Shown: positions 1 through 52,508 of the stretch, piece by piece
How positions within the stretch are numbered: position 1 is the first letter of the stretch
Layout: the number at the start of each line of letters is the position of its first letter
DNA from: a virus
Direction: 5' to 3' (one strand)
Virus record (IMG/VR): IMGVR_UViG_3300036820_000468
Span: 1 to 52,508 of that record
DNA: 52,508 nucleotides
Made by a program: the position numbers and the translations under genes
Notes under the pieces: generated by a model
Databases searched by the model: none
What the model saw: only the letters and a program-made list of their open reading frames with translations
Told to the model about the DNA's origin: nothing

Positions 1-187
1 AGCAGCCACGGTCATCCATCATTGGGGCGACGCGACTCCAAAATCGTTGCTTTAAAGTTAGCCTCGTCGGGCGGCAATCACGGCAATGCCGCAGACCGAC
101 ATTAATCCGTGTTCGGCATTTCTCACAAAAACCTGTATAGCGTTTCGGCACATCCTCAGTATAACCGATACAGTAAATTCCGGCCAC
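1..187 (-). CDS. HNH-type homing endonuclease, N-terminal part (cut by window edge)
   Basis: Reading leftward from a GTG at 187, the frame stays open to the window edge for 62 codons. It shows a Cys-x2-Cys pair (FCEKC), then RHCRDC, then TLKQRFWSRV...DDRGC. That last block is how many phage HNH proteins begin their DNA-binding and HNH region; compare RFYLQV...DGCWRWKG in the HNH gene at 19544. The GTG overlaps the stop region of the tail spike gene (TAATGTG), the coupling seen across this genome. The catalytic HNH part lies outside the window, so activity cannot be judged. A 43-codon frame starting at the ATG at 189 also exists but lacks recognisable features. Confidence 0.6.
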   Translation of the reverse strand, partial: MAGIYCIGYTEDVPKRYTGFCEKCRTRINVGLRHCRDCRPTRLTLKQRFWSRVAPMMDDRGC

Positions 188-188
188 A

Positions 189-2120
189 TTAGTAGCCGAT
201 CCACGTAAACGTCATGCCCGCCGAGGAACCAAACGCGATGACGTCCCACGGCGATGCAAGGTAGTACGATCCAAACGCATTTGCCGGAAGCGTAAACGCC
301 TGGCCGTTGATGGTGAGCGTATTGCTCGAACCACCGTTGGTGAACGTAATGATCGACGGGCCGTAGTAGCCCTGCCCCGCAGCGTGTTCGTTGCTCGTCG
401 GAGCCGAAGCGTTGACGACCGTCTGTTGGTCGTTGTAGCCGGGACAGTTCGTGATATAGAGACAGCCTGCGTTAATCGTCGCACTGCCGTTAACGCTCAC
501 CGGGTTTCCGACGAAGTTGGTCATGTCGCAGTTGTGGATTTGAACCGGGGCCCCCGTAAGGGACGCCGTAGCTTTTATCAACAGCGCATACTGCGATGTA
601 CCCGCGCCGGTTGAACCGCCGCCAGCGTTAGCGTAGCCAGGGCGAAGGTCGACGCCTTCAACGATGACGCCTTGGGGGCTTCCACTAATGCAGATGTTCG
701 CCGACCCGTCGGAGCCGAGGTTGGCGTTGTTGCCGAAGTTGCTGATCCTGCCGCCGATAATACGGATAGAATCGGCCGTGCCAATCTGTATGCCGTACTG
801 ATTATTTTGCGCCGTCCCGCCAGTACTCCCGTTACCTTGGACATTCGATGCGATGAGATTCCCGATGAAGTCTACGGAGGAAATATCTTGCACGTCGCCC
901 GTATCGGTGTCGAGTAAAATCAGCGGCGAGCCGTCTGTGGAATTCTGCGACTTCAGCATCGTGTTGCCGATGATCTTGGCGCCGAAAATCTTCCCGGTAT
1001 CAGAGAACGTCTTCATGTTAATGCACATGGCCCAGCACTGTATCTCGTTAGCAAGAATGCTCGTATGCTCACACCCGCTGCCGATGCCGACGTTATTCGT
1101 ATCGCCGAAGTCGATTCCGATATTCCAGTCAGAGATATGGCAACCGGAAACGACTTGATGCTCTGCACCCATCGATCCGCCGCCGATTGCTATGCAAGTG
1201 CAGCCTGATGGGCCGCCACTGCTGAATCCCGTCTGCCGTAGTTCACTTGGGCCGACGATCTGGCACTGCTCGCCCGCCAGGATGAAAGCGGTCGCATTGT
1301 TCGGGCCGTTCAGATAATCGACGTGGCACTTCTCAGCGATACTCGTCAGCCCGTTTCCGGTCGTCGAAAGCCCCGCAAAACTGATGGCCGTCGGGCAGTT
1401 GGTGAACGTACAAGACTTGAATATCGTTCCGAGTACGCCTACATAAAAGACTTGATCACCGGCAGCTCCACCACCGCCGGGGTAGTTCGCGCCGGGCCAC
1501 TGGAAAGAGAGATTACGGAACTCAACGCCGCCCGTACTATGCGGGCCACCGGTGGTAAGGAACGTCGAGGCCGCCCCGCCTGTATCGCCGATAATAAAAT
1601 GATACGCCGGTACGCCGCTTGAGCTGGTGCCGCCACCTCCAAGGCCCTGCATAATCGTTTGGTCGGGAACCTGATTACCTGAAGGCGTCCCGTTAACGGC
1701 AAACTCGAACTGCGGAATCCAAGCGAGCCCACCACCCATAGCCGGCGGGTTGCCTGTCCCAACGGACATCGCAGCGAACATTGCGTTGAGCGCGGCCGTG
1801 TTTGCCGCCGCACTGAGCCCTGTCTGGCCAACGAAGTTACCGTAGTTATACATGGTGATCGCCGAAAAATCGGTGGTAAACAGAATCGTCGGCGTGCCGC
1901 CGCCCTCACCAATAAGCTCACCAAGCTGCTGAAGTGTTATGCCAAGCGTGTCGTTCGATGCCTGATGCCAAACAGGGACAACATCTTGCAGCCCCGGAGT
2001 TCCTGGCGGCAATTGATCGATCGTATTGTCCATGCGCGGTTGCAGCGAAGCAAGACGCTTCGCACCGGCAAGAGCCACTGCGTCGATTGGACTGACGTAG
2101 ACGTTATCGAAGACGCGCAC
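189..2120 (-). CDS. Beta-helix tail spike / pectate-lyase-fold protein
   Basis: A 643-residue protein with a GTG start. The N-terminal 130 residues probably attach to the virion. From about residue 130 the sequence is Gly/Ser/Asn-rich with recurring short strands such as VEFRNLSFQW, IFKSCTFTNC, HQVVSGCHIS and GAKIIGNTML. These are typical of a right-handed parallel beta-helix (pectate lyase superfamily) as in podovirus tail spikes. Such proteins bind and often cleave surface polysaccharide. The C-terminal 60 residues look like a small beta-sandwich cap. It is the last structural gene of the leftward cluster, 2 bp after the previous gene. Enzymatic activity is not shown by any motif I can name, so receptor binding only is also possible. 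Confidence 0.75.
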   Translation of the reverse strand: MRVFDNVYVSPIDAVALAGAKRLASLQPRMDNTIDQLPPGTPGLQDVVPVWHQASNDTLGITLQQLGELIGEGGGTPTILFTTDFSAITMYNYGNFVGQTGLSAAANTAALNAMFAAMSVGTGNPPAMGGGLAWIPQFEFAVNGTPSGNQVPDQTIMQGLGGGGTSSSGVPAYHFIIGDTGGAASTFLTTGGPHSTGGVEFRNLSFQWPGANYPGGGGAAGDQVFYVGVLGTIFKSCTFTNCPTAISFAGLSTTGNGLTSIAEKCHVDYLNGPNNATAFILAGEQCQIVGPSELRQTGFSSGGPSGCTCIAIGGGSMGAEHQVVSGCHISDWNIGIDFGDTNNVGIGSGCEHTSILANEIQCWAMCINMKTFSDTGKIFGAKIIGNTMLKSQNSTDGSPLILLDTDTGDVQDISSVDFIGNLIASNVQGNGSTGGTAQNNQYGIQIGTADSIRIIGGRISNFGNNANLGSDGSANICISGSPQGVIVEGVDLRPGYANAGGGSTGAGTSQYALLIKATASLTGAPVQIHNCDMTNFVGNPVSVNGSATINAGCLYITNCPGYNDQQTVVNASAPTSNEHAAGQGYYGPSIITFTNGGSSNTLTINGQAFTLPANAFGSYYLASPWDVIAFGSSAGMTFTWIGY

Positions 2121-2122
2121 GG

Positions 2123-2323
2123 CTACTCGCGATTACGCGGACGGATGTTTTCTAACGACTCCTTTGTGAAGACGCCTCCGTTGGTGCGGGCTTGCCGCTT
2201 CATCATGCCGCTATAAATATCGTCTTCGGGGTCAATCGAGCGATCGAGTCCTTCACGATCCAAACGAATCGGATAGGTCATCCGTTTCGCCTGCTCTTCT
2301 TTTTTGAAATCTGGTCCGGGCAT
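2123..2323 (-). CDS. Small hypothetical protein (66 aa)
   Basis: A charged 66-residue protein (MPGPDFKKEEQAKRMTYPIR...) with no recognised domain. The start is supported by AAGGAG six bases upstream. It ends in TAG just before the tail spike GTG, in another frame. It sits in the capsid-to-spike cluster, so a minor virion or assembly role is possible; I do not recognise it. Confidence 0.7.
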   Translation of the reverse strand: MPGPDFKKEEQAKRMTYPIRLDREGLDRSIDPEDDIYSGMMKRQARTNGGVFTKESLENIRPRNRE

Positions 2324-2333
2324 CGAGCGCTCC

Positions 2334-2534
2334 TTATCCGCCGTTTGAAATCATACGGCGAGCGGGGTGTTCATCCACGACTTTCTGACATTTCTTTTTG
2401 TCATCGTCTTGGTAAACCATCCGCTCGCCGTTATATCCTCTTTGTAAGACAACGAACTTTTTCGTCGCCGGTCCCCGCTTCTTATCGAGCAGCTCCGCTA
2501 ACGCGTTGCCAATCGTTTCTGCGGTGTCGGCCAT
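2334..2534 (-). CDS. Small hypothetical protein (66 aa)
   Basis: A 66-residue acidic/basic mixed protein (MADTAETIGNALAELLDKKR...). Its ATG overlaps the stop of the upstream gene as TAATG, so translation is probably coupled. No membrane segment or known motif is visible. Position in the structural cluster is the only functional hint. Confidence 0.7.
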   Translation of the reverse strand: MADTAETIGNALAELLDKKRGPATKKFVVLQRGYNGERMVYQDDDKKKCQKVVDEHPARRMISNGG

Positions 2535-3226
2535 TACAGTGCGCTTGGCGCCGTCTCCGTAGCCTTGACCGGCTTGTTCTTGGCTCCGGCGGCGATCGTC
2601 TCGGCGCGGCCGACGACAAGACCCTTGAGTTCGGCGAGTTCCCGGCGCATCGCTTCGACTTCCTTGTCCTTTTCGCGCAGCCGCGCGTCCATGCGCTTAC
2701 GGATCTCACCTTCGGTTTCGTGGTGCGCCCACGTGTCCTTGAGATCGTCGAAGTCGCCGATACCGTAGATCTCGTAGAGGCTGATCGGATCGGGATCTTT
2801 GCCATCCTCGCTCAAGATCGTGATGTCGATGTCGGGCGAACGGTGCGGCCCGATCGGATTCATGTCAGGATGGAAGCCCTTCTGACCGCGGGGATAGTCG
2901 TAACGCATCAGATAGCGCGCCGATTCGATCGCGATGTGATCGCGCAGAACTTCGAGTATCGCTTCGTCGGTACACTGCTCGTACTCCTCGAAGCGGTCGA
3001 ATGGACCGAACCACGCCCGTGCCTTTTCAACCGGCTGGACGACCGAGTCGCCTGGGCGCAGCACGATGATCGTGTTCTTGAAGCCGCGGCCCTTGCACCA
3101 GTTGAGTTCGAGTGGCCGCTGCGAGTCGTGAGCGAGATGGATCCGCGCCATCTTCTCGATGACGGTGATCTCGCGGGACTGCTTGAGCTGACGCTCCTTG
3201 TCAATCTTTGTGAGAATCGTTCCCAT
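2534..3226 (-). CDS. Hypothetical structural-cluster protein with C-terminal coiled coil (230 aa)
   Basis: Residues 1-160 are a mixed alpha/beta region including TIIVLRPGDSVVQPVEKARAW and IDITILSEDGKDPDP. Residues about 160-205 (EGEIRKRMDARLREKDKEVEAM...) are strongly helical and heptad-like, consistent with a coiled coil, followed by an Ala/Lys-rich tail. The start codon overlaps the stop of the upstream virion-type gene (TAATG). Its location two genes after the capsid protein suggests a minor head or head-tail component; no family could be named with confidence. Confidence 0.75.
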   Translation of the reverse strand: MGTILTKIDKERQLKQSREITVIEKMARIHLAHDSQRPLELNWCKGRGFKNTIIVLRPGDSVVQPVEKARAWFGPFDRFEEYEQCTDEAILEVLRDHIAIESARYLMRYDYPRGQKGFHPDMNPIGPHRSPDIDITILSEDGKDPDPISLYEIYGIGDFDDLKDTWAHHETEGEIRKRMDARLREKDKEVEAMRRELAELKGLVVGRAETIAAGAKNKPVKATETAPSAL

Positions 3227-4245
3227 TAAAACTCTCCGTTGACCAAGATCGGGATTTTACCGGTGAACCCAGTTCCGCCCGTGAAGGTCGAGCCCGTCGC
3301 GACGAAGGTCGTGCCACCCGCGCCCGTCACGTTCGACGCCGTCGTGAGCGAGTTGGCGACCATGCCGCTGATGTGCGTGAAGAACCGGCCGGTTTCGCCC
3401 AGCGTGCCGTTGGCAGCCGTCGCTCCGAAGGTCACCAGGAACGGCGTGCTCAGAGCGTTGACCGTTACGGTGATCGCGCCAGCCGCGTTGGCCGCCGTGA
3501 AATATTGACTGAAGTTCGGCTGCAAGTTGAGGTACGCGACCATCGCCGCTGCGGCCGTGGTAGCGCTCGCCGCAGTCGTCGGGGTGAGCGCAAGGCTCCA
3601 CGTCGCCGTCTGCAACGTACCCGGAGCCGTGTCGAGGTACGGCGACTGGATGATGAGATTGAGCACGTCGCCCGCAGCCGGAGTAGCAACGGTGAAGACC
3701 TGCGCGGCCTGGGCGAGTGCCGCAGCCGTCAAGGACGAACCGATCCCCGACGCCGGCAAGTTCGCGACACCGACGAGTGCGCCCGACACAGCCGTCGCAA
3801 CGGCGACGCCTTGGCCGTAGCCCGCCGTGTTACGCGAACTGACGATCGGGAGTCCATCGACGATCGTTACCGCACCCGAGCCGGCCTGATCGACGTAGGC
3901 GTACGCAATGCCTTTGATCGTGGCGTTGACGAACTGCGTGCCACGGATGCTGGTCTGCGCGGACGACACGTACGTTGGCACGCCGCCGGCATTGATCGAT
4001 CCGCTGAAGCCCGGCCAGTCCGCTGCGACGACGCCTGCGATCTTGCCTTTGGTCGTGCCGGCCGGTAACGGCTGCACGGTCTGAAAATCCGGGTAAGTCT
4101 GATTGTCGATCGAGACAAGCGCGAGAATGATGCCCGGAGCGTAGTTCGCCGGTACGTTATACGGCCGGTATGCTTGGGCGCCTTGCCCACCGTAGTTCGG
4201 CTCGTTGTTGGTGGTCAGATCGCCGGTCGTAGTCCACTTCGGCAT
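3226..4245 (-). CDS. Putative head decoration / structural protein (339 aa)
   Basis: A Gly/Ala/Thr/Val-rich 339-residue protein of predicted beta character. The N-terminus (MPKWTTTGDLTTNNEPNYGG) is followed by blocks reminiscent of phage capsid decoration or fibre proteins. Residues about 180-310 are Ala/Thr-rich strands with ITVTVNAL and FLVTFGATAANG, resembling the bacterial-Ig-like or virion insert domains seen in two other proteins of this window. AAGGAG lies ten bases before the ATG. It lies two genes after the major capsid protein, where decoration proteins are common. Assignment rests on context and composition. Confidence 0.65.
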   Translation of the reverse strand: MPKWTTTGDLTTNNEPNYGGQGAQAYRPYNVPANYAPGIILALVSIDNQTYPDFQTVQPLPAGTTKGKIAGVVAADWPGFSGSINAGGVPTYVSSAQTSIRGTQFVNATIKGIAYAYVDQAGSGAVTIVDGLPIVSSRNTAGYGQGVAVATAVSGALVGVANLPASGIGSSLTAAALAQAAQVFTVATPAAGDVLNLIIQSPYLDTAPGTLQTATWSLALTPTTAASATTAAAAMVAYLNLQPNFSQYFTAANAAGAITVTVNALSTPFLVTFGATAANGTLGETGRFFTHISGMVANSLTTASNVTGAGGTTFVATGSTFTGGTGFTGKIPILVNGEF

Positions 4246-4288
4246 GAGTTATCGACTCCTTACGTTACTGCTAAAAGGTTCGTGCGAA

Positions 4289-4474
4289 CTACCGGCGACC
4301 GTCGGGCTGCGACATATGAAGCGCGCCTTCGGGGGTCGGATAGCCCCGCTCGTAGCTCTTGGGTTCCATCGTCGACTTGGCAGCCGTGATGATTCCGCCC
4401 TCGAGTTCGACGCTTTCGCTCGGCACATTGCTGCCGTCGCCTGCACCCTTACCGCCGTGTTTGTTTCGTGCCAT
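4289..4474 (-). CDS. Small hypothetical protein (61 aa)
   Basis: A 61-residue Gly/Ser/Pro-rich hydrophilic protein (MARNKHGGKGAGDGSNVPSE...). An AAGGAG lies about 13 bases upstream of the ATG, followed by a CGTTAC-like string also seen before the next gene. It sits between the capsid gene and the putative decoration gene. No domain is recognised. Confidence 0.6.
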   Translation of the reverse strand: MARNKHGGKGAGDGSNVPSESVELEGGIITAAKSTMEPKSYERGYPTPEGALHMSQPDGRR

Positions 4475-4515
4475 ATCGTTACGTTGACTCCTTAACCGTT
4501 TGAGATGTTGCTAAT

Positions 4516-5475
4516 CTATCCATTGGCTATGTTGCGATAGACCCCGCACGCTGCGGGTTTCCGAACTTCGAAGTTGCCCATCGCAAGAACCTGGCCCGCT
4601 TCGGTGTCCTGGTTGTAGGGGCGCTGGAAACCCTGGAACTCGAACTGCCGATCCTTGTGCAGGATGAGCCGTTCGTGATCGAGGTTGTGGAAGTTCATCG
4701 TGCCCGAGGGCTGACCGAAATCGTCGACGAGCGCGCAACCCTGAAATGCGATGTTATCGAATCCGAGGTTGCCGACCGAACTGTCGCGGAAAATCTCTTG
4801 GGGCGTGAGCAACGACCAGTACGATGCGTACCCGGTCTTAGTAGCCGAGATAAGCTGGACGCGCTCTTCGTCAGTTTTGCACTGCATGTACAGCGTCATC
4901 ATCGACGAAGTCGCAAGCGCAGTCGGCGTACCCGGGTCGAAGACCTGGGCCTGCCACCACGGGTTCGCGCTGCGATCGATGCCGTTGTAAACCGCGAAGC
5001 CTTGGGCGTTGTTGACTCCGGCTCCGAGGCCGTCCCAATCCTTGCCGCCGTTGCCATTGCCGTTGCCGTACACGAAGCTGGCCACCTTATCGAAGGCGGC
5101 CATGAACGCCGACTCGGTCTTGATCTTGACCAAGTTGAGCGTTGCGGTGCGGCCGGTGCAGCGGAGCTTGTCGGTCCCGTTGACGGTAGCCGATGCGTAC
5201 GCGGCGCACCACCGGATCTCGACGTTGGTGAACTCTTCCTGCGCGTCGGCATTGAGCAGGTCGGCGCCGAAGTACGACGAGGCCGTTTGATTCGGCTGCG
5301 CGAGAATCGGCTGGGCGATAATCGAACCGCCGTCGATACGCACGACGCGTCCAACGGCGTTGAGAACACCCATCACGGCCCGCGACATATACCGCTGGTC
5401 GATGACGTTTGGCCGGACGTACCGGTTTGCGACGGTGTTGATTTCGTTTGTGCTGACGTACGGAAGCCCGTTCAC
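4516..5475 (-). CDS. Major capsid protein (putative)
   Basis: A 319-residue protein placed directly after a Pro/Ala-rich scaffold gene and downstream of the portal, the classical head-gene order. The sequence begins NGLPYVSTNEINTVANRYVR and contains long amphipathic helices (KTESAFMAAFDKVASFVYGN) and C-terminal strands (HERLILHKDRQFEFQGF). This is consistent with an HK97-fold coat protein of the P22/Sf6-like type, though shorter than P22 coat. GTG is used as start, with AGGA eight bases upstream. The stop is TAG. The call rests on gene order, size and fold-like features rather than on a signature motif. Confidence 0.75.
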   Translation of the reverse strand: MNGLPYVSTNEINTVANRYVRPNVIDQRYMSRAVMGVLNAVGRVVRIDGGSIIAQPILAQPNQTASSYFGADLLNADAQEEFTNVEIRWCAAYASATVNGTDKLRCTGRTATLNLVKIKTESAFMAAFDKVASFVYGNGNGNGGKDWDGLGAGVNNAQGFAVYNGIDRSANPWWQAQVFDPGTPTALATSSMMTLYMQCKTDEERVQLISATKTGYASYWSLLTPQEIFRDSSVGNLGFDNIAFQGCALVDDFGQPSGTMNFHNLDHERLILHKDRQFEFQGFQRPYNQDTEAGQVLAMGNFEVRKPAACGVYRNIANG

Positions 5476-5492
5476 GCTTTAATCCTCACTTG

Positions 5493-6797
5493 TTACTGTG
5501 GGTGATCCTTGATAAACGCGGCTACCGCGTCGTCAGGGTTGCCGCGCCACTCTTTATTGGGGTCGACGGGAGCGCGCGAACCGGTAATCGATGGTCCGCT
5601 ACTAGGAAGAACTGCAACCGCGGGTGCGGGCGTATTGGGCGCGGGGGTAGGCGGCGGTGCAGTCGCACGCGATGCGGCGTTAGCCACAGCGCCTTGCGCC
5701 TCAAGAAAAACTCGGAGTTGTTTAACCGCGTCGGGAAGTCCGCGCGCCTTGAGTTCGTCGATGCCGTTAGCCGTATCGGCTGCCCATAACTGAAGCGCTG
5801 CATCACGCAATGCCGTTTTGATCGCGACATTATCGCGAACGTACGGGTACTGCGCGAAGACCGTCTCCCACTCGCTCTTCGCCCGTTCCTTAACAACGAA
5901 CTCGCGCATCGCGTCCATCGTTTGCCGGTCTTTGTCCGGAGGCTGCAGGGTCCACGGCATCGCGAGAGCTGCACGCTCGGACGGCGGAGCTTGCGCGGGT
6001 AGACCGCGTTGCTCACGGCCCTCCGGTGAGTTGAAGAAGCTGATGCAAATCCGAGCGTAATCGAGCGTCGCTTCGTCCATCGTAAGGATCGACTCGAGCA
6101 TCTTCGTGCGCTCGGGCTCGCGGCGCATAATGTCGAGGATCGGTGTCCACTCGCGTTCGGCGGTCACAGCGTCCTGACCAAAAACTTTTCGAAACTGCGT
6201 GGCCTCTTGTACGGCCGGGAGCATCTGATCGCGCTCTTGCAGTCCGGCAACGATCTGCGCACGCGTCCACGGCTCAACACCGGCAGCGAGGTGAATCGGT
6301 TCGTCGGGGGCGTAACTCGGTGCGCCCGGTGCGGCGGCAGCGGGAGCCGCGGCGGCGGGCGCAGCGGGAGCTACAGGAGCCGCAGGCTCGGGCGTTCCGG
6401 CTTTCGGAGCGGCGGCGGCTGGCTCTCCAGACGGCGTGCCTTCAGACGCTGTCGCAGCCGGCGCCGCTCCAGCCTCAGGTGTAACAGCCGGTTCAGCCGT
6501 CGGCTGATCGCCGGTGGCCGCAAATGCGTCGAGCGCAGCTTGGCGCTTGACCGCAATCGAATCGGGGGTCTCACCCTCAGGCAGCGGGCCATCGTCAACG
6601 AACGTGCCGCCGCCTTCGCGGGCGACAACTTCAGGTTCGTCGGGCAGCGTGCCGGCGGGGAAATCTTTCATGAACTTGCTGACAGGATCGCCGCCCACAA
6701 CCGCTTTGGATTTGGGCGTGAACGGATCGGCACCCGGCAATCGATTAGTGATTGCGGCCTGGGGAGACGGGCGCTCGGGTAGTTTGTTATCTGCCAT
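5493..6797 (-). CDS. Scaffolding protein (putative)
   Basis: A 434-residue protein with an acidic, proline-rich N-terminus and a long Ala/Pro low-complexity linker at about residues 100-165 (blocks such as AAPAAAAPGAP). A predicted helical segment follows at about 170-370, and the C-terminus is charged (KEWRGNPDDAVAAFIKDHPQ). Scaffolds of podoviruses have this build and are encoded just before the coat protein, as here (18 bp spacing). They guide procapsid assembly and leave the head. No protease gene was recognised nearby. Confidence 0.7.
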   Translation of the reverse strand: MADNKLPERPSPQAAITNRLPGADPFTPKSKAVVGGDPVSKFMKDFPAGTLPDEPEVVAREGGGTFVDDGPLPEGETPDSIAVKRQAALDAFAATGDQPTAEPAVTPEAGAAPAATASEGTPSGEPAAAAPKAGTPEPAAPVAPAAPAAAAPAAAAPGAPSYAPDEPIHLAAGVEPWTRAQIVAGLQERDQMLPAVQEATQFRKVFGQDAVTAEREWTPILDIMRREPERTKMLESILTMDEATLDYARICISFFNSPEGREQRGLPAQAPPSERAALAMPWTLQPPDKDRQTMDAMREFVVKERAKSEWETVFAQYPYVRDNVAIKTALRDAALQLWAADTANGIDELKARGLPDAVKQLRVFLEAQGAVANAASRATAPPPTPAPNTPAPAVAVLPSSGPSITGSRAPVDPNKEWRGNPDDAVAAFIKDHPQ

Positions 6798-6862
6798 AAG
6801 CTCTTTTCGAAATCACGGTAGCATGGAGCCGGAACGAACCGGCCCCACGCTACAGATGCGTG

Positions 6863-7024
6863 TTAGCGCCGACCCCGGCGTTTTCCGCGCCGCGATTTGC
6901 GGCCGGCCTTGCGGCCGTGCTTGCGGCCCATGTGTTCCATGCCGAGGGATTTTCCGGCACGGTGACGTCGGCTTGCCGAGCGTGAATGCTTGCGGCTACC
7001 GCGTTTGCTGTGGCGTTTGGCCAT
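6863..7024 (-). CDS. Very small, highly basic protein (53 aa)
   Basis: A 53-residue frame with an excellent ribosome site (GGAGGA, 7 bases before ATG). About half of the residues are Arg or Lys, many of the rest His, Ser and Gly: MAKRHSKRGSRKHSRSASRR, later GRKHGRKAGRKSRRG. It resembles a protamine-like or nucleic-acid-condensing peptide. It lies between accessory head genes and the scaffold gene, so packaging of DNA or RNA binding in the head is conceivable. Two other basic mini-proteins occur at 37508 and 36813. Confidence 0.7.
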   Translation of the reverse strand: MAKRHSKRGSRKHSRSASRRHRAGKSLGMEHMGRKHGRKAGRKSRRGKRRGRR

Positions 7025-7088
7025 GTTCGTTCCTCCTTCCAAAAGATTTACAGAAGGCAGCGTAACGAGCGTTGGCTACGGTAGTCGG

Positions 7089-7102
7089 TCCAGAATCCTG
7101 GA
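7089..7102 (-). repeat. Hairpin palindrome, copy 1 of 3
   Basis: TCCAGAATCCTGGA on the plus strand; in the minus-strand RNA a UCCAG/CUGGA stem with a GAUU loop, preceded by UGUUC. It lies just after the stop of the gene at 7110. Copies at 11317 and 48769 share the core and the flank GAACA. It may be a weak terminator, an RNA-processing site or a protein site. Confidence 0.6.
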
Positions 7103-7109
7103 GAACAGC

Positions 7110-7472
7110 TTACATGGAGCCTGGCGAGCCCGAATCCATAAGCTGCGAACCATCCAGTTGCAACGTTCCGGGGACACCAGGCTGCCCGGCAGCAGGGCCG
7201 GGATCATCACCTTGTTTTGGTACGGTGGCTTGTTTGATTTGATTGATCCACTCGTTGATCTGATTGAGCATCTCCGGCACGAAGCCCTGAAGATTTCGTA
7301 AGCCGGAAATCGCTTCACCGCCAGCCGCGATCTTCGTCTTGCCCGGGGCGCCCGTTGGAATCGCGCCTTTCCCGGTCGGAGGCGGCGGTGCGCCGGGCAT
7401 GTTCGGCGGCGTACCCACGCCAATCGAAGCGGGATTGGGGCCCATAGCACTGGTCAGTGCGTCTCCGTACAT
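7110..7472 (-). CDS. Pro/Gly-rich virion-associated protein (120 aa)
   Basis: A 120-residue protein starting MYGDALTSAMG, with a Pro/Gly-rich region (res 12-45), a short amphipathic helix (LQGFVPEMLNQINEWINQIK, res 60-80) and a Pro/Gly tail. The first residues match those of the gene at 10072 (MYAKALTAMGG), which flanks the portal gene on the other side. This suggests related or functionally equivalent minor head proteins. GAGG lies six bases before the ATG. No known family is recognised. Confidence 0.7.
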   Translation of the reverse strand: MYGDALTSAMGPNPASIGVGTPPNMPGAPPPPTGKGAIPTGAPGKTKIAAGGEAISGLRNLQGFVPEMLNQINEWINQIKQATVPKQGDDPGPAAGQPGVPGTLQLDGSQLMDSGSPGSM

Positions 7473-7474
7473 TG

Positions 7475-8005
7475 TTACCTCACCATCCTAACAGACGGAT
7501 GAATGTTACGTCCTTGTTTTGCGTTGCAAGACCGGCACTGGCCGACGATGTTTAAGATCTCGTTTGTGCCACCACGGCAGAGGGGGACTAGATGGCCGAT
7601 TGTAAGCTTCGTCTCTACCGCACAATCGAAACATCGCCCGAACTGTCCGGCTTTGATTGCCTTCCAGTCTACTGCGTCGAGCTTGCCCGAAACCGTAGCC
7701 CGTCTTCGGTTTTGCTGCGTTACAACAAGGTCGGAGTTACGACGGCGCCAGGCTGACTGGTAGACTCGTTTACCTACGGCGCGGCGCTCGTTGTATCGCC
7801 GTTGGTATGCAAGGAAGCCCTCGCGGTTTTCCGCTTTCCACGCAGCGTGGGCAACGCGGGCTTCCTCACGGTGTGTCTCGCGATATCTTTTCAAATACGC
7901 TAAGTACTCGTCTCGTTTGTTATTACGGCGCACCTTACTACGAGTACGGGCCTTATCGCGATGTTCCAGGTAGTACGTTTGAGCGTACTGTTGTTTAGTC
8001 GTCAT
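7475..8005 (-). CDS. HNH homing endonuclease (free-standing)
   Basis: A 176-residue protein. Residues 1-115 are Arg/Lys/Tyr-rich helical repeats (YLKRYRETHREEARVAH, YQRRYNERRAVGKRVYQ), common DNA-contacting arms of phage HNH proteins. Residues 125-170 carry the HNH core: CFDC, IGHLVPLCRGGTNEILN, then CRSCNAKQG. The first catalytic His is kept, but the usual preceding Asp is Gly. ATGA overlaps the portal stop, so it is co-translated with late genes. It probably is a mobile gene inserted between the portal and the small gene at 7110. Confidence 0.9.
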   Translation of the reverse strand: MTTKQQYAQTYYLEHRDKARTRSKVRRNNKRDEYLAYLKRYRETHREEARVAHAAWKAENREGFLAYQRRYNERRAVGKRVYQSAWRRRNSDLVVTQQNRRRATVSGKLDAVDWKAIKAGQFGRCFDCAVETKLTIGHLVPLCRGGTNEILNIVGQCRSCNAKQGRNIHPSVRMVR

Positions 8006-10068
8006 CGCATTGCAGCGTTATCTCGGCGTGATGGTAGATTCGAAGGTGGCGGCATTCGTTTTCGATGCGCATCACGTGCGGAGTTTTTCGGCGTAGGGCC
8101 GGGCTTACCTGATTGCTTCGCCATTGCCTGTAGTTTAGCGTCTTGCTCTTCTTGCTTCAACATTCGTGGTAGCTCAGTTTTCCAACCCTCTAACTTGAAC
8201 TTCTTCATCCACCACGTTCTATCGATCAAATGCTTATCGACCAGCGTCATCCAACGATTCCACACACCCGAGGGGGACGTCGACAGCGAGCTGATCGGAA
8301 CGATTTTGAACTCGACCTGTCCACGCAGGTCCTCGTTTTTGTATCGGCGGAACGATACGGCGACTTCGTTTGCCGGACGCACGATCCCAGGGTCCTCACT
8401 CGAAACGCGCAATGGTTTGTTGCCCTGATCGAACTGCTGCAGCAACTCAATCGTGAGCCGTCCCAACCGCGTAAGCCCACTTTCAAAGTTACGGACCTTC
8501 TGGCGAATCGGCGCAGCGCCGCTCTCCTGCAGTTGATCGACGGCAGCATAGCTCGCGTTGTCGGCCTTCATCGCACCGGTCACCGCAGGGTTCACACCCG
8601 ACACCTCGCCCATACCCGCCGAGATCACCTCAAAGAGCTTGAAGAACTCGGGGGGAATCGGCGGCTTGTCGAGCGGTTGAACGTCGGCAACGTTTTCCAT
8701 CGGAATGACGTAGCCGGGTTTGTTCTTGATCGTCGCGAGATTGACGCCGCCTTTTTTGACCTTCCAGCTCGGGTTGCCGGTCTTCTCGAGTATTTCGAAA
8801 ACCTGCGAAGCGATTTTGTTTACCGCGATCGCCATCGACTGCAACTGCAGCGGCTCACCCTGGCCGTAAATCGAACCAATGTCTTGGTCTTTCCACATCG
8901 CAAACGGGAAGCCGGTCGTCTGATACGGGTTGGGAATATCGCGCAGCAGTACCTGGCCGCCAGCGATCGTAACGAGGCGGCCGTTGGGAAACTTATACCG
9001 CCACGCCGACTCCATCACCGGCTTCATTTTCGGCGCGTACTTCGGCACTGTAATCATCGTGCCGTCGATTTCGTTTGGCACTTGCCGCGTACCGACGACT
9101 TCCATCCGAACTTCGCCGTTCTCGATTACCGGCTCGAATACGCCTTGGTCGTTCTCGACCTTCTGGCGCTGGTACTCAACACGCGTTTGGTCCTTCAACC
9201 AATACTCGGCGACTTCGACGGTTTCGTGATCGTCGTCTTGGTAGTTGGGATGCGACATCGGCGACTGCGGGGAGACGATGTTGCCGTTGATTTGCATCGC
9301 TGAAAGAATCCGCCCGCCGGTCGCCGAGCCTTCATGTATGAAGTCGCGGTTACGAATCTGATCGGAGTTGTCTTCACGCTGCACACCCCGCAGCCGAGAC
9401 ACGATCTCGGCCTCGTTCGGGAAATTCTCCCGAATCCAGCTCATCGTCATGTCTTCTACATGGATGATGTACTCGGCGTCCTCGACGCACGTCGCCGTTT
9501 TGTTTGTATAAATCCGGTACGGCGGAATCACCGTCGCGATCAGTTTGCCCCGGCCATTGTTAGCAAACGGGTCGTACACGCGCTTGATAAACGAGTAACC
9601 CCAAATCAATCCGTAAAGCGTCCAGACGGCAATCGCCGACTGCAAATCGTTGTCGTCCCACTCGCGATCGACCAGCTTGCGCAGAAGCTCGGCGGTGTCT
9701 TCGGTGCCCTCGACTTCGGGCTCGACGGCATAGCGGGGCTTCGTGTCATTCATGATCGCTTGCATGAACAGAATGAAAGCCCGGATTTTGTTGATGGTGA
9801 TCGAAGCGCGCCAGTTCGGACGGCGCTCGTTCCACATCTCCCCCGAGAACAGCGCCCAAGCTCGGTCAAACGTTTCGAACGGTTTACGCTCGCGCTGCGC
9901 TCGATTAAAGAGCTGGGAGCAGTACCGTAAGATCTCGAGTTCTTGGCGTTCCTCGAGCGTCAGTTCGACTTCGACGGGTGCAGGTTTGCGCTGACGCGCC
10001 TCGTCGTACTTACGCGAGTCGTATTCGTCTTTGCGCTGGTGCCCGGGAAACTGCGCGGTTAGCGCCAC
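8002..10068 (-). CDS. Portal protein (P22-like)
   Basis: A 688-residue protein with features of podovirus portals: a helical N-terminus (EERQELEILRYCSQLFNRAQ), the FDRAWALFSGEMWNERRPNW block, RASITINKIRAFILFMQAIM, and a long C-terminal stem/crown region (AAPIRQKVRNFESGLTRLGR). It forms the dodecameric ring at the DNA-entry vertex and docks terminase. The start is a GTG two codons after the TAG of the preceding gene, in the same frame and without a clear ribosome site, so reinitiation is likely. The C-terminal 50 residues are basic and Pro-rich. Confidence 0.9.
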   Translation of the reverse strand: MALTAQFPGHQRKDEYDSRKYDEARQRKPAPVEVELTLEERQELEILRYCSQLFNRAQRERKPFETFDRAWALFSGEMWNERRPNWRASITINKIRAFILFMQAIMNDTKPRYAVEPEVEGTEDTAELLRKLVDREWDDNDLQSAIAVWTLYGLIWGYSFIKRVYDPFANNGRGKLIATVIPPYRIYTNKTATCVEDAEYIIHVEDMTMSWIRENFPNEAEIVSRLRGVQREDNSDQIRNRDFIHEGSATGGRILSAMQINGNIVSPQSPMSHPNYQDDDHETVEVAEYWLKDQTRVEYQRQKVENDQGVFEPVIENGEVRMEVVGTRQVPNEIDGTMITVPKYAPKMKPVMESAWRYKFPNGRLVTIAGGQVLLRDIPNPYQTTGFPFAMWKDQDIGSIYGQGEPLQLQSMAIAVNKIASQVFEILEKTGNPSWKVKKGGVNLATIKNKPGYVIPMENVADVQPLDKPPIPPEFFKLFEVISAGMGEVSGVNPAVTGAMKADNASYAAVDQLQESGAAPIRQKVRNFESGLTRLGRLTIELLQQFDQGNKPLRVSSEDPGIVRPANEVAVSFRRYKNEDLRGQVEFKIVPISSLSTSPSGVWNRWMTLVDKHLIDRTWWMKKFKLEGWKTELPRMLKQEEQDAKLQAMAKQSGKPGPTPKNSARDAHRKRMPPPSNLPSRRDNAAMR

Positions 10069-10071
10069 AGG

Positions 10072-10395
10072 CTAGATGCCGGTGATCGGTGCGGTGGGCC
10101 CTGCGGGCATTGGAGCGGCCGCCTGAGGCATCGGTGCTGCGCCGCCGGGCGGCTGCCCCATACCGCCGGCTTTGCCTTTGGCAAGGCGCTCGAGCAGCAT
10201 CTGCCGCTCTTCGGGCGAGAGCCCGTTGAGAAAGTTTCGTAACGGATGATCGTCGGGCGCAACGATGCCCTGCCATGCTGGGTCCTTCGCGACGTCGTAG
10301 GGCGGTGCGCCGATATGCGGTTGCAGCTCGGGTACCGATGGCGGGGCTCCGATGCCACCGCCGCCCCCCATGGCGGTGAGTGCTTTTGCGTACAT
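10072..10395 (-). CDS. Pro/Gly-rich protein upstream of portal (107 aa)
   Basis: A 107-residue protein beginning MYAKALTAMGGGGG, then a region with NFLNGLSPEERQMLLERLAK (helical) and a Pro/Ala/Gly-rich tail (AAPMPQAAAPMPAGPTAPI). The N-terminus resembles that of the gene at 7110. The start overlaps the preceding stop (TAATG), and AGGA lies upstream. It ends with TAG one codon before the portal GTG, same frame. Role unknown; probably a minor head component. Confidence 0.7.
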   Translation of the reverse strand: MYAKALTAMGGGGGIGAPPSVPELQPHIGAPPYDVAKDPAWQGIVAPDDHPLRNFLNGLSPEERQMLLERLAKGKAGGMGQPPGGAAPMPQAAAPMPAGPTAPITGI

Positions 10396-10748
10396 TACGG
10401 TCCTGTTACCACCTGGAACGCCTTTGCGACGTAGACGGGTTCGTTGCTATTGGCTGCCGACACCGTATAGGCTTGCGCGATCGCTGCCGATTTCGGCAAA
10501 TATGTGGTCACCGATTTCGCCTGAACGATCCACACGGCCGGCCCCGGAACGCCGGGGACCAAGTCGTACCGGGTGGGCGCCGTCGCTTGTCCATCGACGC
10601 GCGCAACGTAGTACGGTGCCGATGCCGCACCCGCCGATGCCGTGATGGCAGCAGCTTGGGCAAGCAGGTAGGTCGCGTAGACCGTAAAGCTCGAGGCCGC
10701 GCCGACGATGTACTGACGATCGGCCGGAACGAGTGCGACAGTTGCCAT
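10395..10748 (-). CDS. Hypothetical protein of the head cluster (117 aa)
   Basis: A 117-residue Ala/Val/Tyr-rich protein, probably beta-sheet (QYIVGAASSFTVYATYLLAQ, AVWIVQAKSVTTYL). GAGGAG lies four bases before the ATG. No transmembrane segment or signal peptide is convincing. Its position between terminase and portal suggests an assembly or virion role, but I do not recognise the family. Confidence 0.7.
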   Translation of the reverse strand: MATVALVPADRQYIVGAASSFTVYATYLLAQAAAITASAGAASAPYYVARVDGQATAPTRYDLVPGVPGPAVWIVQAKSVTTYLPKSAAIAQAYTVSAANSNEPVYVAKAFQVVTGP

Positions 10749-10755
10749 TAGCTCC

Positions 10756-11277
10756 TCACCGTGGTAGCGCCCGTTTTTGCGTATCGAGCGGCGTTAGATT
10801 TGCTTCTTTGGCCCGTTCTTTGAGCCGACGTGCCGAGGTTACTTCATTGTGCGCGACGGGCCGAAGTTTCCGGCGGGTCTGCCCATACGCGTCCTTACCG
10901 ATGATAGCGCCTTCGACCGGGGGCAAAGCGACATTGAATTCCGCGGTCTTATCGGCGACGCGGCGTGGGTCGGTCGAATCCTCGCCCGTCGCATCGACGC
11001 TCATCTGGACGGCTTTAGCAGCGTAGGGATTAGCGGCGTGCGCGCAATCGAAGCACTTCGGGTTGGGCGCGTCTTCGTAGTCGCGAGTGATTGCGCCGCA
11101 CGGCCCACACACGCGTTCGATAAACCCGGCAGCAGTGGAAACATCGGCGACGACCATCGTCGACACAGGGGCGCCCGGCCGTACGCGACTACGAGCGGTC
11201 TGACGGGCTTTATATTCCGCGCTGCGCGCAACGTAGTTCGTCTTCGAGTAGGCGCTGCTATTGACGTGGGTGGACAT
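10756..11277 (-). CDS. Putative zinc-ribbon protein (173 aa)
   Basis: A 173-residue hydrophilic protein. A Cys-x2-Cys pair (VCGPCGAI) followed about 17 residues later by CFDCAHAANPY forms a likely zinc ribbon around residues 57-80. The remainder is charged and helical, ending RRLKERAKEANLTPLDTQKR. It lies directly downstream of the large terminase, after the hairpin at 11317. A structural or DNA-binding role is possible; no family is assigned. Confidence 0.7.
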   Translation of the reverse strand: MSTHVNSSAYSKTNYVARSAEYKARQTARSRVRPGAPVSTMVVADVSTAAGFIERVCGPCGAITRDYEDAPNPKCFDCAHAANPYAAKAVQMSVDATGEDSTDPRRVADKTAEFNVALPPVEGAIIGKDAYGQTRRKLRPVAHNEVTSARRLKERAKEANLTPLDTQKRALPR

Positions 11278-11316
11278 CGTTTCGTCTATGCTCCTTGCGC
11301 CCTGCGGGCGAAAATC

Positions 11317-11330
11317 TCCAGAATCCTGGA
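11317..11330 (-). repeat. Hairpin palindrome, copy 2 of 3 (possible terminator after terminase)
   Basis: In the minus-strand RNA this is UCUCCAG-GAUU-CUGGAGA followed by UUUU, a seven-pair stem just after the large terminase stop at 11338. Of the three copies it looks most like an intrinsic terminator. Flank and core match the copies at 7089 and 48769. Confidence 0.6.
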
Positions 11331-11337
11331 GAACAGG

Positions 11338-14300
11338 CTACCAGCTTGCATTTGCTTCCTCGTCATCGTCATCGATTCCGTACTCGCCCAGATCGTCAAC
11401 CGCAACAGCGTCGAGTTCATCGAACGAACCGAGGTTGGGATCGTATCCGTAATCGTCGTCGGGGTCGATCTGCCGGGCTTCGAGATCGGAGCTGCCTGGA
11501 ATGATCCCCATCTCCAAGCGCATCACCGCGTGCATAATCTGGAAGCTCGAAACGAAATCGTCGTGACGACCGGCGGCACCGCCGTAGCTGCGTTCGTCGC
11601 CGAAGGGGTCGTGCTGCCGATAGCTGCTCATCTCGGTGACGACCTCTTCGGAGGGGACGGCGATCATATTGTTCTCGATCGTCCGGCACATCCACGCGAC
11701 CGCGGTCGGCTTGGTCTTCGCGTTACTTTCCCAGCCGATGTGTTTAGAGAACGGCATATCCGCGACGCCGGGCATCCGGTAGTGGTAGATCTGATAGAGC
11801 CGCTTCTGATCGATGTACGTGCATGTTGCCGTTCCTGGGCCCGTCCACTCCGGTACGAGTTTGGGCGAGACGACCTTATCCCCAACGCGCTGCTGACAGA
11901 GCCATCCAATCGCTGCGCAGACTTCACCAAAAGCAATCGGGTTGATGCGCCCACGCCAGGTCATGATTAGTTCGTCGCGCTCGAGTTCGTTGAGCACGCC
12001 GACGCAGATGGTCGAAAAGTCGCCGTCCTTGGTCAACGGGTTCCCTGCACCGACATCGGCGCCGATGATAATGCGATCGCCTCTGCGCGGCCACCGCCAG
12101 ACGCGCAGGTTGTCAAGGGTCTTGTCGTAGACATCGTGAGAGCCAAAGCCCTGCGTCTCGGCTTCACCGGGCGAAAGCGGACGCGGCCGGCGGATCGTAT
12201 CGTAGATCGAAGCGTACTTATTGGCCTGATCATTTTCGCCCCAATAAATATCGCCTTCCCACTCCGGCTCGCGGACGTTCTCCATCAGCGTCTTGATCGC
12301 ACCCATCGAAAAAACATTGGTACCCGAGAGCAAGAACGCCGTCGCGAGATCCGAGTTATGAACGAGGATGCCACCAGCGTCGAAAACATTGGTTTGAGCG
12401 ATATGTAGGTCATAGACTCTTCGAGTCCCAATCGGATCGACAGAAATAACCTGGTCGACATACCCGGCAATACGCTCTGGCCGTCCACGGTTAGATGCAG
12501 GTTTCTCCCTGGCTCGCTTTCTCGCAGAAACGAATCCTATCTCGTAGCAAAATATTTTTGCGTCGTACGATAACAAGGCAAGCTCAAAGCCTGCGTATTG
12601 CGTCCCCTTTTTTATCACACGCCGTCGGGAGCTACGAATATGGAGTGATAGCAGCAAGTGCTGAACGTCCCGGGAAAACCTCTCTTTATTGGTAAACAGT
12701 TTAACGCTGTTCTTTGTAGCGGAAACCCAACCGTCTGCCTCAAATAATGCGCGCAGGAATTCGCGGACGACTGAACCAGGGCTCCTACGAATACACTCGG
12801 GAACGCAAACCTTTCTGCGAGCCAAATGATCTCGCATCTCTCCACAACCTAAACGCAACAAAAACTCTTTTACGGCCCTACTGCTCGAGCGAAGCCTACG
12901 GCAGCCTTTATTCGGGCCAGTTAACGATTCCTCAAAACTTATTCTAAAAAGTTTTTCCCCCAAACGCTTAATGTCGCTCGACACTTCTTCATCCCGAGCA
13001 TCACAAGCGAAGTCCAAAGCATTTCCGTATAGGCTTCCGTCACCCATGAAGTACCCAAGGAAACGCGCAAGCTCCGTCGTTATCTCAACCGAGGATTCTA
13101 CTGTAGGTAATACATTCCATCGGGCAACAAACGGTTTCTTCGCCAGCATCGGGGCCTGTAGAAGAACTTGTTCCCCCAAAGCATCCCCCGCAAATACGAA
13201 CTCGCCGTCTGCTTTTTTGATGGGGTGCGTCAGGGTACACTCGATGGTATAGCCCGTAGCAGTAGAAACACGGACGCACTCCTGGTCGCCGTTATCGGCC
13301 CAGCCTAAAACTTTCCCACTTGAAGTTTCCGCTCCGCGTTCTATCTCCGATATTGGACGAATCCCTGAATCTGTACCAACCAACGTGTCACCTACCAGAC
13401 ACGGGTATTCTTGGTCGAAGAGGTTCGGATCACGGTTGAACGGCGGAACCGCCAATCTCGCACGGCGCCATTTGAGCTGCTCGAGCGTCACGTGGGGGAA
13501 GCGCTTCATAATATCGCGCTCTTCGGATTTGATCGTTCGTTCGAATCGCGCACGCTGCGACATATCTTCAAACGGAATCTGAAACGACTTAATCATTTCG
13601 TGCCACGGTATAAAGACCAGCCGCGTCTCTCCGTACTGCGTGCGCTTACGTTCCTTAGCATCCATGCACTGCTCGTAGAAGAACTCACCGCGACCGGTCT
13701 GACCATTGGGCGTCGATTCCATATACTGCGAGGATTGCTTATCATCCGATAGCGTCGGGCTCAGAGCGCGAAAAAGATCGTCGCCATTATCGTAATAGCC
13801 GACTTCGGTAGCGTGCAGGTTCTGAAAACCGTGGCCGAGGTACGCATCGATAGACTTGGCCGATGCGCTAAAGATGCGAGAGTTCAGTGGCGGGGCGAAC
13901 TCGAGTCGGTCAGTCGGCGGGTTATTGTTATATTTCGCGAGCAACTCAGGACGAACATCGAAGACCTGCGCCTCGCCCCCAACGTTAAACGTGACGCTCT
14001 TGGGTAGATAGTTCCAGAACGTCGTACACATTCCAAGCACGTTCTCCGACGGCTTGGCTTGATTGCCGACGATTAAAGAGTCGGTGTTCGGAGTCGTCGT
14101 CGTATCGTCGAAGATCAGCGACTCGGCACCGGTCGATAGCCCCGCTCGCCGCGATTTGCAGATGATAATGCGCACCGGCATCCGGTGGTCGCGAAACCAC
14201 TTATGCGTATCGTACAAACGGATCTGCGCTTCGTTGTAGCGCAGGCGTATGATCTTTCGAGTCTGCGCTAACTTAATCCAGTACAGGTTCTCGATCCGAA

Positions 14301-14367
14301 AGCGCGGGTCAGTTTGAAACTGTTGCAGCCGTTCCCGAATGACCTGATCGGAGACGGCTAACTTCGA
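11338..14367 (-). CDS. Terminase large subunit containing an intein
   Basis: DNA-packaging motor. ATPase: Walker A-like CKSRRAGLSTG, acidic motif NLHATEVGYY, and STPNGQTGRGEFFYEQC. Nuclease: RIIIGADVGAG, EWTGPGTATC and RHDDFVSSF supply the three acidic positions. The reading frame is interrupted by an in-frame intein (12355-13401) placed between Pro and Ser of the conserved YPS motif; removal joins FDQEYP to SDLATAFLLSG. The start is unresolved. The first usual initiator is a TTG at 14217, but conserved terminase sequence (LYWIKLAQ, RLRYNEAQ) lies upstream in the same frame, back to a TAG at 14368 that ends the previous gene. I give the full open stretch; initiation may be at a non-standard codon or by reinitiation. 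Confidence 0.9.
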   Translation of the reverse strand, partial: SKLAVSDQVIRERLQQFQTDPRFRIENLYWIKLAQTRKIIRLRYNEAQIRLYDTHKWFRDHRMPVRIIICKSRRAGLSTGAESLIFDDTTTTPNTDSLIVGNQAKPSENVLGMCTTFWNYLPKSVTFNVGGEAQVFDVRPELLAKYNNNPPTDRLEFAPPLNSRIFSASAKSIDAYLGHGFQNLHATEVGYYDNGDDLFRALSPTLSDDKQSSQYMESTPNGQTGRGEFFYEQCMDAKERKRTQYGETRLVFIPWHEMIKSFQIPFEDMSQRARFERTIKSEERDIMKRFPHVTLEQLKWRRARLAVPPFNRDPNLFDQEYPCLVGDTLVGTDSGIRPISEIERGAETSSGKVLGWADNGDQECVRVSTATGYTIECTLTHPIKKADGEFVFAGDALGEQVLLQAPMLAKKPFVARWNVLPTVESSVEITTELARFLGYFMGDGSLYGNALDFACDARDEEVSSDIKRLGEKLFRISFEESLTGPNKGCRRLRSSSRAVKEFLLRLGCGEMRDHLARRKVCVPECIRRSPGSVVREFLRALFEADGWVSATKNSVKLFTNKERFSRDVQHLLLSLHIRSSRRRVIKKGTQYAGFELALLSYDAKIFCYEIGFVSARKRAREKPASNRGRPERIAGYVDQVISVDPIGTRRVYDLHIAQTNVFDAGGILVHNSDLATAFLLSGTNVFSMGAIKTLMENVREPEWEGDIYWGENDQANKYASIYDTIRRPRPLSPGEAETQGFGSHDVYDKTLDNLRVWRWPRRGDRIIIGADVGAGNPLTKDGDFSTICVGVLNELERDELIMTWRGRINPIAFGEVCAAIGWLCQQRVGDKVVSPKLVPEWTGPGTATCTYIDQKRLYQIYHYRMPGVADMPFSKHIGWESNAKTKPTAVAWMCRTIENNMIAVPSEEVVTEMSSYRQHDPFGDERSYGGAAGRHDDFVSSFQIMHAVMRLEMGIIPGSSDLEARQIDPDDDYGYDPNLGSFDELDAVAVDDLGEYGIDDDDEEANASW
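12355..13401 (-). mobile_element. Intein in large terminase with LAGLIDADG endonuclease (349 aa)
   Basis: An in-frame protein intron: it starts with Cys1 (CLVGDTLVGTDSG), has the block-B histidine in TIECTLTHPI, and ends VFDAGGILVHN followed by Ser, matching class 1 inteins (Cys1, C-terminal His-Asn, Ser+1). Between the splicing blocks, ARFLGYFMGDGSLYG and REFLRALFEADGWV are the two LAGLIDADG motifs of a homing endonuclease. The insert is visibly more A/T-rich than flanking terminase sequence, which fits recent transfer. The insertion site is the YP/S motif of the terminase, a conserved position that suits a homing target. Confidence 0.93.
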
Positions 14368-14559
14368 CTAGAGATACCCACGTTTCACGGCCTCTTCCCG
14401 GTACTTATCGAGCGCACCGTACGACCACGCGGGGTTCATAATCGCTGGCGGATTGAGCGAGATGCCTTGCAGGAACTGCGCGAACGTCATGCCGTCGGGA
14501 AGAATGATACACGGCCCGCCCCCTTTTAGTTGCGCTTCTAAGAACTCATACATGAACAT
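14368..14559 (-). CDS. Small hypothetical protein upstream of terminase (63 aa)
   Basis: A 63-residue protein (MFMYEFLEAQLKGGGPCIIL...). The ATG overlaps the preceding stop as TAATG. It ends in a TAG that is in the same frame as the large terminase, which follows with no ordinary start codon for 150 bases. It may be a separate small protein or, if the amber is read through or is a mutation, the N-terminal part of the terminase. Confidence 0.6.
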   Translation of the reverse strand: MFMYEFLEAQLKGGGPCIILPDGMTFAQFLQGISLNPPAIMNPAWSYGALDKYREEAVKRGYL

Positions 14560-14768
14560 TACTTCCCGTCGTCGACGGCTTCGTACTCGAAATCGTTACC
14601 GCAGGCTTCGGCCAAGTGCGACAGCGCTTCAATTCGCTCGGGGTTCCACGACTCGCCGCCGTCGAGTATCTCTTCGGCTTTCTCCATCGTCTTCTTGAAG
14701 ACGCGCCGTGCAATCTCGTTGCACTCCTTACCGCTAACCGTGGGCTTGGGATCGGTTATGTTGATCAC
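14559..14768 (-). CDS. Small acidic hypothetical protein (69 aa)
   Basis: A 69-residue helical, acidic protein (RVFKKTMEKAEEILDGGESW, EALSHLAEACGNDF) with a GTG start and AAAGGTG upstream. It overlaps the end of the LuxR-type gene in another frame. It lies in the packaging operon; function unknown. Confidence 0.65.
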   Translation of the reverse strand: MINITDPKPTVSGKECNEIARRVFKKTMEKAEEILDGGESWNPERIEALSHLAEACGNDFEYEAVDDGK

Positions 14769-15144
14769 TTATGCACCTTTCTGTAAGGGGTGGGACGAAC
14801 TCGTTTGGGCTGACCAATCCCAAAGATATGGCAATGGCCACCAGATGTGCGGAGTTAAGCGCATCGAAAGTAGTACGCAGGGTATAGGCATAAGTATTCA
14901 CCGATTCCGGGCTCAAGCCCACGTGCTCGGCAATCTCGAGCGTAGTATATCCAAGCGCGATCTCGCGCAGAACCGCTAACATCTTCTTCGGCAAACGCAG
15001 TTGCGACGCAGTCGCACTCGTATGATACCCGTCGCACTCGCCGCAGCGACGAACGCGTACGCCTAGCCGGTAGTTGCGCAAATAAGCCTTGCGCGCCAGC
15101 CGAGCGGTTTCGATGTTGACGTATCGCGCCATCGTACAGTTCAC
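14734..15144 (-). CDS. LuxR-type helix-turn-helix transcription regulator
   Basis: A 136-residue protein. Residues about 50-111 form a LuxR/GerE DNA-binding domain: LRLPKKMLAVLREIALGY, TTLEIAEHVGLSPESVNTY, then AYTLRTTFDALNSAHLVAIA. The N-terminal 45 residues carry a small Cys/His cluster (RRCGECDGYH) instead of an autoinducer or receiver domain. The start is GTG overlapping the previous stop (GTGA); an internal ATG (MARYVNIETARL) is an alternative. It sits between the putative small terminase and the large terminase, so it may control late transcription; a direct role in packaging-site recognition cannot be excluded. Confidence 0.8.
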   Translation of the reverse strand: MNCTMARYVNIETARLARKAYLRNYRLGVRVRRCGECDGYHTSATASQLRLPKKMLAVLREIALGYTTLEIAEHVGLSPESVNTYAYTLRTTFDALNSAHLVAIAISLGLVSPNEFVPPLTERCISDQHNRSQAHG

Positions 15145-15839
15145 GGCACCAGCGCGCCGCGGGGAGCATCCTCATCGATGACCGCCGTCGCGGCACCGGG
15201 AGTATGCGCTAGGAAATCTTGAGCATCGATCGTTTCATTGGGGTCGGGGGTCGTGCGCTGTTCGACCGTCGTATCCACATCGGTCCGTACACCCAGAGCG
15301 ATCAGAATGTTCGTAATGGGCGGAGTGTTCTTCGCCTCTCCTGGGGCGGGTACGCCCCAACCGCGGATGCGAGCTACCGTCGCCCCAGCGCGGGTCGACT
15401 CGGCATCCTCGCCGTGAATCGCCGTTTGGCCCAAGCGTTTAAGAATAGCCTCACGTTGAGAGTCCATCGCCGCAAAATCGCGATTCATAATCTCCGCGAC
15501 GCCGGGTGTGTTGAAAACGAGTTCGGCTGCAGCGAGGTAGCTCGGGTCGGTCTTGCCCCCATCAAATGAAAAACCGAGTCGCAAAAGCGCTCGGAACGGA
15601 TTGAGCTTTTCGTTTATCAGCGCATCGGCGGCCATCTTGTCGCGCCATTCCTGCGGCGCGAATGTCCCCCACTCTTGCAACGTCGTCGGGACATCGATGT
15701 GCAGCGCCGCGCGTAACCGCTGATTTTCGGCGGTAAGCTGGCGGTTTCGCTCACTACCGCCCCGTATGCGCTTGGGGTCGAGCACCGTCGGCTCAAGTGC
15801 CGGTAACTTTGACGGACCAAAATCAAAAACGTCGCCCAT
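15141..15839 (-). CDS. Putative terminase small subunit
   Basis: A 232-residue protein two genes upstream of the large terminase. The central part (res 75-145: LINEKLNPFRALLRLGFSF, AAAELVFNTPGVAEIMNRDF, REAILKRLGQTAIHGEDAES) resembles the helical DNA-binding and oligomerisation region of small terminases, which score packaging sites. Both ends are hydrophilic. The start ATG follows the upstream stop by two bases (TAAGCATG). Assignment is by position and general helical pattern, so moderate. Confidence 0.5.
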   Translation of the reverse strand: MGDVFDFGPSKLPALEPTVLDPKRIRGGSERNRQLTAENQRLRAALHIDVPTTLQEWGTFAPQEWRDKMAADALINEKLNPFRALLRLGFSFDGGKTDPSYLAAAELVFNTPGVAEIMNRDFAAMDSQREAILKRLGQTAIHGEDAESTRAGATVARIRGWGVPAPGEAKNTPPITNILIALGVRTDVDTTVEQRTTPDPNETIDAQDFLAHTPGAATAVIDEDAPRGALVP

Positions 15840-15841
15840 GC

Positions 15842-16327
15842 TTAGAGGACGCTTTCACCGGGCGGGGCGTACAAATGATCCTTCGGAATCAGCGGCACGT
15901 CGTTCTCGTTGGGCCTGCGGGCCTCATTATCCTCGGTCGTGTACTCCCGGTAGTCGTCGCTCGACTCGAACTCACCGCCGTTGGCACTGCCGTTTTGGGC
16001 AGCGGTTCGGCGGCGATCGAGCCGGTCGGTAAAGGCGTTCTGCTGGCGTTTGGCCAGGATCACGGCTGCCAGTTCGTCGTCGGTGGCTACTTGGTGCTCC
16101 CCCGGCAAATCGAGTTCGTTGCGTCGCTCCTCGATCTCGGATAGCGCCCGATTACTGACGCGGTTGATTTCTTGCTGCTCGAAGGCCGAGAGGTGATGAG
16201 CGTGCGCACGGGCGACTTCGGCGATGGCGCGGGACCAGACCCAAGCGCCGATACCGAGCAGTATGAAAACCACACAAACGGTAACGGCGAGTACGACGAA
16301 AGCCAGTGCGTCGGAGCCGATGTTCAC
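15842..16327 (-). CDS. Single-pass membrane protein with long cytoplasmic tail (161 aa)
   Basis: An N-terminal hydrophobic helix (res 8-30, ALAFVVLAVTVCVVFILLGI) is followed by a charged helical region (EQQEINRVSNRALSEIEERR) and an acidic tail. GTG start with a GTGA overlap. The build is like a spanin i-component or another inner-membrane accessory protein, but the gene lies upstream of packaging genes and not in the lysis cassette. Function unknown. Confidence 0.7.
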   Translation of the reverse strand: MNIGSDALAFVVLAVTVCVVFILLGIGAWVWSRAIAEVARAHAHHLSAFEQQEINRVSNRALSEIEERRNELDLPGEHQVATDDELAAVILAKRQQNAFTDRLDRRRTAAQNGSANGGEFESSDDYREYTTEDNEARRPNENDVPLIPKDHLYAPPGESVL

Positions 16328-16527
16328 CGGTGCGCCGGCCGGATGTCACGCAGCGGGATCCACGCTTCATCGATTTCGTTTGCAATCTTGATGCCAAAGC
16401 GCACGCGAACTTCATGCGACTGGCTCTCGACGATTTTCCCGCAGTAGCCGTGCAGACGCGAATCGGCGTGCGAACTCTTTACACACACGTCGTCCTTGCG
16501 CAGATGGTGCCGCTCGGAATCGCTCAT
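16324..16527 (-). CDS. Small hypothetical protein (67 aa)
   Basis: MSDSERHHLRKDDVCVKSSH... to ...AWIPLRDIRPAHR. The ATG overlaps the upstream stop (ATGA), which decides the start over a longer frame. The core VRVRFGIKIANEIDEAWIPL looks like a small beta-barrel. Not recognised. Confidence 0.65.
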   Translation of the reverse strand: MSDSERHHLRKDDVCVKSSHADSRLHGYCGKIVESQSHEVRVRFGIKIANEIDEAWIPLRDIRPAHR

Positions 16528-16697
16528 ACCATTTTGGACTCGACCACGGCGCCGGTTTCGGCCTGCGCCAACGCGGCGTTGTACTCGTCGACGCGTAGGT
16601 TTCCACCAACCGAAGCGCCGCGCAGCGTATGGCGCATCCATTGCTCGGTCACTGCGGCGCGGGCTTCGAGCACCGCGAGCCGCAGCGTGCTAGTCAT
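16524..16697 (-). CDS. Small hypothetical protein (57 aa)
   Basis: A 57-residue helical protein (TSTLRLAVLEARAAVTEQWM...) starting at the ATG inside the end of the upstream gene (8-base overlap). Operon-internal; function unknown. Confidence 0.6.
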   Translation of the reverse strand: MTSTLRLAVLEARAAVTEQWMRHTLRGASVGGNLRVDEYNAALAQAETGAVVESKMV

Positions 16698-17013
16698 GCG
16701 GATATTCGACCGGCGCCGCATCTTCATCGGGTTCAGCGCTGGGCTCGAGGTCGGCGAGCATCGCTTTGCCCTTGACAAAGAACTCGGTGAGAAACGCACT
16801 TGCCGTGTCGCCCAACCGCGGATTGTTGGCCAGGTCCCGCGCCGGCACGTTGACCAGCACGGCGATCGCGGCGTTTGCAGTATTGACCGCGACGCCCGAA
16901 GCGCTTTGCACCGTCGCCTGCAGGGACCGCTCGAACTCAGTGAGCGCGCGGAGTTGCTCGGCGGTGGGCATATCGGACTGCAGCCGTCGTAAAGCTCGAG
17001 ACTCTTTACTCAT
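16690..17013 (-). CDS. Hypothetical helical protein (107 aa)
   Basis: A 107-residue, mostly helical protein (RALRRLQSDMPTAEQLRALT, GVAVNTANAAIAVLVNVPAR) with an acidic C-terminal tail. ATGA overlap with the preceding gene; stop TAG. No domain recognised. Confidence 0.65.
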   Translation of the reverse strand: MSKESRALRRLQSDMPTAEQLRALTEFERSLQATVQSASGVAVNTANAAIAVLVNVPARDLANNPRLGDTASAFLTEFFVKGKAMLADLEPSAEPDEDAAPVEYPHD

Positions 17014-17234
17014 GTTTGTGCCTTTCCATCAGTGGCCGTTGTAAGAATGCGGGTCAGTCCGCGCGCATCGAGTTCGTCGCGAACGATCTGTTGGATCAGG
17101 TTTCCAAGCGCGGCGATCGCCATATCGGAGAACAGGTGCAGCATCACGTACGGAAACCGGGTCTGGCTGCCGTCGGGGTTCTCGACGATGTAAAAGAGCG
17201 GCTGTGGGACTCCGACGATCGGAACTTCGCTCAT
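17010..17234 (-). CDS. Small hypothetical protein (74 aa)
   Basis: A 74-residue protein (SEVPIVGVPQPLFYIVENPD...LIQQIVRDELDARGLTRILT). The chosen ATG overlaps the stop of the small membrane gene upstream (ATGA). A longer frame begins at a TTG but would run through that gene. Function unknown. Confidence 0.6.
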   Translation of the reverse strand: MSEVPIVGVPQPLFYIVENPDGSQTRFPYVMLHLFSDMAIAALGNLIQQIVRDELDARGLTRILTTATDGKAQT

Positions 17235-17335
17235 CGAACCCGACGCCCGGCCCGGTACTGCTTCCACGCGTCGAAGCCCCAAATGAGCGTACAGAGCACG
17301 ACATAGGCTCCGAGCGCGTCCCAGCGATAATCCAT
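17231..17335 (-). CDS. Mini membrane protein (34 aa)
   Basis: A 34-residue frame, MDYRWDALGAYVVLCTLIWG then FDAWKQYRAGRRVR: one hydrophobic helix and a basic tail, positive-inside topology. It overlaps the next gene by ATGA, like its neighbours, which is the main evidence that it is real. No strong ribosome site. Role unknown. Confidence 0.5.
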   Translation of the reverse strand: MDYRWDALGAYVVLCTLIWGFDAWKQYRAGRRVR

Positions 17336-17428
17336 AGCCGTCAGTCTAGCGGCACTACGGGTTTTCTACAAGTCGGGCGAGCGGCCGATAGTACGTTTGG
17401 CCCTGGCCGAACGGGTAGAATCAGGAGT

Positions 17429-17533
17429 ATGCTGCCGAACACAATGCGAGAGCTTTATCTCTCGGCGGCCTCGTTTCTGATCGGCACGTGCGCGGGGTTT
17501 GCCATCCACACGCTGCTGTACCACCTGCACTAA
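17429..17533 (+). CDS. Mini membrane protein on the opposite strand (34 aa)
   Basis: MLPNTMRELYLSAASFLIGT then CAGFAIHTLLYHLH. One transmembrane helix. AGGAG lies immediately upstream (very short spacing to the first ATG, 17 bases to the second), with a TAGAAT -10-like hexamer before it. It is a lone plus-strand gene among minus-strand genes, so confidence is limited. Confidence 0.4.
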   Translation: MLPNTMRELYLSAASFLIGTCAGFAIHTLLYHLH

Positions 17534-17679
17534 GACTCATCGAGCAGCGCGTCGTGCTGCCGGTTACGCATCCGGCGCAGTTCTCGGGCGACCAATCGGT
17601 CACCCACGGCTTCGTGCGGATCGGGTACGACCCGGCGCGCGTTGCTGCCGTCGGAGCGATCCTGCACGCGGCTGGCCAT
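17530..17679 (-). CDS. Small charged protein (49 aa)
   Basis: MASRVQDRSDGSNARRVVPD... ending MRNRQHDALLDES. An Arg-rich helical peptide. Codon use matches neighbours, but there is no clear ribosome site, and its 3' end abuts the plus-strand gene at 17429. Tentative. Confidence 0.4.
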   Translation of the reverse strand: MASRVQDRSDGSNARRVVPDPHEAVGDRLVARELRRMRNRQHDALLDES

Positions 17680-17703
17680 AATGTTTGACAGCGGCGAGGG
17701 CAT

Positions 17704-17967
17704 TTACGCGGGGAGGGGCACGTCGAACCAAAACGGCTCGATCGTTCTGTCGCCCCGGTCGAAAGCGGCAATCCAATCGATCGCCTTTTTCGGCAACGGT
17801 AGGCCGCGTCCGTCGATCTGCACGTGTTCGATACAGACGTAGGCCACGATCCCCCGGCGCCCAAAGGCCACACCCACGGGGCAGTAGCGCTCCCGGTAGT
17901 TGCTGGGAGCGCCAGCAACATTGTAGCGGCCTGCCGCTATATCGGACTTCGTAACCGTGATTCTCAT
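17704..17967 (-). CDS. Conserved phage hypothetical protein (87 aa)
   Basis: MRITVTKSDIAAGRYNVAGA..., then CPVGVAFGRRGIVAYV and a C-terminus with PKKAIDWIAAFDRG and EPFWFDVPLP. The layout (N-terminal strand, CPVG segment, C-terminal IDWIxxFD and PFxF motifs) matches a family of small phage proteins of unknown function that I recall from other phage genomes. AAAGG lies nine bases before the chosen ATG; a longer frame upstream lacks a ribosome site. Confidence 0.65.
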   Translation of the reverse strand: MRITVTKSDIAAGRYNVAGAPSNYRERYCPVGVAFGRRGIVAYVCIEHVQIDGRGLPLPKKAIDWIAAFDRGDRTIEPFWFDVPLPA

Positions 17968-18121
17968 CGTTGCTGCCTTTCTAGCGGTGACTGGAGAGCC
18001 GCTGCGCACGTTTCACGTGGAACAGCGATTGGGCGGGTACGACCGGCCGCTGACGCCGCCCTCGCCTGCATGTCCAGACCTGAGCTGGTCCCGGTCGTCG
18101 TTTCCGTAGCATCGGCGATTT

Positions 18122-18391
18122 TTAGATTTTTTTCAAGGGGGCTACTGACGGCTCCGGTTCTCCGGGGGGCGTCGTCACGGGCCCGAGTTCGTACTTGGCG
18201 ATCGTCTTGCCCATCTCGTTCATAACGAAAATCCGGCCGGTCTCAAAATAGCCGGGAACGTCGTTTTCGCTGACCGCGGTCATGGTCGTTTTGCTCGGGC
18301 CAGTGGTGCTGTGTGCGGTGCTCACCTCGACCGATTTAGCGAGGAAGACCTGCCCGGACCCGTCGTCTTGTATCTGGCGGATTGCTAACAT
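18122..18391 (-). CDS. Hypothetical protein (89 aa), first gene of the leftward unit
   Basis: MLAIRQIQDDGSGQVFLAKS..., a beta-rich 89-residue protein with a Pro-rich, basic end. AGGAG lies eight bases upstream of the ATG, which decides this start over a longer frame. An extended -10 promoter element lies about 55 bases upstream. Function unknown. Confidence 0.65.
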   Translation of the reverse strand: MLAIRQIQDDGSGQVFLAKSVEVSTAHSTTGPSKTTMTAVSENDVPGYFETGRIFVMNEMGKTIAKYELGPVTTPPGEPEPSVAPLKKI

Positions 18392-18442
18392 CTGCGTGCT
18401 CCTGTCTACTGCTTTTGAAAATCGGCTCTCGCCGTTGGCTGT

Positions 18443-18448
18443 AGCATA
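18443..18448 (-). promoter_or_regulatory. Extended -10 promoter for the leftward genes
   Basis: On the minus strand TGTTATGCT: a TATGCT hexamer preceded by TGT, below an A/T tract (AAAAAAATTTT). It would start RNA about 45 bases upstream of the gene at 18391. A good -35 is missing, so an activator may be needed. Confidence 0.4.
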
Positions 18449-18576
18449 ACAGAAAATTTTTTTAGGGCCCAGGCTAGCGTGGGGGTGAGTCGCGGCGGAT
18501 CGCGGGCCGCAGGGGGGGAACGGGTTGCGCCGGCGGCGATCGCGCTCGGGCGTGCCAGAAAAGTGGCACTCGATGT

Positions 18577-18616
18577 CGATATGATACATCGTACCTATGA
18601 TAGTTTTATCATATCG
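18577..18616. promoter_or_regulatory. Inverted-repeat operator cluster
   Basis: CGATATGATA (18577-18586) is mirrored exactly by TATCATATCG (18607-18616). Between them TATGATA pairs with TATCATA around GTTT. Three copies of a TATGATA half-site in 40 bases, inside a 437-base gene-free region, look like a repressor or activator binding site. Confidence 0.55.
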
Positions 18617-18653
18617 CGCGCCGGCGTCTCTTATGGTAGCCGGGCTGTGCGCG

Positions 18654-18666
18654 GGGTGACTCACCC
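18654..18666. promoter_or_regulatory. Palindrome GGGTGACTCACCC
   Basis: A perfect 13-base palindrome (six-base arms, single central base) in the control region, about 60 bases before the rightward -35. A probable protein-binding site of a different factor from the TATGATA cluster. Confidence 0.4.
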
Positions 18667-18697
18667 TCGGTAGGCTCGCTAGCACCGAAAAGCACAA

Positions 18698-18724
18698 CGA
18701 TAGCCCGCGATAACCGGCGATAGC
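18698..18724 (+). repeat. Three phased CGATA(G/A)C repeats
   Basis: CGATAGC, CGATAAC and CGATAGC start at 18698, 18708 and 18718, exactly ten bases apart and ending two bases before the -35 at 18727. One-helical-turn phasing next to a promoter suggests binding of an activator on one face of the DNA. They could also serve as origin iterons. Confidence 0.55.
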
Positions 18725-18726
18725 GC

Positions 18727-18756
18727 TTGAATGTATGCAACCTGGCATGGTATGAT
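18727..18756 (+). promoter_or_regulatory. Sigma70-type promoter for the rightward operon
   Basis: TTGAAT (18727-18732), 18 bases, TATGAT (18751-18756). RNA would start near 18763, leaving about 65 bases of leader before the first gene at 18829. Confidence 0.6.
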
Positions 18757-18828
18757 TCGAAGGCCGTAGGCAGGGTCTACGGTGCGACGGCCGGCGCCTG
18801 CCGGTCCTTATGGAAGGATGCAACCACA

Positions 18829-19043
<215 letters not shown>

Positions 19044-19047
<4 letters not shown>

Positions 19048-19550
19048 CCCGCGATGAAGGGATCAGTATAAACTGCGGCTGTTCGACGGCCGGAGCCTGC
19101 GTCGAACACAAGGCGCGCAATACGCTCGTTTCCGAAGTTGCCGACGTTATGAGCGAAGCCGACGAAGTTGCGCTGGCGAAGGCTATCGAACGCCTCGGCG
19201 CGGTCGAAGTTGCTGTTGGATATTATGCGTACCGCTTCGAGAAATCCCCAGGCTGGTACGTTGCGCCGTCGTCGGCGCTCGAAATACTCACCCGCGCCCT
19301 TGCCGGACAAGCGCAGAAAACCCGTAAGGCAAAGGCGCTTGGTATTTGGGCGGCCGGCAACTACACCGTCGCAATGCCCCTTTGGTGGTCGCCGGAGCAG
19401 CGGTTTGCGTGGCGCAGCGTTGATGCCGAGGGCAACGCGAGCGAAGCTTCCACAGATAAAACCTACGCGCAGCATATAACGCACCTTGGTGGCGGGCGCG
19501 TAGAGCGCATCACGGCCGACCTCGCCACAGGGGAGGAGGTGCCATGTTAG
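19044..19550 (+). CDS. Hypothetical protein (168 aa)
   Basis: Starts at the ATG overlapping the previous stop. The N-terminus has a Cys/His group (INCGCSTAGACVEH), then a helical segment (MSEADEVALAKAIERLG), and a beta-rich C-terminal half with WAAGNYTVAMPLWW and FAWRSVDAEGN. The Cys/His group could bind metal. The last codons overlap the following HNH gene by seven bases. Function unknown. Confidence 0.65.
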
Positions 19551-19999
19551 CGACCTCAGTAAAAGATGGCCGGGGGCGCTTTAGTAAGCGCCTTGCCCCG
19601 TATCAGCGATTCTACCTGCAGGTTGAAAAATCCAATGACGGATGCTGGAGATGGAAGGGGCATTTAACCCGCGCTGGTTACGGAAACTTTTTCCTTAATG
19701 GGCACTCAGTCGTAGCATCGCGCGCTTCTTGGATACTCCATTTTGGTGATCCCGGAGAGCTTCAGGTCTGCCACACCTGCGATAACCCGTCGTGTGTCAA
19801 GCCAGATCATTTATTCCTCGGAACGCAAACCGATAACCTTCGCGATATGGCGGACAAGAAACGTGGAAACGCAGGACTCAAAGCCTGCAAGAACGGCCAC
19901 CCTTTCGACGCCGCTAACACCTACAAGCACAGGCGCAGGCGAAACTGCCGAGCTTGCAATAGCGTCGCGCAAAAACGCAGAAAGACGGTAGAAGCATGA
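19544..19999 (+). CDS. HNH homing endonuclease
   Basis: A 151-residue protein with the pattern of I-HmuI-type HNH proteins: DGCWRWKGHLTRAGYGNF, ASRASWILHFGD, then CHTCDNPSCVKPDHLFLG and TQTDNLRDMADK. The His pair and Asn are present, and a C-terminal Cys-rich basic region (ACKNGHPFDAANTYKHRRRR) likely binds DNA. It overlaps genes on both sides (seven bases upstream, ATGA downstream). A free-standing mobile gene in the early operon. Confidence 0.9.
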   Translation: MLATSVKDGRGRFSKRLAPYQRFYLQVEKSNDGCWRWKGHLTRAGYGNFFLNGHSVVASRASWILHFGDPGELQVCHTCDNPSCVKPDHLFLGTQTDNLRDMADKKRGNAGLKACKNGHPFDAANTYKHRRRRNCRACNSVAQKRRKTVEA

Positions 20000-20121
20000 T
20001 CCGCGGATATATCGCCGAGCTGCTCGTTGCCGGAGTTCTCTTTGCGTTGCTGCTCGTTGCTGCCGGCCAAGTCGTCAACGGGTGGGAACACATCGCGGCC
20101 ACGATCGGCAACGCGCTATGA
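19996..20121 (+). CDS. Mini membrane protein (41 aa)
   Basis: MIRGYIAELLVAGVLFALLL then VAAGQVVNGWEHIAATIGNAL. One hydrophobic helix (res 8-24). ATGA overlaps with genes on both sides support it. Could be an early membrane-acting host-takeover peptide; function unknown. Confidence 0.6.
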   Translation: MIRGYIAELLVAGVLFALLLVAAGQVVNGWEHIAATIGNAL

Positions 20122-20231
20122 AGAAAGAACGTCCTTGGACCTGTCCAAAATGCGGGATCGGACTATCCTACGTTTCGACGACGCACGCCCGCGAACATAT
20201 CCGAAAATGCAAAGGGATTCGCCCTGCCTAA
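20118..20231 (+). CDS. Mini zinc-finger protein (37 aa)
   Basis: MKKERPWTCPKCGIGLSYVS, then THAREHIRKCKGIRPA. C-x2-C followed by H-x3-H and a further Cys is a classical C2H2-like finger. Starts in an ATGA overlap and ends in TAA just before two hairpins. Small single-finger phage proteins can bind nucleic acid or host proteins. Confidence 0.65.
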   Translation: MKKERPWTCPKCGIGLSYVSTTHAREHIRKCKGIRPA

Positions 20232-20234
20232 AAA

Positions 20235-20277
20235 GGCCGGATTGTACCCGGCCGAAACGTCCGCCCGTTCGCGGACG
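20235..20277 (+). promoter_or_regulatory. Tandem RNA hairpins in an operon gap
   Basis: Two perfect stems in direct succession: GGCCGG-ATTGTAC-CCGGCC (20235-20253) and CGTCCGC-CCGTTC-GCGGACG (20258-20277), separated by GAAA. No U-tract follows, so a simple terminator is unlikely. They could attenuate transcription, stabilise the mRNA end or bind a protein. Confidence 0.55.
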
Positions 20278-20291
20278 TCGCAGGAAGCAAA

Positions 20292-20357
20292 ATGCCCCTG
20301 TCCGCTGCGCACGACTACGCCTACACACAAGCGAACGTCGTCGCGAAAGGAGTCTGA
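20292..20357 (+). CDS. Possible leader peptide (21 aa)
   Basis: MPLSAAHDYAYTQANVVAKG V, with AGGA seven bases upstream, ending four bases before the TTG start of the next gene and covering its ribosome site. Translation of it could control the next gene. Very short, so tentative. Confidence 0.25.
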   Translation: MPLSAAHDYAYTQANVVAKGV

Positions 20358-20361
20358 CGTT

Positions 20362-20607
20362 TTGAGCGTTTTTCTTACCAAGACGAACGCGATCCACGAA
20401 GAATCCGGGCGTCGCGTTAGGACACCTTACGGGATCGCCACCGTCGTCGCAAACTGCGGCACCGTGCTCGGCCGGACCGGCCTGACGTTCGCACTGCGGC
20501 CCGAGCAGTTCCCAAAAAACGCGCGCTGGTGCATACTTTGCTGCGCCAGCTACTATCACAAGCCAAACCTTACGAAGGAGTCTATCGACGAATGCAAACT
20601 ACCATAG
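20362..20607 (+). CDS. Hypothetical protein (81 aa), TTG start
   Basis: SVFLTKTNAIHEESGRRVRT, then PYGIATVVANCGTVLG, ending with a WCILCCASYYHKPN segment that may bind metal. AAGGAG lies nine bases before the TTG, which decides this start over a longer frame with no ribosome site. Overlaps the next gene by 16 bases. Confidence 0.6.
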   Translation: MSVFLTKTNAIHEESGRRVRTPYGIATVVANCGTVLGRTGLTFALRPEQFPKNARWCILCCASYYHKPNLTKESIDECKLP

Positions 20608-21449
20608 CCCCTCTGACGTTCGACCAAATGACCGTCGAAGTCGCCCACGATGACCGGCGCATCGCTTCATTGCTGCACGAACAATCCGAGGATACGACGA
20701 ACCCGCAGCTAGCTGCGCACGTGCAAGAGATCATCGACCTGTACCGCCAGGGCGTTCGGCAGTCCGACGAATCCGAAGCCATCGCTGCTAAAGCCCGCAT
20801 AGCGGTCCTGCCCCTTTACCTTGCCTGGCGCTATCAGTTCGCCGAAGCCGTCGGGCCGATCGCACTGCAGCTAGGGCATCCAGCCCCGGCGCCGGTCGCC
20901 GATGGGCCGGTTCTCGGGATGGCTCCCGTGGCGGTCAAAGCTGCCGACCTGTTCGCCAAGCATCCGCCGGCCTCGGCCGAAGGACCCGTCGCGCCGCCGG
21001 CCCCCGGCGCCGATTCTGAGGCCCTGGAGGCGTCTGACGCTACCGAGACGACCTCAGAGCCGCAAACCCCGTCCGCAACGCAGCCAGCGGCAAGCAATGG
21101 TGGCAAGAGGGCCCGGCGCAGTTGGGCACAATCCGACGTCGTCGCCCTGACCCGGCTCTTCATGACCGCCATCGAGGGGTCCGATCCGATGGTGCTATCC
21201 CAACAGTTTGCCGAAACCTACCGAGAAGACTTAGGGGCCCAGGAGGTCTTCAGCAAGGCGGTCGAACTCGAGCTGACGCCCGCGCCGCCGGCCGCACCGA
21301 AGTACGAGATGAGCGCAACGGACAAACGCGTGATCGAAAAGCGCGTTTGCGAACAGCTCGTGCTCGTCGACAATCCTGAGATCAAGCTGACACAACTGCG
21401 CTACGCGGCCGGGGTCCTACGCGAACTCATCAAATCACTCGCGGGCTAA
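20592..21449 (+). CDS. Hypothetical protein with Pro/Ala-rich linker (285 aa)
   Basis: An N-terminal helical domain (res 1-100: MTVEVAHDDRRIASLLHEQS, AAHVQEIIDLYRQGVRQSDE) is joined by a long Ala/Pro/Glu linker (res about 105-175) to a C-terminal helical domain (SDVVALTRLFMTAIEGSDPM, KRVIEKRVCEQLVLVDNPEI). AAGGAG lies twelve bases upstream of the ATG. Last gene of the operon, followed by a terminator. Two-domain architecture with a flexible linker suggests a protein-bridging role; I do not recognise it. Confidence 0.65.
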   Translation: MQTTIAPLTFDQMTVEVAHDDRRIASLLHEQSEDTTNPQLAAHVQEIIDLYRQGVRQSDESEAIAAKARIAVLPLYLAWRYQFAEAVGPIALQLGHPAPAPVADGPVLGMAPVAVKAADLFAKHPPASAEGPVAPPAPGADSEALEASDATETTSEPQTPSATQPAASNGGKRARRSWAQSDVVALTRLFMTAIEGSDPMVLSQQFAETYREDLGAQEVFSKAVELELTPAPPAAPKYEMSATDKRVIEKRVCEQLVLVDNPEIKLTQLRYAAGVLRELIKSLAG

Positions 21450-21471
21450 AAACCGGTCGGTCAGAAAAAGC

Positions 21472-21501
21472 AAAACCGCCGGTCGTCTCACCGGCGGTTT
21501 T
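21472..21501 (+). terminator. Strong intrinsic terminator
   Basis: AAAACCGCCGGT-CGTCTC-ACCGGCGGTTTT: a 12-pair perfect stem with flanking A and T tracts, so it can work in both directions. It ends the rightward operon and would also stop leftward RNA from the gene at 21576. Confidence 0.9.
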
Positions 21502-21575
21502 CTTGTATCCTCACATACGCCTGCGTTGCGGTGCAACCCTACAACGGTTCCTCGAACGTTTGCGGGGCCACCGTA

Positions 21576-22094
21576 TCACAGAACCGAGGGGGGCGTCAAC
21601 GGCGCGGGGGGCATCGGCCGAGCCGCATCTTCAACCTGGCGCACTGCGTTTTGTTCGTGCAAATCCGCAAAGGCCAAGAGTTGCTGTTCGCTCTCGTCCC
21701 GCGGTCCGCGCTGGCGGATAACCGCAATGTCTTCGGGCAAGATCGCACTGCCGTACCGGTCGATCGAGACGAGCTTGAGCATTAGGTAGTCCGTGCAGGC
21801 GTTCTCGATGCCCTGACCGATCGGGATGCTCTCTTGGGCTTTAAGCCCCCGTAACCGGGTCATCAATGTCGGGATGGCTGCCTCAGGACACCGGCCTTCG
21901 GGCCAGAGCAGCGTGATGTCAAGTTCTGGAACAAACCGCATCAAACAGATCCGTAACACAAGATCGGGTATGGAATGTCCCGTTCTTACATGGAGGGCGT
22001 TGAGGCCTTGCACGATGCCTTTGTGCTTACGTAATCGGCGGTATGCAGCTTGAAATGGTCCAGAAGGAGTTTCTTTCTGATACGTGAGCGTCAT
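21576..22094 (-). CDS. Hypothetical protein behind an operator-flanked promoter (172 aa)
   Basis: A 172-residue helical protein (FQAAYRRLRKHKGIVQGLNA, HSIPDLVLRICLMRFVPELD, QGIENACTDYLMLKLVSIDR) ending in a Pro-rich tail. GGAG lies 11 bases before the ATG. Its promoter (22167-22195) sits inside a nested inverted repeat, so it is probably regulated, perhaps by itself; no HTH motif is obvious. It lies between the terminator at 21472 and the primase-helicase gene. Confidence 0.7.
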   Translation of the reverse strand: MTLTYQKETPSGPFQAAYRRLRKHKGIVQGLNALHVRTGHSIPDLVLRICLMRFVPELDITLLWPEGRCPEAAIPTLMTRLRGLKAQESIPIGQGIENACTDYLMLKLVSIDRYGSAILPEDIAVIRQRGPRDESEQQLLAFADLHEQNAVRQVEDAARPMPPAPLTPPSVL

Positions 22095-22117
22095 GCGGTT
22101 TTTATCTCCGTGTTGTA

Positions 22118-22246
22118 AAGTAAGTTTCTGGATTTGTAAGTGTATGCGACCCTACACACACAGTATAGGATACTCCCGGACCCTCTCTTAGTCAATTCGT
22201 GTGTGTGTATAGGGTCGCACTTACTTTTTATCTCAGAAACTTACTT
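22118..22246. repeat. Nested inverted repeat (operator or replication origin candidate)
   Basis: Outer arms AAGTAAGTTTCTG (22118-22130) and CAGAAACTTACTT (22234-22246) are perfect, 13 bases. Inner arms GTAAGTG-tat-GCGACCCTA-CACACACA (22136-22162) and TGTGTGTG-ta-TAGGGTCG-CACTTAC (22200-22224) match with two small offsets. A third palindrome AGTATAGGATACT lies inside. The region is A/T-rich relative to its surroundings and has repeated ACTTAC words. Confidence 0.8.
22167..22195 (-). promoter_or_regulatory. Sigma70-type promoter for the gene at 21576
   Basis: On the minus strand TTGACT (22195-22190), 17 bases, TATCCT (22172-22167). It lies between the two inner arms of the inverted repeat, so a protein bound to the arms would cover it. 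Confidence 0.65.
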
Positions 22247-23975
22247 ACCGTACAATCTGGAGCTTTTTGCTCGTTTTGCCCGGCTTTTCTTCTGTAGGCG
22301 GATCGGGGAGAGCTATCTCCCACAGCAGACTACCCTTGCGCCGCTCAATATCGAAGAAGCCGTCTTCGACCTCACGCCCTTTCATAGTCAAACGAGCCCG
22401 TGCTTTGCGTTCGTCCTTAGCCATCATAATCGTCGTATCGACGCACGCCTGTCCTCCTAAGGTCCCCGCACCAGCATCGAAAGGATCGGTAGATCCCCAT
22501 TTTCCCTTACCCTTGGAAGCGTGATCAAGCATTAAAATGGGCACTTTATAACGGCGCGAAAGGTCCCAAATCGGTTGAAAAACACGGTACTCAGCCCGGA
22601 AGGCGCTCCCTTTTGTGCTCACCTGGCCAAAGAATGCAGCGACCGTATCGATGCAGATAAGCCGCGGGCGCTTGCTTTGTTTGACCCACTGTTCGATCTC
22701 TTCAAGGCCGCCTTGACCCGAGATCGGCCACTCGATTGCCATGCGCAGCGCGTCAGGGACATCACCCGCGCCCCAGAGCGCTCGGACGCGCTCCTGCAGC
22801 CGACGCGGGGAATCCTCGAGCGCCAGGTACAGCACGTCGCCCTGCTGCGAATCAAAACTCTGCGGATGGTCGGCGTAGGCGTACATCGAAATCGAGGACG
22901 GGAAGAGTGGCTTGCCCGCAGCGACGGCCAACGCGCACTGCAACGTGAGAAACGACTTCCCGGTCTTTGGCTTACCAAACAACTGCGTGGTGCCGTCGAC
23001 GATGAAGCCTCTGATCGCGTATCCAAGCGTTCCAAGATCTGCACGCATGAGTTCGGGGGCTGAAAAGGTCGTGATTGGCCCCGGCTCTTGTGTCGGCGAA
23101 CTCGTCGAGCTAGCGTACCCGCTAGAACGCCCTGCTTGTTGATTTTTTGTAATCGAGAGCCAAATCTTCTGCACCTGGGCCATATCCATCGGCGGGGTAT
23201 TACACGCGTTCCAGTTGACGAACTGACGCCAGCACTCGTTCCACTCCGTTTCGTCCGGGTGAGCAAAGAGCAAGCGACCGAGATACTTGGTCGCCATATC
23301 GTCGCGTTCACCCTCAACAACGCCCCCGAGGGCATCCTCCCAGGGCCGCGATGCCGGCGACGCAAGTTCCCCGACGGTCGTACCCCCGCCTCGCACTGCG
23401 GCGATCCGCTCGAGCACGAAGTCGGGCAGCGGGGCGATGCCCTCTTCGGGCTCCCGCTCCCAGACATAGCTCACGCCGTCGGGATGCGGCGAGGGCGGCG
23501 CGAGCACGTAGTTACCCTCACCGCGCAGCTCGACGAGGTCCCCGAAGAGCTTGACGCCGGGCAGCGCAGCGGGTTTGCCGTCAGTTCCAAGCGGCGGCCG
23601 AAAATAAAAATGACGGCCCTTTTTTGCCCGGGCCGTCGCTGTTGGAATGTTTCGGAGCGCTTCAATGAAGGCGTCGGCTTGCGGTGAACTCAGTTTCCCG
23701 ATACGATCGTCGTCGATAACGACCGCGTTGGAGATGCGCCCACAGACGATGGCTATACCACCGGTTGGGGCTTGAGCCGCCCACTGCTCCAATATATCGT
23801 CTCCGACACGTTGTTCTTGAAGGGCTTTCCAGGAATCGAGCGCCGGTCGTTTCCAATCTTTTCGAGGAGCGGTCGTGCCGGCGAGCACGGGCATCGTAGA
23901 AAAACCAAGCGAAGCATAGCGTAAATAATGCGCTGCGATACGATTCACGAACGACTCGTCATAGGTTGGTTGCAC
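22245..23975 (-). CDS. Bifunctional primase-polymerase / RepA-like helicase
   Basis: A replication protein. The N-terminal prim-pol domain has VVIDDD, KKGRHFYFRP and the stretch GDLVELRGEGNYVLAPPS, the landmarks of the bifunctional primase/polymerase family. A helical linker (FVNWNACNTPPMDMAQVQ) leads to an AAA/RecA-type helicase with Walker A LFGKPKTGKSFL, Walker B RLICIDTVAAFF, and MLDHASKGKGKWGSTDPF. The open frame extends to 24047 (TTG). However, a promoter at 24019-24047 would start RNA near 24012, so I take the GTG at 23975 as the first start inside the transcript; ribosome sites are weak. It is transcribed away from the helicase/polymerase operon. It primes and unwinds DNA at phage forks. 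Confidence 0.88.
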   Translation of the reverse strand: MQPTYDESFVNRIAAHYLRYASLGFSTMPVLAGTTAPRKDWKRPALDSWKALQEQRVGDDILEQWAAQAPTGGIAIVCGRISNAVVIDDDRIGKLSSPQADAFIEALRNIPTATARAKKGRHFYFRPPLGTDGKPAALPGVKLFGDLVELRGEGNYVLAPPSPHPDGVSYVWEREPEEGIAPLPDFVLERIAAVRGGGTTVGELASPASRPWEDALGGVVEGERDDMATKYLGRLLFAHPDETEWNECWRQFVNWNACNTPPMDMAQVQKIWLSITKNQQAGRSSGYASSTSSPTQEPGPITTFSAPELMRADLGTLGYAIRGFIVDGTTQLFGKPKTGKSFLTLQCALAVAAGKPLFPSSISMYAYADHPQSFDSQQGDVLYLALEDSPRRLQERVRALWGAGDVPDALRMAIEWPISGQGGLEEIEQWVKQSKRPRLICIDTVAAFFGQVSTKGSAFRAEYRVFQPIWDLSRRYKVPILMLDHASKGKGKWGSTDPFDAGAGTLGGQACVDTTIMMAKDERKARARLTMKGREVEDGFFDIERRKGSLLWEIALPDPPTEEKPGKTSKKLQIVR

Positions 23976-24018
23976 ACTTTCTTGAGGGCGCGGGCGCGTT
24001 TGGGGTGTTCGGGGCACA

Positions 24019-24047
24019 AGTATAAGTCGGCAGGGTCTTGACCGCAA
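24019..24047 (-). promoter_or_regulatory. Sigma70-type promoter for the primase-helicase
   Basis: Minus strand TTGCGG (24047-24042), 17 bases, TATACT (24024-24019). It overlaps the plus-strand promoter at 24038 by ten bases, so the two cannot be occupied together. Confidence 0.65.
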
Positions 24048-24067
24048 GACCGGCGTAACGCTACAAT
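24038..24067 (+). promoter_or_regulatory. Sigma70-type promoter for the replication operon
   Basis: TTGACC (24038-24043), 18 bases, TACAAT (24062-24067). RNA would start near 24074 with the sequence GTGCAACCCT. Drives the genes from 24103 on. Confidence 0.7.
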
Positions 24068-24102
24068 CCCGGGTGCAACCCTGCTATTAGGAGGCTCACG
24101 TT

Positions 24103-24225
24103 ATGAAGAAAGCAACTCTGCTCCGGCTACGCGAGTTCGTGCTCGTCCTTATCGTGGCGAGTGTTTTTGGTGTGATCTGCGCGCTCGTTTATAACAGCGC
24201 CGCGCCGCAGTCGTTCCCGCACTAA
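24103..24225 (+). CDS. Mini membrane protein (40 aa)
   Basis: MKKATLLRLREFVLVLIVAS then VFGVICALVYNSAAPQSFPH. Basic N-terminus and one hydrophobic helix. A strong ribosome site (TAGGAGG) lies about nine bases upstream. First gene of the replication operon, TAATG overlap with the next. Function unknown. Confidence 0.7.
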   Translation: MKKATLLRLREFVLVLIVASVFGVICALVYNSAAPQSFPH

Positions 24226-24347
24226 TGGGAACAAACGCACCGATCGTACGTGAATACGAGGTACCCGAACCGAAAGACAATCCGCTGCCGCAGTCGTTGC
24301 CCGCAATGCCGAGCAAGCCGCCGGTGGAAGATCCGGTACCCGCATGA
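24225..24347 (+). CDS. Small Pro-rich protein (40 aa)
   Basis: MGTNAPIVREYEVPEPKDNP, then LPQSLPAMPSKPPVEDPVPA. Acidic and proline-rich, probably extended. Coupled on both sides (TAATG, ATGA). It follows a mini membrane protein, an arrangement reminiscent of paired membrane/periplasmic peptides, but there is no signal sequence of its own. Confidence 0.6.
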   Translation: MGTNAPIVREYEVPEPKDNPLPQSLPAMPSKPPVEDPVPA

Positions 24348-25114
24348 GTCACGAACCTTTAAGCGACGCGTACAAAAAAGCGTACGACGCAGTAATGAAA
24401 GATTTGCGTGCCTTCGAGTTCGCGCCGATGCCGTTTCCGTTTTACGAGGGTATCCCACCGAAGCCGACCGGTTTTAGCGTCGCCGAACTGCTTGGGCTAT
24501 ACGTTCCAAAGGACGACGATCCGTACGTTTTAGATAAAGACACACAGCTTTTTCTTCCGCGCGATTACGATCGTTACGCTTATTACCCTTCCAGTTCTAG
24601 TTTCCTGAATGCGCTAATGCCGCCGCCGCCTTCGCCGTGCTGCTATCCGCGCTCGTGGCCGAACTATATGCCGTGGTCGTGGCTTATTGACGACGAGCCG
24701 AAAACGGTAGTACCGCCGAAACCGGAAAAGGTAAAGCAAGATACGTGCGTCGTCGGGTACCGCAACTGGCTTTTGCTATTCGTCGGCGAGCAGCAAGTGC
24801 TACTGCGATCAACGGCCGTTCGTCACTACGTTTGGCCGCCGGGCGAAGCCGCAAAAGGTGAGTCGCCAACCGGTAACGGGCTGTACGCGTATACAACTTT
24901 GAAGCGGGCACGGGCCAATGCGTACGGTACCGACGTACTTGGTCATGTCAAACTTTGGGGCACGGTTTACGAACATTCCGACGGTGTCTTTCGTGGCGGG
25001 CGCGGGTATCCCACAAAACTTTTAGTTCACAAAGACGTAAAGAACGCGAAGAACGTCGCGCAGATGCTCGCACGGGCTTACGGATGCGACGTCGTTGTCG
25101 GCTACGACGACTGA
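24344..25114 (+). CDS. Hypothetical protein (256 aa)
   Basis: N-terminal half: helical start (SDAYKKAYDAVMKDLRAF) and a Pro/Tyr/Trp-rich segment (PPPPSPCCYPRSWPNYMPW). C-terminal half (GLYAYTTLKRARANAYGTDV, GHVKLWGTVYEHSDGVFRGG) resembles small phage and actinobacterial proteins with a G-x-V-x2-H core whose role is unknown. ATGA overlap upstream; the helicase starts 20 bases before its end. Confidence 0.65.
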   Translation: MSHEPLSDAYKKAYDAVMKDLRAFEFAPMPFPFYEGIPPKPTGFSVAELLGLYVPKDDDPYVLDKDTQLFLPRDYDRYAYYPSSSSFLNALMPPPPSPCCYPRSWPNYMPWSWLIDDEPKTVVPPKPEKVKQDTCVVGYRNWLLLFVGEQQVLLRSTAVRHYVWPPGEAAKGESPTGNGLYAYTTLKRARANAYGTDVLGHVKLWGTVYEHSDGVFRGGRGYPTKLLVHKDVKNAKNVAQMLARAYGCDVVVGYDD

Positions 25115-27434
25115 GTATTGGGCGCACCAGCTCGCTGACGCCCAACAGTATGCAGCAGTTCCCGGACACTTTCGCTTCTGGGATCCACGAACCGGGAAAA
25201 CGCGCGGCACTGTATTAGAGATCGCGATCTGGATTCAGCAGTTCGGAATCAAAAAGATTCTGATCGTTGCGCCTGTTGACGGCTGCAGCGTTTGGCTCAA
25301 AGAGGACGAGCTTGGACGCTTTGACGCTAGCAAGGTTTGCATCGTCGATCTTTCGACCGACGATCCGATTCGCGAACGCAGCCTCGTTTTGGGGTCGCTC
25401 AAGCAGGTGCGACCAACGATCGTCGTCGTCAACCGCGACGTCATTTTCCGCAAGCGCATCGTTACGAAGACCAAAGAAGTTCCCGACGTCTTCGCCGGCA
25501 CGACGGAGATCAGCAGCACGAAGCATTACGCCGGGCTGCTTGACGCATTGCTCAAATGGGGGCCCGAAGCGGTCGTGCTTGACGAGTGTGTGCCTGCTGG
25601 GACGCTAGTATCAACGCCTTATGGCGACATCCCCATTGAAGCATTAACCGTAGGAGCCGTGGTTTGGGGTTTTGACGAAGCGGCGGGAACACGTATCCCT
25701 GCTATTGTGACACAGACGTTTGCGCAACGATCGACAGCGCCTCTCGTTAAAATAAATGATGTTACGATGACCGCAAATCATCCAGTCTGGATCGGTACTG
25801 AATATATTGCAGCGGGTCGCTTGCAGGATAATGCTTTAGTGTACTACACTACTACAAATGATCCTAGCCAAAAAATGCGCCCGGTGCGCGCGTCGGTTCG
25901 AGTACATCAAGACAACCCGAACACGCAAGTTCTGCTCCAATCGTTGCAGCAATGCTGCAACATTAGAAGGCAAGAACTTTCGGGGTTACATCACTTCGAA
26001 ACGCAACCCGTTTCGAACCCGAGAAGTACAGATAAAGGCTTTAGCTGCGAGCAAAGCTCACGGCTACGCGCATCTAACGGGGGGGAATGGCACGGGGATA
26101 ACTCACCCTCAAGCCTTGCTGCTGGAGCAACTGACCGACTGGGTTCCATCGTTTTGGATTCGTTTAGAAGGGACACTTTACGAGATCGATATAGCGCATC
26201 CAGCGCTACAGATCGCAATAGAGGTAGATGGACAGAGTCACAACGCCAAAACGGTTCGTGCTCGCGACGCTCGCAAGGACAAGCGCTTACGGATGGCGGG
26301 ATGGGTGGTAGTCCGGATTTGGAACAAAGAGATTTTGCGGGACCTTCCCAAAGTTCTCAAGCGATTACAGTCTATAACATTGAAACGTCAACGGGTAACT
26401 ACTTCGCGGGAGGTTTAGCCGTACATAACTGCCACGATTATCGCCGGATCTCCAGCAAACGCGGACAGGCTGCCGAAGCGCTGGCCAAGCGGGCGCGTTT
26501 CCGACGCGGGCTCTCCGGTACGCCCGATCCGCGCGATTACCTGGACTTTTACGGGCAGTATAAGATCGTCGCACCACACGTCTTTGGAACCCGTAAATCC
26601 GATTTCCAAGACCGATACTGCAAAATGTCGTATCATTTTCCGAACAAGGTAGATGGCTACCGGAACGTGGAGGAGCTTCGTGCCAAACTTTTTTCCGTGG
26701 CGTCACGCGTCCGACAAGAAGACTGCTTCGATATGCCCGAAATCCTACCCGACATCTTCGTTGACGTTCCACTCTCACGACTTGCTCGGGAGCTTTATTC
26801 CGAGCTTACCGCTAATTACGTTGCTGAGTTCCTCGGGATCGAACTCGACGCGACCCACCAGCTCTCGCGGCTGACCATCCTGCACCAGCTCGCCCAGGGC
26901 TTCGTACGCGACGAGCAAGGTAACCCCGAATGGGTCTTTGACGGTAAGATCAAAGCCGCGCACGATTACATCGAAGAGATGCTGCGCGCCGATAAGCGTG
27001 TGGTCGTCTACCATCACTATACGCCCGAAGGCGAACGGCTCTTTAACGAGTGCGTCAAAGAGTACGGCGCAAAGCGGGTCGGGCGTTTGAGCGGCGGCGT
27101 CACGCGGCTCGACCGCTCGCCACACCCGTTTGCCGACCGTCCGCAGATGCGCGTCTTCGTTGCCCAAGAGAGCACCGCGCAGTTGGCCATCAGTCTGCGC
27201 GAAGCCGATCACGTGCTCTGGTACTCCTGGGGCCCGGCCGCCGATGTGAACTATCAGGCCCGCCAGCGAATCTTCGATGAGCGCTCCAAGAAGCCGCACG
27301 GGCTCTCATATACGTTCTTACGCAGCGTCAACACAGCGGACGCGTTCATGACCAACACGATCGCGCGCAAGCGCACGGCCTCACAAATGCTACTGGACTT
27401 TGGCTTTGCAAAAGCCGCTAAGGGAGAAGCGTAA
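25095..27434 (+). CDS. SF2 (SNF2-like) helicase interrupted by an intein
   Basis: Motif I WDPRTGKT (res 29-36), motif Ia ILIVAP, motif II formed by VVLDE + CHDYR across the intein (a DECH box), motif III RRGLSGTPDPRDYLDFYG, and C-terminal motifs KRVVVYHHYTPEGE and ADHVLWYSWGPAADVNYQ. With the intein (res 165-445) removed the enzyme is about 498 residues, typical for phage SF2 helicases. TTG start inside the end of the preceding gene; no better start fits the Q-motif region (YWAHQLADAQQYA). The stop is directly followed by the ATG of the polymerase gene. Likely a replication or recombination helicase. Confidence 0.88.
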   Translation: MSATTTEYWAHQLADAQQYAAVPGHFRFWDPRTGKTRGTVLEIAIWIQQFGIKKILIVAPVDGCSVWLKEDELGRFDASKVCIVDLSTDDPIRERSLVLGSLKQVRPTIVVVNRDVIFRKRIVTKTKEVPDVFAGTTEISSTKHYAGLLDALLKWGPEAVVLDECVPAGTLVSTPYGDIPIEALTVGAVVWGFDEAAGTRIPAIVTQTFAQRSTAPLVKINDVTMTANHPVWIGTEYIAAGRLQDNALVYYTTTNDPSQKMRPVRASVRVHQDNPNTQVLLQSLQQCCNIRRQELSGLHHFETQPVSNPRSTDKGFSCEQSSRLRASNGGEWHGDNSPSSLAAGATDRLGSIVLDSFRRDTLRDRYSASSATDRNRGRWTESQRQNGSCSRRSQGQALTDGGMGGSPDLEQRDFAGPSQSSQAITVYNIETSTGNYFAGGLAVHNCHDYRRISSKRGQAAEALAKRARFRRGLSGTPDPRDYLDFYGQYKIVAPHVFGTRKSDFQDRYCKMSYHFPNKVDGYRNVEELRAKLFSVASRVRQEDCFDMPEILPDIFVDVPLSRLARELYSELTANYVAEFLGIELDATHQLSRLTILHQLAQGFVRDEQGNPEWVFDGKIKAAHDYIEEMLRADKRVVVYHHYTPEGERLFNECVKEYGAKRVGRLSGGVTRLDRSPHPFADRPQMRVFVAQESTAQLAISLREADHVLWYSWGPAADVNYQARQRIFDERSKKPHGLSYTFLRSVNTADAFMTNTIARKRTASQMLLDFGFAKAAKGEA
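25587..26429 (+). mobile_element. Intein in the helicase DECH box (281 aa) with an out-of-frame endonuclease gene
   Basis: N-terminal splicing block: Cys1 with CVPAGTLVSTPYGDIPIEAL; block B with MTANHPVWIG. C-terminal blocks: ITVYNIETSTGNYFAGGLAV then His-Asn, followed by Cys+1. It is inserted exactly between Glu and Cys of motif II, so helicase activity needs splicing. The middle 170 codons (about 25860-26365) in the splicing frame are Ser/Arg/Gln-rich and resemble no domain. In the +1 frame the same DNA encodes a recognisable endonuclease (25858-26418). Confidence 0.92.
25858..26418 (+). CDS. EDxHD/Vsr-like homing endonuclease nested in the intein, +1 frame
   Basis: A 186-residue protein read in the +1 frame relative to the helicase. 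N-terminal zinc ribbon C7-x2-C10...C26-x3-C30 (CARCARRFEYIKTTRTRKF), a GGNG/THPQ segment (res 75-85), and a Vsr/DUF559-type nuclease core: TLYEIDIAHP, LQIAIEVDGQSHN, GWVVVRIWNKEIL. Glu/Asp and His positions of this PD-(D/E)xK-related fold are kept. No ribosome site was found before the ATG, so translation may depend on frameshifting or weak initiation. The last 50 bases also encode the intein C-terminal splicing block in the other frame. The domain logic of this frame is much better than that of the splicing frame, so it is real coding sequence. Confidence 0.85.
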   Translation: MILAKKCARCARRFEYIKTTRTRKFCSNRCSNAATLEGKNFRGYITSKRNPFRTREVQIKALAASKAHGYAHLTGGNGTGITHPQALLLEQLTDWVPSFWIRLEGTLYEIDIAHPALQIAIEVDGQSHNAKTVRARDARKDKRLRMAGWVVVRIWNKEILRDLPKVLKRLQSITLKRQRVTTSREV

Positions 27435-29837
27435 ATGCCCCGCACCCACCGTGAAATGGACAGAGTCTTCGCCGAGGTTTTTAATGAGTTGCTCCGTCAG
27501 AACCGGTTGCGCGATTGCAGGGCGCTGATGATCGTCGGGGAAGCGCCTGGTGCCGAGGAAGATCACTACGGCCGCCCGTTCATCGGTAAGGCCGGACAGA
27601 TACTCGCAACGCTCCTAACCGAGAACGGATTCAAACGTGAAGAAATCTATATCACCAACGCGGCCAAATGCCGCCCGCCGAAAAACCGCGACCCCAAAGC
27701 CGCCGAAATCAAAGCGTGCCGCCAGTACCTCAAAGCCGAGATCGAAGCCGTGCAGCCACGCCTTATCGTTTCGCTTGGTAATAACGCCCTCAAAAGTCTC
27801 ACTGGCGAGACAGGGATCTCCAAGCACCGAGGCAGTGTGCTCCCATTGCTTCCGCACTTTGAAGCAAGCGATTGCGGTGTTTTTGTTGCAACTCACCCTG
27901 CGGCAGCGCTTCACTACCCCCATTTCATTGAACAGATCCGAGATGACTTAGGGCTGCTGCGCAAGACGTTCTACGGCGAGTTTGTCACGATCGAGACGCC
28001 GTGGTCGCCCGACCCATGGCCCGATGGCGTACCCAACGGTTATGATGGCTCGCAGATGTGGTCGTTCGACCTTGAAACCAACGCCAGTGAAACACGCGAT
28101 CCGTTCGCAAAGGTCTACCTCTGCGGAATCGACGACGGCCGCAGCATCAAAATGCGTGACGACGCCTTCGGAACGGCAGTTCTCCTTAGGGGCCATACAC
28201 AGCGACTCGTCGGCCACAACAGCTCGCGCTTCGACCGTCTGCATCTGCGTAAGGCAACCGGCATCGACATCAAGTGCGACGACACGATGCTGATGGGCTG
28301 GCTCCTCCACGAAGAATGGGGACCGGCAAAGCGGCTCAACCTCGAATCGCTGTGCGTCGGCGAACTCGGTGTCGAACCGTGGAAGCGCGACGTTACCTGG
28401 GACTGGCGCAAGCCGACGACGATCCCCTGGGACGAGGCCAAGGCCTACTGCGCGCACGACACGCGGCTTACGCGAATGCTCGCCCAGCGCCTGATTCCGC
28501 AACTGCAGGAACAGGAGCTTTATACGTTTTATGATCGGCTGTTGTTGCCGGCGTCGCGCGCACTGGCTGACATGGAAGAGCGCGGCCTGGTCGTCATCGA
28601 CGTAAACGTACGCGCCGCTCGAGCCTTCTACGAAGAGAAAACCGCACGATTTCTCAACGAGGTCAAGCAAGTCGCTGCCAACTACGGACTCGAATCGTTC
28701 AATCCGGGCAGCACGAAGCAAGTCGGTCAACTGCTCTTCGATAAGCTAGGCTACTTCGCCGAAGAGTTCACGCCCACAGGTGCTGCGTCGACTAACGTCG
28801 GCGTCATCAAGACGCTACGCGAGAACCTCGGCGACGAGGCCAGCCCCGTGCTCGACGCGACGCTGCGTTACCGCAAGTGCCGCAACAAAATGCTGGGTAC
28901 CTATATCGCTCACTACGAAAACGAGCGCGACTACTTCGGCCGCTGGTACCCGTGGTATTCACTCACGCAGACCGCCACAGGCCGCACATCGGGGAGCGCG
29001 CAGCAGATTCCGCGTGGCGACACCGAACTGGTTGATCCAGGCGAGCATCCGATGATCCGGCGCTGCGTGGGCGGCGAGCCGGGTGAAGTCATCCTCGACA
29101 TCGATTTTGCGCAGCTCGAGATGCGGGTCGCCGCATCGAGGTACGTCTTTGACGAGCCCAACCTGCGCGCGGCCTTCGAACAGAACCTCGACGTGCATCT
29201 GCTGCTTGCATCGACGATCACAGGCAAACCGCTCGAGCATGTCACCAAAACCGAACGCCAAAACGCCAAGCCGCCAAACTTTCTGTTCCTATACGGCGGC
29301 GAGGAGGATATGTACCGGCGCACGCTGCTCGAAGACCAGGACATCGTCAAGAGCTGGGCGCAGGCCAACCACGAACGCAACGCGTTCTTTGCGCGCTGGT
29401 CGGGACTGCCCGCCGGGCACGTGCGCGTGATCGCCGAGCTGCAGGCCGCTGGCCGAGTGCGAACGCTCTTCGGAACGCTGCGCCGGCTGCCCAACGTCTA
29501 TTCCGAGGAGCGCAAGGTCCGGGTCGAATCGTTCCGCCAGGCCGTCAACGCCAAGGTCCAGACGCCCGCCTGCCACATGGCGCTCATCGGATTGGTCCTG
29601 CTGACCGCTGCGGGCTTCAAGGTGCGTTCGTTTCAGCACGACGCATACTTAGTCGGGATCGAGGACTCCGAGGCCGTCGTGCGCCGCGCAGCGGCCCAAA
29701 TCAAGGAGCTTTTGGAACGGGGCGTGCCTGAGGTCATGGCCTCGACCTTTGGGATCGACTGGGACGTGCCGCTCAAGGTCGACATGAAATGCGGAACGGC
29801 CTGGACGGAAAATGACCGTGGTCACTGGTTGACATAA
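27435..29837 (+). CDS. Uracil-DNA glycosylase-like domain fused to DNA polymerase I (family A)
   Basis: Residues 30-175: family 4/5-type UDG fold with GEAPG (35-39), GRPFIGKAG, ITNAAKCRPP and THPAAALHYP (HPAA 154-157). Only the later pair of the usual four iron-sulfur cysteines (C79, C95) is in place; an N-terminal C-x2-C is missing. Residues 205-360: 3'-5' exonuclease with SFDLETNA (D212, E214), VGHNSSRFD and YCAHDTRLT. Residues 380-800: polymerase with motif A LDIDFAQLEMR, motif B RQNAKPPNFLFLYG, and motif C QHDAYL, where the usual Glu after Asp is Ala. There is no 5' nuclease domain. The main replicative polymerase; the UDG part may recognise or remove uracil in DNA. Confidence 0.93.
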   Translation: MPRTHREMDRVFAEVFNELLRQNRLRDCRALMIVGEAPGAEEDHYGRPFIGKAGQILATLLTENGFKREEIYITNAAKCRPPKNRDPKAAEIKACRQYLKAEIEAVQPRLIVSLGNNALKSLTGETGISKHRGSVLPLLPHFEASDCGVFVATHPAAALHYPHFIEQIRDDLGLLRKTFYGEFVTIETPWSPDPWPDGVPNGYDGSQMWSFDLETNASETRDPFAKVYLCGIDDGRSIKMRDDAFGTAVLLRGHTQRLVGHNSSRFDRLHLRKATGIDIKCDDTMLMGWLLHEEWGPAKRLNLESLCVGELGVEPWKRDVTWDWRKPTTIPWDEAKAYCAHDTRLTRMLAQRLIPQLQEQELYTFYDRLLLPASRALADMEERGLVVIDVNVRAARAFYEEKTARFLNEVKQVAANYGLESFNPGSTKQVGQLLFDKLGYFAEEFTPTGAASTNVGVIKTLRENLGDEASPVLDATLRYRKCRNKMLGTYIAHYENERDYFGRWYPWYSLTQTATGRTSGSAQQIPRGDTELVDPGEHPMIRRCVGGEPGEVILDIDFAQLEMRVAASRYVFDEPNLRAAFEQNLDVHLLLASTITGKPLEHVTKTERQNAKPPNFLFLYGGEEDMYRRTLLEDQDIVKSWAQANHERNAFFARWSGLPAGHVRVIAELQAAGRVRTLFGTLRRLPNVYSEERKVRVESFRQAVNAKVQTPACHMALIGLVLLTAAGFKVRSFQHDAYLVGIEDSEAVVRRAAAQIKELLERGVPEVMASTFGIDWDVPLKVDMKCGTAWTENDRGHWLT

Positions 29838-29857
29838 ATCCGGCAATAGTCTACGAT
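29829..29857 (+). promoter_or_regulatory. Near-consensus sigma70 promoter
   Basis: TTGACA (29829-29834), 17 bases, TACGAT (29852-29857). The -35 overlaps the end of the polymerase gene. RNA would start near 29865 with GATGCAACCCTC, the same beginning as from the promoter at 24038. It drives the nuclease, Sak4 and following genes. Confidence 0.75.
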
Positions 29858-29865
29858 TCCCGACG

Positions 29866-29928
29866 ATGCAACCCTCACCTGTTTCCGACGACGTCCTCCG
29901 CTATTGCGGGGGCACTCCGCTTTTATGA
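29866..29928 (+). CDS. Possible leaderless mini-ORF (20 aa)
   Basis: MQPSPVSDDVLRYCGGTPLL. The ATG lies at or next to the predicted RNA start of the promoter at 29829, and the TGA overlaps the nuclease start (ATGA). It may serve to load ribosomes for the next gene. Very tentative. Confidence 0.25.
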   Translation: MQPSPVSDDVLRYCGGTPLL

Positions 29929-30929
29929 GCGACCGCATGATCGAGCCTATCGCGGTCCACCCGCTCCTCGACACTTCGATGACCAAGCTCGACACGTGGT
30001 CGCGTTGCGATCGCCGCTTTTACTATCGGTACGTGCTCGGGCTCAAACCAATCGCCGTCGATTGGAAGATGCAATGGGGCTCGCTCTGGCATCGCGTCGC
30101 ACAGGTTTTTTACGGAAGACTCAAAGAGGGCGCGCACGTCGATACCGACGCGGCGTTCTTTAGCGCGCAGACCGAAGCCGAGCAGTGCGAATTGATTGAG
30201 AATCAGTTCCATGGCAATAGCGAGATCACGCTCACCGATCAGCAACGTGAAGAACTCTGGCAGACGTTCCTGTACTATATGGATCAGACCGGGCGCCACG
30301 ACGCGTGGGACGAAATAGTCGCCGTCGAGCAGCCCGTCTATTTAACCGTCAACTACGCCGGCACGCCGATTCTGCGCATCCGCTCTACGCTCGATATGCT
30401 CGTTTGGGGGATGCATGAAGGCAAACGCCGTTTGATCCCCGTCGATCACAAGACGACCGGCAACGTGCAGCAGAACCTGCTCTTTTTGGGGCTCGATCTG
30501 CAGGTGCGGATCTACTCGATGAGCGTGGCGGCGATCTACGGCGAGGACCCGCTCATGTGTTACAACATGATCGCCCGTGAGGTCCCGCCGGGCTTCAGGA
30601 CTCGGCCACTCGAGACGGCTTCGGGCAAGAAGCGCAACGCTGCGACGCTTGAATCGATGCAGAACCCACAGCGTTACCTGCGCCGTGCGTGGCTCTCTTA
30701 CACGCCCGAACAGTACGCGAGTTTTCAACGCACGCTCATCCAAGACGCGACGATCTTACAGAAGGAAGCCGCAAGCGGCGTGTGGCCACGGCGCGTCGTT
30801 AAGATGGGGCCGCTTGCGTGCGACGGCTGTCCATACTTCTCGATCTGTACCGCAGAGCTGGGCGGGCGCACGTTTAACGCCGACTCCGCGCTGCTTACCA
30901 TGAGTTTTACAAAGGACCCGCTTGTATGA
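29925..30929 (+). CDS. RecB/Cas4-family nuclease with Fe-S cluster cysteines
   Basis: A PD-(D/E)xK exonuclease-like protein of 334 residues. N-terminal SMTKLDTWSRCDRRFYYRYV gives the first cysteine (C28); the core has IRSTLDMLVWG and PVDHKTTGN (Asp...Asp-x-Lys); the end has ACDGCPYFSIC with three more cysteines, the one-plus-three pattern of the 4Fe-4S clamp in AddB and Cas4. Q-x-R-I-Y (LQVRIYSMSVAA) is the helix after the active site. It lies between the polymerase and the Sak4-like gene, so probably a recombination or DNA-processing exonuclease. Confidence 0.88.
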   Translation: MSDRMIEPIAVHPLLDTSMTKLDTWSRCDRRFYYRYVLGLKPIAVDWKMQWGSLWHRVAQVFYGRLKEGAHVDTDAAFFSAQTEAEQCELIENQFHGNSEITLTDQQREELWQTFLYYMDQTGRHDAWDEIVAVEQPVYLTVNYAGTPILRIRSTLDMLVWGMHEGKRRLIPVDHKTTGNVQQNLLFLGLDLQVRIYSMSVAAIYGEDPLMCYNMIAREVPPGFRTRPLETASGKKRNAATLESMQNPQRYLRRAWLSYTPEQYASFQRTLIQDATILQKEAASGVWPRRVVKMGPLACDGCPYFSICTAELGGRTFNADSALLTMSFTKDPLV

Positions 30930-31129
30930 ACGATCAAGAAGCCTTAAATGGAATCACCGTAAACATTACCTCCGCCGGGATTCGGGTTGAGTGTGTACAT
31001 AGACTTCGTCCATGGGCGCTCTCCTGGCTCATTAAAATCCTTACTGTGTCGTTGCATATCTTCCGTTACCTCAACATGACTGGGACGGCACTCGCTATCC
31101 CTAGTACGGAACAGGAGAAGCCTCTGTGA
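30926..31129 (+). CDS. Small hypothetical protein (67 aa)
   Basis: MNDQEALNGITVNITSAGIR, then a hydrophobic/amphipathic stretch (LRPWALSWLIKILTVSLHIF). ATGA overlap with the nuclease gene and a GTGA overlap with the next gene. Not recognised. Its end carries the AGGAG ribosome site of the permuted ATPase gene. Confidence 0.55.
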   Translation: MNDQEALNGITVNITSAGIRVECVHRLRPWALSWLIKILTVSLHIFRYLNMTGTALAIPSTEQEKPL

Positions 31130-31890
31130 TCGTTTGTCACCTTGATGTCGACGGCGGCGCCGGGTCGATTATCGACCTCGTTCGTGCCGGTCGCGTTGTC
31201 AGCTACGACGCCAACACCTTTGAGAAGGCCGAAAAGATCTATTGGGCACTCGCCAACGGCTCGATTAAGGCCGACCTCGTTGTCGTCGACGCGCTCTCGA
31301 CGTTGCTCACCGCGACGATCCAAGCCATCACGCTCGACGAGATCGGCAAGATCAATCCGGGGGCGGGCCAGACCGTATGGTCGATGCGCAAGAAGTCGCG
31401 TACGCATCAGGATATGTGGAACGTCATCAACTTCAACATGCAGTGGCTCATCACGGTCATCCGCAATCTGCCGATTCCCTCGATCTTTACGGTACACGAA
31501 GCGGAGCGCACGGACCCGACGGCACAGGAAGGCTCGGTCAATGAGGAACGGAATATGCCCAAGCTCACGCCCAAGGTACTCCTGCATCTCATGGCTCTCT
31601 CGGATCTGGTTATGCGAATCTACAAAGCGCCGTTACCGACGACGATCAACGGGCAGACCTACGTACCCGACGTTCCAATCCTGCAACTCGACAACACCGC
31701 CAGTGCGTATACGGGTTTGCGGCTGACACCCGACGCGATGGATACGACCCCACCGTACATCGCACTGCCGAAAGGGACGTGCGGCCTCGGGCTGCTCCAT
31801 CAGGCGCTGGGCCATTTACCCAAAGCGATGACCGTCTACGGCTTTCCAAAGGTCGGCAAGACCGTCTTTAGCACAACGCTTCCTACATAG
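31126..31890 (+). CDS. Circularly permuted Sak4/RecA-like single-strand annealing ATPase
   Basis: A 254-residue P-loop protein whose motif order is rotated. It begins with what is normally strand 2 (VIVCHLDVDGGAGSIIDL), runs through Walker B (LVVVDALSTL, res 51-60), HQDMWNVINFNMQW, the sensor-like SIFTVHEAERTD and the C-terminal strands. It then ends with the segment normally at the N-terminus: GHLPKAMTVYGFPKVGKTVF, Walker A GFPKVGKT at 239-246, eight residues before the stop. Joining the end (STTLPT) to the start (VIVCHLD) recreates the usual Sak4 order without gap. GTG start with AGGAG nine bases upstream. Neighbours (RecB nuclease, OB-fold protein) fit a recombination module. Confidence 0.85.
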   Translation: MIVCHLDVDGGAGSIIDLVRAGRVVSYDANTFEKAEKIYWALANGSIKADLVVVDALSTLLTATIQAITLDEIGKINPGAGQTVWSMRKKSRTHQDMWNVINFNMQWLITVIRNLPIPSIFTVHEAERTDPTAQEGSVNEERNMPKLTPKVLLHLMALSDLVMRIYKAPLPTTINGQTYVPDVPILQLDNTASAYTGLRLTPDAMDTTPPYIALPKGTCGLGLLHQALGHLPKAMTVYGFPKVGKTVFSTTLPT

Positions 31891-31903
31891 AGGTTACTGG
31901 TAT

Positions 31904-32251
31904 ATGGTACCGTTCGTAGAACTCACTTTCACGGCGTTCCAAGAACGCCTTACCGAACTATCATTGCCGCTTTGGAAAGTCGCGCGGCTCTACCAATGGT
32001 ACAAAGTTGATGTTTGCGCGGGGGCGCATAACGCTCGTATAACGCTTAACGATACGCTCTTCCGTGCCGATCAGCGTTGTGAACAGCTTGAGGCGGAGAT
32101 AACGCAGTTACAAGGCGACCTTAGTGAAATACGTGCTGCGGTTCAGGGTTACGACCCGGTGAAAGCGTTCGAGCGTGACAACCCGCCGGTCAAACCTCGA
32201 GTTCGTAAAACCCCCGTACGCAAGGTGCAGAAAAGGAAGCGCAAACGATGA
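31904..32251 (+). CDS. Coiled-coil protein with basic tail (115 aa)
   Basis: A helical protein: QERLTELSLPLWKVARLYQW, a heptad-like stretch RADQRCEQLEAEITQLQGDL, and a very basic end (KPRVRKTPVRKVQKRKRKR). Probably binds nucleic acid. AGAGG lies about 11 bases upstream; ATGA overlap with the next gene. No family assigned. Confidence 0.65.
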   Translation: MVPFVELTFTAFQERLTELSLPLWKVARLYQWYKVDVCAGAHNARITLNDTLFRADQRCEQLEAEITQLQGDLSEIRAAVQGYDPVKAFERDNPPVKPRVRKTPVRKVQKRKRKR

Positions 32252-32499
32252 ACGATTCCACCGGCCTGGGGCCGAAGATCAAAAGCTACGATGCGGCACG
32301 GCTCGAGGGCGATCAGCAGCCCGACCTGATCGTTCAAGAGATGCCGTTTGGCGACAACACACTTGAGTTCATTCAAGAAGACGAGTCGGTCGGCGAGAAC
32401 GATCCACCCCGTTACATACGCATCTACATCGATGGGCGCAATGTCGCGCAACTCATCGAAATCTTAAACCACTTCAGTAACCGTTACAAGGATAGGTAA
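32248..32499 (+). CDS. Small acidic hypothetical protein (83 aa)
   Basis: MNDSTGLGPKIKSYDAARLE..., with a central acidic loop (IQEDESVGENDPP) and a C-terminal helix (AQLIEILNHFSNRYKDR). Sits between recombination genes and may act with the OB-fold protein that follows one base later. Not recognised. Confidence 0.65.
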   Translation: MNDSTGLGPKIKSYDAARLEGDQQPDLIVQEMPFGDNTLEFIQEDESVGENDPPRYIRIYIDGRNVAQLIEILNHFSNRYKDR

Positions 32500-32500
32500 T

Positions 32501-33112
32501 ATGTATCAGCAACCCAACGAGAGCTGGCGCCTTAGTTCGCTCGCTCGCGGTACGACCCCCGAAGGCGACTACGTCGGCGTCATCAAGTCTATGGAACCCG
32601 GTTCCACGAAAAACGGCGATCCGCAAATCAAGTTCACCGTGGCGCTGCTCGGCCCGTCAACGGGCAAGACGCACACGTGGTGGGTCACCTGCACCCGCGA
32701 AGCGTGCTTCCGATTCTTCGACGATCTCATAAACTTAGGGATCGATCCGGACTTCGATCCGGGACCGCCCGTCGACTCAGCGGGGCAAAACCGCTGGATC
32801 GGGCTCTTCACCCCTGGTCTGCTCAACAAGGCCGTGGGCCTCACGATCACCAAGCGCGGCGATTTCTCGAACACCTCGATGACCAGCTTTGTGCCGCTAG
32901 GCCCTGACGGCCAGCCCGTCGCGATGCCCGGAGCCGTGACTCCTCCGCCGGCACCCGCTACGTCGCCGTTCCTGGCCCCTAGTGCCCCGGCAGCGGCACC
33001 GGTGGTCGCTGCGGCACCCTTCCCGGCTGCGGCCGCTCCTTTGCCTACGCAAGCCGCCCCAGCGGCTGCCGTGAACGTCGGCGCCGCGACCGACCTGTTC
33101 GCACAGGGATAG
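32501..33112 (+). CDS. OB-fold single-stranded-DNA-binding-like protein (DUF669-like)
   Basis: Residues 1-140: SSLARGTTPEGDYVGVIKSM, QIKFTVALLGPSTGKTHTWW, CFRFFDDLINLGIDPDF and AVGLTITKRGDFSNTSM form the strand pattern of DUF669-type proteins, which accompany Sak4-like recombinases in many phages. Residues 145-195 are a Pro/Ala-rich flexible linker, ending ATDLFAQG, similar in layout to an SSB tail though not acidic. Inferred role: coating ssDNA during replication and recombination. Confidence 0.65.
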   Translation: MYQQPNESWRLSSLARGTTPEGDYVGVIKSMEPGSTKNGDPQIKFTVALLGPSTGKTHTWWVTCTREACFRFFDDLINLGIDPDFDPGPPVDSAGQNRWIGLFTPGLLNKAVGLTITKRGDFSNTSMTSFVPLGPDGQPVAMPGAVTPPPAPATSPFLAPSAPAAAPVVAAAPFPAAAAPLPTQAAPAAAVNVGAATDLFAQG

Positions 33113-33113
33113 C

Positions 33114-33449
33114 GTGCCCGAGTCGCGCCTTCAGCGCCAAGCGCAAGTCTACGGCGAAGGGCGCGGCGCGTATGCTCTCAATCAGTGGGGGACAGCGCTT
33201 TCGGGCAGCGGTGTCCCCGACAACCTCTGGTGTTACCGTGGGCGGTTTATCGCCTTTGAGTTCAAGCACCAGGGCAAAGACCTCCATGTGATTCCGACCA
33301 TCGACGACGATCGGTTCGTCGAGCGGGCGCAAGCAATGCACCTGCGCCGCGTTCGTAAGGCGGGGGGGATCGCGTATGCTGTCAATACCTTGGGTGCCGT
33401 TATGTGGATACTCAATCTCATCGACCGGGAGATCGACCGTGCCAAGTAA
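33114..33449 (+). CDS. VRR-NUC-like PD-(D/E)xK nuclease (putative junction resolvase)
   Basis: A 111-residue protein: RLQRQAQVYGEGRGAYALNQ, GVPDNLWCYRGRFIAFEFKH (PD followed by E-x-K) and AQAMHLRRVRKAGGIAYAVN (the conserved Q-x3-L/H-x10-G-G-x-A-Y). This is the compact core of VRR-NUC/Holliday-junction-resolvase-like nucleases. The final Lys of ExK is present (EFK). GTG start one base after the preceding stop. Likely processes branched DNA before packaging. Confidence 0.8.
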   Translation: MPESRLQRQAQVYGEGRGAYALNQWGTALSGSGVPDNLWCYRGRFIAFEFKHQGKDLHVIPTIDDDRFVERAQAMHLRRVRKAGGIAYAVNTLGAVMWILNLIDREIDRAK

Positions 33450-33603
33450 GCTACTCTCAGCAAAAGATATGGCCGACCGCCTTGGCATCAACATCGACAC
33501 GCTCTCGCGGCTTCGCAAGGCCGGTCGGATCCGGGGTTATCGTCTTCAGCGCAAGTACCGGTACGATCCCGATGAAGTGCGCGCACAACTCGCCCGAAAG
33601 TAG
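33439..33603 (+). CDS. Small excisionase-like HTH protein (54 aa)
   Basis: PSKLLSAKDMADRLGINIDT then LSRLRKAGRIRGYRLQRKYR: a MerR/excisionase-type winged helix-turn-helix (HTH_17 style) with the typical R-K-Y-x2-D-x-D-E-V ending. GTG start, overlapping the nuclease stop by 11 bases. Since no integrase is present, it is more likely a small transcription regulator or replication accessory protein than an excisionase. Confidence 0.8.
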   Translation: MPSKLLSAKDMADRLGINIDTLSRLRKAGRIRGYRLQRKYRYDPDEVRAQLARK

Positions 33604-33609
33604 GATCTC

Positions 33610-34992
33610 ATGAACAAGATCGTTTTGCTCGCCGTCGTGCTGCTCACGTTAGGCTCGAGCTGTAACCCGCAGAACCCGCCTCCGACTCCATCGCCTTCGC
33701 CGACGCCTTCCCCTAGCGCGCGGCCGTCGGATGGATCGACGCCGATCCAACACGTCGTCATTATCATCCAGGAGAACCGTAGCATCGATAACCTGTTCCA
33801 GCAGATGCCGGGAATCGACGTCGCCTCAAGCGGTACAAACTCCACTGGCGGCACCGTCGCGTTGGCATCCGTTCCACTCACCGGTCCGTACGACATGAGC
33901 CACAAGCACACGGCGTGGCTGGCCGATTACAGTAAAGGCGCAATGAACGGCTGGGACACCGCAGCGTCGTCGTGTTCGGCCGTCGGCAAGTGCCCGTCAA
34001 AGAACGTGCGCGCCTATGCCTACGTGCCGCAGAGCGAAGTGCAGCCCTATTACACGATGGCCCAGACGTACACGTTTGCCGATAAGATGTTCCAGACGAA
34101 CGAAGGCCCGAGCTTCCCGGCGCATCAGTACCTCGTCAGCGGGACCTCTGCCATCAAGGACGGCGCGAGCCGTTACGCTTCAGAGAATCCAAACGGCGGC
34201 GGCAACCTCGGCCGACAATCAGGCGGCTGCGATTCGCCTGCGAAAGCTACCGTACCGACGATTAACATAACGACCGGCGTCGAGAAGGGTGCCGTATTCC
34301 CGTGCTTCGACCGGCAATCGATTTTCACGCTGCTCGATTCGGCGAGCATCGGCTGGCGCTATTATCAGGCGCAGCAGGGGGCTGGATTATGGAATACGCC
34401 CGATTCTCTCTCGCCGCTCTGTCCGACCACGCCGTGCAACGGCAACCCGGATTTTGCGGCTACGGTTATCTCGCCGCCTGCGCAGTTCCTCACTGACATC
34501 GGGAACGGAACGCTAGCAAGCGTGACGTACATAACGCCGACCGCAGCCGCCTCGGACCACGCCGGCTCGACCGATGGCAGCGGTCCTGCTTGGGTAGCCA
34601 GCGTGGTCGACGCGATCGGGCAATCGCCGTATTGGAACTCGACGGCGATCTTCGTTATCTGGGACGATTGGGGCGGTTGGTTTGACCATGTGAAGCCCCC
34701 GGTTCGAAACGGGTACGAACTTGGCTTTCGCGTTCCGCTCATCGTGATCTCGCCATACGCGCGACTTGGTTACGTCTCGCATACGCAACATGAGTTTGGC
34801 AGCATCCTTCATTTCACTGAGGAGACGTTTGGGTTGCCGTCGCTCGGCACGACGGACTCGCTCGCCGACGATCTGAGCGATTGCTTCGATTACACGCAAT
34901 CGCCGACGCCGTTCGTACCGATCGCGGGAAGCGAACCGATAGCGAAGTGGCGCGCGCAATCGGCTACCGAACCGGTAGATGACGACCGATGA
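33610..34992 (+). CDS. Secreted phosphoesterase (phospholipase C / acid phosphatase family)
   Basis: A 460-residue exported enzyme. An N-terminal signal ([16 protein letters not shown], a loose lipobox) is followed by a Pro/Thr/Ser linker. The catalytic domain has the family landmarks [43 protein letters not shown] and [15 protein letters not shown], then [20 protein letters not shown]. These residues bind metal and phosphate in the PF04185 family, which cleaves phospholipids or phosphate monoesters. Unusual for a phage; probably host-derived cargo that acts in the envelope, possibly in phosphate supply or membrane attack. Ends in an ATGA overlap with a small lipoprotein-like gene. Confidence 0.85.
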
Positions 34993-35114
34993 AGGCCATA
35001 CTCGCGATCACCCTGCTGATAGGATTCCTCGAAGGGGGCTGTCAGACACTTCCGCAGGCTTGCGTCACGACGATGGTCGGCTGTAACACCGCGCCTCCGC
35101 CGGTGATCAAGTGA
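34989..35114 (+). CDS. Small Cys/Pro-rich lipoprotein-like protein (41 aa)
   Basis: [20 protein letters not shown] then [20 protein letters not shown]. Hydrophobic signal with Cys at 18 and a short Pro-rich end, like o-spanins (Rz1) or small secreted lipoproteins. It is coupled to the phosphoesterase by ATGA rather than to the lysis genes, so it may be a partner of that enzyme. Confidence 0.6.
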
Positions 35115-35725
35115 CCGAGTTTGACTTGCAGTTGTTCCGAGGAGCGCCTTGCGAAGCCCGAGAGAAAAGTGCGGGGAATAGCGTTCCAATCACCGCAAAA
35201 GATGCGGCGAATGGCTGGGGCGCACTAGGTGCTCGGGAACTCCAGGAGATTGAGGAGCGCGCTGCAGGAGCGACGGTTGGGCCGTGGGTTGCCGAGATTT
35301 CGCCGGATGGAACCGTAGCGATGGTGGACCACGCCACGTTGCGCTCAGACGAGGCCGACGAGCCTCTAATGATTGCCTCGTGTGACGTTGCTGGGAATCT
35401 CGATAACGATGCAGCTTTCATCGCGGCGGCGGTTCGTACGAAGCCGGACCCACGCAACAGGAGGCTACGAAGGATGAGTGACCTTAAGCCGGAGGCAGCA
35501 CCGCGAGCCGTTGAGGATGTACGGTCTGACCTGTGCTACTTGCCGACTAAGGTAAAGCCAGATGGGGCTCCGTTGTGGGAAGTGCTTTGGCGACCAGAGT
35601 GTATCGCCCCGCTTCTCCTCGAAGCTGAAGCGATTATCAACGCCGACCGTCAGCATATTGCAACGACGTTGGAGCCCCTTATCGCAGTTGGAGTCCCGTA
35701 TCGCAGCGGTCGAGAAGTTGTGTAA
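35111..35725 (+). CDS. Hypothetical protein, possibly two genes in one frame (204 aa)
   Basis: First part (res 35-100: RELQEIEERAAGATVGPWVA, GNLDNDAAFIAAAVR) resembles a common phage family with a T-x-GPW motif and D-x-A/E-F-I-A ending. At 35474 an internal ATG has a perfect AGGAGG eight bases upstream, starting MSDLKPEAAPRAVEDVRSDL. The second part may be an independent 83-residue protein or a fusion. GTG start in a GTGA overlap. Confidence 0.55.
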   Translation: MTEFDLQLFRGAPCEAREKSAGNSVPITAKDAANGWGALGARELQEIEERAAGATVGPWVAEISPDGTVAMVDHATLRSDEADEPLMIASCDVAGNLDNDAAFIAAAVRTKPDPRNRRLRRMSDLKPEAAPRAVEDVRSDLCYLPTKVKPDGAPLWEVLWRPECIAPLLLEAEAIINADRQHIATTLEPLIAVGVPYRSGREVV

Positions 35726-35831
35726 AGAGCGGGAAACCTACGTTGTGCAGATGTTCGACCCAAAGGGGCCACCGCTGCTAACCGTTGACGAAGTACGCGC
35801 AGCCCTTCTCCGCGAGGGCGATGGAGCATGA
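35688..35831 (+). CDS. Small hypothetical protein (47 aa), TTG start
   Basis: ESRIAAVEKLCKERETYVVQ then MFDPKGPPLLTVDEVRAALL. The TTG start is uncertain: GGAG lies 11 bases upstream and the frame overlaps the previous gene. The end overlaps the next start (ATGA). Looks like a typical small helical phage protein. Confidence 0.45.
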   Translation: MESRIAAVEKLCKERETYVVQMFDPKGPPLLTVDEVRAALLREGDGA

Positions 35832-35992
35832 AACGATTACTGTGCAGGCTTGTCGGACACAGTTGGGCGTGGGCGGATAGCGTCTACTTTTGGGTTGAGT
35901 GCCGCCGATGCAAAGACTTTCAACGCTATACCGGCCAGCAAAGTGTAACCATCAGCAAGCGCGAGGGCGATGGAAAGGGAGGAACGATATGA
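35828..35992 (+). CDS. Small zinc-ribbon-like protein (54 aa)
   Basis: MKRLLCRLVGHSWAWADSVY then FWVECRRCKDFQRYTGQQSV. The C-x4-H plus C-x2-C pattern is a common phage mini zinc-ribbon. Coupled by ATGA on both sides. Confidence 0.65.
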   Translation: MKRLLCRLVGHSWAWADSVYFWVECRRCKDFQRYTGQQSVTISKREGDGKGGTI

Positions 35993-36153
35993 ATGACGAG
36001 CGATTCCAGAAGGTTCGTTACGCACTGCAGGAGGCTGCGATAGTTGCCGAACAGCACATCACGTACGGTCAGCCGGACAGGCCGAGTTATAAACTAGCAC
36101 GCCTAGTTCTCGACGCATGGAAGTGCTGGCCCACACAGGATGCTCCGCAATGA
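35989..36153 (+). CDS. Small hypothetical protein (54 aa)
   Basis: MNDERFQKVRYALQEAAIVA... ending WKCWPTQDAPQ. GGGAGGA lies six bases upstream. Short helical protein; unknown role. Confidence 0.6.
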   Translation: MNDERFQKVRYALQEAAIVAEQHITYGQPDRPSYKLARLVLDAWKCWPTQDAPQ

Positions 36154-36473
36154 GCGGCGATAACGCTATCGACTCGCTGGAGGAGCGCGCCTTAAAGTTC
36201 GCTCGCGGCTTTGAGTACATCGGCGGCGAGGTACAGCTTGCGATGCAGGCGGCAGGGATGCGGTGCTACATCGAAGGCTACCGTGACCACGAACGAGAGC
36301 AAGAGGCAGGCATTCCGTGTAGCTCTAACGAGGGAGAGTTGCAGAGGCTCCGAGCGATGGAGGGGCGAGCGAAAGCGGCGAGAGCGCTGTACCCTGACGG
36401 CGGTTGTTGCGCCTACGATCTCGACTGCATTCTCAACGGCCCCACCCCCGAAGCGCGTGAGGTGAAGCCGTGA
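36150..36473 (+). CDS. Hypothetical protein (107 aa)
   Basis: MSGDNAIDSLEERALKFARG..., helical, with Cys residues near the end (GGCCAYDLDC). The chosen ATG overlaps the preceding stop (ATGA). Composition is typical of early accessory genes; not recognised. Confidence 0.6.
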   Translation: MSGDNAIDSLEERALKFARGFEYIGGEVQLAMQAAGMRCYIEGYRDHEREQEAGIPCSSNEGELQRLRAMEGRAKAARALYPDGGCCAYDLDCILNGPTPEAREVKP

Positions 36474-36610
36474 AGGGTGATACAGACGTAACGGTTTACC
36501 CCAACATGCGGCGCGACCCGCACAACCTTAAGCCGTGGCCGTCGCTTTGGCGCGAACTGCGTTGGCAAGAGCGGTGGGCATGGCGCACAGAAATGGACAA
36601 ACCGGAATGA
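36470..36610 (+). CDS. Small Trp/Arg-rich protein (46 aa)
   Basis: KGDTDVTVYPNMRRDPHNLK then PWPSLWRELRWQERWAWRTE. GTG start in a GTGA overlap and ATGA with the next gene. Eight aromatic residues in the second half suggest a membrane-surface or protein-binding peptide. Confidence 0.5.
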   Translation: MKGDTDVTVYPNMRRDPHNLKPWPSLWRELRWQERWAWRTEMDKPE

Positions 36611-36816
36611 TAAACTACGCTCTGGCTTTTGTGCTGGCGTCTTCTCAGCCGGTGCGGCCGTTAGACGACGTTTTCAGACTGGAAGACTGGAGGCACGACC
36701 CGCCCGTATGCGTCGAGTATTTCCGCCCGTGGCCGCTAAATACGATTCAGGGCCGAAAGGTCGAATGTCACCCTTCAATGCGTATTTACGTCGGCCCCGA
36801 CGATTGGCATGACTAA
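36607..36816 (+). CDS. Small hypothetical protein (69 aa)
   Basis: MINYALAFVLASSQPVRPLD..., with a short hydrophobic start and a WRHDPPVCVEYFRPWPL block. The chosen ATG overlaps the upstream stop. The end overlaps the next gene by eight bases. Not recognised. Confidence 0.5.
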   Translation: MINYALAFVLASSQPVRPLDDVFRLEDWRHDPPVCVEYFRPWPLNTIQGRKVECHPSMRIYVGPDDWHD

Positions 36817-36985
36817 CGACGAGCAGCAGATCGACGCGCTCGTCGACGTCGCGACTGCCGCGTACGAGAACTGCCCGAGCGGCGGGCATGATTTCGTTTG
36901 CGAAGTTGGGATGAATGCCGCCGTCCGTGCCGTTTTGAACGCTTTGCCTTCCGTTTACGTTTCGGAAGATGCTTCTGATCCGTGA
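36809..36985 (+). CDS. Small hypothetical protein (58 aa), last gene of the rightward operon
   Basis: MTNDEQQIDALVDVATAAYE..., helical and acidic, resembling small phage proteins of the form CPSGGHDFVCEVGMNAAVRA. It lies on top of the minus-strand frame at 36813-37061 over 173 bases. A CTTCCG...CGGAAG stem near its end could slow transcription. Confidence 0.5.
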   Translation: MTNDEQQIDALVDVATAAYENCPSGGHDFVCEVGMNAAVRAVLNALPSVYVSEDASDP

Positions 36986-37061
36986 TCTTGGCCCAGTCTT
37001 TCGCAAACGGTTGATGGGTACTAAACGCCCACCTCTCCTGAGCTTTTGAAACGAATGGCAT
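36813..37061 (-). CDS. Small basic protein overlapping opposite-strand gene (82 aa)
   Basis: The N-terminus MPFVSKAQERWAFSTHQPFA then KDWAKITDQKHLPK looks like a recurring phage mini-protein that starts PFVSKAQ-x-RW and has a THxPxA-x-W core. After residue 38 it becomes almost pure Arg/Lys/Ser (KRKRKAKRSKRHGRRHSS). Only 76 bases of it are free of the plus-strand gene at 36809. The tail may be an accidental reading of that gene. Starts inside the end of the upstream endonuclease gene. Confidence 0.4.
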   Translation of the reverse strand: MPFVSKAQERWAFSTHQPFAKDWAKITDQKHLPKRKRKAKRSKRHGRRHSSQLRKRNHARRSGSSRTRQSRRRRARRSAARR

Positions 37062-37443
37062 ACTGCTCTACGTACTCCGCGGCCTTACGCATAAGGGCTG
37101 CATTGTCCCTAAACGCGCCGAGGCCGCGATTACAATGGATACAAAGAAGCGCGCGGAAGGCCCGCGTCTCATGGTCATGGTCGATGTGCAGCCCCGTTGA
37201 ATCGGGCTCCATGCCACAAAGGGCACAGAGTCCTTTTTGCGCCAGAATGAACTCAACGTATTTTTTGCCGTCAACTCCGTATGAACGTATCTTGTTGCGT
37301 TTATTATTCTGCCGTGAATCGCACGGCATGCAAGTAGTGCGGCGGTAGCCATTGCTTACCCGGAATGGTCCAGTACTGCCGCACTTAGTGCATGGCGGTT
37401 CGCCAAAAGCTCGAGCGCTATCTTTTTTGCTACTTTTAGGCAT
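37021..37443 (-). CDS. Endonuclease VII-like HNH nuclease
   Basis: A 140-residue protein. A first zinc knuckle C18-x2-C21...C38-x2-C41 is followed by SYGVDGKKYVEFILAQKGLC and the catalytic block LCALCGMEPDSTGLHIDHDH, then LLCIHCNRGLGAFRDN. This matches the recombination endonuclease VII (T4 gp49-like) family with the DHDH motif and Cys pairs. It may resolve branched DNA or act as a homing endonuclease. First gene to end the leftward late operon. Confidence 0.88.
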   Translation of the reverse strand: MPKSSKKDSARAFGEPPCTKCGSTGPFRVSNGYRRTTCMPCDSRQNNKRNKIRSYGVDGKKYVEFILAQKGLCALCGMEPDSTGLHIDHDHETRAFRALLCIHCNRGLGAFRDNAALMRKAAEYVEQYAIRFKSSGEVGV

Positions 37444-37507
37444 AGCCCATTATAGCATTGCCCCGTAGCAAAGGCCCATTTTTCTTGTGCACGGCTTACA
37501 AACGGCA

Positions 37508-37738
37508 TTAGCGTTTACTGCGGCGGCTGTTCCGGCGTTTACGTCGTGAAGAAAGCCGTTTCATATTGAGCGCGAACTGCGCTTTCTTCGCCAGCTTGCC
37601 GCCCTTACGGATGTTCTTACGGTCCTGGGCCTCTGTGTGATGCCCGTAGGATCCGATCGTGCCCCGGCGTTTCATTGACGCCCGTGCCCGCTTGAGCGAA
37701 CGATTGACCTTGCGTTTTTTCTGCGCTACCGAAGCCAC
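37508..37738 (-). CDS. Small, highly basic protein (76 aa)
   Basis: ASVAQKKRKVNRSLKRARAS..., later KNIRKGGKLAKKAQFALNMK and a closing Arg/Ser run. GTG start two bases after the upstream stop. About 40 percent Lys/Arg, like the gene at 6863, so nucleic-acid binding is likely. Last gene of the lysis cluster before the endonuclease. Confidence 0.6.
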   Translation of the reverse strand: MASVAQKKRKVNRSLKRARASMKRRGTIGSYGHHTEAQDRKNIRKGGKLAKKAQFALNMKRLSSRRKRRNSRRSKR

Positions 37739-37740
37739 GA

Positions 37741-37995
37741 TTATAGCCCTAAGCTCGCTGCAGCCGGACCACCGTTCTTCACGACGACGATCGTACCCGG
37801 ATCGTTCTCGTAGGAAAGCGTGCCGACAACGACGGCCTGGCCTGCCAGGTAGTTTGCTTCGTCTTGCTCGGTCGTTTCGATGTTTTGCAGCGCGACGGTG
37901 CCGATGCTGCCGATATTGACCCCGCTGCCTTTAAGCCCGGCAAGGATGCTACCCAAACCGGCCAGCGCGGCGGCGATGATTGCGGTGATTCCCAT
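37741..37995 (-). CDS. Small hydrophobic protein (84 aa)
   Basis: MGITAIIAAALAGLGSILAG, then a beta-rich stretch (IETTEQDEANYLAGQAVVVG). One N-terminal hydrophobic helix. In the lysis cluster next to a two-helix protein; may be a holin partner or antiholin. Confidence 0.6.
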   Translation of the reverse strand: MGITAIIAAALAGLGSILAGLKGSGVNIGSIGTVALQNIETTEQDEANYLAGQAVVVGTLSYENDPGTIVVVKNGGPAAASLGL

Positions 37996-37998
37996 TCT

Positions 37999-38304
37999 CT
38001 AAGGTCCTTTCTTTGCCAGTACGTCAGACGTCGAAACGACGTTGGTCGCGACGGTCGTGCCGGCGGCGTTGACGATCGGAAGGTTCGGCGCGAGCGGCCC
38101 CGCCTGGACGCCGGTCTGCACCGCGCCCTTGGTCTGCTTGGAGATCGCGTTGATGATCTGACCCAAGGCCAGAACGCCGACGGCGATGAGCAACGAGAGC
38201 TGGGTGCCGTGCCCCGGCCACAGCGCGTCGAGCTGCGCGCCGGTCAACGAGGTGAGGAAGGCCACGACCGCCGTCAAGATCGTGACCCACGTCGAAGCCT
38301 CCAT
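37999..38304 (-). CDS. Holin-like protein with two membrane helices (101 aa)
   Basis: The ATG at 38304 gives MEASTWVTILTAVVAFLTSL, then LSLLIAVGVLALGQIINAI: two hydrophobic helices separated by a short loop, with a charged C-terminal tail. That is class II holin topology. It lies two genes after the M15 peptidase. A longer frame upstream has Arg/Pro-rich non-coding-like sequence. Confidence 0.6.
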   Translation of the reverse strand: MEASTWVTILTAVVAFLTSLTGAQLDALWPGHGTQLSLLIAVGVLALGQIINAISKQTKGAVQTGVQAGPLAPNLPIVNAAGTTVATNVVSTSDVLAKKGP

Positions 38305-38305
38305 G

Positions 38306-38722
38306 CTAGGAGAGGCCTGAAGTATCGGCGGCGCCCGTCTTGGGATCGACGGGAACGGCAGTCGGCACGCCGGTCGTCGGATGCGAAACGACGGTTTGCC
38401 CCGGGCCCGGAGTGACATCGGACGGAGCGCCACCGGCGCCCTGCGCGGCGGTGTCGAGGCTCTGGAGGCTCGTCTGAAGCGCGGTAAGGTTCGTGCCGAG
38501 CGCCTGCGCGGCGGCCAGCGCGTTCGGATCGCCGTTTTGAATCAGCGTGATAAGGTTGTCCACGTCGGTCGTGAGCTGCGTGGCAACGCCCTGCACCGCC
38601 GCCAACGTGGCGGTGTCGGCTGCGAGAACCTGGTCGATTTCTGACATGATGTTTTTTAGCTTCTCCTCTATGCTAGCGAGCGTTCTAGGAATATCTAGGA
38701 AGGCTTTGAGCCATTTCCACAT
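38306..38722 (-). CDS. Hypothetical helical protein of the lysis cluster (138 aa)
   Basis: MWKWLKAFLDIPRTLASIEE, then a heptad-like region (SEIDQVLAADTATLAAVQGV, LTTDVDNLITLIQNG) and a Pro/Gly-rich end. An internal ATG at 38647 is preceded by GAGGAGAAGC but with long spacing; the amphipathic N-terminus favours 38722. Coiled-coil-type phage protein; may act as a membrane-associated accessory to lysis. Confidence 0.6.
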   Translation of the reverse strand: MWKWLKAFLDIPRTLASIEEKLKNIMSEIDQVLAADTATLAAVQGVATQLTTDVDNLITLIQNGDPNALAAAQALGTNLTALQTSLQSLDTAAQGAGGAPSDVTPGPGQTVVSHPTTGVPTAVPVDPKTGAADTSGLS

Positions 38723-38741
38723 AGCCCGATTCTACCAGAGC

Positions 38742-38900
38742 TTAGTGAGGGATGCGCAATACGGCGTAGCCCAGGATGCCGATCAGCACCAGCGGCAGAA
38801 TCCAGCCCAGATTCCAACGGGTATTCGGCGCCGCCGGCTGGCCGAAATACGCAGCGACGAGCCACGCGCCGATGTAGAGTGCCCAGAAAATGAAGTTCAT
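38742..38900 (-). CDS. Small two-helix membrane protein (52 aa), holin candidate
   Basis: MNFIFWALYIGAWLVAAYFG, then NLGWILPLVLIGILGYAVLR. Two membrane helices in 52 residues. AGGAGG five bases upstream overlaps the TAG of the peptidase gene. Immediately after the endolysin-type gene, so a holin or holin partner is likely. Confidence 0.7.
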   Translation of the reverse strand: MNFIFWALYIGAWLVAAYFGQPAAPNTRWNLGWILPLVLIGILGYAVLRIPH

Positions 38901-38909
38901 GTTTTCCTC

Positions 38910-39332
38910 CTAGTAACCCACGACTTGAATGTGCAAGTGGTCTGAGTCGTTGTCCACAAAGAGCTTACTCTGTGGATTGTACCCGCCGCACTGCGCAGCG
39001 TAATCCTGGAACGGGCCGCCCAAGCCGATCCCGAGCGCGAGATCGTTGTTCTGGGCGTCCTCGATAAGGTGCAAGCGCGCACTGTTCCAGAGGTCGATCG
39101 CATTGCCGCCCTCATGACCGTTCGGACCATCGGGTGTCGGATGGTCAGAGCGAACGGCCGTGACCGTAAGCTGGTTCTGCCACACGCCGTCGCGGATATG
39201 CAACTGCGCGTCGAGCATTGCGATAAGCGTGTCGGTTGTTAGATTTGGATCGAGCAGATCCGACTTCTGCGTGTCGTCAGTAAAGAGTAAGTGATCGACG
39301 ACCCACTGGCGCTCTTGTTGTGTCACGGCCAT
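38910..39332 (-). CDS. M15-type peptidase, putative endolysin
   Basis: A 140-residue protein with VTAVRSDHPTPD (S62, D63, H64), NGHEGGNAIDLW (H73, D80) and SDHLHIQVVGY (H132/H134). That is the H-x6-D ... H-x-H zinc site of the M15/VanY D-Ala-D-Ala carboxypeptidase family used by many phages to cut peptidoglycan stem peptides. There is no signal peptide, so export would need a holin. It is flanked by small membrane proteins. Confidence 0.8.
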   Translation of the reverse strand: MAVTQQERQWVVDHLLFTDDTQKSDLLDPNLTTDTLIAMLDAQLHIRDGVWQNQLTVTAVRSDHPTPDGPNGHEGGNAIDLWNSARLHLIEDAQNNDLALGIGLGGPFQDYAAQCGGYNPQSKLFVDNDSDHLHIQVVGY

Positions 39333-39336
39333 GTTT

Positions 39337-39555
39337 TTACCGGACCCCCGTTTCAGTGATAGTCATAAAGTGCGTAACGATGACGGTGAGAACCACGCTA
39401 AAACCGGACACAATAACCGACACTAGGATTCTTGTGATGTTCGCGGCGATCTGGTCGTACCGTTTTTCCATGACATCGACCTTTCGTTCTACCGCAGCCA
39501 AACGAAACTCGTACACGTTTTTGGCGTCGGCATGGATCTCACTCCAATCGGTCAT
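39337..39555 (-). CDS. Coiled-coil membrane protein (XhlA/Rz-like, 72 aa)
   Basis: MTDWSEIHADAKNVYEFRLA..., with a helical charged region (ERKVDVMEKRYDQIAAN) followed by one membrane helix (ITRILVSVIVSGFSVVLTVI). Layout is like hemolysin XhlA-type or spanin-type lysis accessory proteins. First gene of the lysis set, four bases before the peptidase. Confidence 0.65.
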   Translation of the reverse strand: MTDWSEIHADAKNVYEFRLAAVERKVDVMEKRYDQIAANITRILVSVIVSGFSVVLTVIVTHFMTITETGVR

Positions 39556-39597
39556 CGCTCGACCGGCTTTAGGACTGCCTTGCCGTTACCCACGACA

Positions 39598-41826
39598 TTA
39601 CGGCCCTACGCACGGCTTGCCGCTTGTGCAGCGGTGCAGAATATCGAAGTCGCTGCTCGCACCGCCGAACGTGAGTGAGGCTAGGAAGGTTCCCACCGCC
39701 GAGTCGATGTTATCGTTGCCTGAGGGATCGAGCCCAAGGAATAACTCGAAGCTCCCGCCGCTGTGTGAGTCGCCAACGTACCACGGGTACTTCTTCGCCG
39801 CAATGCACAAAGCGTTCGCCTGAGCATCGATGGGGCAAGAGAACCCCGGCTTCAATCGCAGCGCGTCGCCAAGTTCTAAACAGTTCGCGACGTTCGTCCC
39901 GCAGCTACCGGCTGCGTTGCCGTTACCGGGTGAGATGTTCACGCCATTGGTGCCGTTGAGCAACACGCTCGTCGGCACGGATAAGAACCCGGGATGGGCC
40001 AGCGGCGTTCCCGCTGCAGCATCTACGAACTCGTCGCTGTAATACACGAACGCCAGGCCGCCGAATCCGCCGACGCCCCAGTTGTCGAACTTGTTTACGA
40101 AGTTCCGAACGTAGGTTGTGTCGAGCAAGTCGATGAGGCCGTTGTAGCTGACGAATCCGGTACCGTTCCACTTACCGCCGCCGCCTTCGTAAAGCGTGCA
40201 GGTTTCGGTGTTGAGCGTCGTCCAGTGGCAATCGCCCGAGCAGGTCGTACCCTTATTCGTTCCCTCGAGCGCGAATGATCCGCCGACCCACGGAACCTTT
40301 GCGTTTGCGCCGCCGGTTCCGGTTGTCGAGTTCGCGCTTATCGGCGGGTTGTGTCCACCATTGGTACCGACTGTATAGAGCGTAGTCGGATTAGTCGCGA
40401 GGTTGACGATCTCCAGAAGCGCCAGCGCGTGCGTCGAACTCTCAAACGATTGCGCGCCGAGGTTTGATTGAATCGACCCGCTATTCGAATCGACGGTGAA
40501 CGAGGAGGTATCGAGATTGATAATCGAGTCAGGCGTACCCGCGTTACCGTAGACTTGGCAACCTTGATAGGTGAAGATTCCCGGAACAGGCGTCGGTGTG
40601 GGCGCCGGTGTCGGAGTAGGTGTGGGCGTAGGGCTCGGCGTCGGTGTCGGGCTGGGGGTAGGCGAGGGCGTCGGGGTTGAAACCGTTACTGTTAGCGTTG
40701 CGGTATTCGCGCCGAAGCCCGTCACGGTAATCGTGCACGTTCCATTCGCAACCGACGCAATCTGTAACAGCGCTGCAGGGCCGGTTCCAGACGCGGGCGA
40801 GAGCGACGCGATCGGCGCAGGTGTCGCACAACCGGACCAGTTGAATGTACCGGTCCAACGCGGCTCGCTGACCGTTACAAGACGCGATTGCCCAAACGCG
40901 CCATTGAAGCCGGGAAGCGGCGAAGGCGACGTTGTAATCGCACCGGGTGTAGCTGTCGGCGTCGGTGTCGGTGTCGGCGTCGGGCTGGGTGTCGGTGTGG
41001 GAGAAGGCGTCGGTGATGGCGTCGGCCCGACACCGCTAAGAGCGATGGCAAGCGTCGTCGTCTCGCGCGTCGTTCCGGTGAACGTCCAACTAATGTTCTG
41101 CGACCCAGACGATCGGCTTGCGGCGTACACCGCGCCCGCTGCGTTGATGCCGGGTGCGCCGCATAGGACCGCGCTCAAGCAAGTAAGATCGACGGTATAA
41201 CCCGAAGGCGCCGTAACCCCTGACGTGCCGGTCGCTGATTGAAAACTCCCTGAGACGATGAGATCGAGCGTGTGGGTCGGAGAGATCGCGACTGTTTGCG
41301 TCCCCGTACCGCCCTCGGCTCCGGCGTGGGTGTCAATCGCTAAAGACGTACCGGTCAGTTCCCACACGAATACGACGTGATCGGTGGCCGTCCCGGTAAA
41401 CGGGGTAACGGTCGCAGTGTCACCGGAGACGACGCGATAGCAGTCGAGGCCATCGACGTAACTCGCCGAGACAAGCTGAATCAATGTCCAACCGGTATTG
41501 CACGATGGTGTATTAATTTCATCGCCGACCATTGCGAGCATGACGTTGCTCGTCGTGGGCACAGCGCCGAACGTACACGAGTTACTCGCCCCCGAATGGC
41601 AGAACTGGACGAACTGCGGGCCGCTAGGCGTTGGGGTAGCAGTCGGCGTTGGAAGGGTTGAGCAACAATACGGCTGCGCGGTGACAGCCACTAAAACTTG
41701 AGCGCGCGCGGGAACGAAACCCGCGTACGTGCTAAGAAGCACGGCGGTAACGAACAGCGCGACGGCGATAAGGCGCTTCAAGCTACGGAAATCCTGCCGC
41801 GATAGCGTGGGTGCAAATATCCGCAT
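39598..41826 (-). CDS. Exported late protein with Thr/Pro repeat linkers (742 aa)
   Basis: N-terminus with a signal peptide (SLKRLIAVALFVTAVLLSTY, cleavage near ARAQ). Two domains of bacterial Ig-like or lectin-like beta sandwich type (res about 60-290 and 310-395) are separated by Thr/Pro/Ser repeats (PTPSPTPSPTPTPSP). The C-terminal 300 residues are Asn/Gly/Thr-rich with several Cys (CTLYEGGGGKWNG, CSGDCHW). A signal peptide is unusual for a virion protein; perhaps it is displayed on the infected cell or is host-derived cargo. Overlaps the preceding gene by 44 bases. Function unknown. Confidence 0.7.
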   Translation of the reverse strand: MRIFAPTLSRQDFRSLKRLIAVALFVTAVLLSTYAGFVPARAQVLVAVTAQPYCCSTLPTPTATPTPSGPQFVQFCHSGASNSCTFGAVPTTSNVMLAMVGDEINTPSCNTGWTLIQLVSASYVDGLDCYRVVSGDTATVTPFTGTATDHVVFVWELTGTSLAIDTHAGAEGGTGTQTVAISPTHTLDLIVSGSFQSATGTSGVTAPSGYTVDLTCLSAVLCGAPGINAAGAVYAASRSSGSQNISWTFTGTTRETTTLAIALSGVGPTPSPTPSPTPTPSPTPTPTPTPTATPGAITTSPSPLPGFNGAFGQSRLVTVSEPRWTGTFNWSGCATPAPIASLSPASGTGPAALLQIASVANGTCTITVTGFGANTATLTVTVSTPTPSPTPSPTPTPSPTPTPTPTPAPTPTPVPGIFTYQGCQVYGNAGTPDSIINLDTSSFTVDSNSGSIQSNLGAQSFESSTHALALLEIVNLATNPTTLYTVGTNGGHNPPISANSTTGTGGANAKVPWVGGSFALEGTNKGTTCSGDCHWTTLNTETCTLYEGGGGKWNGTGFVSYNGLIDLLDTTYVRNFVNKFDNWGVGGFGGLAFVYYSDEFVDAAAGTPLAHPGFLSVPTSVLLNGTNGVNISPGNGNAAGSCGTNVANCLELGDALRLKPGFSCPIDAQANALCIAAKKYPWYVGDSHSGGSFELFLGLDPSGNDNIDSAVGTFLASLTFGGASSDFDILHRCTSGKPCVGP
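40588..40677 (-). repeat. Tandem hexamer-type repeats, linker 1
   Basis: Imperfect GGTGTCGG/GGCGTCGG units in the plus strand, encoding a Thr-Pro-Ser-Pro repeat in the protein at 39598. A low-complexity linker, not a regulatory repeat. Confidence 0.7.
40952..41027 (-). repeat. Tandem hexamer-type repeats, linker 2
   Basis: A second block of the same GTCGGT-type units encoding Pro-Thr repeats in the protein at 39598. Such arrays change length easily by slippage or recombination between the two blocks. Confidence 0.7.
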
Positions 41827-43552
41827 TCGATAGCGCTGATGAATAGAGCGCCACTTTCCCGACGGTTACGAGGCCGACCCCGCCACCATCGGTCTGTGCT
41901 GGCCCAGTTCCTACCGCTCCACTTTCCGCCTGTGTAGCAAAGAGCATACAGTTTTGGTAGAACCGGAAGTTGGTTCCATCGTAGGTAAGGTCGAAAAGCA
42001 TTGGTGTCCCTTGCTGTAAAACAAAGGAAGGAGACAAGAAAAAGCTATTCTGGCTACTTCCGCTGCCCCAAAAGATTTTGAAATTGCTTGAGTTTGAAAT
42101 CCACTGAACGCCTGTTATTCCCGTGGAGGGAAGGCCGTTACTACAAAAAGACTGATTCCCGTTTACGGCCGCATAATTAACGGCGAGGCATTCAATCGTG
42201 AAGTTTCCAGTGAGCGTTGAACTTAAGGTGGCTATCGCGCTTGCGCTTGCTGGGTAGTTCACTCCATGCAAACTATTGCCAAGCGACCCGCCAAAAACAG
42301 GCGACCCGGAGTAAGTCCCGTTATTTGAACCCTTTACGTCGGTCCACGTTGTTCCCGACGTTTCTTCGCTGGGATAGTATGCCACTAGCGTGGACTCCGC
42401 TTCGATCACCGCATCGTAGGAGGCATCCGAAATCCCACCGCCACCGCTTGCGCTAAAGATGTACGGCCACGAACCGGTGATTGTGACATTTGTTCCTGCA
42501 GTTGGGGAAGGCGTCGCCTGCGGCCCAGCCGAGGGGCAAGAAGATGCGTTGCTAGAAGCGTCTGTGCAAACGGCCTGCGACGGCGAGATGTCCCCGCTCT
42601 GCAAATGAATATGACTTGAACCGCCCGAGAGATTGAGCGGGGCACCTTCGAGGTTGAACGCTGCGCCAGACCCCGATTCGAAATCGACTTCGCCGGTACT
42701 CCCGTTCATAAAGAGGTCCGCACCGGCGCTCCCGGCCGATACGGCAACGCTTCCGGTGCCAGCGCTCGCAACGCTAAAGCCTTGATTACTAGCCCCCAGC
42801 CACGAGAACGGCCCACCGCTAAACGCCTGCGCTCCGGTCTGATTGAGACTGCCGATTTGCGATACGTCGACGCTTCCGCCGTCGTCCCCAAAGATATAGT
42901 TCCCGCACAACGCGGATTCGACGACGGCATTGGGACAGACGCTGATGCTATTCGAGTTTGAGTTCAGTCCGCCGGTCCATGCCCACAACGTGTCAACGGC
43001 CGCCGAGCCGACTTGCTCGCTGGGCGGGTTCGCGCTCTGCAGACAAACGACCGACGAACTCGAGAGCGGCGTCGGGCAGGCCGCTGTGCCGCCACCTCCC
43101 CCGCTGGCGCTACGCGCAATCGACGTCGAGCAGATCGCCCAGGCGACCAGCGTTCCGCCGTTACTCGCCCAGGTGAAATACAGCCCGGTCGGCAGATTCG
43201 CGACGTTGCCGGGCGAAACGGCCAGTGCCGCTCCCGACACCGAGATCACGCCGCTGGTGCCAAAGTTGGAGTTGACAATCGGCGAGGCCCCTGGGCCGCT
43301 CCCCTGCGCGTTGCCGTATACCGTAATCGAGGCCGTCGACGTGTCGCCTGCGATGATCGAGCAGTTGTTGAAACGACCATCGAGCGCTAGGACGCCGCTC
43401 TGCCCTGAGGCGGCGGTCGTACTGATGATAGGGGTTATGATAGGCGCGCTGACGTTCTGAGCCCTCGAAACAGTCGGGGGCCATGATCCGGCTATCAGCG
43501 CCAACAGAAGCGCGAGAGCGCCCAGGAATGCCCCTAAGCGGGTGCTTTTCAT
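41783..43552 (-). CDS. Exported late protein with LamG/ConA-like domain (589 aa)
   Basis: Signal peptide (RLGAFLGALALLLALIAGSW, cleavage near SRAQN). Residues 30-380 are Ser/Gly/Asn-rich beta repeats with fibre-like short strands (GAPLNLSGGSSHIHLQSGDI). The C-terminus (LVAYYPSEETSGTTWTDVKG, NFTIECLAVNYAAVNGNQSF, KVALYSSALSNADI) has the pattern of concanavalin A-like/LamG domains, which bind glycans. AGGAGG six bases before the ATG is strong. Paired with the exported protein at 39598. May be a displayed adhesin or a fibre that reached the phage by transfer from a secreted host protein. Confidence 0.75.
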   Translation of the reverse strand: MKSTRLGAFLGALALLLALIAGSWPPTVSRAQNVSAPIITPIISTTAASGQSGVLALDGRFNNCSIIAGDTSTASITVYGNAQGSGPGASPIVNSNFGTSGVISVSGAALAVSPGNVANLPTGLYFTWASNGGTLVAWAICSTSIARSASGGGGGTAACPTPLSSSSVVCLQSANPPSEQVGSAAVDTLWAWTGGLNSNSNSISVCPNAVVESALCGNYIFGDDGGSVDVSQIGSLNQTGAQAFSGGPFSWLGASNQGFSVASAGTGSVAVSAGSAGADLFMNGSTGEVDFESGSGAAFNLEGAPLNLSGGSSHIHLQSGDISPSQAVCTDASSNASSCPSAGPQATPSPTAGTNVTITGSWPYIFSASGGGGISDASYDAVIEAESTLVAYYPSEETSGTTWTDVKGSNNGTYSGSPVFGGSLGNSLHGVNYPASASAIATLSSTLTGNFTIECLAVNYAAVNGNQSFCSNGLPSTGITGVQWISNSSNFKIFWGSGSSQNSFFLSPSFVLQQGTPMLFDLTYDGTNFRFYQNCMLFATQAESGAVGTGPAQTDGGGVGLVTVGKVALYSSALSNADICTHAIAAGFP

Positions 43553-43595
43553 TGCAGACCTCCTCTGCGGCTATTGTATCAAGGGGGGAGAACGA

Positions 43596-46487
43596 CTAGG
43601 GCCGCGGCCGAAGCGCGTTCCAATCGATGCCGCCCGAAGGCGGCGCCGAAGCGGGAGTCGCCGGAAGCGCAAGCGGCAGCGCGGCAGTCGGAGCGGTCGG
43701 CGACACGTACTGCGTTCGCGTGAACTGCCGCTGGAGTTCCTGGAGGATACCCTTCCATTGGAAACGGCCTATCCCGTTGGCCTCCAAGATCTGTTCTGCT
43801 TCGGGGACGCCCGCAATCGCCGATGAAAAAAGGTAGCCGAGGTCGAGGTGCCCGTTGGGCAGTCTGCGCGGCAACCACCCCTGGCCGTAGGTCGCCCAGT
43901 GCTTAGGGGCGGAACTCGGCGCAAGGACGTCTTGCGCGGCGTTGATACCCGCGGCGATCGGCGCACCGAGGCTCCCTCGCACGAAATCTCCGGGACCCGA
44001 TTCCGTAAAGCGCTCGCCGGGAACGAAGTTCGCGAGGCGCCCAACTTCGGCCGTCGGTGTAAATGCTTCCCAGCCGCCTTGGCCCGGCTGCGGCTTATCG
44101 CCGTACATCACCCCCCCGGTGGCGCGGTTGAGAAACCCCGCGCGCAAGGGACTGCGGGCGACACCGCCGGCAACCGCGCCGGGTATGCCGCCGCGATACG
44201 TCCCGAACGGCGCGATATGCCGAGCGAGATTTTGTAACGGCGTTCGGTACTGATAATCAACGAGCCGTTTCTCCGCCATGCCGCCTGCTTGCAACGGCGT
44301 CTTGGCCTCACCGCTCGCGAGAAGACGCTCCGCGTACGTCTGCCGGATCCCCTCGGAAACGGACCATACGAGGTTGTTCATGTTCTTGGTCCACCACCGC
44401 AAGCCAGGAACCTTTTGAAAGAACGGCTTGCGTTCGGCGAAGTTACCGACGCCCGCGCCCAACCGTCGCCCGGGAGCGGTAAGGCGATAGTATTCCTTCT
44501 CGTTGCCGCTCGTCTGCGCCGCGAATATCTTTTTGGCAAGCGTCATCGCCTTTGCGAAAAACTGCGGCTGCTCGGCGAGCGGAACGGTATTCATCGCCAT
44601 GTCGATTTCGTTCCAAGCATGACCCGGTGTGATTCCAATAAGCGATGCACGTGGCCAGCCGATGATGGCTCGAATGTATTTCTTGGTCTTGCCCCAGTCG
44701 TCGAGCTTATTTCCTGTAGCAGCTATTTCTTCTTTAAAGAGGCCGGAAATGGCGGGGTCGTCCAACAGAGAGCCGAGATTATCGTTGAGAGCTTTCGTGC
44801 GGACTTGGCGCCCAAGGTTGTCGGCCATCGCCTCAAAGCCTTGCTCAAGTTGCTTGGGGCTTTTTACTTTTAAATCATTACGCTGCACGTTACGCGGGTC
44901 AAAGTGTTCGGCCGGGTTGACGGTGAACGCCTCACGCCCTTCTCCCTCGTCTGCGTAATGCGCGAACGGCATATAGTGCTTGCGGTAGCGCATAAGGCCG
45001 CCTTCGTCGGACTTCGACACAAGGCCGAGAACGTGTGTATACGCCTTGCGAACCTTCGCCATGTGCTCGATCTCCGCAGCATTGGTCGGCAACAGTTTAT
45101 AGCGTGGGCGTGGCTGAAGCGGCGTCACACTTTCGGGGACACCACGAAGTTGCTGGTTCATCGCGGTCTTGATCTCTTCGACGCGGTATTGCAACTCAGG
45201 CGGCAACTTTGCGAACGCTTGACTATCGGTCAACGCTTTGGAGAACCCAACTTTTTCTGCATGACTCATTGTCGCGACCGTCTGGTCATACAGCGACTTG
45301 TAATCAGGCGGAGAGTTCGGGTGAGCCGCACGCTGCCGGGGAATCGGAGGGCCGTACGGCTTCTTGATCCGCGGCATCGCGGGCTCGGGAACGATGGGCG
45401 GTTGGCCCGAGCGGAAATGCCCGGCAACTTCGTCGCGCAACGCCTTATCTTTAATCGACGAGCGCAACGCAATCGAAAGTCCTGTCGCCTGCCGCGTTTT
45501 CCAATCCAGCGCCGTGAGGGTGCGGAGTTGGCGATACGCGGCCTGCTCGCGCGGCGTTAACGGCGCTAACTTCGGCTCCTCGCCCTCGGCGTACTGCCCT
45601 TCGGTTCCAGTATGTTCCTCACCGTTCAACTCTTGCGCGACGCGCTTCTTCTCCGCGTCGGTGAGCGCAGCTCCCGGTACTTTCTTTCTGGTCGTGGGAT
45701 TCACGCCATTCACGATTTGATCGGTACGCCGTTTAACGTGCGCGGCCCAGCGATCACCCTCCGACGTCGCCTGGTGCCCTGCACCCTGCACGCCTTCGAT
45801 CTCCTCGATTGCGGGGAGCATCCGCCCACCGTGTGTCGTCGCTGCGCGCTTTATCGCAGCAGCGCCGCCCCAGTTGAGCGCCTTGAAGGCTGCGCGACCA
45901 GCCATCGTTCCATTGAGCGAACGCGCCGCAGCGGCACGCGCCGCTATCCCGATAGGCGTTTTCATTAACGCGCCAGCGCCCAGCGTTTCATATGTCAACG
46001 GGTCGATTGGAATGTTTATCGCTGCGTCGATGACATTCTGGAGAATCCCGTTTCCGAAATCTTGAATCCTATCCAGCGGCTGATCGATCGCCGGAACGCC
46101 GAAGTCCGTATGCGGATTGTATTCGTAGAACGATTCGAGCCCGGGGATCTTCTCACGGATTGCTTTCATTTGCTCGGGGTAATCGTTCGGGTGCCCAACC
46201 ATTGCACGGCGTACCTTTTCGGCCTGGTAGTCGAGCGCGTTGCTAACGCCTGTCACAACGCGCTTCGTGTTCTCTATGGCCTTTTTTTCGTCGAACGGCG
46301 GCGTTACGCCAGGCGGAGCGCCAATGCGTCCCGAGTAGATAACGGGATTCTTTGCGGGCGGTGTTTGCGGCGCCGGAGCAGCGCCGCGCTTGACGGCCCC
46401 CCAGTTGATTCCGCTACTCGACGGCTGTGGCTGAGTCGTGGGCGGAGATGAACCGCCCTGCCGTACCTTGTTCCAATCGATACTCAC
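43596..46487 (-). CDS. Large ejection-type internal virion protein (963 aa)
   Basis: A 963-residue mostly helical protein with Ala-rich amphipathic stretches (IAARAAAARSLNGTMAGRAA), charged linkers (PRIKKPYGPPIPRQRAAHPN), and KKYIRAIIGWPRASLIGITP and GAVAGGVARSPLRAGFLNRA near the end. Size, composition and place downstream of two smaller Ala/Gln-rich proteins fit the set of podovirus DNA-ejection proteins. The motif (I)DWN/NWG-x-V/L-K/R occurs twice at the N-terminus (SIDWNKVRQGG, INWGAVKRG) and once at the C-terminus (GIDWNALRP). GTG start in a GTGA overlap. Confidence 0.65.
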   Translation of the reverse strand: MSIDWNKVRQGGSSPPTTQPQPSSSGINWGAVKRGAAPAPQTPPAKNPVIYSGRIGAPPGVTPPFDEKKAIENTKRVVTGVSNALDYQAEKVRRAMVGHPNDYPEQMKAIREKIPGLESFYEYNPHTDFGVPAIDQPLDRIQDFGNGILQNVIDAAINIPIDPLTYETLGAGALMKTPIGIAARAAAARSLNGTMAGRAAFKALNWGGAAAIKRAATTHGGRMLPAIEEIEGVQGAGHQATSEGDRWAAHVKRRTDQIVNGVNPTTRKKVPGAALTDAEKKRVAQELNGEEHTGTEGQYAEGEEPKLAPLTPREQAAYRQLRTLTALDWKTRQATGLSIALRSSIKDKALRDEVAGHFRSGQPPIVPEPAMPRIKKPYGPPIPRQRAAHPNSPPDYKSLYDQTVATMSHAEKVGFSKALTDSQAFAKLPPELQYRVEEIKTAMNQQLRGVPESVTPLQPRPRYKLLPTNAAEIEHMAKVRKAYTHVLGLVSKSDEGGLMRYRKHYMPFAHYADEGEGREAFTVNPAEHFDPRNVQRNDLKVKSPKQLEQGFEAMADNLGRQVRTKALNDNLGSLLDDPAISGLFKEEIAATGNKLDDWGKTKKYIRAIIGWPRASLIGITPGHAWNEIDMAMNTVPLAEQPQFFAKAMTLAKKIFAAQTSGNEKEYYRLTAPGRRLGAGVGNFAERKPFFQKVPGLRWWTKNMNNLVWSVSEGIRQTYAERLLASGEAKTPLQAGGMAEKRLVDYQYRTPLQNLARHIAPFGTYRGGIPGAVAGGVARSPLRAGFLNRATGGVMYGDKPQPGQGGWEAFTPTAEVGRLANFVPGERFTESGPGDFVRGSLGAPIAAGINAAQDVLAPSSAPKHWATYGQGWLPRRLPNGHLDLGYLFSSAIAGVPEAEQILEANGIGRFQWKGILQELQRQFTRTQYVSPTAPTAALPLALPATPASAPPSGGIDWNALRPRP

Positions 46488-47524
46488 GGCTTACCAAAGC
46501 CGCCACCGGGGAACAGGGCCGCGTTCACCTGGGCCTGCGAATACCCGGCCTGAATCAACTGACTTGCGATTACGTTACGATCTGTGATACCCGCTCTGTG
46601 CGCCTCGGCGATCTCTTGCGCGATAGGCACGCGCCGCGGCGGTGGCGGGGGCGGAGGTAGCCTAGGGGCTGTAACAGTTTTGACTTGCCCCGTACGCGGG
46701 TCAACAATATTGATCGTGACCGGCGTCGAGTTCCCCGCTTGCGGAATAACGATTGGCGCCATTGTCGGCGGCGCTGAAAGTTGTCCTCCGGTTCTTGCCG
46801 CGGATTGGTTCTGCTCTTTCCACACCGCAAGGTTTTGTGCGTCTGAGCGATTCGCCTCATCGACAGCCGCACGATACGCTTGGTCCTCGTTATGGTATGT
46901 CGCAAGGTTCAATGCGGTCTGCATGGCAATCGCCTCGCGCTCATCGTCGCTGCGCCCGGCAATATCGGTACGAGTCTTTGCTGAGAGATACGCGCGTTGC
47001 ATCAGTCCCGCTTGTGCGGCCCCAGCCTCCGCCTCACGAGCCTTCAACGCGGCCATTACCTCGCCGTGCCGCTGCTTCCACCATCCAGCTTGCGCTTCCG
47101 TTAGATCCGTCTTGGGCCCAGCGGTGTACTCCGCATTTGTTATCTGCGAGAACCCGCCGGGCAGTTGTTTCGCCGCAGGCCCCCAAGTTGCTATTCCTTG
47201 AGCGTCCTGCTGATTTATAGCCGCAACGTAGTTACGCTGTGCGATTTCTGCGAGTTGCTGGGGCGTGGCGTTGGGCGGGACCTTCTCGTACTTACCCGTG
47301 AGAGGCAGAGGCTTGAGCGTCCCATAATCGTAGCCCTGTTCGGCGGCGTCAAGCTGCGCTTTCTTAGTTTCCGCCGCCGTTTGCGCTTTCTCTTCATCGA
47401 TCTGCGCTTGATTGTAGGCAGTATCAGATGCGAGCCGCTGCTGGTCTTCCTGATTCTGGAAGCGCTGTTGACGGCCTTGTCCGTAACCGCCTGCCGCGCC
47501 GAGAAGCGCTGTAAGAAAGCTCAT
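46484..47524 (-). CDS. Ejection-type protein with coiled-coil N-terminus (346 aa)
   Basis: Starts MSFLTALLGAAGGYGQGRQQ, then a long Gln/Ala/Glu helix (res 20-65: QDQQRLASDTAYNQAQ-like, EEKAQTAAETKKAQLDAAEQ), a helical middle (res 160-240), a Pro run (PRLPPPPPPPRRVP) and a helical C-terminus (ASQLIQAGYSQAQVNAALF). Such internal virion proteins accompany DNA ejection in podoviruses. ATGA overlaps with both neighbours. Confidence 0.6.
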   Translation of the reverse strand: MSFLTALLGAAGGYGQGRQQRFQNQEDQQRLASDTAYNQAQIDEEKAQTAAETKKAQLDAAEQGYDYGTLKPLPLTGKYEKVPPNATPQQLAEIAQRNYVAAINQQDAQGIATWGPAAKQLPGGFSQITNAEYTAGPKTDLTEAQAGWWKQRHGEVMAALKAREAEAGAAQAGLMQRAYLSAKTRTDIAGRSDDEREAIAMQTALNLATYHNEDQAYRAAVDEANRSDAQNLAVWKEQNQSAARTGGQLSAPPTMAPIVIPQAGNSTPVTINIVDPRTGQVKTVTAPRLPPPPPPPRRVPIAQEIAEAHRAGITDRNVIASQLIQAGYSQAQVNAALFPGGGFGKP

Positions 47525-48072
47525 GCAATGTACGGCGTATTCGATGTGCCGCCAGGGTCGCCGGGCGCGTAGTATCCCGTACCGCCACTCCCATAGCCGG
47601 CACCCGCAGTCGCACCGCCGCCTCCGCCACCGGCGCTCGGCAATCCAAATGCTGCACCGGCCATCGACGAGCCTTCCCGCAATGCCTTATAGAACTGCGA
47701 GATCGCGTCGTTGTAGGCGCTCTCCTGCGCACCGGGCTCTTGAGCGTTGATCGTGCCGTACTGATTGAGCGCGGACTGATAGAGCGGTGCGTCAGCGCTA
47801 GCGATCGCTGCCGACTGCCCGACGCCTAAGTTAGAGAAATCGGAGCGGCCCGAGCCGCTGTTGGTAATACCCTTGGACGCAAGATACGACGTGAGGTTCG
47901 CATCCTCGGCGTTGAACTGCGGCTGCAGCGCGCGGTTCTGCGTTGCGATAAACGCATTGGCAGCCGGCGACGTCGTCGAGTTGACCTCACGGTCCAGCGC
48001 CTGCTGGTAATAGTTTCCCGCGTTATTCGCTGCACCACCGGCACCAGCTAGACCCGGAATAATTCCACTCAT
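47521..48072 (-). CDS. Ejection-type or internal virion protein (183 aa)
   Basis: Starts MSGIIPGLAGAGGAANNAGN, then helical Gln/Asn-rich sequence (YYQQALDREVNSTTSPAANA, YQSALNQYGTINAQEPGAQE) and a long Gly/Ala/Ser tail (res 150-180). Small hydrophobic N-terminus and Gly tail are usual in small internal virion proteins near the ejection set. ATGA overlaps on both sides. Confidence 0.6.
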   Translation of the reverse strand: MSGIIPGLAGAGGAANNAGNYYQQALDREVNSTTSPAANAFIATQNRALQPQFNAEDANLTSYLASKGITNSGSGRSDFSNLGVGQSAAIASADAPLYQSALNQYGTINAQEPGAQESAYNDAISQFYKALREGSSMAGAAFGLPSAGGGGGGATAGAGYGSGGTGYYAPGDPGGTSNTPYIA

Positions 48073-48269
48073 TGCGATGTCCCGTACGGGTTGTTCGTCG
48101 CCGTGGTTCCACCACCCGACGCGACCGGAATGTTCGCATACGGATTCATCGGCCCAGGCGAATAGAGATTGCTCTTATCCTGAAAGCCCGAAAGCAAACG
48201 CTGCAACGCCGTCACTTGCGTCGGGTTCCCCGGCGTACCGCCCTGCAACCCGGCAATCAATCCAGACAT
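48069..48269 (-). CDS. Small hypothetical virion-cluster protein (66 aa)
   Basis: The ATG at 48269 gives MSGLIAGLQGGTPGNPTQVT, similar at its start to the next gene (MSGIIPGLAG). An in-frame ATG at 48281 would add four residues. GGGAG lies upstream. Gly/Pro/Asn-rich end. It overlaps the end of the gene at 48257. Confidence 0.6.
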   Translation of the reverse strand: MSGLIAGLQGGTPGNPTQVTALQRLLSGFQDKSNLYSPGPMNPYANIPVASGGGTTATNNPYGTSQ

Positions 48270-48799
48270 CCGTACTCCCATCGCAGCATTCGAGTCATCC
48301 GGCCGCCAAGCCGCCCCATCATTCGTTTCATTCCGTCGTTGTCGAGTTCGAACGAACCGATCAATCGGCGACCGAGTTCTGAGGCCTGCGCCTCGAGCGT
48401 GCGCATAAGCTCGACGACGGCGCGGGGTGTACCAGTAATGTAAACGACGTCGCGCACATCCGATGCGGTATGGAAATCGTAGATGTCGCGGTACGCAGCT
48501 AGGCCCATCACTGGATTGAACGACCCATTAGCCGCGAGGTGCTTTCCTCCCCACGTTGCCGCCCAGACTACCGATTCCATTTCGGGCAACATCGGCGATC
48601 GAAATCCAAAATGCTGCCCCGTCGGAGGCGTTGGGACGCCGGGGAGCTTCCCCATATCTTTGAGCATCATAACCAAAAGCGCCGGAACGACCTCGACGAT
48701 ACGATGTCGTTTCCGTAGTCCGGGCGCGAGCATGGCCTCATTCTCGGGCGCAGAGCCTGCTCGGTCGGTCCAGGATTCTGGAGAACACGAAAGGTCCAT
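48257..48799 (-). CDS. GNAT-like/hypothetical virion-cluster protein (180 aa)
   Basis: Residues 22-180 include VWAATWGGKHLAANGSFNPV, DVRDVVYITGTPRAVVELMR and LGRRLIGSFELDNDGMKRMM, ending GRMTRMLRWEY. The pattern of strand, helix and an N-x(G/M) helix near the end recalls GNAT-fold proteins found in tailed phages (acyl-CoA-binding-like, often without known activity). The start is uncertain: the first ATG overlaps the previous stop (TAATG), but the hairpin repeat at 48769 then lies inside the coding sequence; an ATG at 48733 would begin after it. Confidence 0.55.
   Translation of the reverse strand: MDLSCSPESWTDRAGSAPENEAMLAPGLRKRHRIVEVVPALLVMMLKDMGKLPGVPTPPTGQHFGFRSPMLPEMESVVWAATWGGKHLAANGSFNPVMGLAAYRDIYDFHTASDVRDVVYITGTPRAVVELMRTLEAQASELGRRLIGSFELDNDGMKRMMGRLGGRMTRMLRWEYGCLD
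48769..48782 (-). repeat. Hairpin palindrome, copy 3 of 3
   Basis: TCCAGGATTCTGGA on the plus strand, followed by GAACA and preceded by TCGG, as at 7089. The four-base centre is the reverse complement of that in the other copies. It lies 17 bases after the stop of the gene at 48799. Confidence 0.6.
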
Positions 48800-49230
48800 T
48801 AATCGGTTGCCTCAACGGCCTGTACATAGACGAGGCGTGTATCGTTTGGGTCCGAACTGCGGATGATAATCGAGGCCGTCGTTCCAGTGCCTTGCGGTGT
48901 GATCTCCGAGGGGCCGTTCGGGTTAATCACCACGGCAGTCGCGGTAACGTTCGGAGGTTTACCGAACTTTGTTTTGTACGACCATACGCCAACTGCCCCG
49001 CCGGTTTGCGGCGTAAGCGGGATATACGCTGAGTCCGTCGGCGCGGCATTTGCGTTATTGGTTGCGGTAAGCGCAACGTTCCGGTTACCCGTCGCGCCGC
49101 GAATCGAACCCGGCGGCGGCAGCATCGAAACCGGCGCAAAGTACCGGCGCAGGCGATTGGCCGTACGGTGATCCTCACCCGGTTTACTGAGCCGCTCCTT
49201 ACGCTCTTGTAACGATCGAATCAACGCCAT
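48799..49230 (-). CDS. Small beta-rich tail-associated protein (143 aa)
   Basis: An Arg/Lys-rich helical start (LIRSLQERKERLSKPGEDHR) and a beta-sandwich-like C-terminal half: VGVWSYKTKFGKPPNVTATA, GTTASIIIRSSDPNDTRLVY. That pattern resembles H-type-lectin-like receptor or fibre domains of phage tails. Coupled on both ends by TAATG to the tail accessory gene and the next gene. Inferred to be part of the tail. Confidence 0.55.
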   Translation of the reverse strand: MALIRSLQERKERLSKPGEDHRTANRLRRYFAPVSMLPPPGSIRGATGNRNVALTATNNANAAPTDSAYIPLTPQTGGAVGVWSYKTKFGKPPNVTATAVVINPNGPSEITPQGTGTTASIIIRSSDPNDTRLVYVQAVEATD

Positions 49231-51395
49231 TAGGGCGCAAACGCCTCCTGCGGATTAATATCGAAGCCCCACGACAGAACCTCGAAATCGACCATGCTCG
49301 TTCCGTCTTCGGCGAGCTGCACGATAACGCTCTTGGCTTGCATCGCCGGTTCGAAGTACTTCTCAAGCTCGTTATAGGCCTCACCGTTTTGCGGCGCGAG
49401 CGTCGGATTGAACGTGAGCGTCACCACCGCTGTGCTATACGGCAGTATTTGACCGGAGTTAGGAATGATTCGTCCAGGCGAAATCTGCGCGGTGAAGTTC
49501 GCGCCAGCGTTGGCCTCAGCGTTGACCATAAAGCGATGGCAGTTCTTGAGCACCTCAGGGGTATCGAATGCGACGTACCCGGTCTGCACCATCCACGGAA
49601 TCGGATTTGTCCAATCGTCAGCCGCGTTGCCCCCGACAAGATGAATGTACGAACCGTGCGAGTTGACGAACCATACGATCGGCGGATCGGTGTTCATGCC
49701 GCTCGGGGTCGGCCCGACGCCGTACTGAATCCAGCAGCCGACTTCCCAACCAGTCCAGCGTGACCACGCGTACTGCCCGATCGCTGTCGTCGCATCGTCG
49801 TCGTAGACCACGATCGTATCGGGGTTACCTGTACCAAGGTCCATCGCCCAAAGCGCTATCGAGTTGTACATAATCGTTTCATCGACACTACCGCTGTCCA
49901 GCCCGAACTTCTGATTGAGCAATGTCAGCACTTGAAGGTCGCCCGCGACGCAACGGACGACTTGCTGATCGCCCTTCGAAGCGAGTCCCTCGGTGTACTT
50001 GATCGGCATACCGATATGCTCGGGGACGTACGATCCGGTGGCCAGACGCAGGAACTTCTTCCCCGACCACCAGACGATCTCGTTCTCGAGAACGGCACCG
50101 CAGTACGGCGATGGCATTCCATATCCAACAATCTGCGGCGTAAGCGAGAACTGATATTCGCCTTGCTGAAAATCGTAGCCCTCAATCATGTAGATGTTAT
50201 TGGTCTTAAAAAGATAGAGCGCGTTGCCCAACGGAATACACGTCTGCACGCCGGGATCGCCGTCGCCGGGGCCTGCGCTATAACCGCCGTTCGTGCCGTC
50301 GTTGGATCCGCTTGCGTCCATGCCGCCGTTTTGGATCATAAACGTAAAGGCTTCGGGTTGATCAATGTCGCACGCGAACGCCGTGTCGGGGTTATTCGGA
50401 TCGCCCCAGAACCACGCGTGGTTGTGCCAAGTGCAGCAGCCGGTAAAGGCGTTAGGGGCCATATACGAGAGCGCGATGACTCGGTTAAGCCCAAGGTCGT
50501 AACGACAAGGCCCATGCCACGATACGCCGCCGCCGGTCATGTTCGTCGGCGTACCCGATGCGGGACTGACGGCGAGCGTACTGCCCGGATCGGTACCCGC
50601 CGTAAACGTAATCGTGTATGTGATATTGTTTCCCGCGCCACCGCCGATCGCTGCGCCCATGTGAATGACCGCTTTGGGGACTGGGGGGTTACCCGATGAC
50701 TGTACCGGGTTCGGCGCGGTGATGTACGACTCGCCCAAAAACGGCGGATAGGGATTGTTGTTGTTGATATACGCCTGCGTCTGATTGAGCAGCGTGACGA
50801 GTTGCTGGGCTATCGACGATGCGTTGTCCGATCCTAAGATAATATAGTCCGATGTCGTTATCTCAGGTTCGGCGCCGTTCTGCACCGTGATACTCATCTT
50901 AGTAGTCCCGCCCGGTGCCGTTCCGGGGGCTCCGGTGATAATGATCTCGCCATTTGCCGGCGACCCGCCTGCGAGTTCGATGCCGCAGATAATAAGAATA
51001 TCGGCGCCGTTGCCGTTAGCCGCTTGGGGATCTCGCATCGTACAGAACGAAGGCGCGTTACCCGGAACGGAAAGATCGAAACTCCCTAAGTCTGCAAGGC
51101 TCAACGGTCCATTTCCGATATACAAATGGTTCCGCGCGTACACGACCAGGTTGGTAACCGGTGTCGGAAATGCCCGGTACCAGCGATAGCCCGATACGGG
51201 CGTCAGTTTGCCGCCCGAGGGCAAAACGTCGCGATGCACACCCGTGCGTTTGCCCCAGGCGCCTTGACGCTTATAGACGAGATTATCAACTGCGGTCAGT
51301 CCGCTTCCGCCAACCAGCGGCGGCGACGTCGACTCAAAGAGTACGCCCGTAGCGGGGAACGAACCGTAGCGGGACTGCGGAGCAGCAGCGGGCAT
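49230..51395 (-). CDS. Tail accessory / packaged-DNA stabilisation protein (P22 gp10-like)
   Basis: A 721-residue protein. N-terminal and C-terminal parts have the repeats of a beta-propeller-like fold: LVVYARNHLYIGNG, CTWHNHAWFWGDPNNPDTAF, QTCIPLGNALYLFKTNNIYM and GYGMPSPYCGAVLENEIVWW, as in P22 gp10 and related proteins that close the portal channel and attach the spike. Residues about 148-282 are an inserted beta domain (IILGSDNASSIAQQLVTLLN ... NNITYTITFTAGTD) shared with the adaptor at 51396. The ATG follows the adaptor TAG directly. C-terminal 150 residues probably contact other tail parts. Confidence 0.75.
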   Translation of the reverse strand: MPAAAPQSRYGSFPATGVLFESTSPPLVGGSGLTAVDNLVYKRQGAWGKRTGVHRDVLPSGGKLTPVSGYRWYRAFPTPVTNLVVYARNHLYIGNGPLSLADLGSFDLSVPGNAPSFCTMRDPQAANGNGADILIICGIELAGGSPANGEIIITGAPGTAPGGTTKMSITVQNGAEPEITTSDYIILGSDNASSIAQQLVTLLNQTQAYINNNNPYPPFLGESYITAPNPVQSSGNPPVPKAVIHMGAAIGGGAGNNITYTITFTAGTDPGSTLAVSPASGTPTNMTGGGVSWHGPCRYDLGLNRVIALSYMAPNAFTGCCTWHNHAWFWGDPNNPDTAFACDIDQPEAFTFMIQNGGMDASGSNDGTNGGYSAGPGDGDPGVQTCIPLGNALYLFKTNNIYMIEGYDFQQGEYQFSLTPQIVGYGMPSPYCGAVLENEIVWWSGKKFLRLATGSYVPEHIGMPIKYTEGLASKGDQQVVRCVAGDLQVLTLLNQKFGLDSGSVDETIMYNSIALWAMDLGTGNPDTIVVYDDDATTAIGQYAWSRWTGWEVGCWIQYGVGPTPSGMNTDPPIVWFVNSHGSYIHLVGGNAADDWTNPIPWMVQTGYVAFDTPEVLKNCHRFMVNAEANAGANFTAQISPGRIIPNSGQILPYSTAVVTLTFNPTLAPQNGEAYNELEKYFEPAMQAKSVIVQLAEDGTSMVDFEVLSWGFDINPQEAFAP

Positions 51396-52508
51396 CTAGT
51401 ACGATGACCATCCGTAGTCGAGGTCGCTATCGTAATACCCGCCCAACGTCGGCTGCACGTCGCGCTTGGCGTCCCACTCAAGCCCCTTAGCCACTTCAAC
51501 GGCGGCGAGATAGCGCTTGAGGTAATAAGCGGCGTTACCAGTCGGGTCTTGCTTACGATTCCAATAGTCCGAGAGCACGCCGTACACTAGAACCATGTGA
51601 AACTGCGAGGGAATACCCGGCGTGTCGTTTGCAAAGAGCATGAAGTTACCGGTGCTCGAGTAGTAAAAGTTCATCGTGTCGCCGTTGGGGGTCAGATTTG
51701 CCTGCCCATTCGGCGTTACGGTAATCGTCGCACCCGTACTGATGTTGACCTGGTAGGTAATGTTCGTGCCGGGCGGGTTGAGCCCGGTGAGCGTCACTTG
51801 GTTCGCGGCCGTGCCCGACGGCTGCAGGAACGGTGTCGGGCCGATACACGCGTTGCTGTTGTTGATGAGCGTCGAGATCGATTGCGCGATCGACTCGAGC
51901 GTATCGCCCGCCTGCACGATGTAGGTCGGAACGATCACCGGCGTGTTAGGGACGTTAGCGAGAACGACCTGAATCGCATTGCCCGCAGTAATCGTGCCGT
52001 TGAACGTAAACTCTCCGGTGCCCGGACCAAGCGCGTTACCGGGACCGGGTTGCGGAAAAAGCCGAATGTAACCCGCGAACATCTCACGGTAAACGTACGG
52101 CTGCCCCGTGCTTAAAGTATCGTCGGCCCAGTACGCATCGAACTCGTTGAAGCTCTTGCTCTCCAACGTGTAGGTTTGCTGCCCCGCGGGCGTGTACTCG
52201 ACGCGTGTAAGCGACTGCGTGTCGGGTGGCACGGGATAGTCTAAGACTGGAAACACCGGAACGGTTACGAACTTGTCGGAAATCATCGGCGCAAGGCCCG
52301 TGTCGCCGACGAACTGCCCGAGCATGATGTTGAGATCTTGTGCAACGGTGTCCTGGGCGTAATCGCCGGTTACGGGAATCGGATCACCGGTCAAGGGCCC
52401 CGGCTCACGAAGCAGATGCCAGATGCGATTCTGCATCGTTTGAAACGTCAGTTGTCCGGGGATTTGTGCCGGCGGATTGAGCAACAACCGGCCGCCGTTT
52501 TTGCCGAG
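51396..52508 (-). CDS. Head-tail adaptor protein with inserted beta domain (5' end cut by window)
   Basis: Open to the right edge. The helical N-terminal part (LTFQTMQNRIWHLLREPGPL, DTVAQDLNIMLGQFVGDTG) followed by VLDYPVPPDTQSLTRVEYTP and GYIRLFPQPG matches podovirus adaptor/tail-tube type proteins that sit under the portal. Residues about 157-262 are an inserted beta domain (YIVQAGDTLESIAQSISTLI, NITYQVNISTGATITVT) also present in the next protein. Then DTPGIPSQFHMVLVYGVLSD and YYLKRYLAAVEVAKGLEWDA complete the adaptor. A TTG at 52487 could start translation, but in-frame sequence continues to the edge, so the true start is probably outside. Confidence 0.75.
   Translation of the reverse strand, partial: LGKNGGRLLLNPPAQIPGQLTFQTMQNRIWHLLREPGPLTGDPIPVTGDYAQDTVAQDLNIMLGQFVGDTGLAPMISDKFVTVPVFPVLDYPVPPDTQSLTRVEYTPAGQQTYTLESKSFNEFDAYWADDTLSTGQPYVYREMFAGYIRLFPQPGPGNALGPGTGEFTFNGTITAGNAIQVVLANVPNTPVIVPTYIVQAGDTLESIAQSISTLINNSNACIGPTPFLQPSGTAANQVTLTGLNPPGTNITYQVNISTGATITVTPNGQANLTPNGDTMNFYYSSTGNFMLFANDTPGIPSQFHMVLVYGVLSDYWNRKQDPTGNAAYYLKRYLAAVEVAKGLEWDAKRDVQPTLGGYYDSDLDYGWSSY

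What the first reader, a model, noticed from the sequence alone, without database searches (positions are those of the whole stretch)
25587..26429. Intein whose homing endonuclease gene is overprinted in another reading frame
Seen: the helicase frame stays open through a complete set of intein splicing blocks (Cys1 block, TANHP block, C-terminal VHN with Cys+1), inserted inside the DECH box. The 500 bases between the blocks make no domain sense in that frame (Ser/Arg/Gln-rich). The +1 frame encodes a zinc ribbon plus a Vsr/EDxHD-type nuclease (25858-26418). Known: endonucleases of this family are reported as free-standing genes between fractured (split) intein genes, and ordinary inteins carry endonucleases in frame. 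Inference: this is an intermediate form, in which a free-standing endonuclease gene has invaded a mini-intein and kept the splicing frame open by overprinting. The last 50 bases code for both the nuclease end and the C-terminal splicing block.
Basis: partly seen in the sequence, partly recalled or inferred. Interest (0 to 1): 0.92.

Follow-up and report, generated by a model that had tools for sequence, protein, structure and literature searches.

The report
Intein with nuclease in second frame
In this phage and in some 140 related viral and bacterial sequences, one stretch of DNA is read two ways: in one frame as a self-removing protein insert (intein) inside a helicase, and in the next frame as the DNA-cutting enzyme that probably spreads the insert; this is a widespread, apparently undescribed layout that may explain how genes get split by inteins.

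Summary
Confirmed. The helicase ORF (25095-27434) stays open through a complete intein (25587-26429) in its DE|CH box. A 186-aa zinc-ribbon, EDxHD-type (I-Bth0305I/DUF559) nuclease is encoded in the +1 frame inside it (25858-26418). It is not an artefact and not a singleton. Of 156 distinct nuclease-selected loci, 143 have the same layout, always with the nuclease +1 to the intein; 7 are split ('fractured') with the two halves still in register; 6 have no intein; none has the nuclease in frame. Cultured phages phi673, CP-T1 and MR14 are among them, and phi674 is an empty-site sister of phi673. Selection on both frames shows at codon level: a nuclease codon ending in T never precedes AA/AG/GA (0 T, 1812 C; free-standing genes 647 T, 520 C). 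Amino-acid constraint lies on the nuclease; the intein-frame linker only has to stay open. Best explanation: a mobile intein that splices as a mini-intein with a disordered linker, and makes its homing endonuclease by internal initiation. The phylogeny suggests overprinting is a stable majority state from which fractured genes derive. Closest precedent: the out-of-frame HNH 'ShiLan' insert, which has no intein (PMC11855218). Splicing, cleavage and nuclease expression are inferred, not shown.

The parts
25095..27434 (+). SF2-type DNA helicase ORF (phrog_62) interrupted by the intein; TTG start is the only candidate near the 5' end
25587..26429 (+). intein (281 aa), inserted in the DE|CH box (motif II); C+1 is Cys at 26430-26432
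   Evidence: profile hits solved inteins, fold hits
25587..25857 (+). intein N-terminal half (Cys1 block, TANHP block), single-coded
25837..25839 (+). TAG stop in the nuclease frame, 21 nt upstream of the nuclease ATG; bounds any frameshift site to 25840-25857
   Evidence: sequence
25858..26418 (+). overprinted nuclease ORF, +1 frame, 186 aa, ATG start, TAG stop
25876..25947 (+). zinc-ribbon Cys residues of the nuclease (C7, C10, C26, C30)
   Evidence: (YacG)
26188..26325 (+). nuclease catalytic core: invariant D111, E122, D124, S127, H128, D137, W149, R153, N156
   Evidence: I-Bth0305I fold match
25858..26369 (+). intein-frame linker, Ser/Arg/Gln-rich, mostly predicted disordered, kept open but not conserved in sequence
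26370..26418 (+). dual-coded functional overlap: intein C-terminal block and nuclease C-terminal tail
   Evidence: sequence
26370..26432 (+). intein C-terminal block VYNIETSTGNYFAGGLAVHN plus C+1

Best explanation
This is a mobile intein with a dual-coding core. Read in the helicase frame, the whole stretch is translated as a splicing-competent mini-intein whose Hint halves are joined by a long disordered linker; it excises itself and rebuilds the DECH box. Read in the +1 frame from an internal start (ATG 25858), the same mRNA gives a separate zinc-ribbon EDxHD homing endonuclease that would cut intein-less helicase alleles at the DECH-box codons, so that repair copies the intein in. Selection acts on the amino acids of the nuclease. 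In the helicase frame it acts only against stop codons, by replacing T with C at nuclease third positions before AA/AG/GA codons, which is always synonymous. That makes +1 the one sense overlap that any nuclease sequence can occupy without creating a stop in the host frame. When the constraint is lost, stops accumulate and the intein becomes split (a 'fractured' gene). Shown here: the anatomy, both open frames, recurrence, the selection signature, an empty-site allele in phi674, and fractured relatives in register. Inferred: splicing, endonuclease activity and its target, internal initiation, and the direction of evolution.
For: Same layout in 143 of 156 distinct loci chosen only by nuclease similarity, always +1, none in frame, including cultured phages phi673, MR14, CP-T1 and several Vibrio phages. 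T3 avoidance: 0 T / 1108 C before AA/AG/GA in 83 non-redundant loci against 2415 T / 2195 C elsewhere, 647 T / 520 C in 53 free-standing DUF559 genes, and no effect in the exteins (0.358 vs 0.374); 0 / 1812 in the full set. Free-standing and fractured close relatives regain T (e.g. L067 30 T: 0 C). Substitutions that are silent in the nuclease but change the intein frame run at 0.257/0.190 (ts/tv); those silent in the intein frame but changing the nuclease at 0.088/0.059; those changing both at 0.100/0.077. Only M-[IMTNK] pairs force a stop, and only in the other sense frame; 77 of 83 nucleases have such a pair. Intein halves fold as Hint, the middle is disordered; the nuclease folds like I-Bth0305I. 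phi674 equals phi673 without the intein (534-aa exteins, 3 aa differences). Shine-Dalgarno-like matches are stronger at nuclease starts (63% vs 37% of controls, 0 of 1000 resamplings).
Against: In the window itself ATG 25858 has no Shine-Dalgarno match, so how the nuclease is started is unclear. No experiment shows splicing, nuclease activity or homing. Clustering of phi673/phi674 differences just downstream of the insertion fits co-conversion but is one case. The window's nuclease sits on a long branch, with its nearest relative (L116) at 42-48% identity.
Confidence: 0.85

Rival explanations
1. The nuclease is made not by internal initiation but by programmed +1 frameshifting of ribosomes translating the intein N-half, giving a helicase-N/intein-N/nuclease fusion.
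For: All loci share the same +1 relation; the window ATG lacks a Shine-Dalgarno match.
Against: In the window a TAG at 25837 leaves only six codons for the shift. ATG starts with GAGG-type ribosome sites recur at the same intein position in Vibrio and Pseudomonas phages, and such matches are enriched at nuclease starts across the family.
Confidence: 0.12
2. Sequencing or assembly indels have moved an ordinary in-frame intein endonuclease out of frame.
For: None beyond the general rarity of same-strand overlaps of this length.
Against: 142 independent loci, including finished genomes of cultured phages, have the same relation; the codon signature of double coding is present.
Confidence: 0.01
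3. The second open frame is a chance by-product of composition, and only one frame matters.
For: NNT to NNC changes are cheap, so open frames can occur by drift in C-rich genomes.
Against: 0 of 5000 synonymous shuffles are open for the window; about 1.3 of 83 loci would be expected open by chance; T is avoided only in stop-making contexts, also in loci with 70-80% T elsewhere.
Confidence: 0.01
4. The helicase-frame linker is itself a functional domain, so that both frames are under amino-acid selection.
For: Some intein-frame columns (e.g. LQ, R) are nearly invariant.
Against: Those columns lie over conserved nuclease codons; substitutions silent in the nuclease are tolerated regardless of the intein residue (SN about equal to SS, NS about equal to NN); the stretch is predicted disordered.
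Confidence: 0.07
5. The insert is a group I intron or another RNA-splicing element carrying a homing endonuclease.
For: EDxHD endonucleases are also known from group I introns.
Against: No Rfam match in 24900-27600 even at E<=1; the host frame is open with a complete intein; junctions are intein junctions.
Confidence: 0.01

Closest known systems
Fractured genes: split inteins with a free-standing Vsr-like endonuclease between the halves (Dassa et al. 2009, from memory; paper not held here)
   Same: Same kind of nuclease, same place between the intein halves, DNA-metabolism host genes, mainly phage.
   Different: There the intein frame is broken and the nuclease is its own gene; here the intein is continuous and the nuclease is overprinted. 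7 relatives found here (L080, L085, L090, L109, L193, L194, L252) are of the fractured kind (L252 with a single stop).
[quoted passage not shown]
   Same: An endonuclease hidden in another frame of an insert that leaves the host frame open, with patchy distribution.
   Different: HNH type, in a methylase, with no intein splicing blocks and no known splicing; here there is a complete intein and an EDxHD nuclease, and the family is far larger.
Ordinary endonuclease-containing inteins (e.g. PI-SceI)
   Same: Hint splicing domain with a homing endonuclease between the halves.
   Different: Theirs is in frame and part of the intein protein. The same phage has one, in its terminase (12355-13401, in-frame LAGLIDADG).
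I-Bth0305I / EDxHD homing endonucleases
   Same: Catalytic-domain fold and sequence profile.
   Different: I-Bth0305I is encoded in a group I intron; here the gene is overprinted in an intein and has a zinc ribbon at its N-terminus.
phi673 helicase intein (PMC6132909)
   Same: Same architecture.
   Different: The authors noted the intein and its absence in phi674; the passages found in that paper do not mention an overprinted nuclease.

Membership tests
Intein (protein-splicing Hint element) | Cys/Ser1 block, TxxH block, C-terminal HN and Cys/Ser/Thr +1 in one open frame with the host | tested here: met
   C1, TANHP, VHN, C+1 in frame
Intein (protein-splicing Hint element) | Hint fold | tested here: met
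   AlphaFold ends pLDDT 93-98; Foldseek hits 2LWY, 4O1R, 6FRH, E 1.9e-6 to 1.9e-5
Intein (protein-splicing Hint element) | Clean insertion at a conserved site, with empty alleles | tested here: met
   DE|CH junction; phi674 lacks exactly the 302-aa intein of phi673; for the window's own allele no empty sister was found
Intein (protein-splicing Hint element) | Protein splicing | not testable with these tools
   needs expression and mass spectrometry
Canonical endonuclease-containing intein | Endonuclease in frame with the splicing domain | tested here: not met
   nuclease in +1 frame here and in 143 of 156 loci; 0 in frame
EDxHD (Vsr-like, I-Bth0305I) homing endonuclease family | Catalytic-domain sequence profile and fold | tested here: met
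   PDB profile hits 3HRL 1.9e-10 and 3R3P 0.015; Foldseek 3R3P TMt 0.74, prob 1.00, E 2.2e-3; Pfam DUF559
EDxHD (Vsr-like, I-Bth0305I) homing endonuclease family | Conserved acidic and His active-site residues | tested here: met
   invariant D111, E122, D124, H128, D137 in 48 relatives; not superposed residue by residue on 3R3P
EDxHD (Vsr-like, I-Bth0305I) homing endonuclease family | Site-specific cleavage and homing | not testable with these tools
   biochemistry needed; phi673/phi674 presence/absence is consistent
Fractured gene (split intein plus free-standing nuclease gene) | Intein frame interrupted between the halves | tested here: not met
   no stop between the halves in the window; met in L080, L085, L090, L109, L193, L194, L252
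ShiLan-type out-of-frame endonuclease insert | HNH endonuclease and no splicing element | tested here: not met
   nuclease is DUF559/EDxHD and a complete intein is present
Group I intron with homing endonuclease | Intron RNA structure | tested here: not met
   no Rfam match

The most novel reading that the evidence does not exclude
Overprinted ('dual-coded') inteins are a major, overlooked class of mobile intein, and the stock from which split inteins and fractured genes arise: an endonuclease gene sits out of frame on the intein linker, fixed in the +1 frame because that is the one sense overlap that can always be kept stop-free by silent changes; loss of that constraint splits the intein.
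Probability: 0.6. Interest if true: 0.92.

Novelty: new variant of a known kind. Interest (0 to 1): 0.86.

Why it matters
Inteins were thought to carry their endonuclease in frame, lack it, or be split around a separate gene. A widespread state in which splicing domain and endonuclease share the same DNA in two frames explains how an endonuclease gene can sit inside an intein without stopping host translation, and gives a concrete, testable route from mini-intein to split intein, an open question since fractured genes were described. It is also a rare long same-strand gene overlap in which the selection on each frame can be read codon by codon, with natural controls (free-standing, fractured and empty alleles). 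It warns annotators that many phage 'helicases' hide a nuclease, and many open 'mini-intein linkers' are genes. Cultured phages (phi673/phi674 on C. glutamicum, CP-T1, MR14) make it directly testable.

Tried and rejected
A single-sequence scan of viral contigs with the window nuclease found no relative; alignments were needed. Plasmid search gave only free-standing DUF559 proteins. Literature searches for 'alternative reading frame', 'different reading frame' and 'overprint' with intein found nothing relevant; 'overlapping gene' and 'out-of-frame' found the ShiLan paper. A first codon-shuffle script timed out. A first SD comparison was biased by picking the best of several starts and was replaced by a resampled one. 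Considered and rejected: indel artefact, chance open frame, group I intron, canonical in-frame endonuclease, selected linker domain.

Full report
Observation. The helicase ORF 25095-27434 is continuous and contains an intein of 281 aa at 25587-26429, between DE and CH of motif II: Cys1 CVPAGT (25587), TANHP (25770), VYNIET...VHN (26370-26429), C+1 at 26430. In the +1 frame, 25858-26418 encodes 186 aa with a zinc ribbon (C7, C10, C26, C30; YacG-like) and a DUF559/MTES_1575 catalytic domain (Pfam E about 1e-10). A TAG at 25837 closes that frame upstream. The finding's coordinates are exact.

Relatives. tblastn of the nuclease in phage genomes hit only Corynebacterium phage phi673, inside its helicase gene. 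That hit is also out of frame: annotated CDS 2268-4778 of L002, nuclease ORF 2902-3540, +1. The phi673 nuclease in turn found 42 phage records, mostly Vibrio phages plus Pseudomonas phage MR14 and Staphylococcus. In all six examined (MR14, 104E43.1, 1.088.O, CP-T1, 159E43-1b, 1.194.O) the nuclease is in +1 of an uninterrupted helicase with full intein blocks. Scans with nuclease alignments brought in about 240 more viral and bacterial loci. After removing identical nucleases and keeping profile score over 75, 156 distinct loci remain: 143 overprinted (136 with both blocks in the same ORF, 7 cut by contig ends or with one block seen), 7 fractured, 6 without an intein, and none with nuclease and intein in one frame. 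Selection of loci used only the nuclease. Bacterial-genome members come from at least ten phyla. Most inserts sit in the DE|C(H/Q) box of SF2 helicases; L114, L118 and L252 are in DnaX.

Double coding is selected. In the +1 arrangement a host-frame stop can only be T (nuclease position 3) followed by AA, AG or GA (positions 1-2 of the next codon). NNT to NNC is always silent, so any protein can be written this way; in the other sense frame M followed by I, M, T, N or K forces a TGA, and 77 of 83 of these nucleases contain such a pair. This may explain why only +1 is seen, though common descent alone would also give it. Observed: 0 T and 1108 C before AA/AG/GA in 83 non-redundant loci (2415 T, 2195 C in other contexts); 647 T and 520 C in 53 free-standing DUF559 genes; exteins of the same ORFs show no bias. 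In the full set it is 0 to 1812. For the window alone, 0 T / 21 C against 33 T / 25 C gives P of about 10^-7.7, and 0 of 5000 synonymous shuffles leave the frame open. Close relatives freed of the overlap (L061, L067, L083, L095, L113) or fractured (L080, L085, L090, L109) use T freely. In 21 pairs, nuclease-silent changes are about two and a half to three times as frequent as nuclease-changing ones, whatever they do to the intein frame: the nuclease has the constrained sequence, the intein-frame linker only has to be open. Larger distances in this set are partly saturated, but the closest pair (L009/L012) shows the same.

Structure. The intein model is confident only at its two ends (pLDDT 93-98) with the middle mostly below 50; the ends match solved inteins. 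The nuclease model (mean pLDDT 89) matches the catalytic domain of I-Bth0305I (3R3P, TMt 0.74, prob 1.00, E 2.2e-3) and NGO0050 (3HRL). Sequence profiles agree. No RNA element is present.

Mobility. phi673 and phi674 helicases differ by exactly the 302-aa intein; exteins are both 534 aa with 3 differences, one being the C+1 residue (Cys against Val), and nucleotide differences cluster from 0 to +77 of the insertion point, as co-conversion would give. The paper describing these phages reports the intein and its absence in phi674; the passages found do not mention a nuclease (PMC6132909).

Expression. In many members the nuclease ATG follows a GAGG-like site coded by the intein's DEVL motif; across 73 loci 63% have a duplex energy of -5 or lower against 37% in matched controls (0 of 1000 resamplings). 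The window's own ATG has no such site, so reinitiation, non-SD initiation or a shift within 25840-25857 remain open.

Evolution. In a tree of 89 nucleases the four fractured loci then known form one clade (SH-aLRT 99) inside overprinted ones; free-standing ones are scattered (at least 4 changes) (the root is not known). All 7 fractured loci keep N- and C-halves in the same register, as expected if point mutations closed an overprinted frame. L252 has a single TAG, an incipient fracture, a suppressed stop or an error. Three free-standing relatives lie just upstream of, and overlapping, intein-free helicases. I therefore read overprinting as a stable main state and fracturing as derived, with moderate confidence.

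Compared with the known. Closest are the fractured genes of Dassa et al. (2009, from memory), the ShiLan out-of-frame HNH insert without an intein (PMC11855218), and EDxHD homing endonucleases (PMC3943268). No held paper describes a complete intein with an out-of-frame endonuclease, but subscription papers and preprints could not be searched. Filed as a new variant of a known kind: intein plus homing endonuclease, in a new genetic relation.

Noticed in passing
window 12355-13401 (-), in terminase ORF 11338-14217: A second intein in the same phage, in the terminase large subunit (YP|CLVGDT...VHN|S, 349 aa), with an ordinary in-frame LAGLIDADG_3 endonuclease: an internal contrast to the overprinted one.
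   Followed up: partly
window 27435-29837 (+): Uracil-DNA glycosylase superfamily domain fused to a family A DNA polymerase with a 3'-5' exonuclease domain, directly after the helicase.
   Followed up: no
window 25831-25839: AGGATAATG CTT TAG: a minimal start-stop in the nuclease frame 21 nt upstream of the nuclease ATG, at the position where relatives start their nuclease; possible reinitiation site.
   Followed up: partly
L061, L067, L095: Free-standing copies of the nuclease lie immediately upstream of, and overlap the start of, intein-free SF2 helicases, so the link to the helicase persists without the intein.
   Followed up: partly
L252:3001-3689: DnaX intein with the nuclease overprinted except for one TAG in the intein frame (3111): incipient fracture, suppressed stop or error.
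   Followed up: partly
L114, L118, L252: The same overprinted nuclease in DnaX (clamp loader) inteins rather than helicases, including a Lachnospiraceae and a WWE3 genome contig.
   Followed up: partly

What the first reader, a model, noticed from the sequence alone, without database searches (positions are those of the whole stretch)
31126..31890. Circularly permuted Sak4/RecA-like ATPase with Walker A at the C-terminus
Seen: GTG start with a good AGGAG site gives VIVCHLDVDGG first, Walker B around residue 51, and Walker A GFPKVGKT at 239-246 just before the stop. In normal Sak4-type ATPases Walker A precedes the LDVDGG strand. Here the end (STTLPT) and the beginning (VIVCHLD) fit together without gap or overlap. 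Inference: tandem duplication followed by loss of the outer halves would give this exact order. The new linker (about res 205-235) joins the old termini. I know of no described permuted Sak4.
Basis: partly seen in the sequence, partly recalled or inferred. Interest (0 to 1): 0.9.

Follow-up and report, generated by a model that had tools for sequence, protein, structure and literature searches.

The report
Phage recombinase with its ends swapped
This phage gene makes a Sak4-type (RecA-like) DNA-annealing ATPase whose protein chain is rearranged so that the ATP-binding loop that normally comes first comes last; a second, clearly different phage has the same rearrangement, so it is a real inherited natural circular permutation and not a sequencing error.

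Summary
Confirmed. Window 31126-31890 (+) encodes a 254-aa Sak4/AAA_24 ATPase that begins at strand β2 and ends with the Walker A loop GFPKVGKT plus eight residues. An independent viral contig (L001; 55% identity over the whole length) has the same order, with 17/17 identical residues across the C-terminal P-loop despite synonymous changes. Rotating either protein at its linker turns a split profile match into one continuous, better match (Pfam 31.0→42.9 and 42.9→54.8 bits). A scan of all cut points peaks in the linker, five ordinary Sak4s peak at their natural ends, and 0 of 1000 tail shuffles match. AlphaFold2 models the permuted chain well (pLDDT 87, pTM 0.85); its best solved match is phage Sak4 8RC5 (Z 13.7), aligned from just after that protein's P-loop. 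The gene sits in the usual polymerase–exonuclease–Sak4–(probable SSB) order, and neither record has another Sak4. I found only these two carriers. Function is inferred, not tested: most likely an ATP-dependent single-strand annealing protein. It is a new variant of a known family.

The parts
31126..31890 (+). circularly permuted Sak4-like RecA-fold ATPase (cpSak4), 254 aa
31113..31117 (+). ribosome-binding site AGGAG, 8 bases before the GTG start
   Evidence: sequence
31126..31158 (+). new N-terminus: strand beta2 and following carboxylate (VIVCHLDVDGG; D9 here, E9 in L001, at the place of the RecA-fold catalytic acid)
   Evidence: role of D9 inferred
31276..31290 (+). Walker B strand LVVVD, residues 51-55
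31720..31722 (+). Arg199, aligned with Arg231 of Sak4-52A, which reaches the nucleotide of the neighbouring subunit
   Evidence: role inferred
31783..31809 (+). old C-terminal helix of Sak4, residues 220-228
31810..31824 (+). junction of about 5 residues joining the old C-terminus to the old N-terminus, residues 229-233
31840..31863 (+). Walker A (P-loop) GFPKVGKT, residues 239-246, now at the C-terminal end
29925..30929 (+). PD-(D/E)XK exonuclease, usual neighbour of Sak4
30926..31129 (+). 67-aa ORF overlapping both neighbours by 4 bases; unknown
   Evidence: no family match
32501..33112 (+). probable SSB-like partner (weak, below-cutoff DUF669 match; conserved position)
   Evidence: inference
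33114..33449 (+). small RecU/Hjc-like nuclease, weak match
27435..29837 (+). DNA polymerase A with an N-terminal uracil-DNA glycosylase domain, start of the module

Best explanation
The gene encodes a working, naturally circularly permuted Sak4. Shown: the RecA-like core is complete, but the chain now starts at strand beta2 and runs through Walker B, the C-terminal strands and the C-terminal helix; a junction of about 5 residues joins the old C-terminus to the old N-terminus, and the chain ends with the P-loop strand, Walker A and helix alphaA. Inferred: the ends come together to form the normal ATP site (K245/T246 from the C-terminus, D9 and D55 from the N-terminal half, R199 of a neighbouring subunit acting in trans). 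Inferred: the protein binds single-stranded DNA when ATP is bound and anneals complementary strands made by the adjacent exonuclease, helped by the phage's SSB-like protein. Inferred: it arose by tandem duplication or head-to-tail fusion of an ordinary sak4 and trimming of the outer parts, before the window and L001 phages diverged.
For: An independent 55%-identical protein has the same order. The C-terminal P-loop is 17/17 identical with 5 synonymous codon changes, as expected under selection. Rotation raises PHROG_124 and Pfam AAA_24 scores for both proteins and makes the match continuous. The cut-point scan peaks at residues 210-230, controls peak at their natural ends, and 0 of 1000 shuffles match. 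The AF2 model of the permuted chain has pLDDT 87.1, pTM 0.85. VIA-align's top match is Sak4 8RC5, Z 13.7, rmsd 2.4, 166 aligned, model 1-230 to chain 49-257; that protein's nucleotide contacts include Lys41/Thr42 (PMC11846896). Canonical gene order, with one Sak4 per record. Sak4 of HK620 is an ATP-dependent annealing protein stimulated by its SSB (PMC5928155).
Against: No activity has been measured. The AF2 alignment was assembled from canonical bodies and canonical Walker A fragments as unpaired rows, so its confidence partly reflects the known fold; with the two permuted sequences alone the model failed (pLDDT 33). No coordinates were available, so docking of the P-loop beside Walker B was not measured. 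Only two carriers are known.
Confidence: 0.82

Rival explanations
1. Misassembly or read error that rotated an ordinary sak4 gene.
For: A single metagenome contig could be wrong.
Against: L001 has the same order at 55% identity with its own start and stop, and its flanking genes are equally diverged (pol 52%, exo 55%).
Confidence: 0.02
2. The rearranged gene is a decaying relic or has lost ATPase function, and host or other phage proteins do the annealing.
For: Only two carriers are known, and one Sak4 Walker A mutant (PA73 K30A) kept part of its recombineering activity (PMC5928155), so loss of ATP binding might be tolerated.
Against: Open over the full length in two phages at 55% identity; the P-loop is the most conserved stretch (17/17) with synonymous changes only; Walker B, the trans arginine and the module neighbours are kept.
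Confidence: 0.08
3. The gene order is repaired after transcription or translation (circular RNA, trans-splicing or protein splicing), so that the working protein has the ordinary order.
For: The two ends fit within a residue of each other.
Against: Own ribosome site, start and stop codon in both phages; no Rfam match in the window; no intein motifs seen in this 254-aa ORF; two natural ends cut at the same loop need no such mechanism.
Confidence: 0.02
4. The permuted chain works, but the C-terminal P-loop segment is swapped into the neighbouring subunit, so the ATP site forms only in the oligomer.
For: The segment hangs on a short junction at a chain end, and Sak4 nucleotides already lie between subunits.
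Against: AF2 predicts a compact monomer (pTM 0.85); the junction follows the ordinary path from C-terminal helix to beta1.
Confidence: 0.06

Closest known systems
Sak4 single-strand annealing proteins (PHROG_124; Pfam AAA_24; HK620 Sak4, PMC5928155; Sak4-52A, PDB 8RC5, PMC11846896)
   Same: Sequence profile, predicted RecA-like fold, Walker A and B, conserved trans arginine, exonuclease and probable SSB neighbours.
   Different: Chain order: beta1-Walker A-alphaA lies at the C-terminus instead of the N-terminus; no N-terminal extension.
Circularly permuted GTPases: YRG family (G4-G5-G1-G2-G3) and cpRAS (G3-G4-G5-G1-G2; PMC2430557)
   Same: A natural circular permutation of a P-loop NTPase core with Walker A moved away from the N-terminus.
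   Different: Different superfamily branch (GTPases against RecA-type ATPases) and a different cut point: here between alphaA and beta2, so Walker A is the last motif.
RecA / Rad51 / RadA recombinases
   Same: Same core fold by structure match.
   Different: Normal chain order, additional domains, strand-exchange activity.

Membership tests
Sak4 / PHROG_124 | Significant match to the family profile | tested here: met
   E 1.1e-16 as is, 1.1e-21 rotated
Sak4 / PHROG_124 | RecA-core fold like the solved Sak4 | tested here: met
   8RC5 top match, Z 13.7, rmsd 2.4, 166 residues; post-P-loop part only, since the aligner follows chain order
Sak4 / PHROG_124 | Walker A and Walker B both present | tested here: met
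   GFPKVGKT 239-246 and LVVVD 51-55
Sak4 / PHROG_124 | Usual motif order: Walker A near the N-terminus, then beta2, then Walker B | tested here: not met
   order is beta2 - Walker B - Walker A in both phages; hence filed as a permuted variant derived from Sak4, not as an ordinary member
Sak4 / PHROG_124 | Gene neighbourhood with exonuclease and SSB | tested here: met
   polymerase-exonuclease-Sak4 order as in phage relatives; the SSB assignment itself is weak
Sak4 / PHROG_124 | ATP-dependent ssDNA binding and annealing, stimulated by the cognate SSB | not testable with these tools
   needs purified protein
Circularly permuted GTPases (YRG, cpRAS) | G4 motif (N/T)KxD for guanine | tested here: not met
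   no such motif in the 254-aa sequence by reading

The most novel reading that the evidence does not exclude
The permutation is functional and alters how subunits assemble: the C-terminal P-loop segment is exchanged between neighbours, or the freed N-terminus changes the filament contact, giving a RecA-type protein whose ATP site is completed only on polymerisation. It would be, as far as I could find, the first natural circular permutation of a RecA/Rad51-type core with changed assembly.
Probability: 0.12. Interest if true: 0.85.

Novelty: new variant of a known kind. Interest (0 to 1): 0.66.

Why it matters
Circular permutation of P-loop proteins is described for a few GTPases, and only some cut points were thought possible (PMC2430557). 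A RecA-type core that tolerates a cut between the Walker A helix and beta2 would show that the P-loop need not come first in the chain, and gives a natural test of how Sak4/Rad51-type filaments depend on their N-terminus. It also warns that standard profile annotation mainly sees the post-P-loop part of such a protein and could lead a reader to call it P-loop-less.

Tried and rejected
AF2 with only the two permuted sequences failed (pLDDT 33). tblastn in phages and plasmids with the native order gave no match. Further carriers were sought in viral contigs by peptide patterns, P-loop-plus-stop, start patterns and the exonuclease, and in genome contigs: nothing beyond L001. The one search hit (L022) is a chance frame of about 70 codons with no Sak4 body, and the L021 hit runs through stops past an exonuclease end. 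Foldseek against the PDB gave no match at E<=0.001, as can happen when a chain-order aligner meets a permuted chain; its top rows included RecA, CobU and KaiC. Six-frame search for remnants of the duplication found none. No Rfam match. Pattern one search used one N too few and was repeated. Literature searches for permuted RecA, Sak4 or ATPase cores found none.

Full report
OBSERVATION. The ORF at 31126-31890 (+) is as described: GTG start, AGGAG 8 bases upstream, 254 residues, TAG stop. It begins VIVCHLDVDGG, has a Walker B strand at residues 51-55 and ends YGFPKVGKTVFSTTLPT. The in-frame stop upstream is 7 codons away and no other Sak4 piece lies in any frame between 30700 and 32600. The whole record (G000, a 52,508-base virus record) holds no other PHROG_124 match. 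The one other P-loop of this type, GKPKTGKS at 22954-22976 on the minus strand, belongs to a 600-aa primase/helicase-like protein with its own downstream Walker-B-like strand.

INDEPENDENT RELATIVE. A viral contig (IMGVR_UViG_3300037116_000250, L001) encodes a 246-aa protein with the same order, 55% identical from residue 1 to 253. Both proteins start and end at the same alignment positions. Over LPKAMTVYGFPKVGKTV the proteins are identical while 5 of 17 codons differ synonymously. The neighbouring polymerase (52%) and exonuclease (55%) are equally diverged, so the permutation most likely predates the split of the two phages and is not an assembly error.

ROTATION TESTS. PHROG_124 (Sak4) scores 62.2 bits for the native and 78.7 for the rotated protein (L001: 91.7 and 106.1); Pfam AAA_24 31.0 and 42.9 (L001: 42.9 and 54.8); rotated matches are single and include Walker A. 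With a profile built here from 71 canonical Sak4 proteins, all cut points were scanned: the window protein peaks at 63.3 bits near cut 218 (41.3 unrotated), L001 at 71.1 near cut 222 (47.3), and five canonical controls peak at their natural ends. Shuffling the tail before rotation never reached the observed score in 1000 trials for either protein (maximum 53.4 and 55.0). In the phage records the profile positions read 69-214 then 45-65 (window) and 66-257 then 46-65 (L001).

ANATOMY. Only about residues 229-233 join it to the P-loop strand. At the old alphaA-beta2 connection there is one more residue than in L004-L006; it coincides with the start Met.

STRUCTURE. An alignment of the two permuted proteins with canonical bodies and canonical Walker A fragments, all unchanged translations of fetched loci, gave an AlphaFold2 model of the native permuted chain with pLDDT 87.1 and pTM 0.85; the P-loop strand is 234-239 and alphaA 245-250. 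VIA-align's best match is Sak4-52A in 8RC5: Z 13.7, rmsd 2.4, 166 residues, model 1-230 to chain 49-257. The paper on that structure shows Lys41 and Thr42 at the nucleotide and Lys229, Arg231, His232 from the neighbouring subunit. So the model begins just after the P-loop segment and runs to the end of Sak4. The Rad51, RadA and RecA rows begin at 155, 143 and 88, downstream of their Walker A (Walker A positions from general knowledge). Arg199 aligns with Arg231 and is kept in L001. The model with only two sequences failed.

CONTEXT AND FUNCTION. The order polymerase, PD-(D/E)XK exonuclease, Sak4, (probable SSB), small nuclease is shared with L001 and resembles canonical Sak4 phages such as Desulfofustis phage LS06-2018-MD02 and Microbacterium phage Stormbreaker8. 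Purified Sak4 of HK620 needs ATP for DNA binding and annealing and is stimulated by its SSB (PMC5928155). The best-supported mechanism is therefore an ATP-dependent annealing protein with the same active site assembled from a rearranged chain. Order is shown, fold is well supported, activity is inferred.

ORIGIN. A tree with the two permuted proteins rotated makes them one clade (100/100), tentatively beside the Microbacterium phage Hamlet type that has almost no residues before beta1 (90/75, long branch, so the placing is unsure). A head-to-tail fusion or tandem duplication with loss of the outer parts fits, but no remnant or intermediate was found.

KNOWN OR NEW. Natural permutations of P-loop cores are described for GTPases (YRG; cpRAS, PMC2430557). 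Searches of the held papers found none for Sak4, RecA or Rad51 cores; the library lacks many subscription papers, so this is absence in the held library only. I file it as a new variant of Sak4. The number of carriers found is two; several collection scans were truncated or narrow, so the true number is unknown.

Noticed in passing
window 25587-26429 (intein) and 25858-26418 +: The SNF2-like helicase ORF 25095-27434 carries a Hint-type intein region, and inside it a 186-aa DUF559/MTES_1575 (Vsr-like) nuclease is encoded in another reading frame. The L001 helicase lacks the intein. In Corynebacterium phage phi673 a similar nuclease also lies out of frame within an annotated helicase gene (start offset 733 bases). 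Possibly an out-of-frame nested homing endonuclease.
   Followed up: partly
window 27435-29837 + and L001 2364-4721: Family A DNA polymerase fused to an N-terminal uracil-DNA glycosylase domain, conserved in both phages.
   Followed up: partly
window 30926-31129 and L001 5810-6004: In both phages a 64-67-aa ORF lies between exonuclease and cpSak4 with 4-base overlaps on both sides, yet the two small proteins show no similarity.
   Followed up: partly
window 22245-24047 -: 600-aa primase/helicase-like ORF (RepA-type by eye) with P-loop GKPKTGKS on the opposite strand.
   Followed up: no
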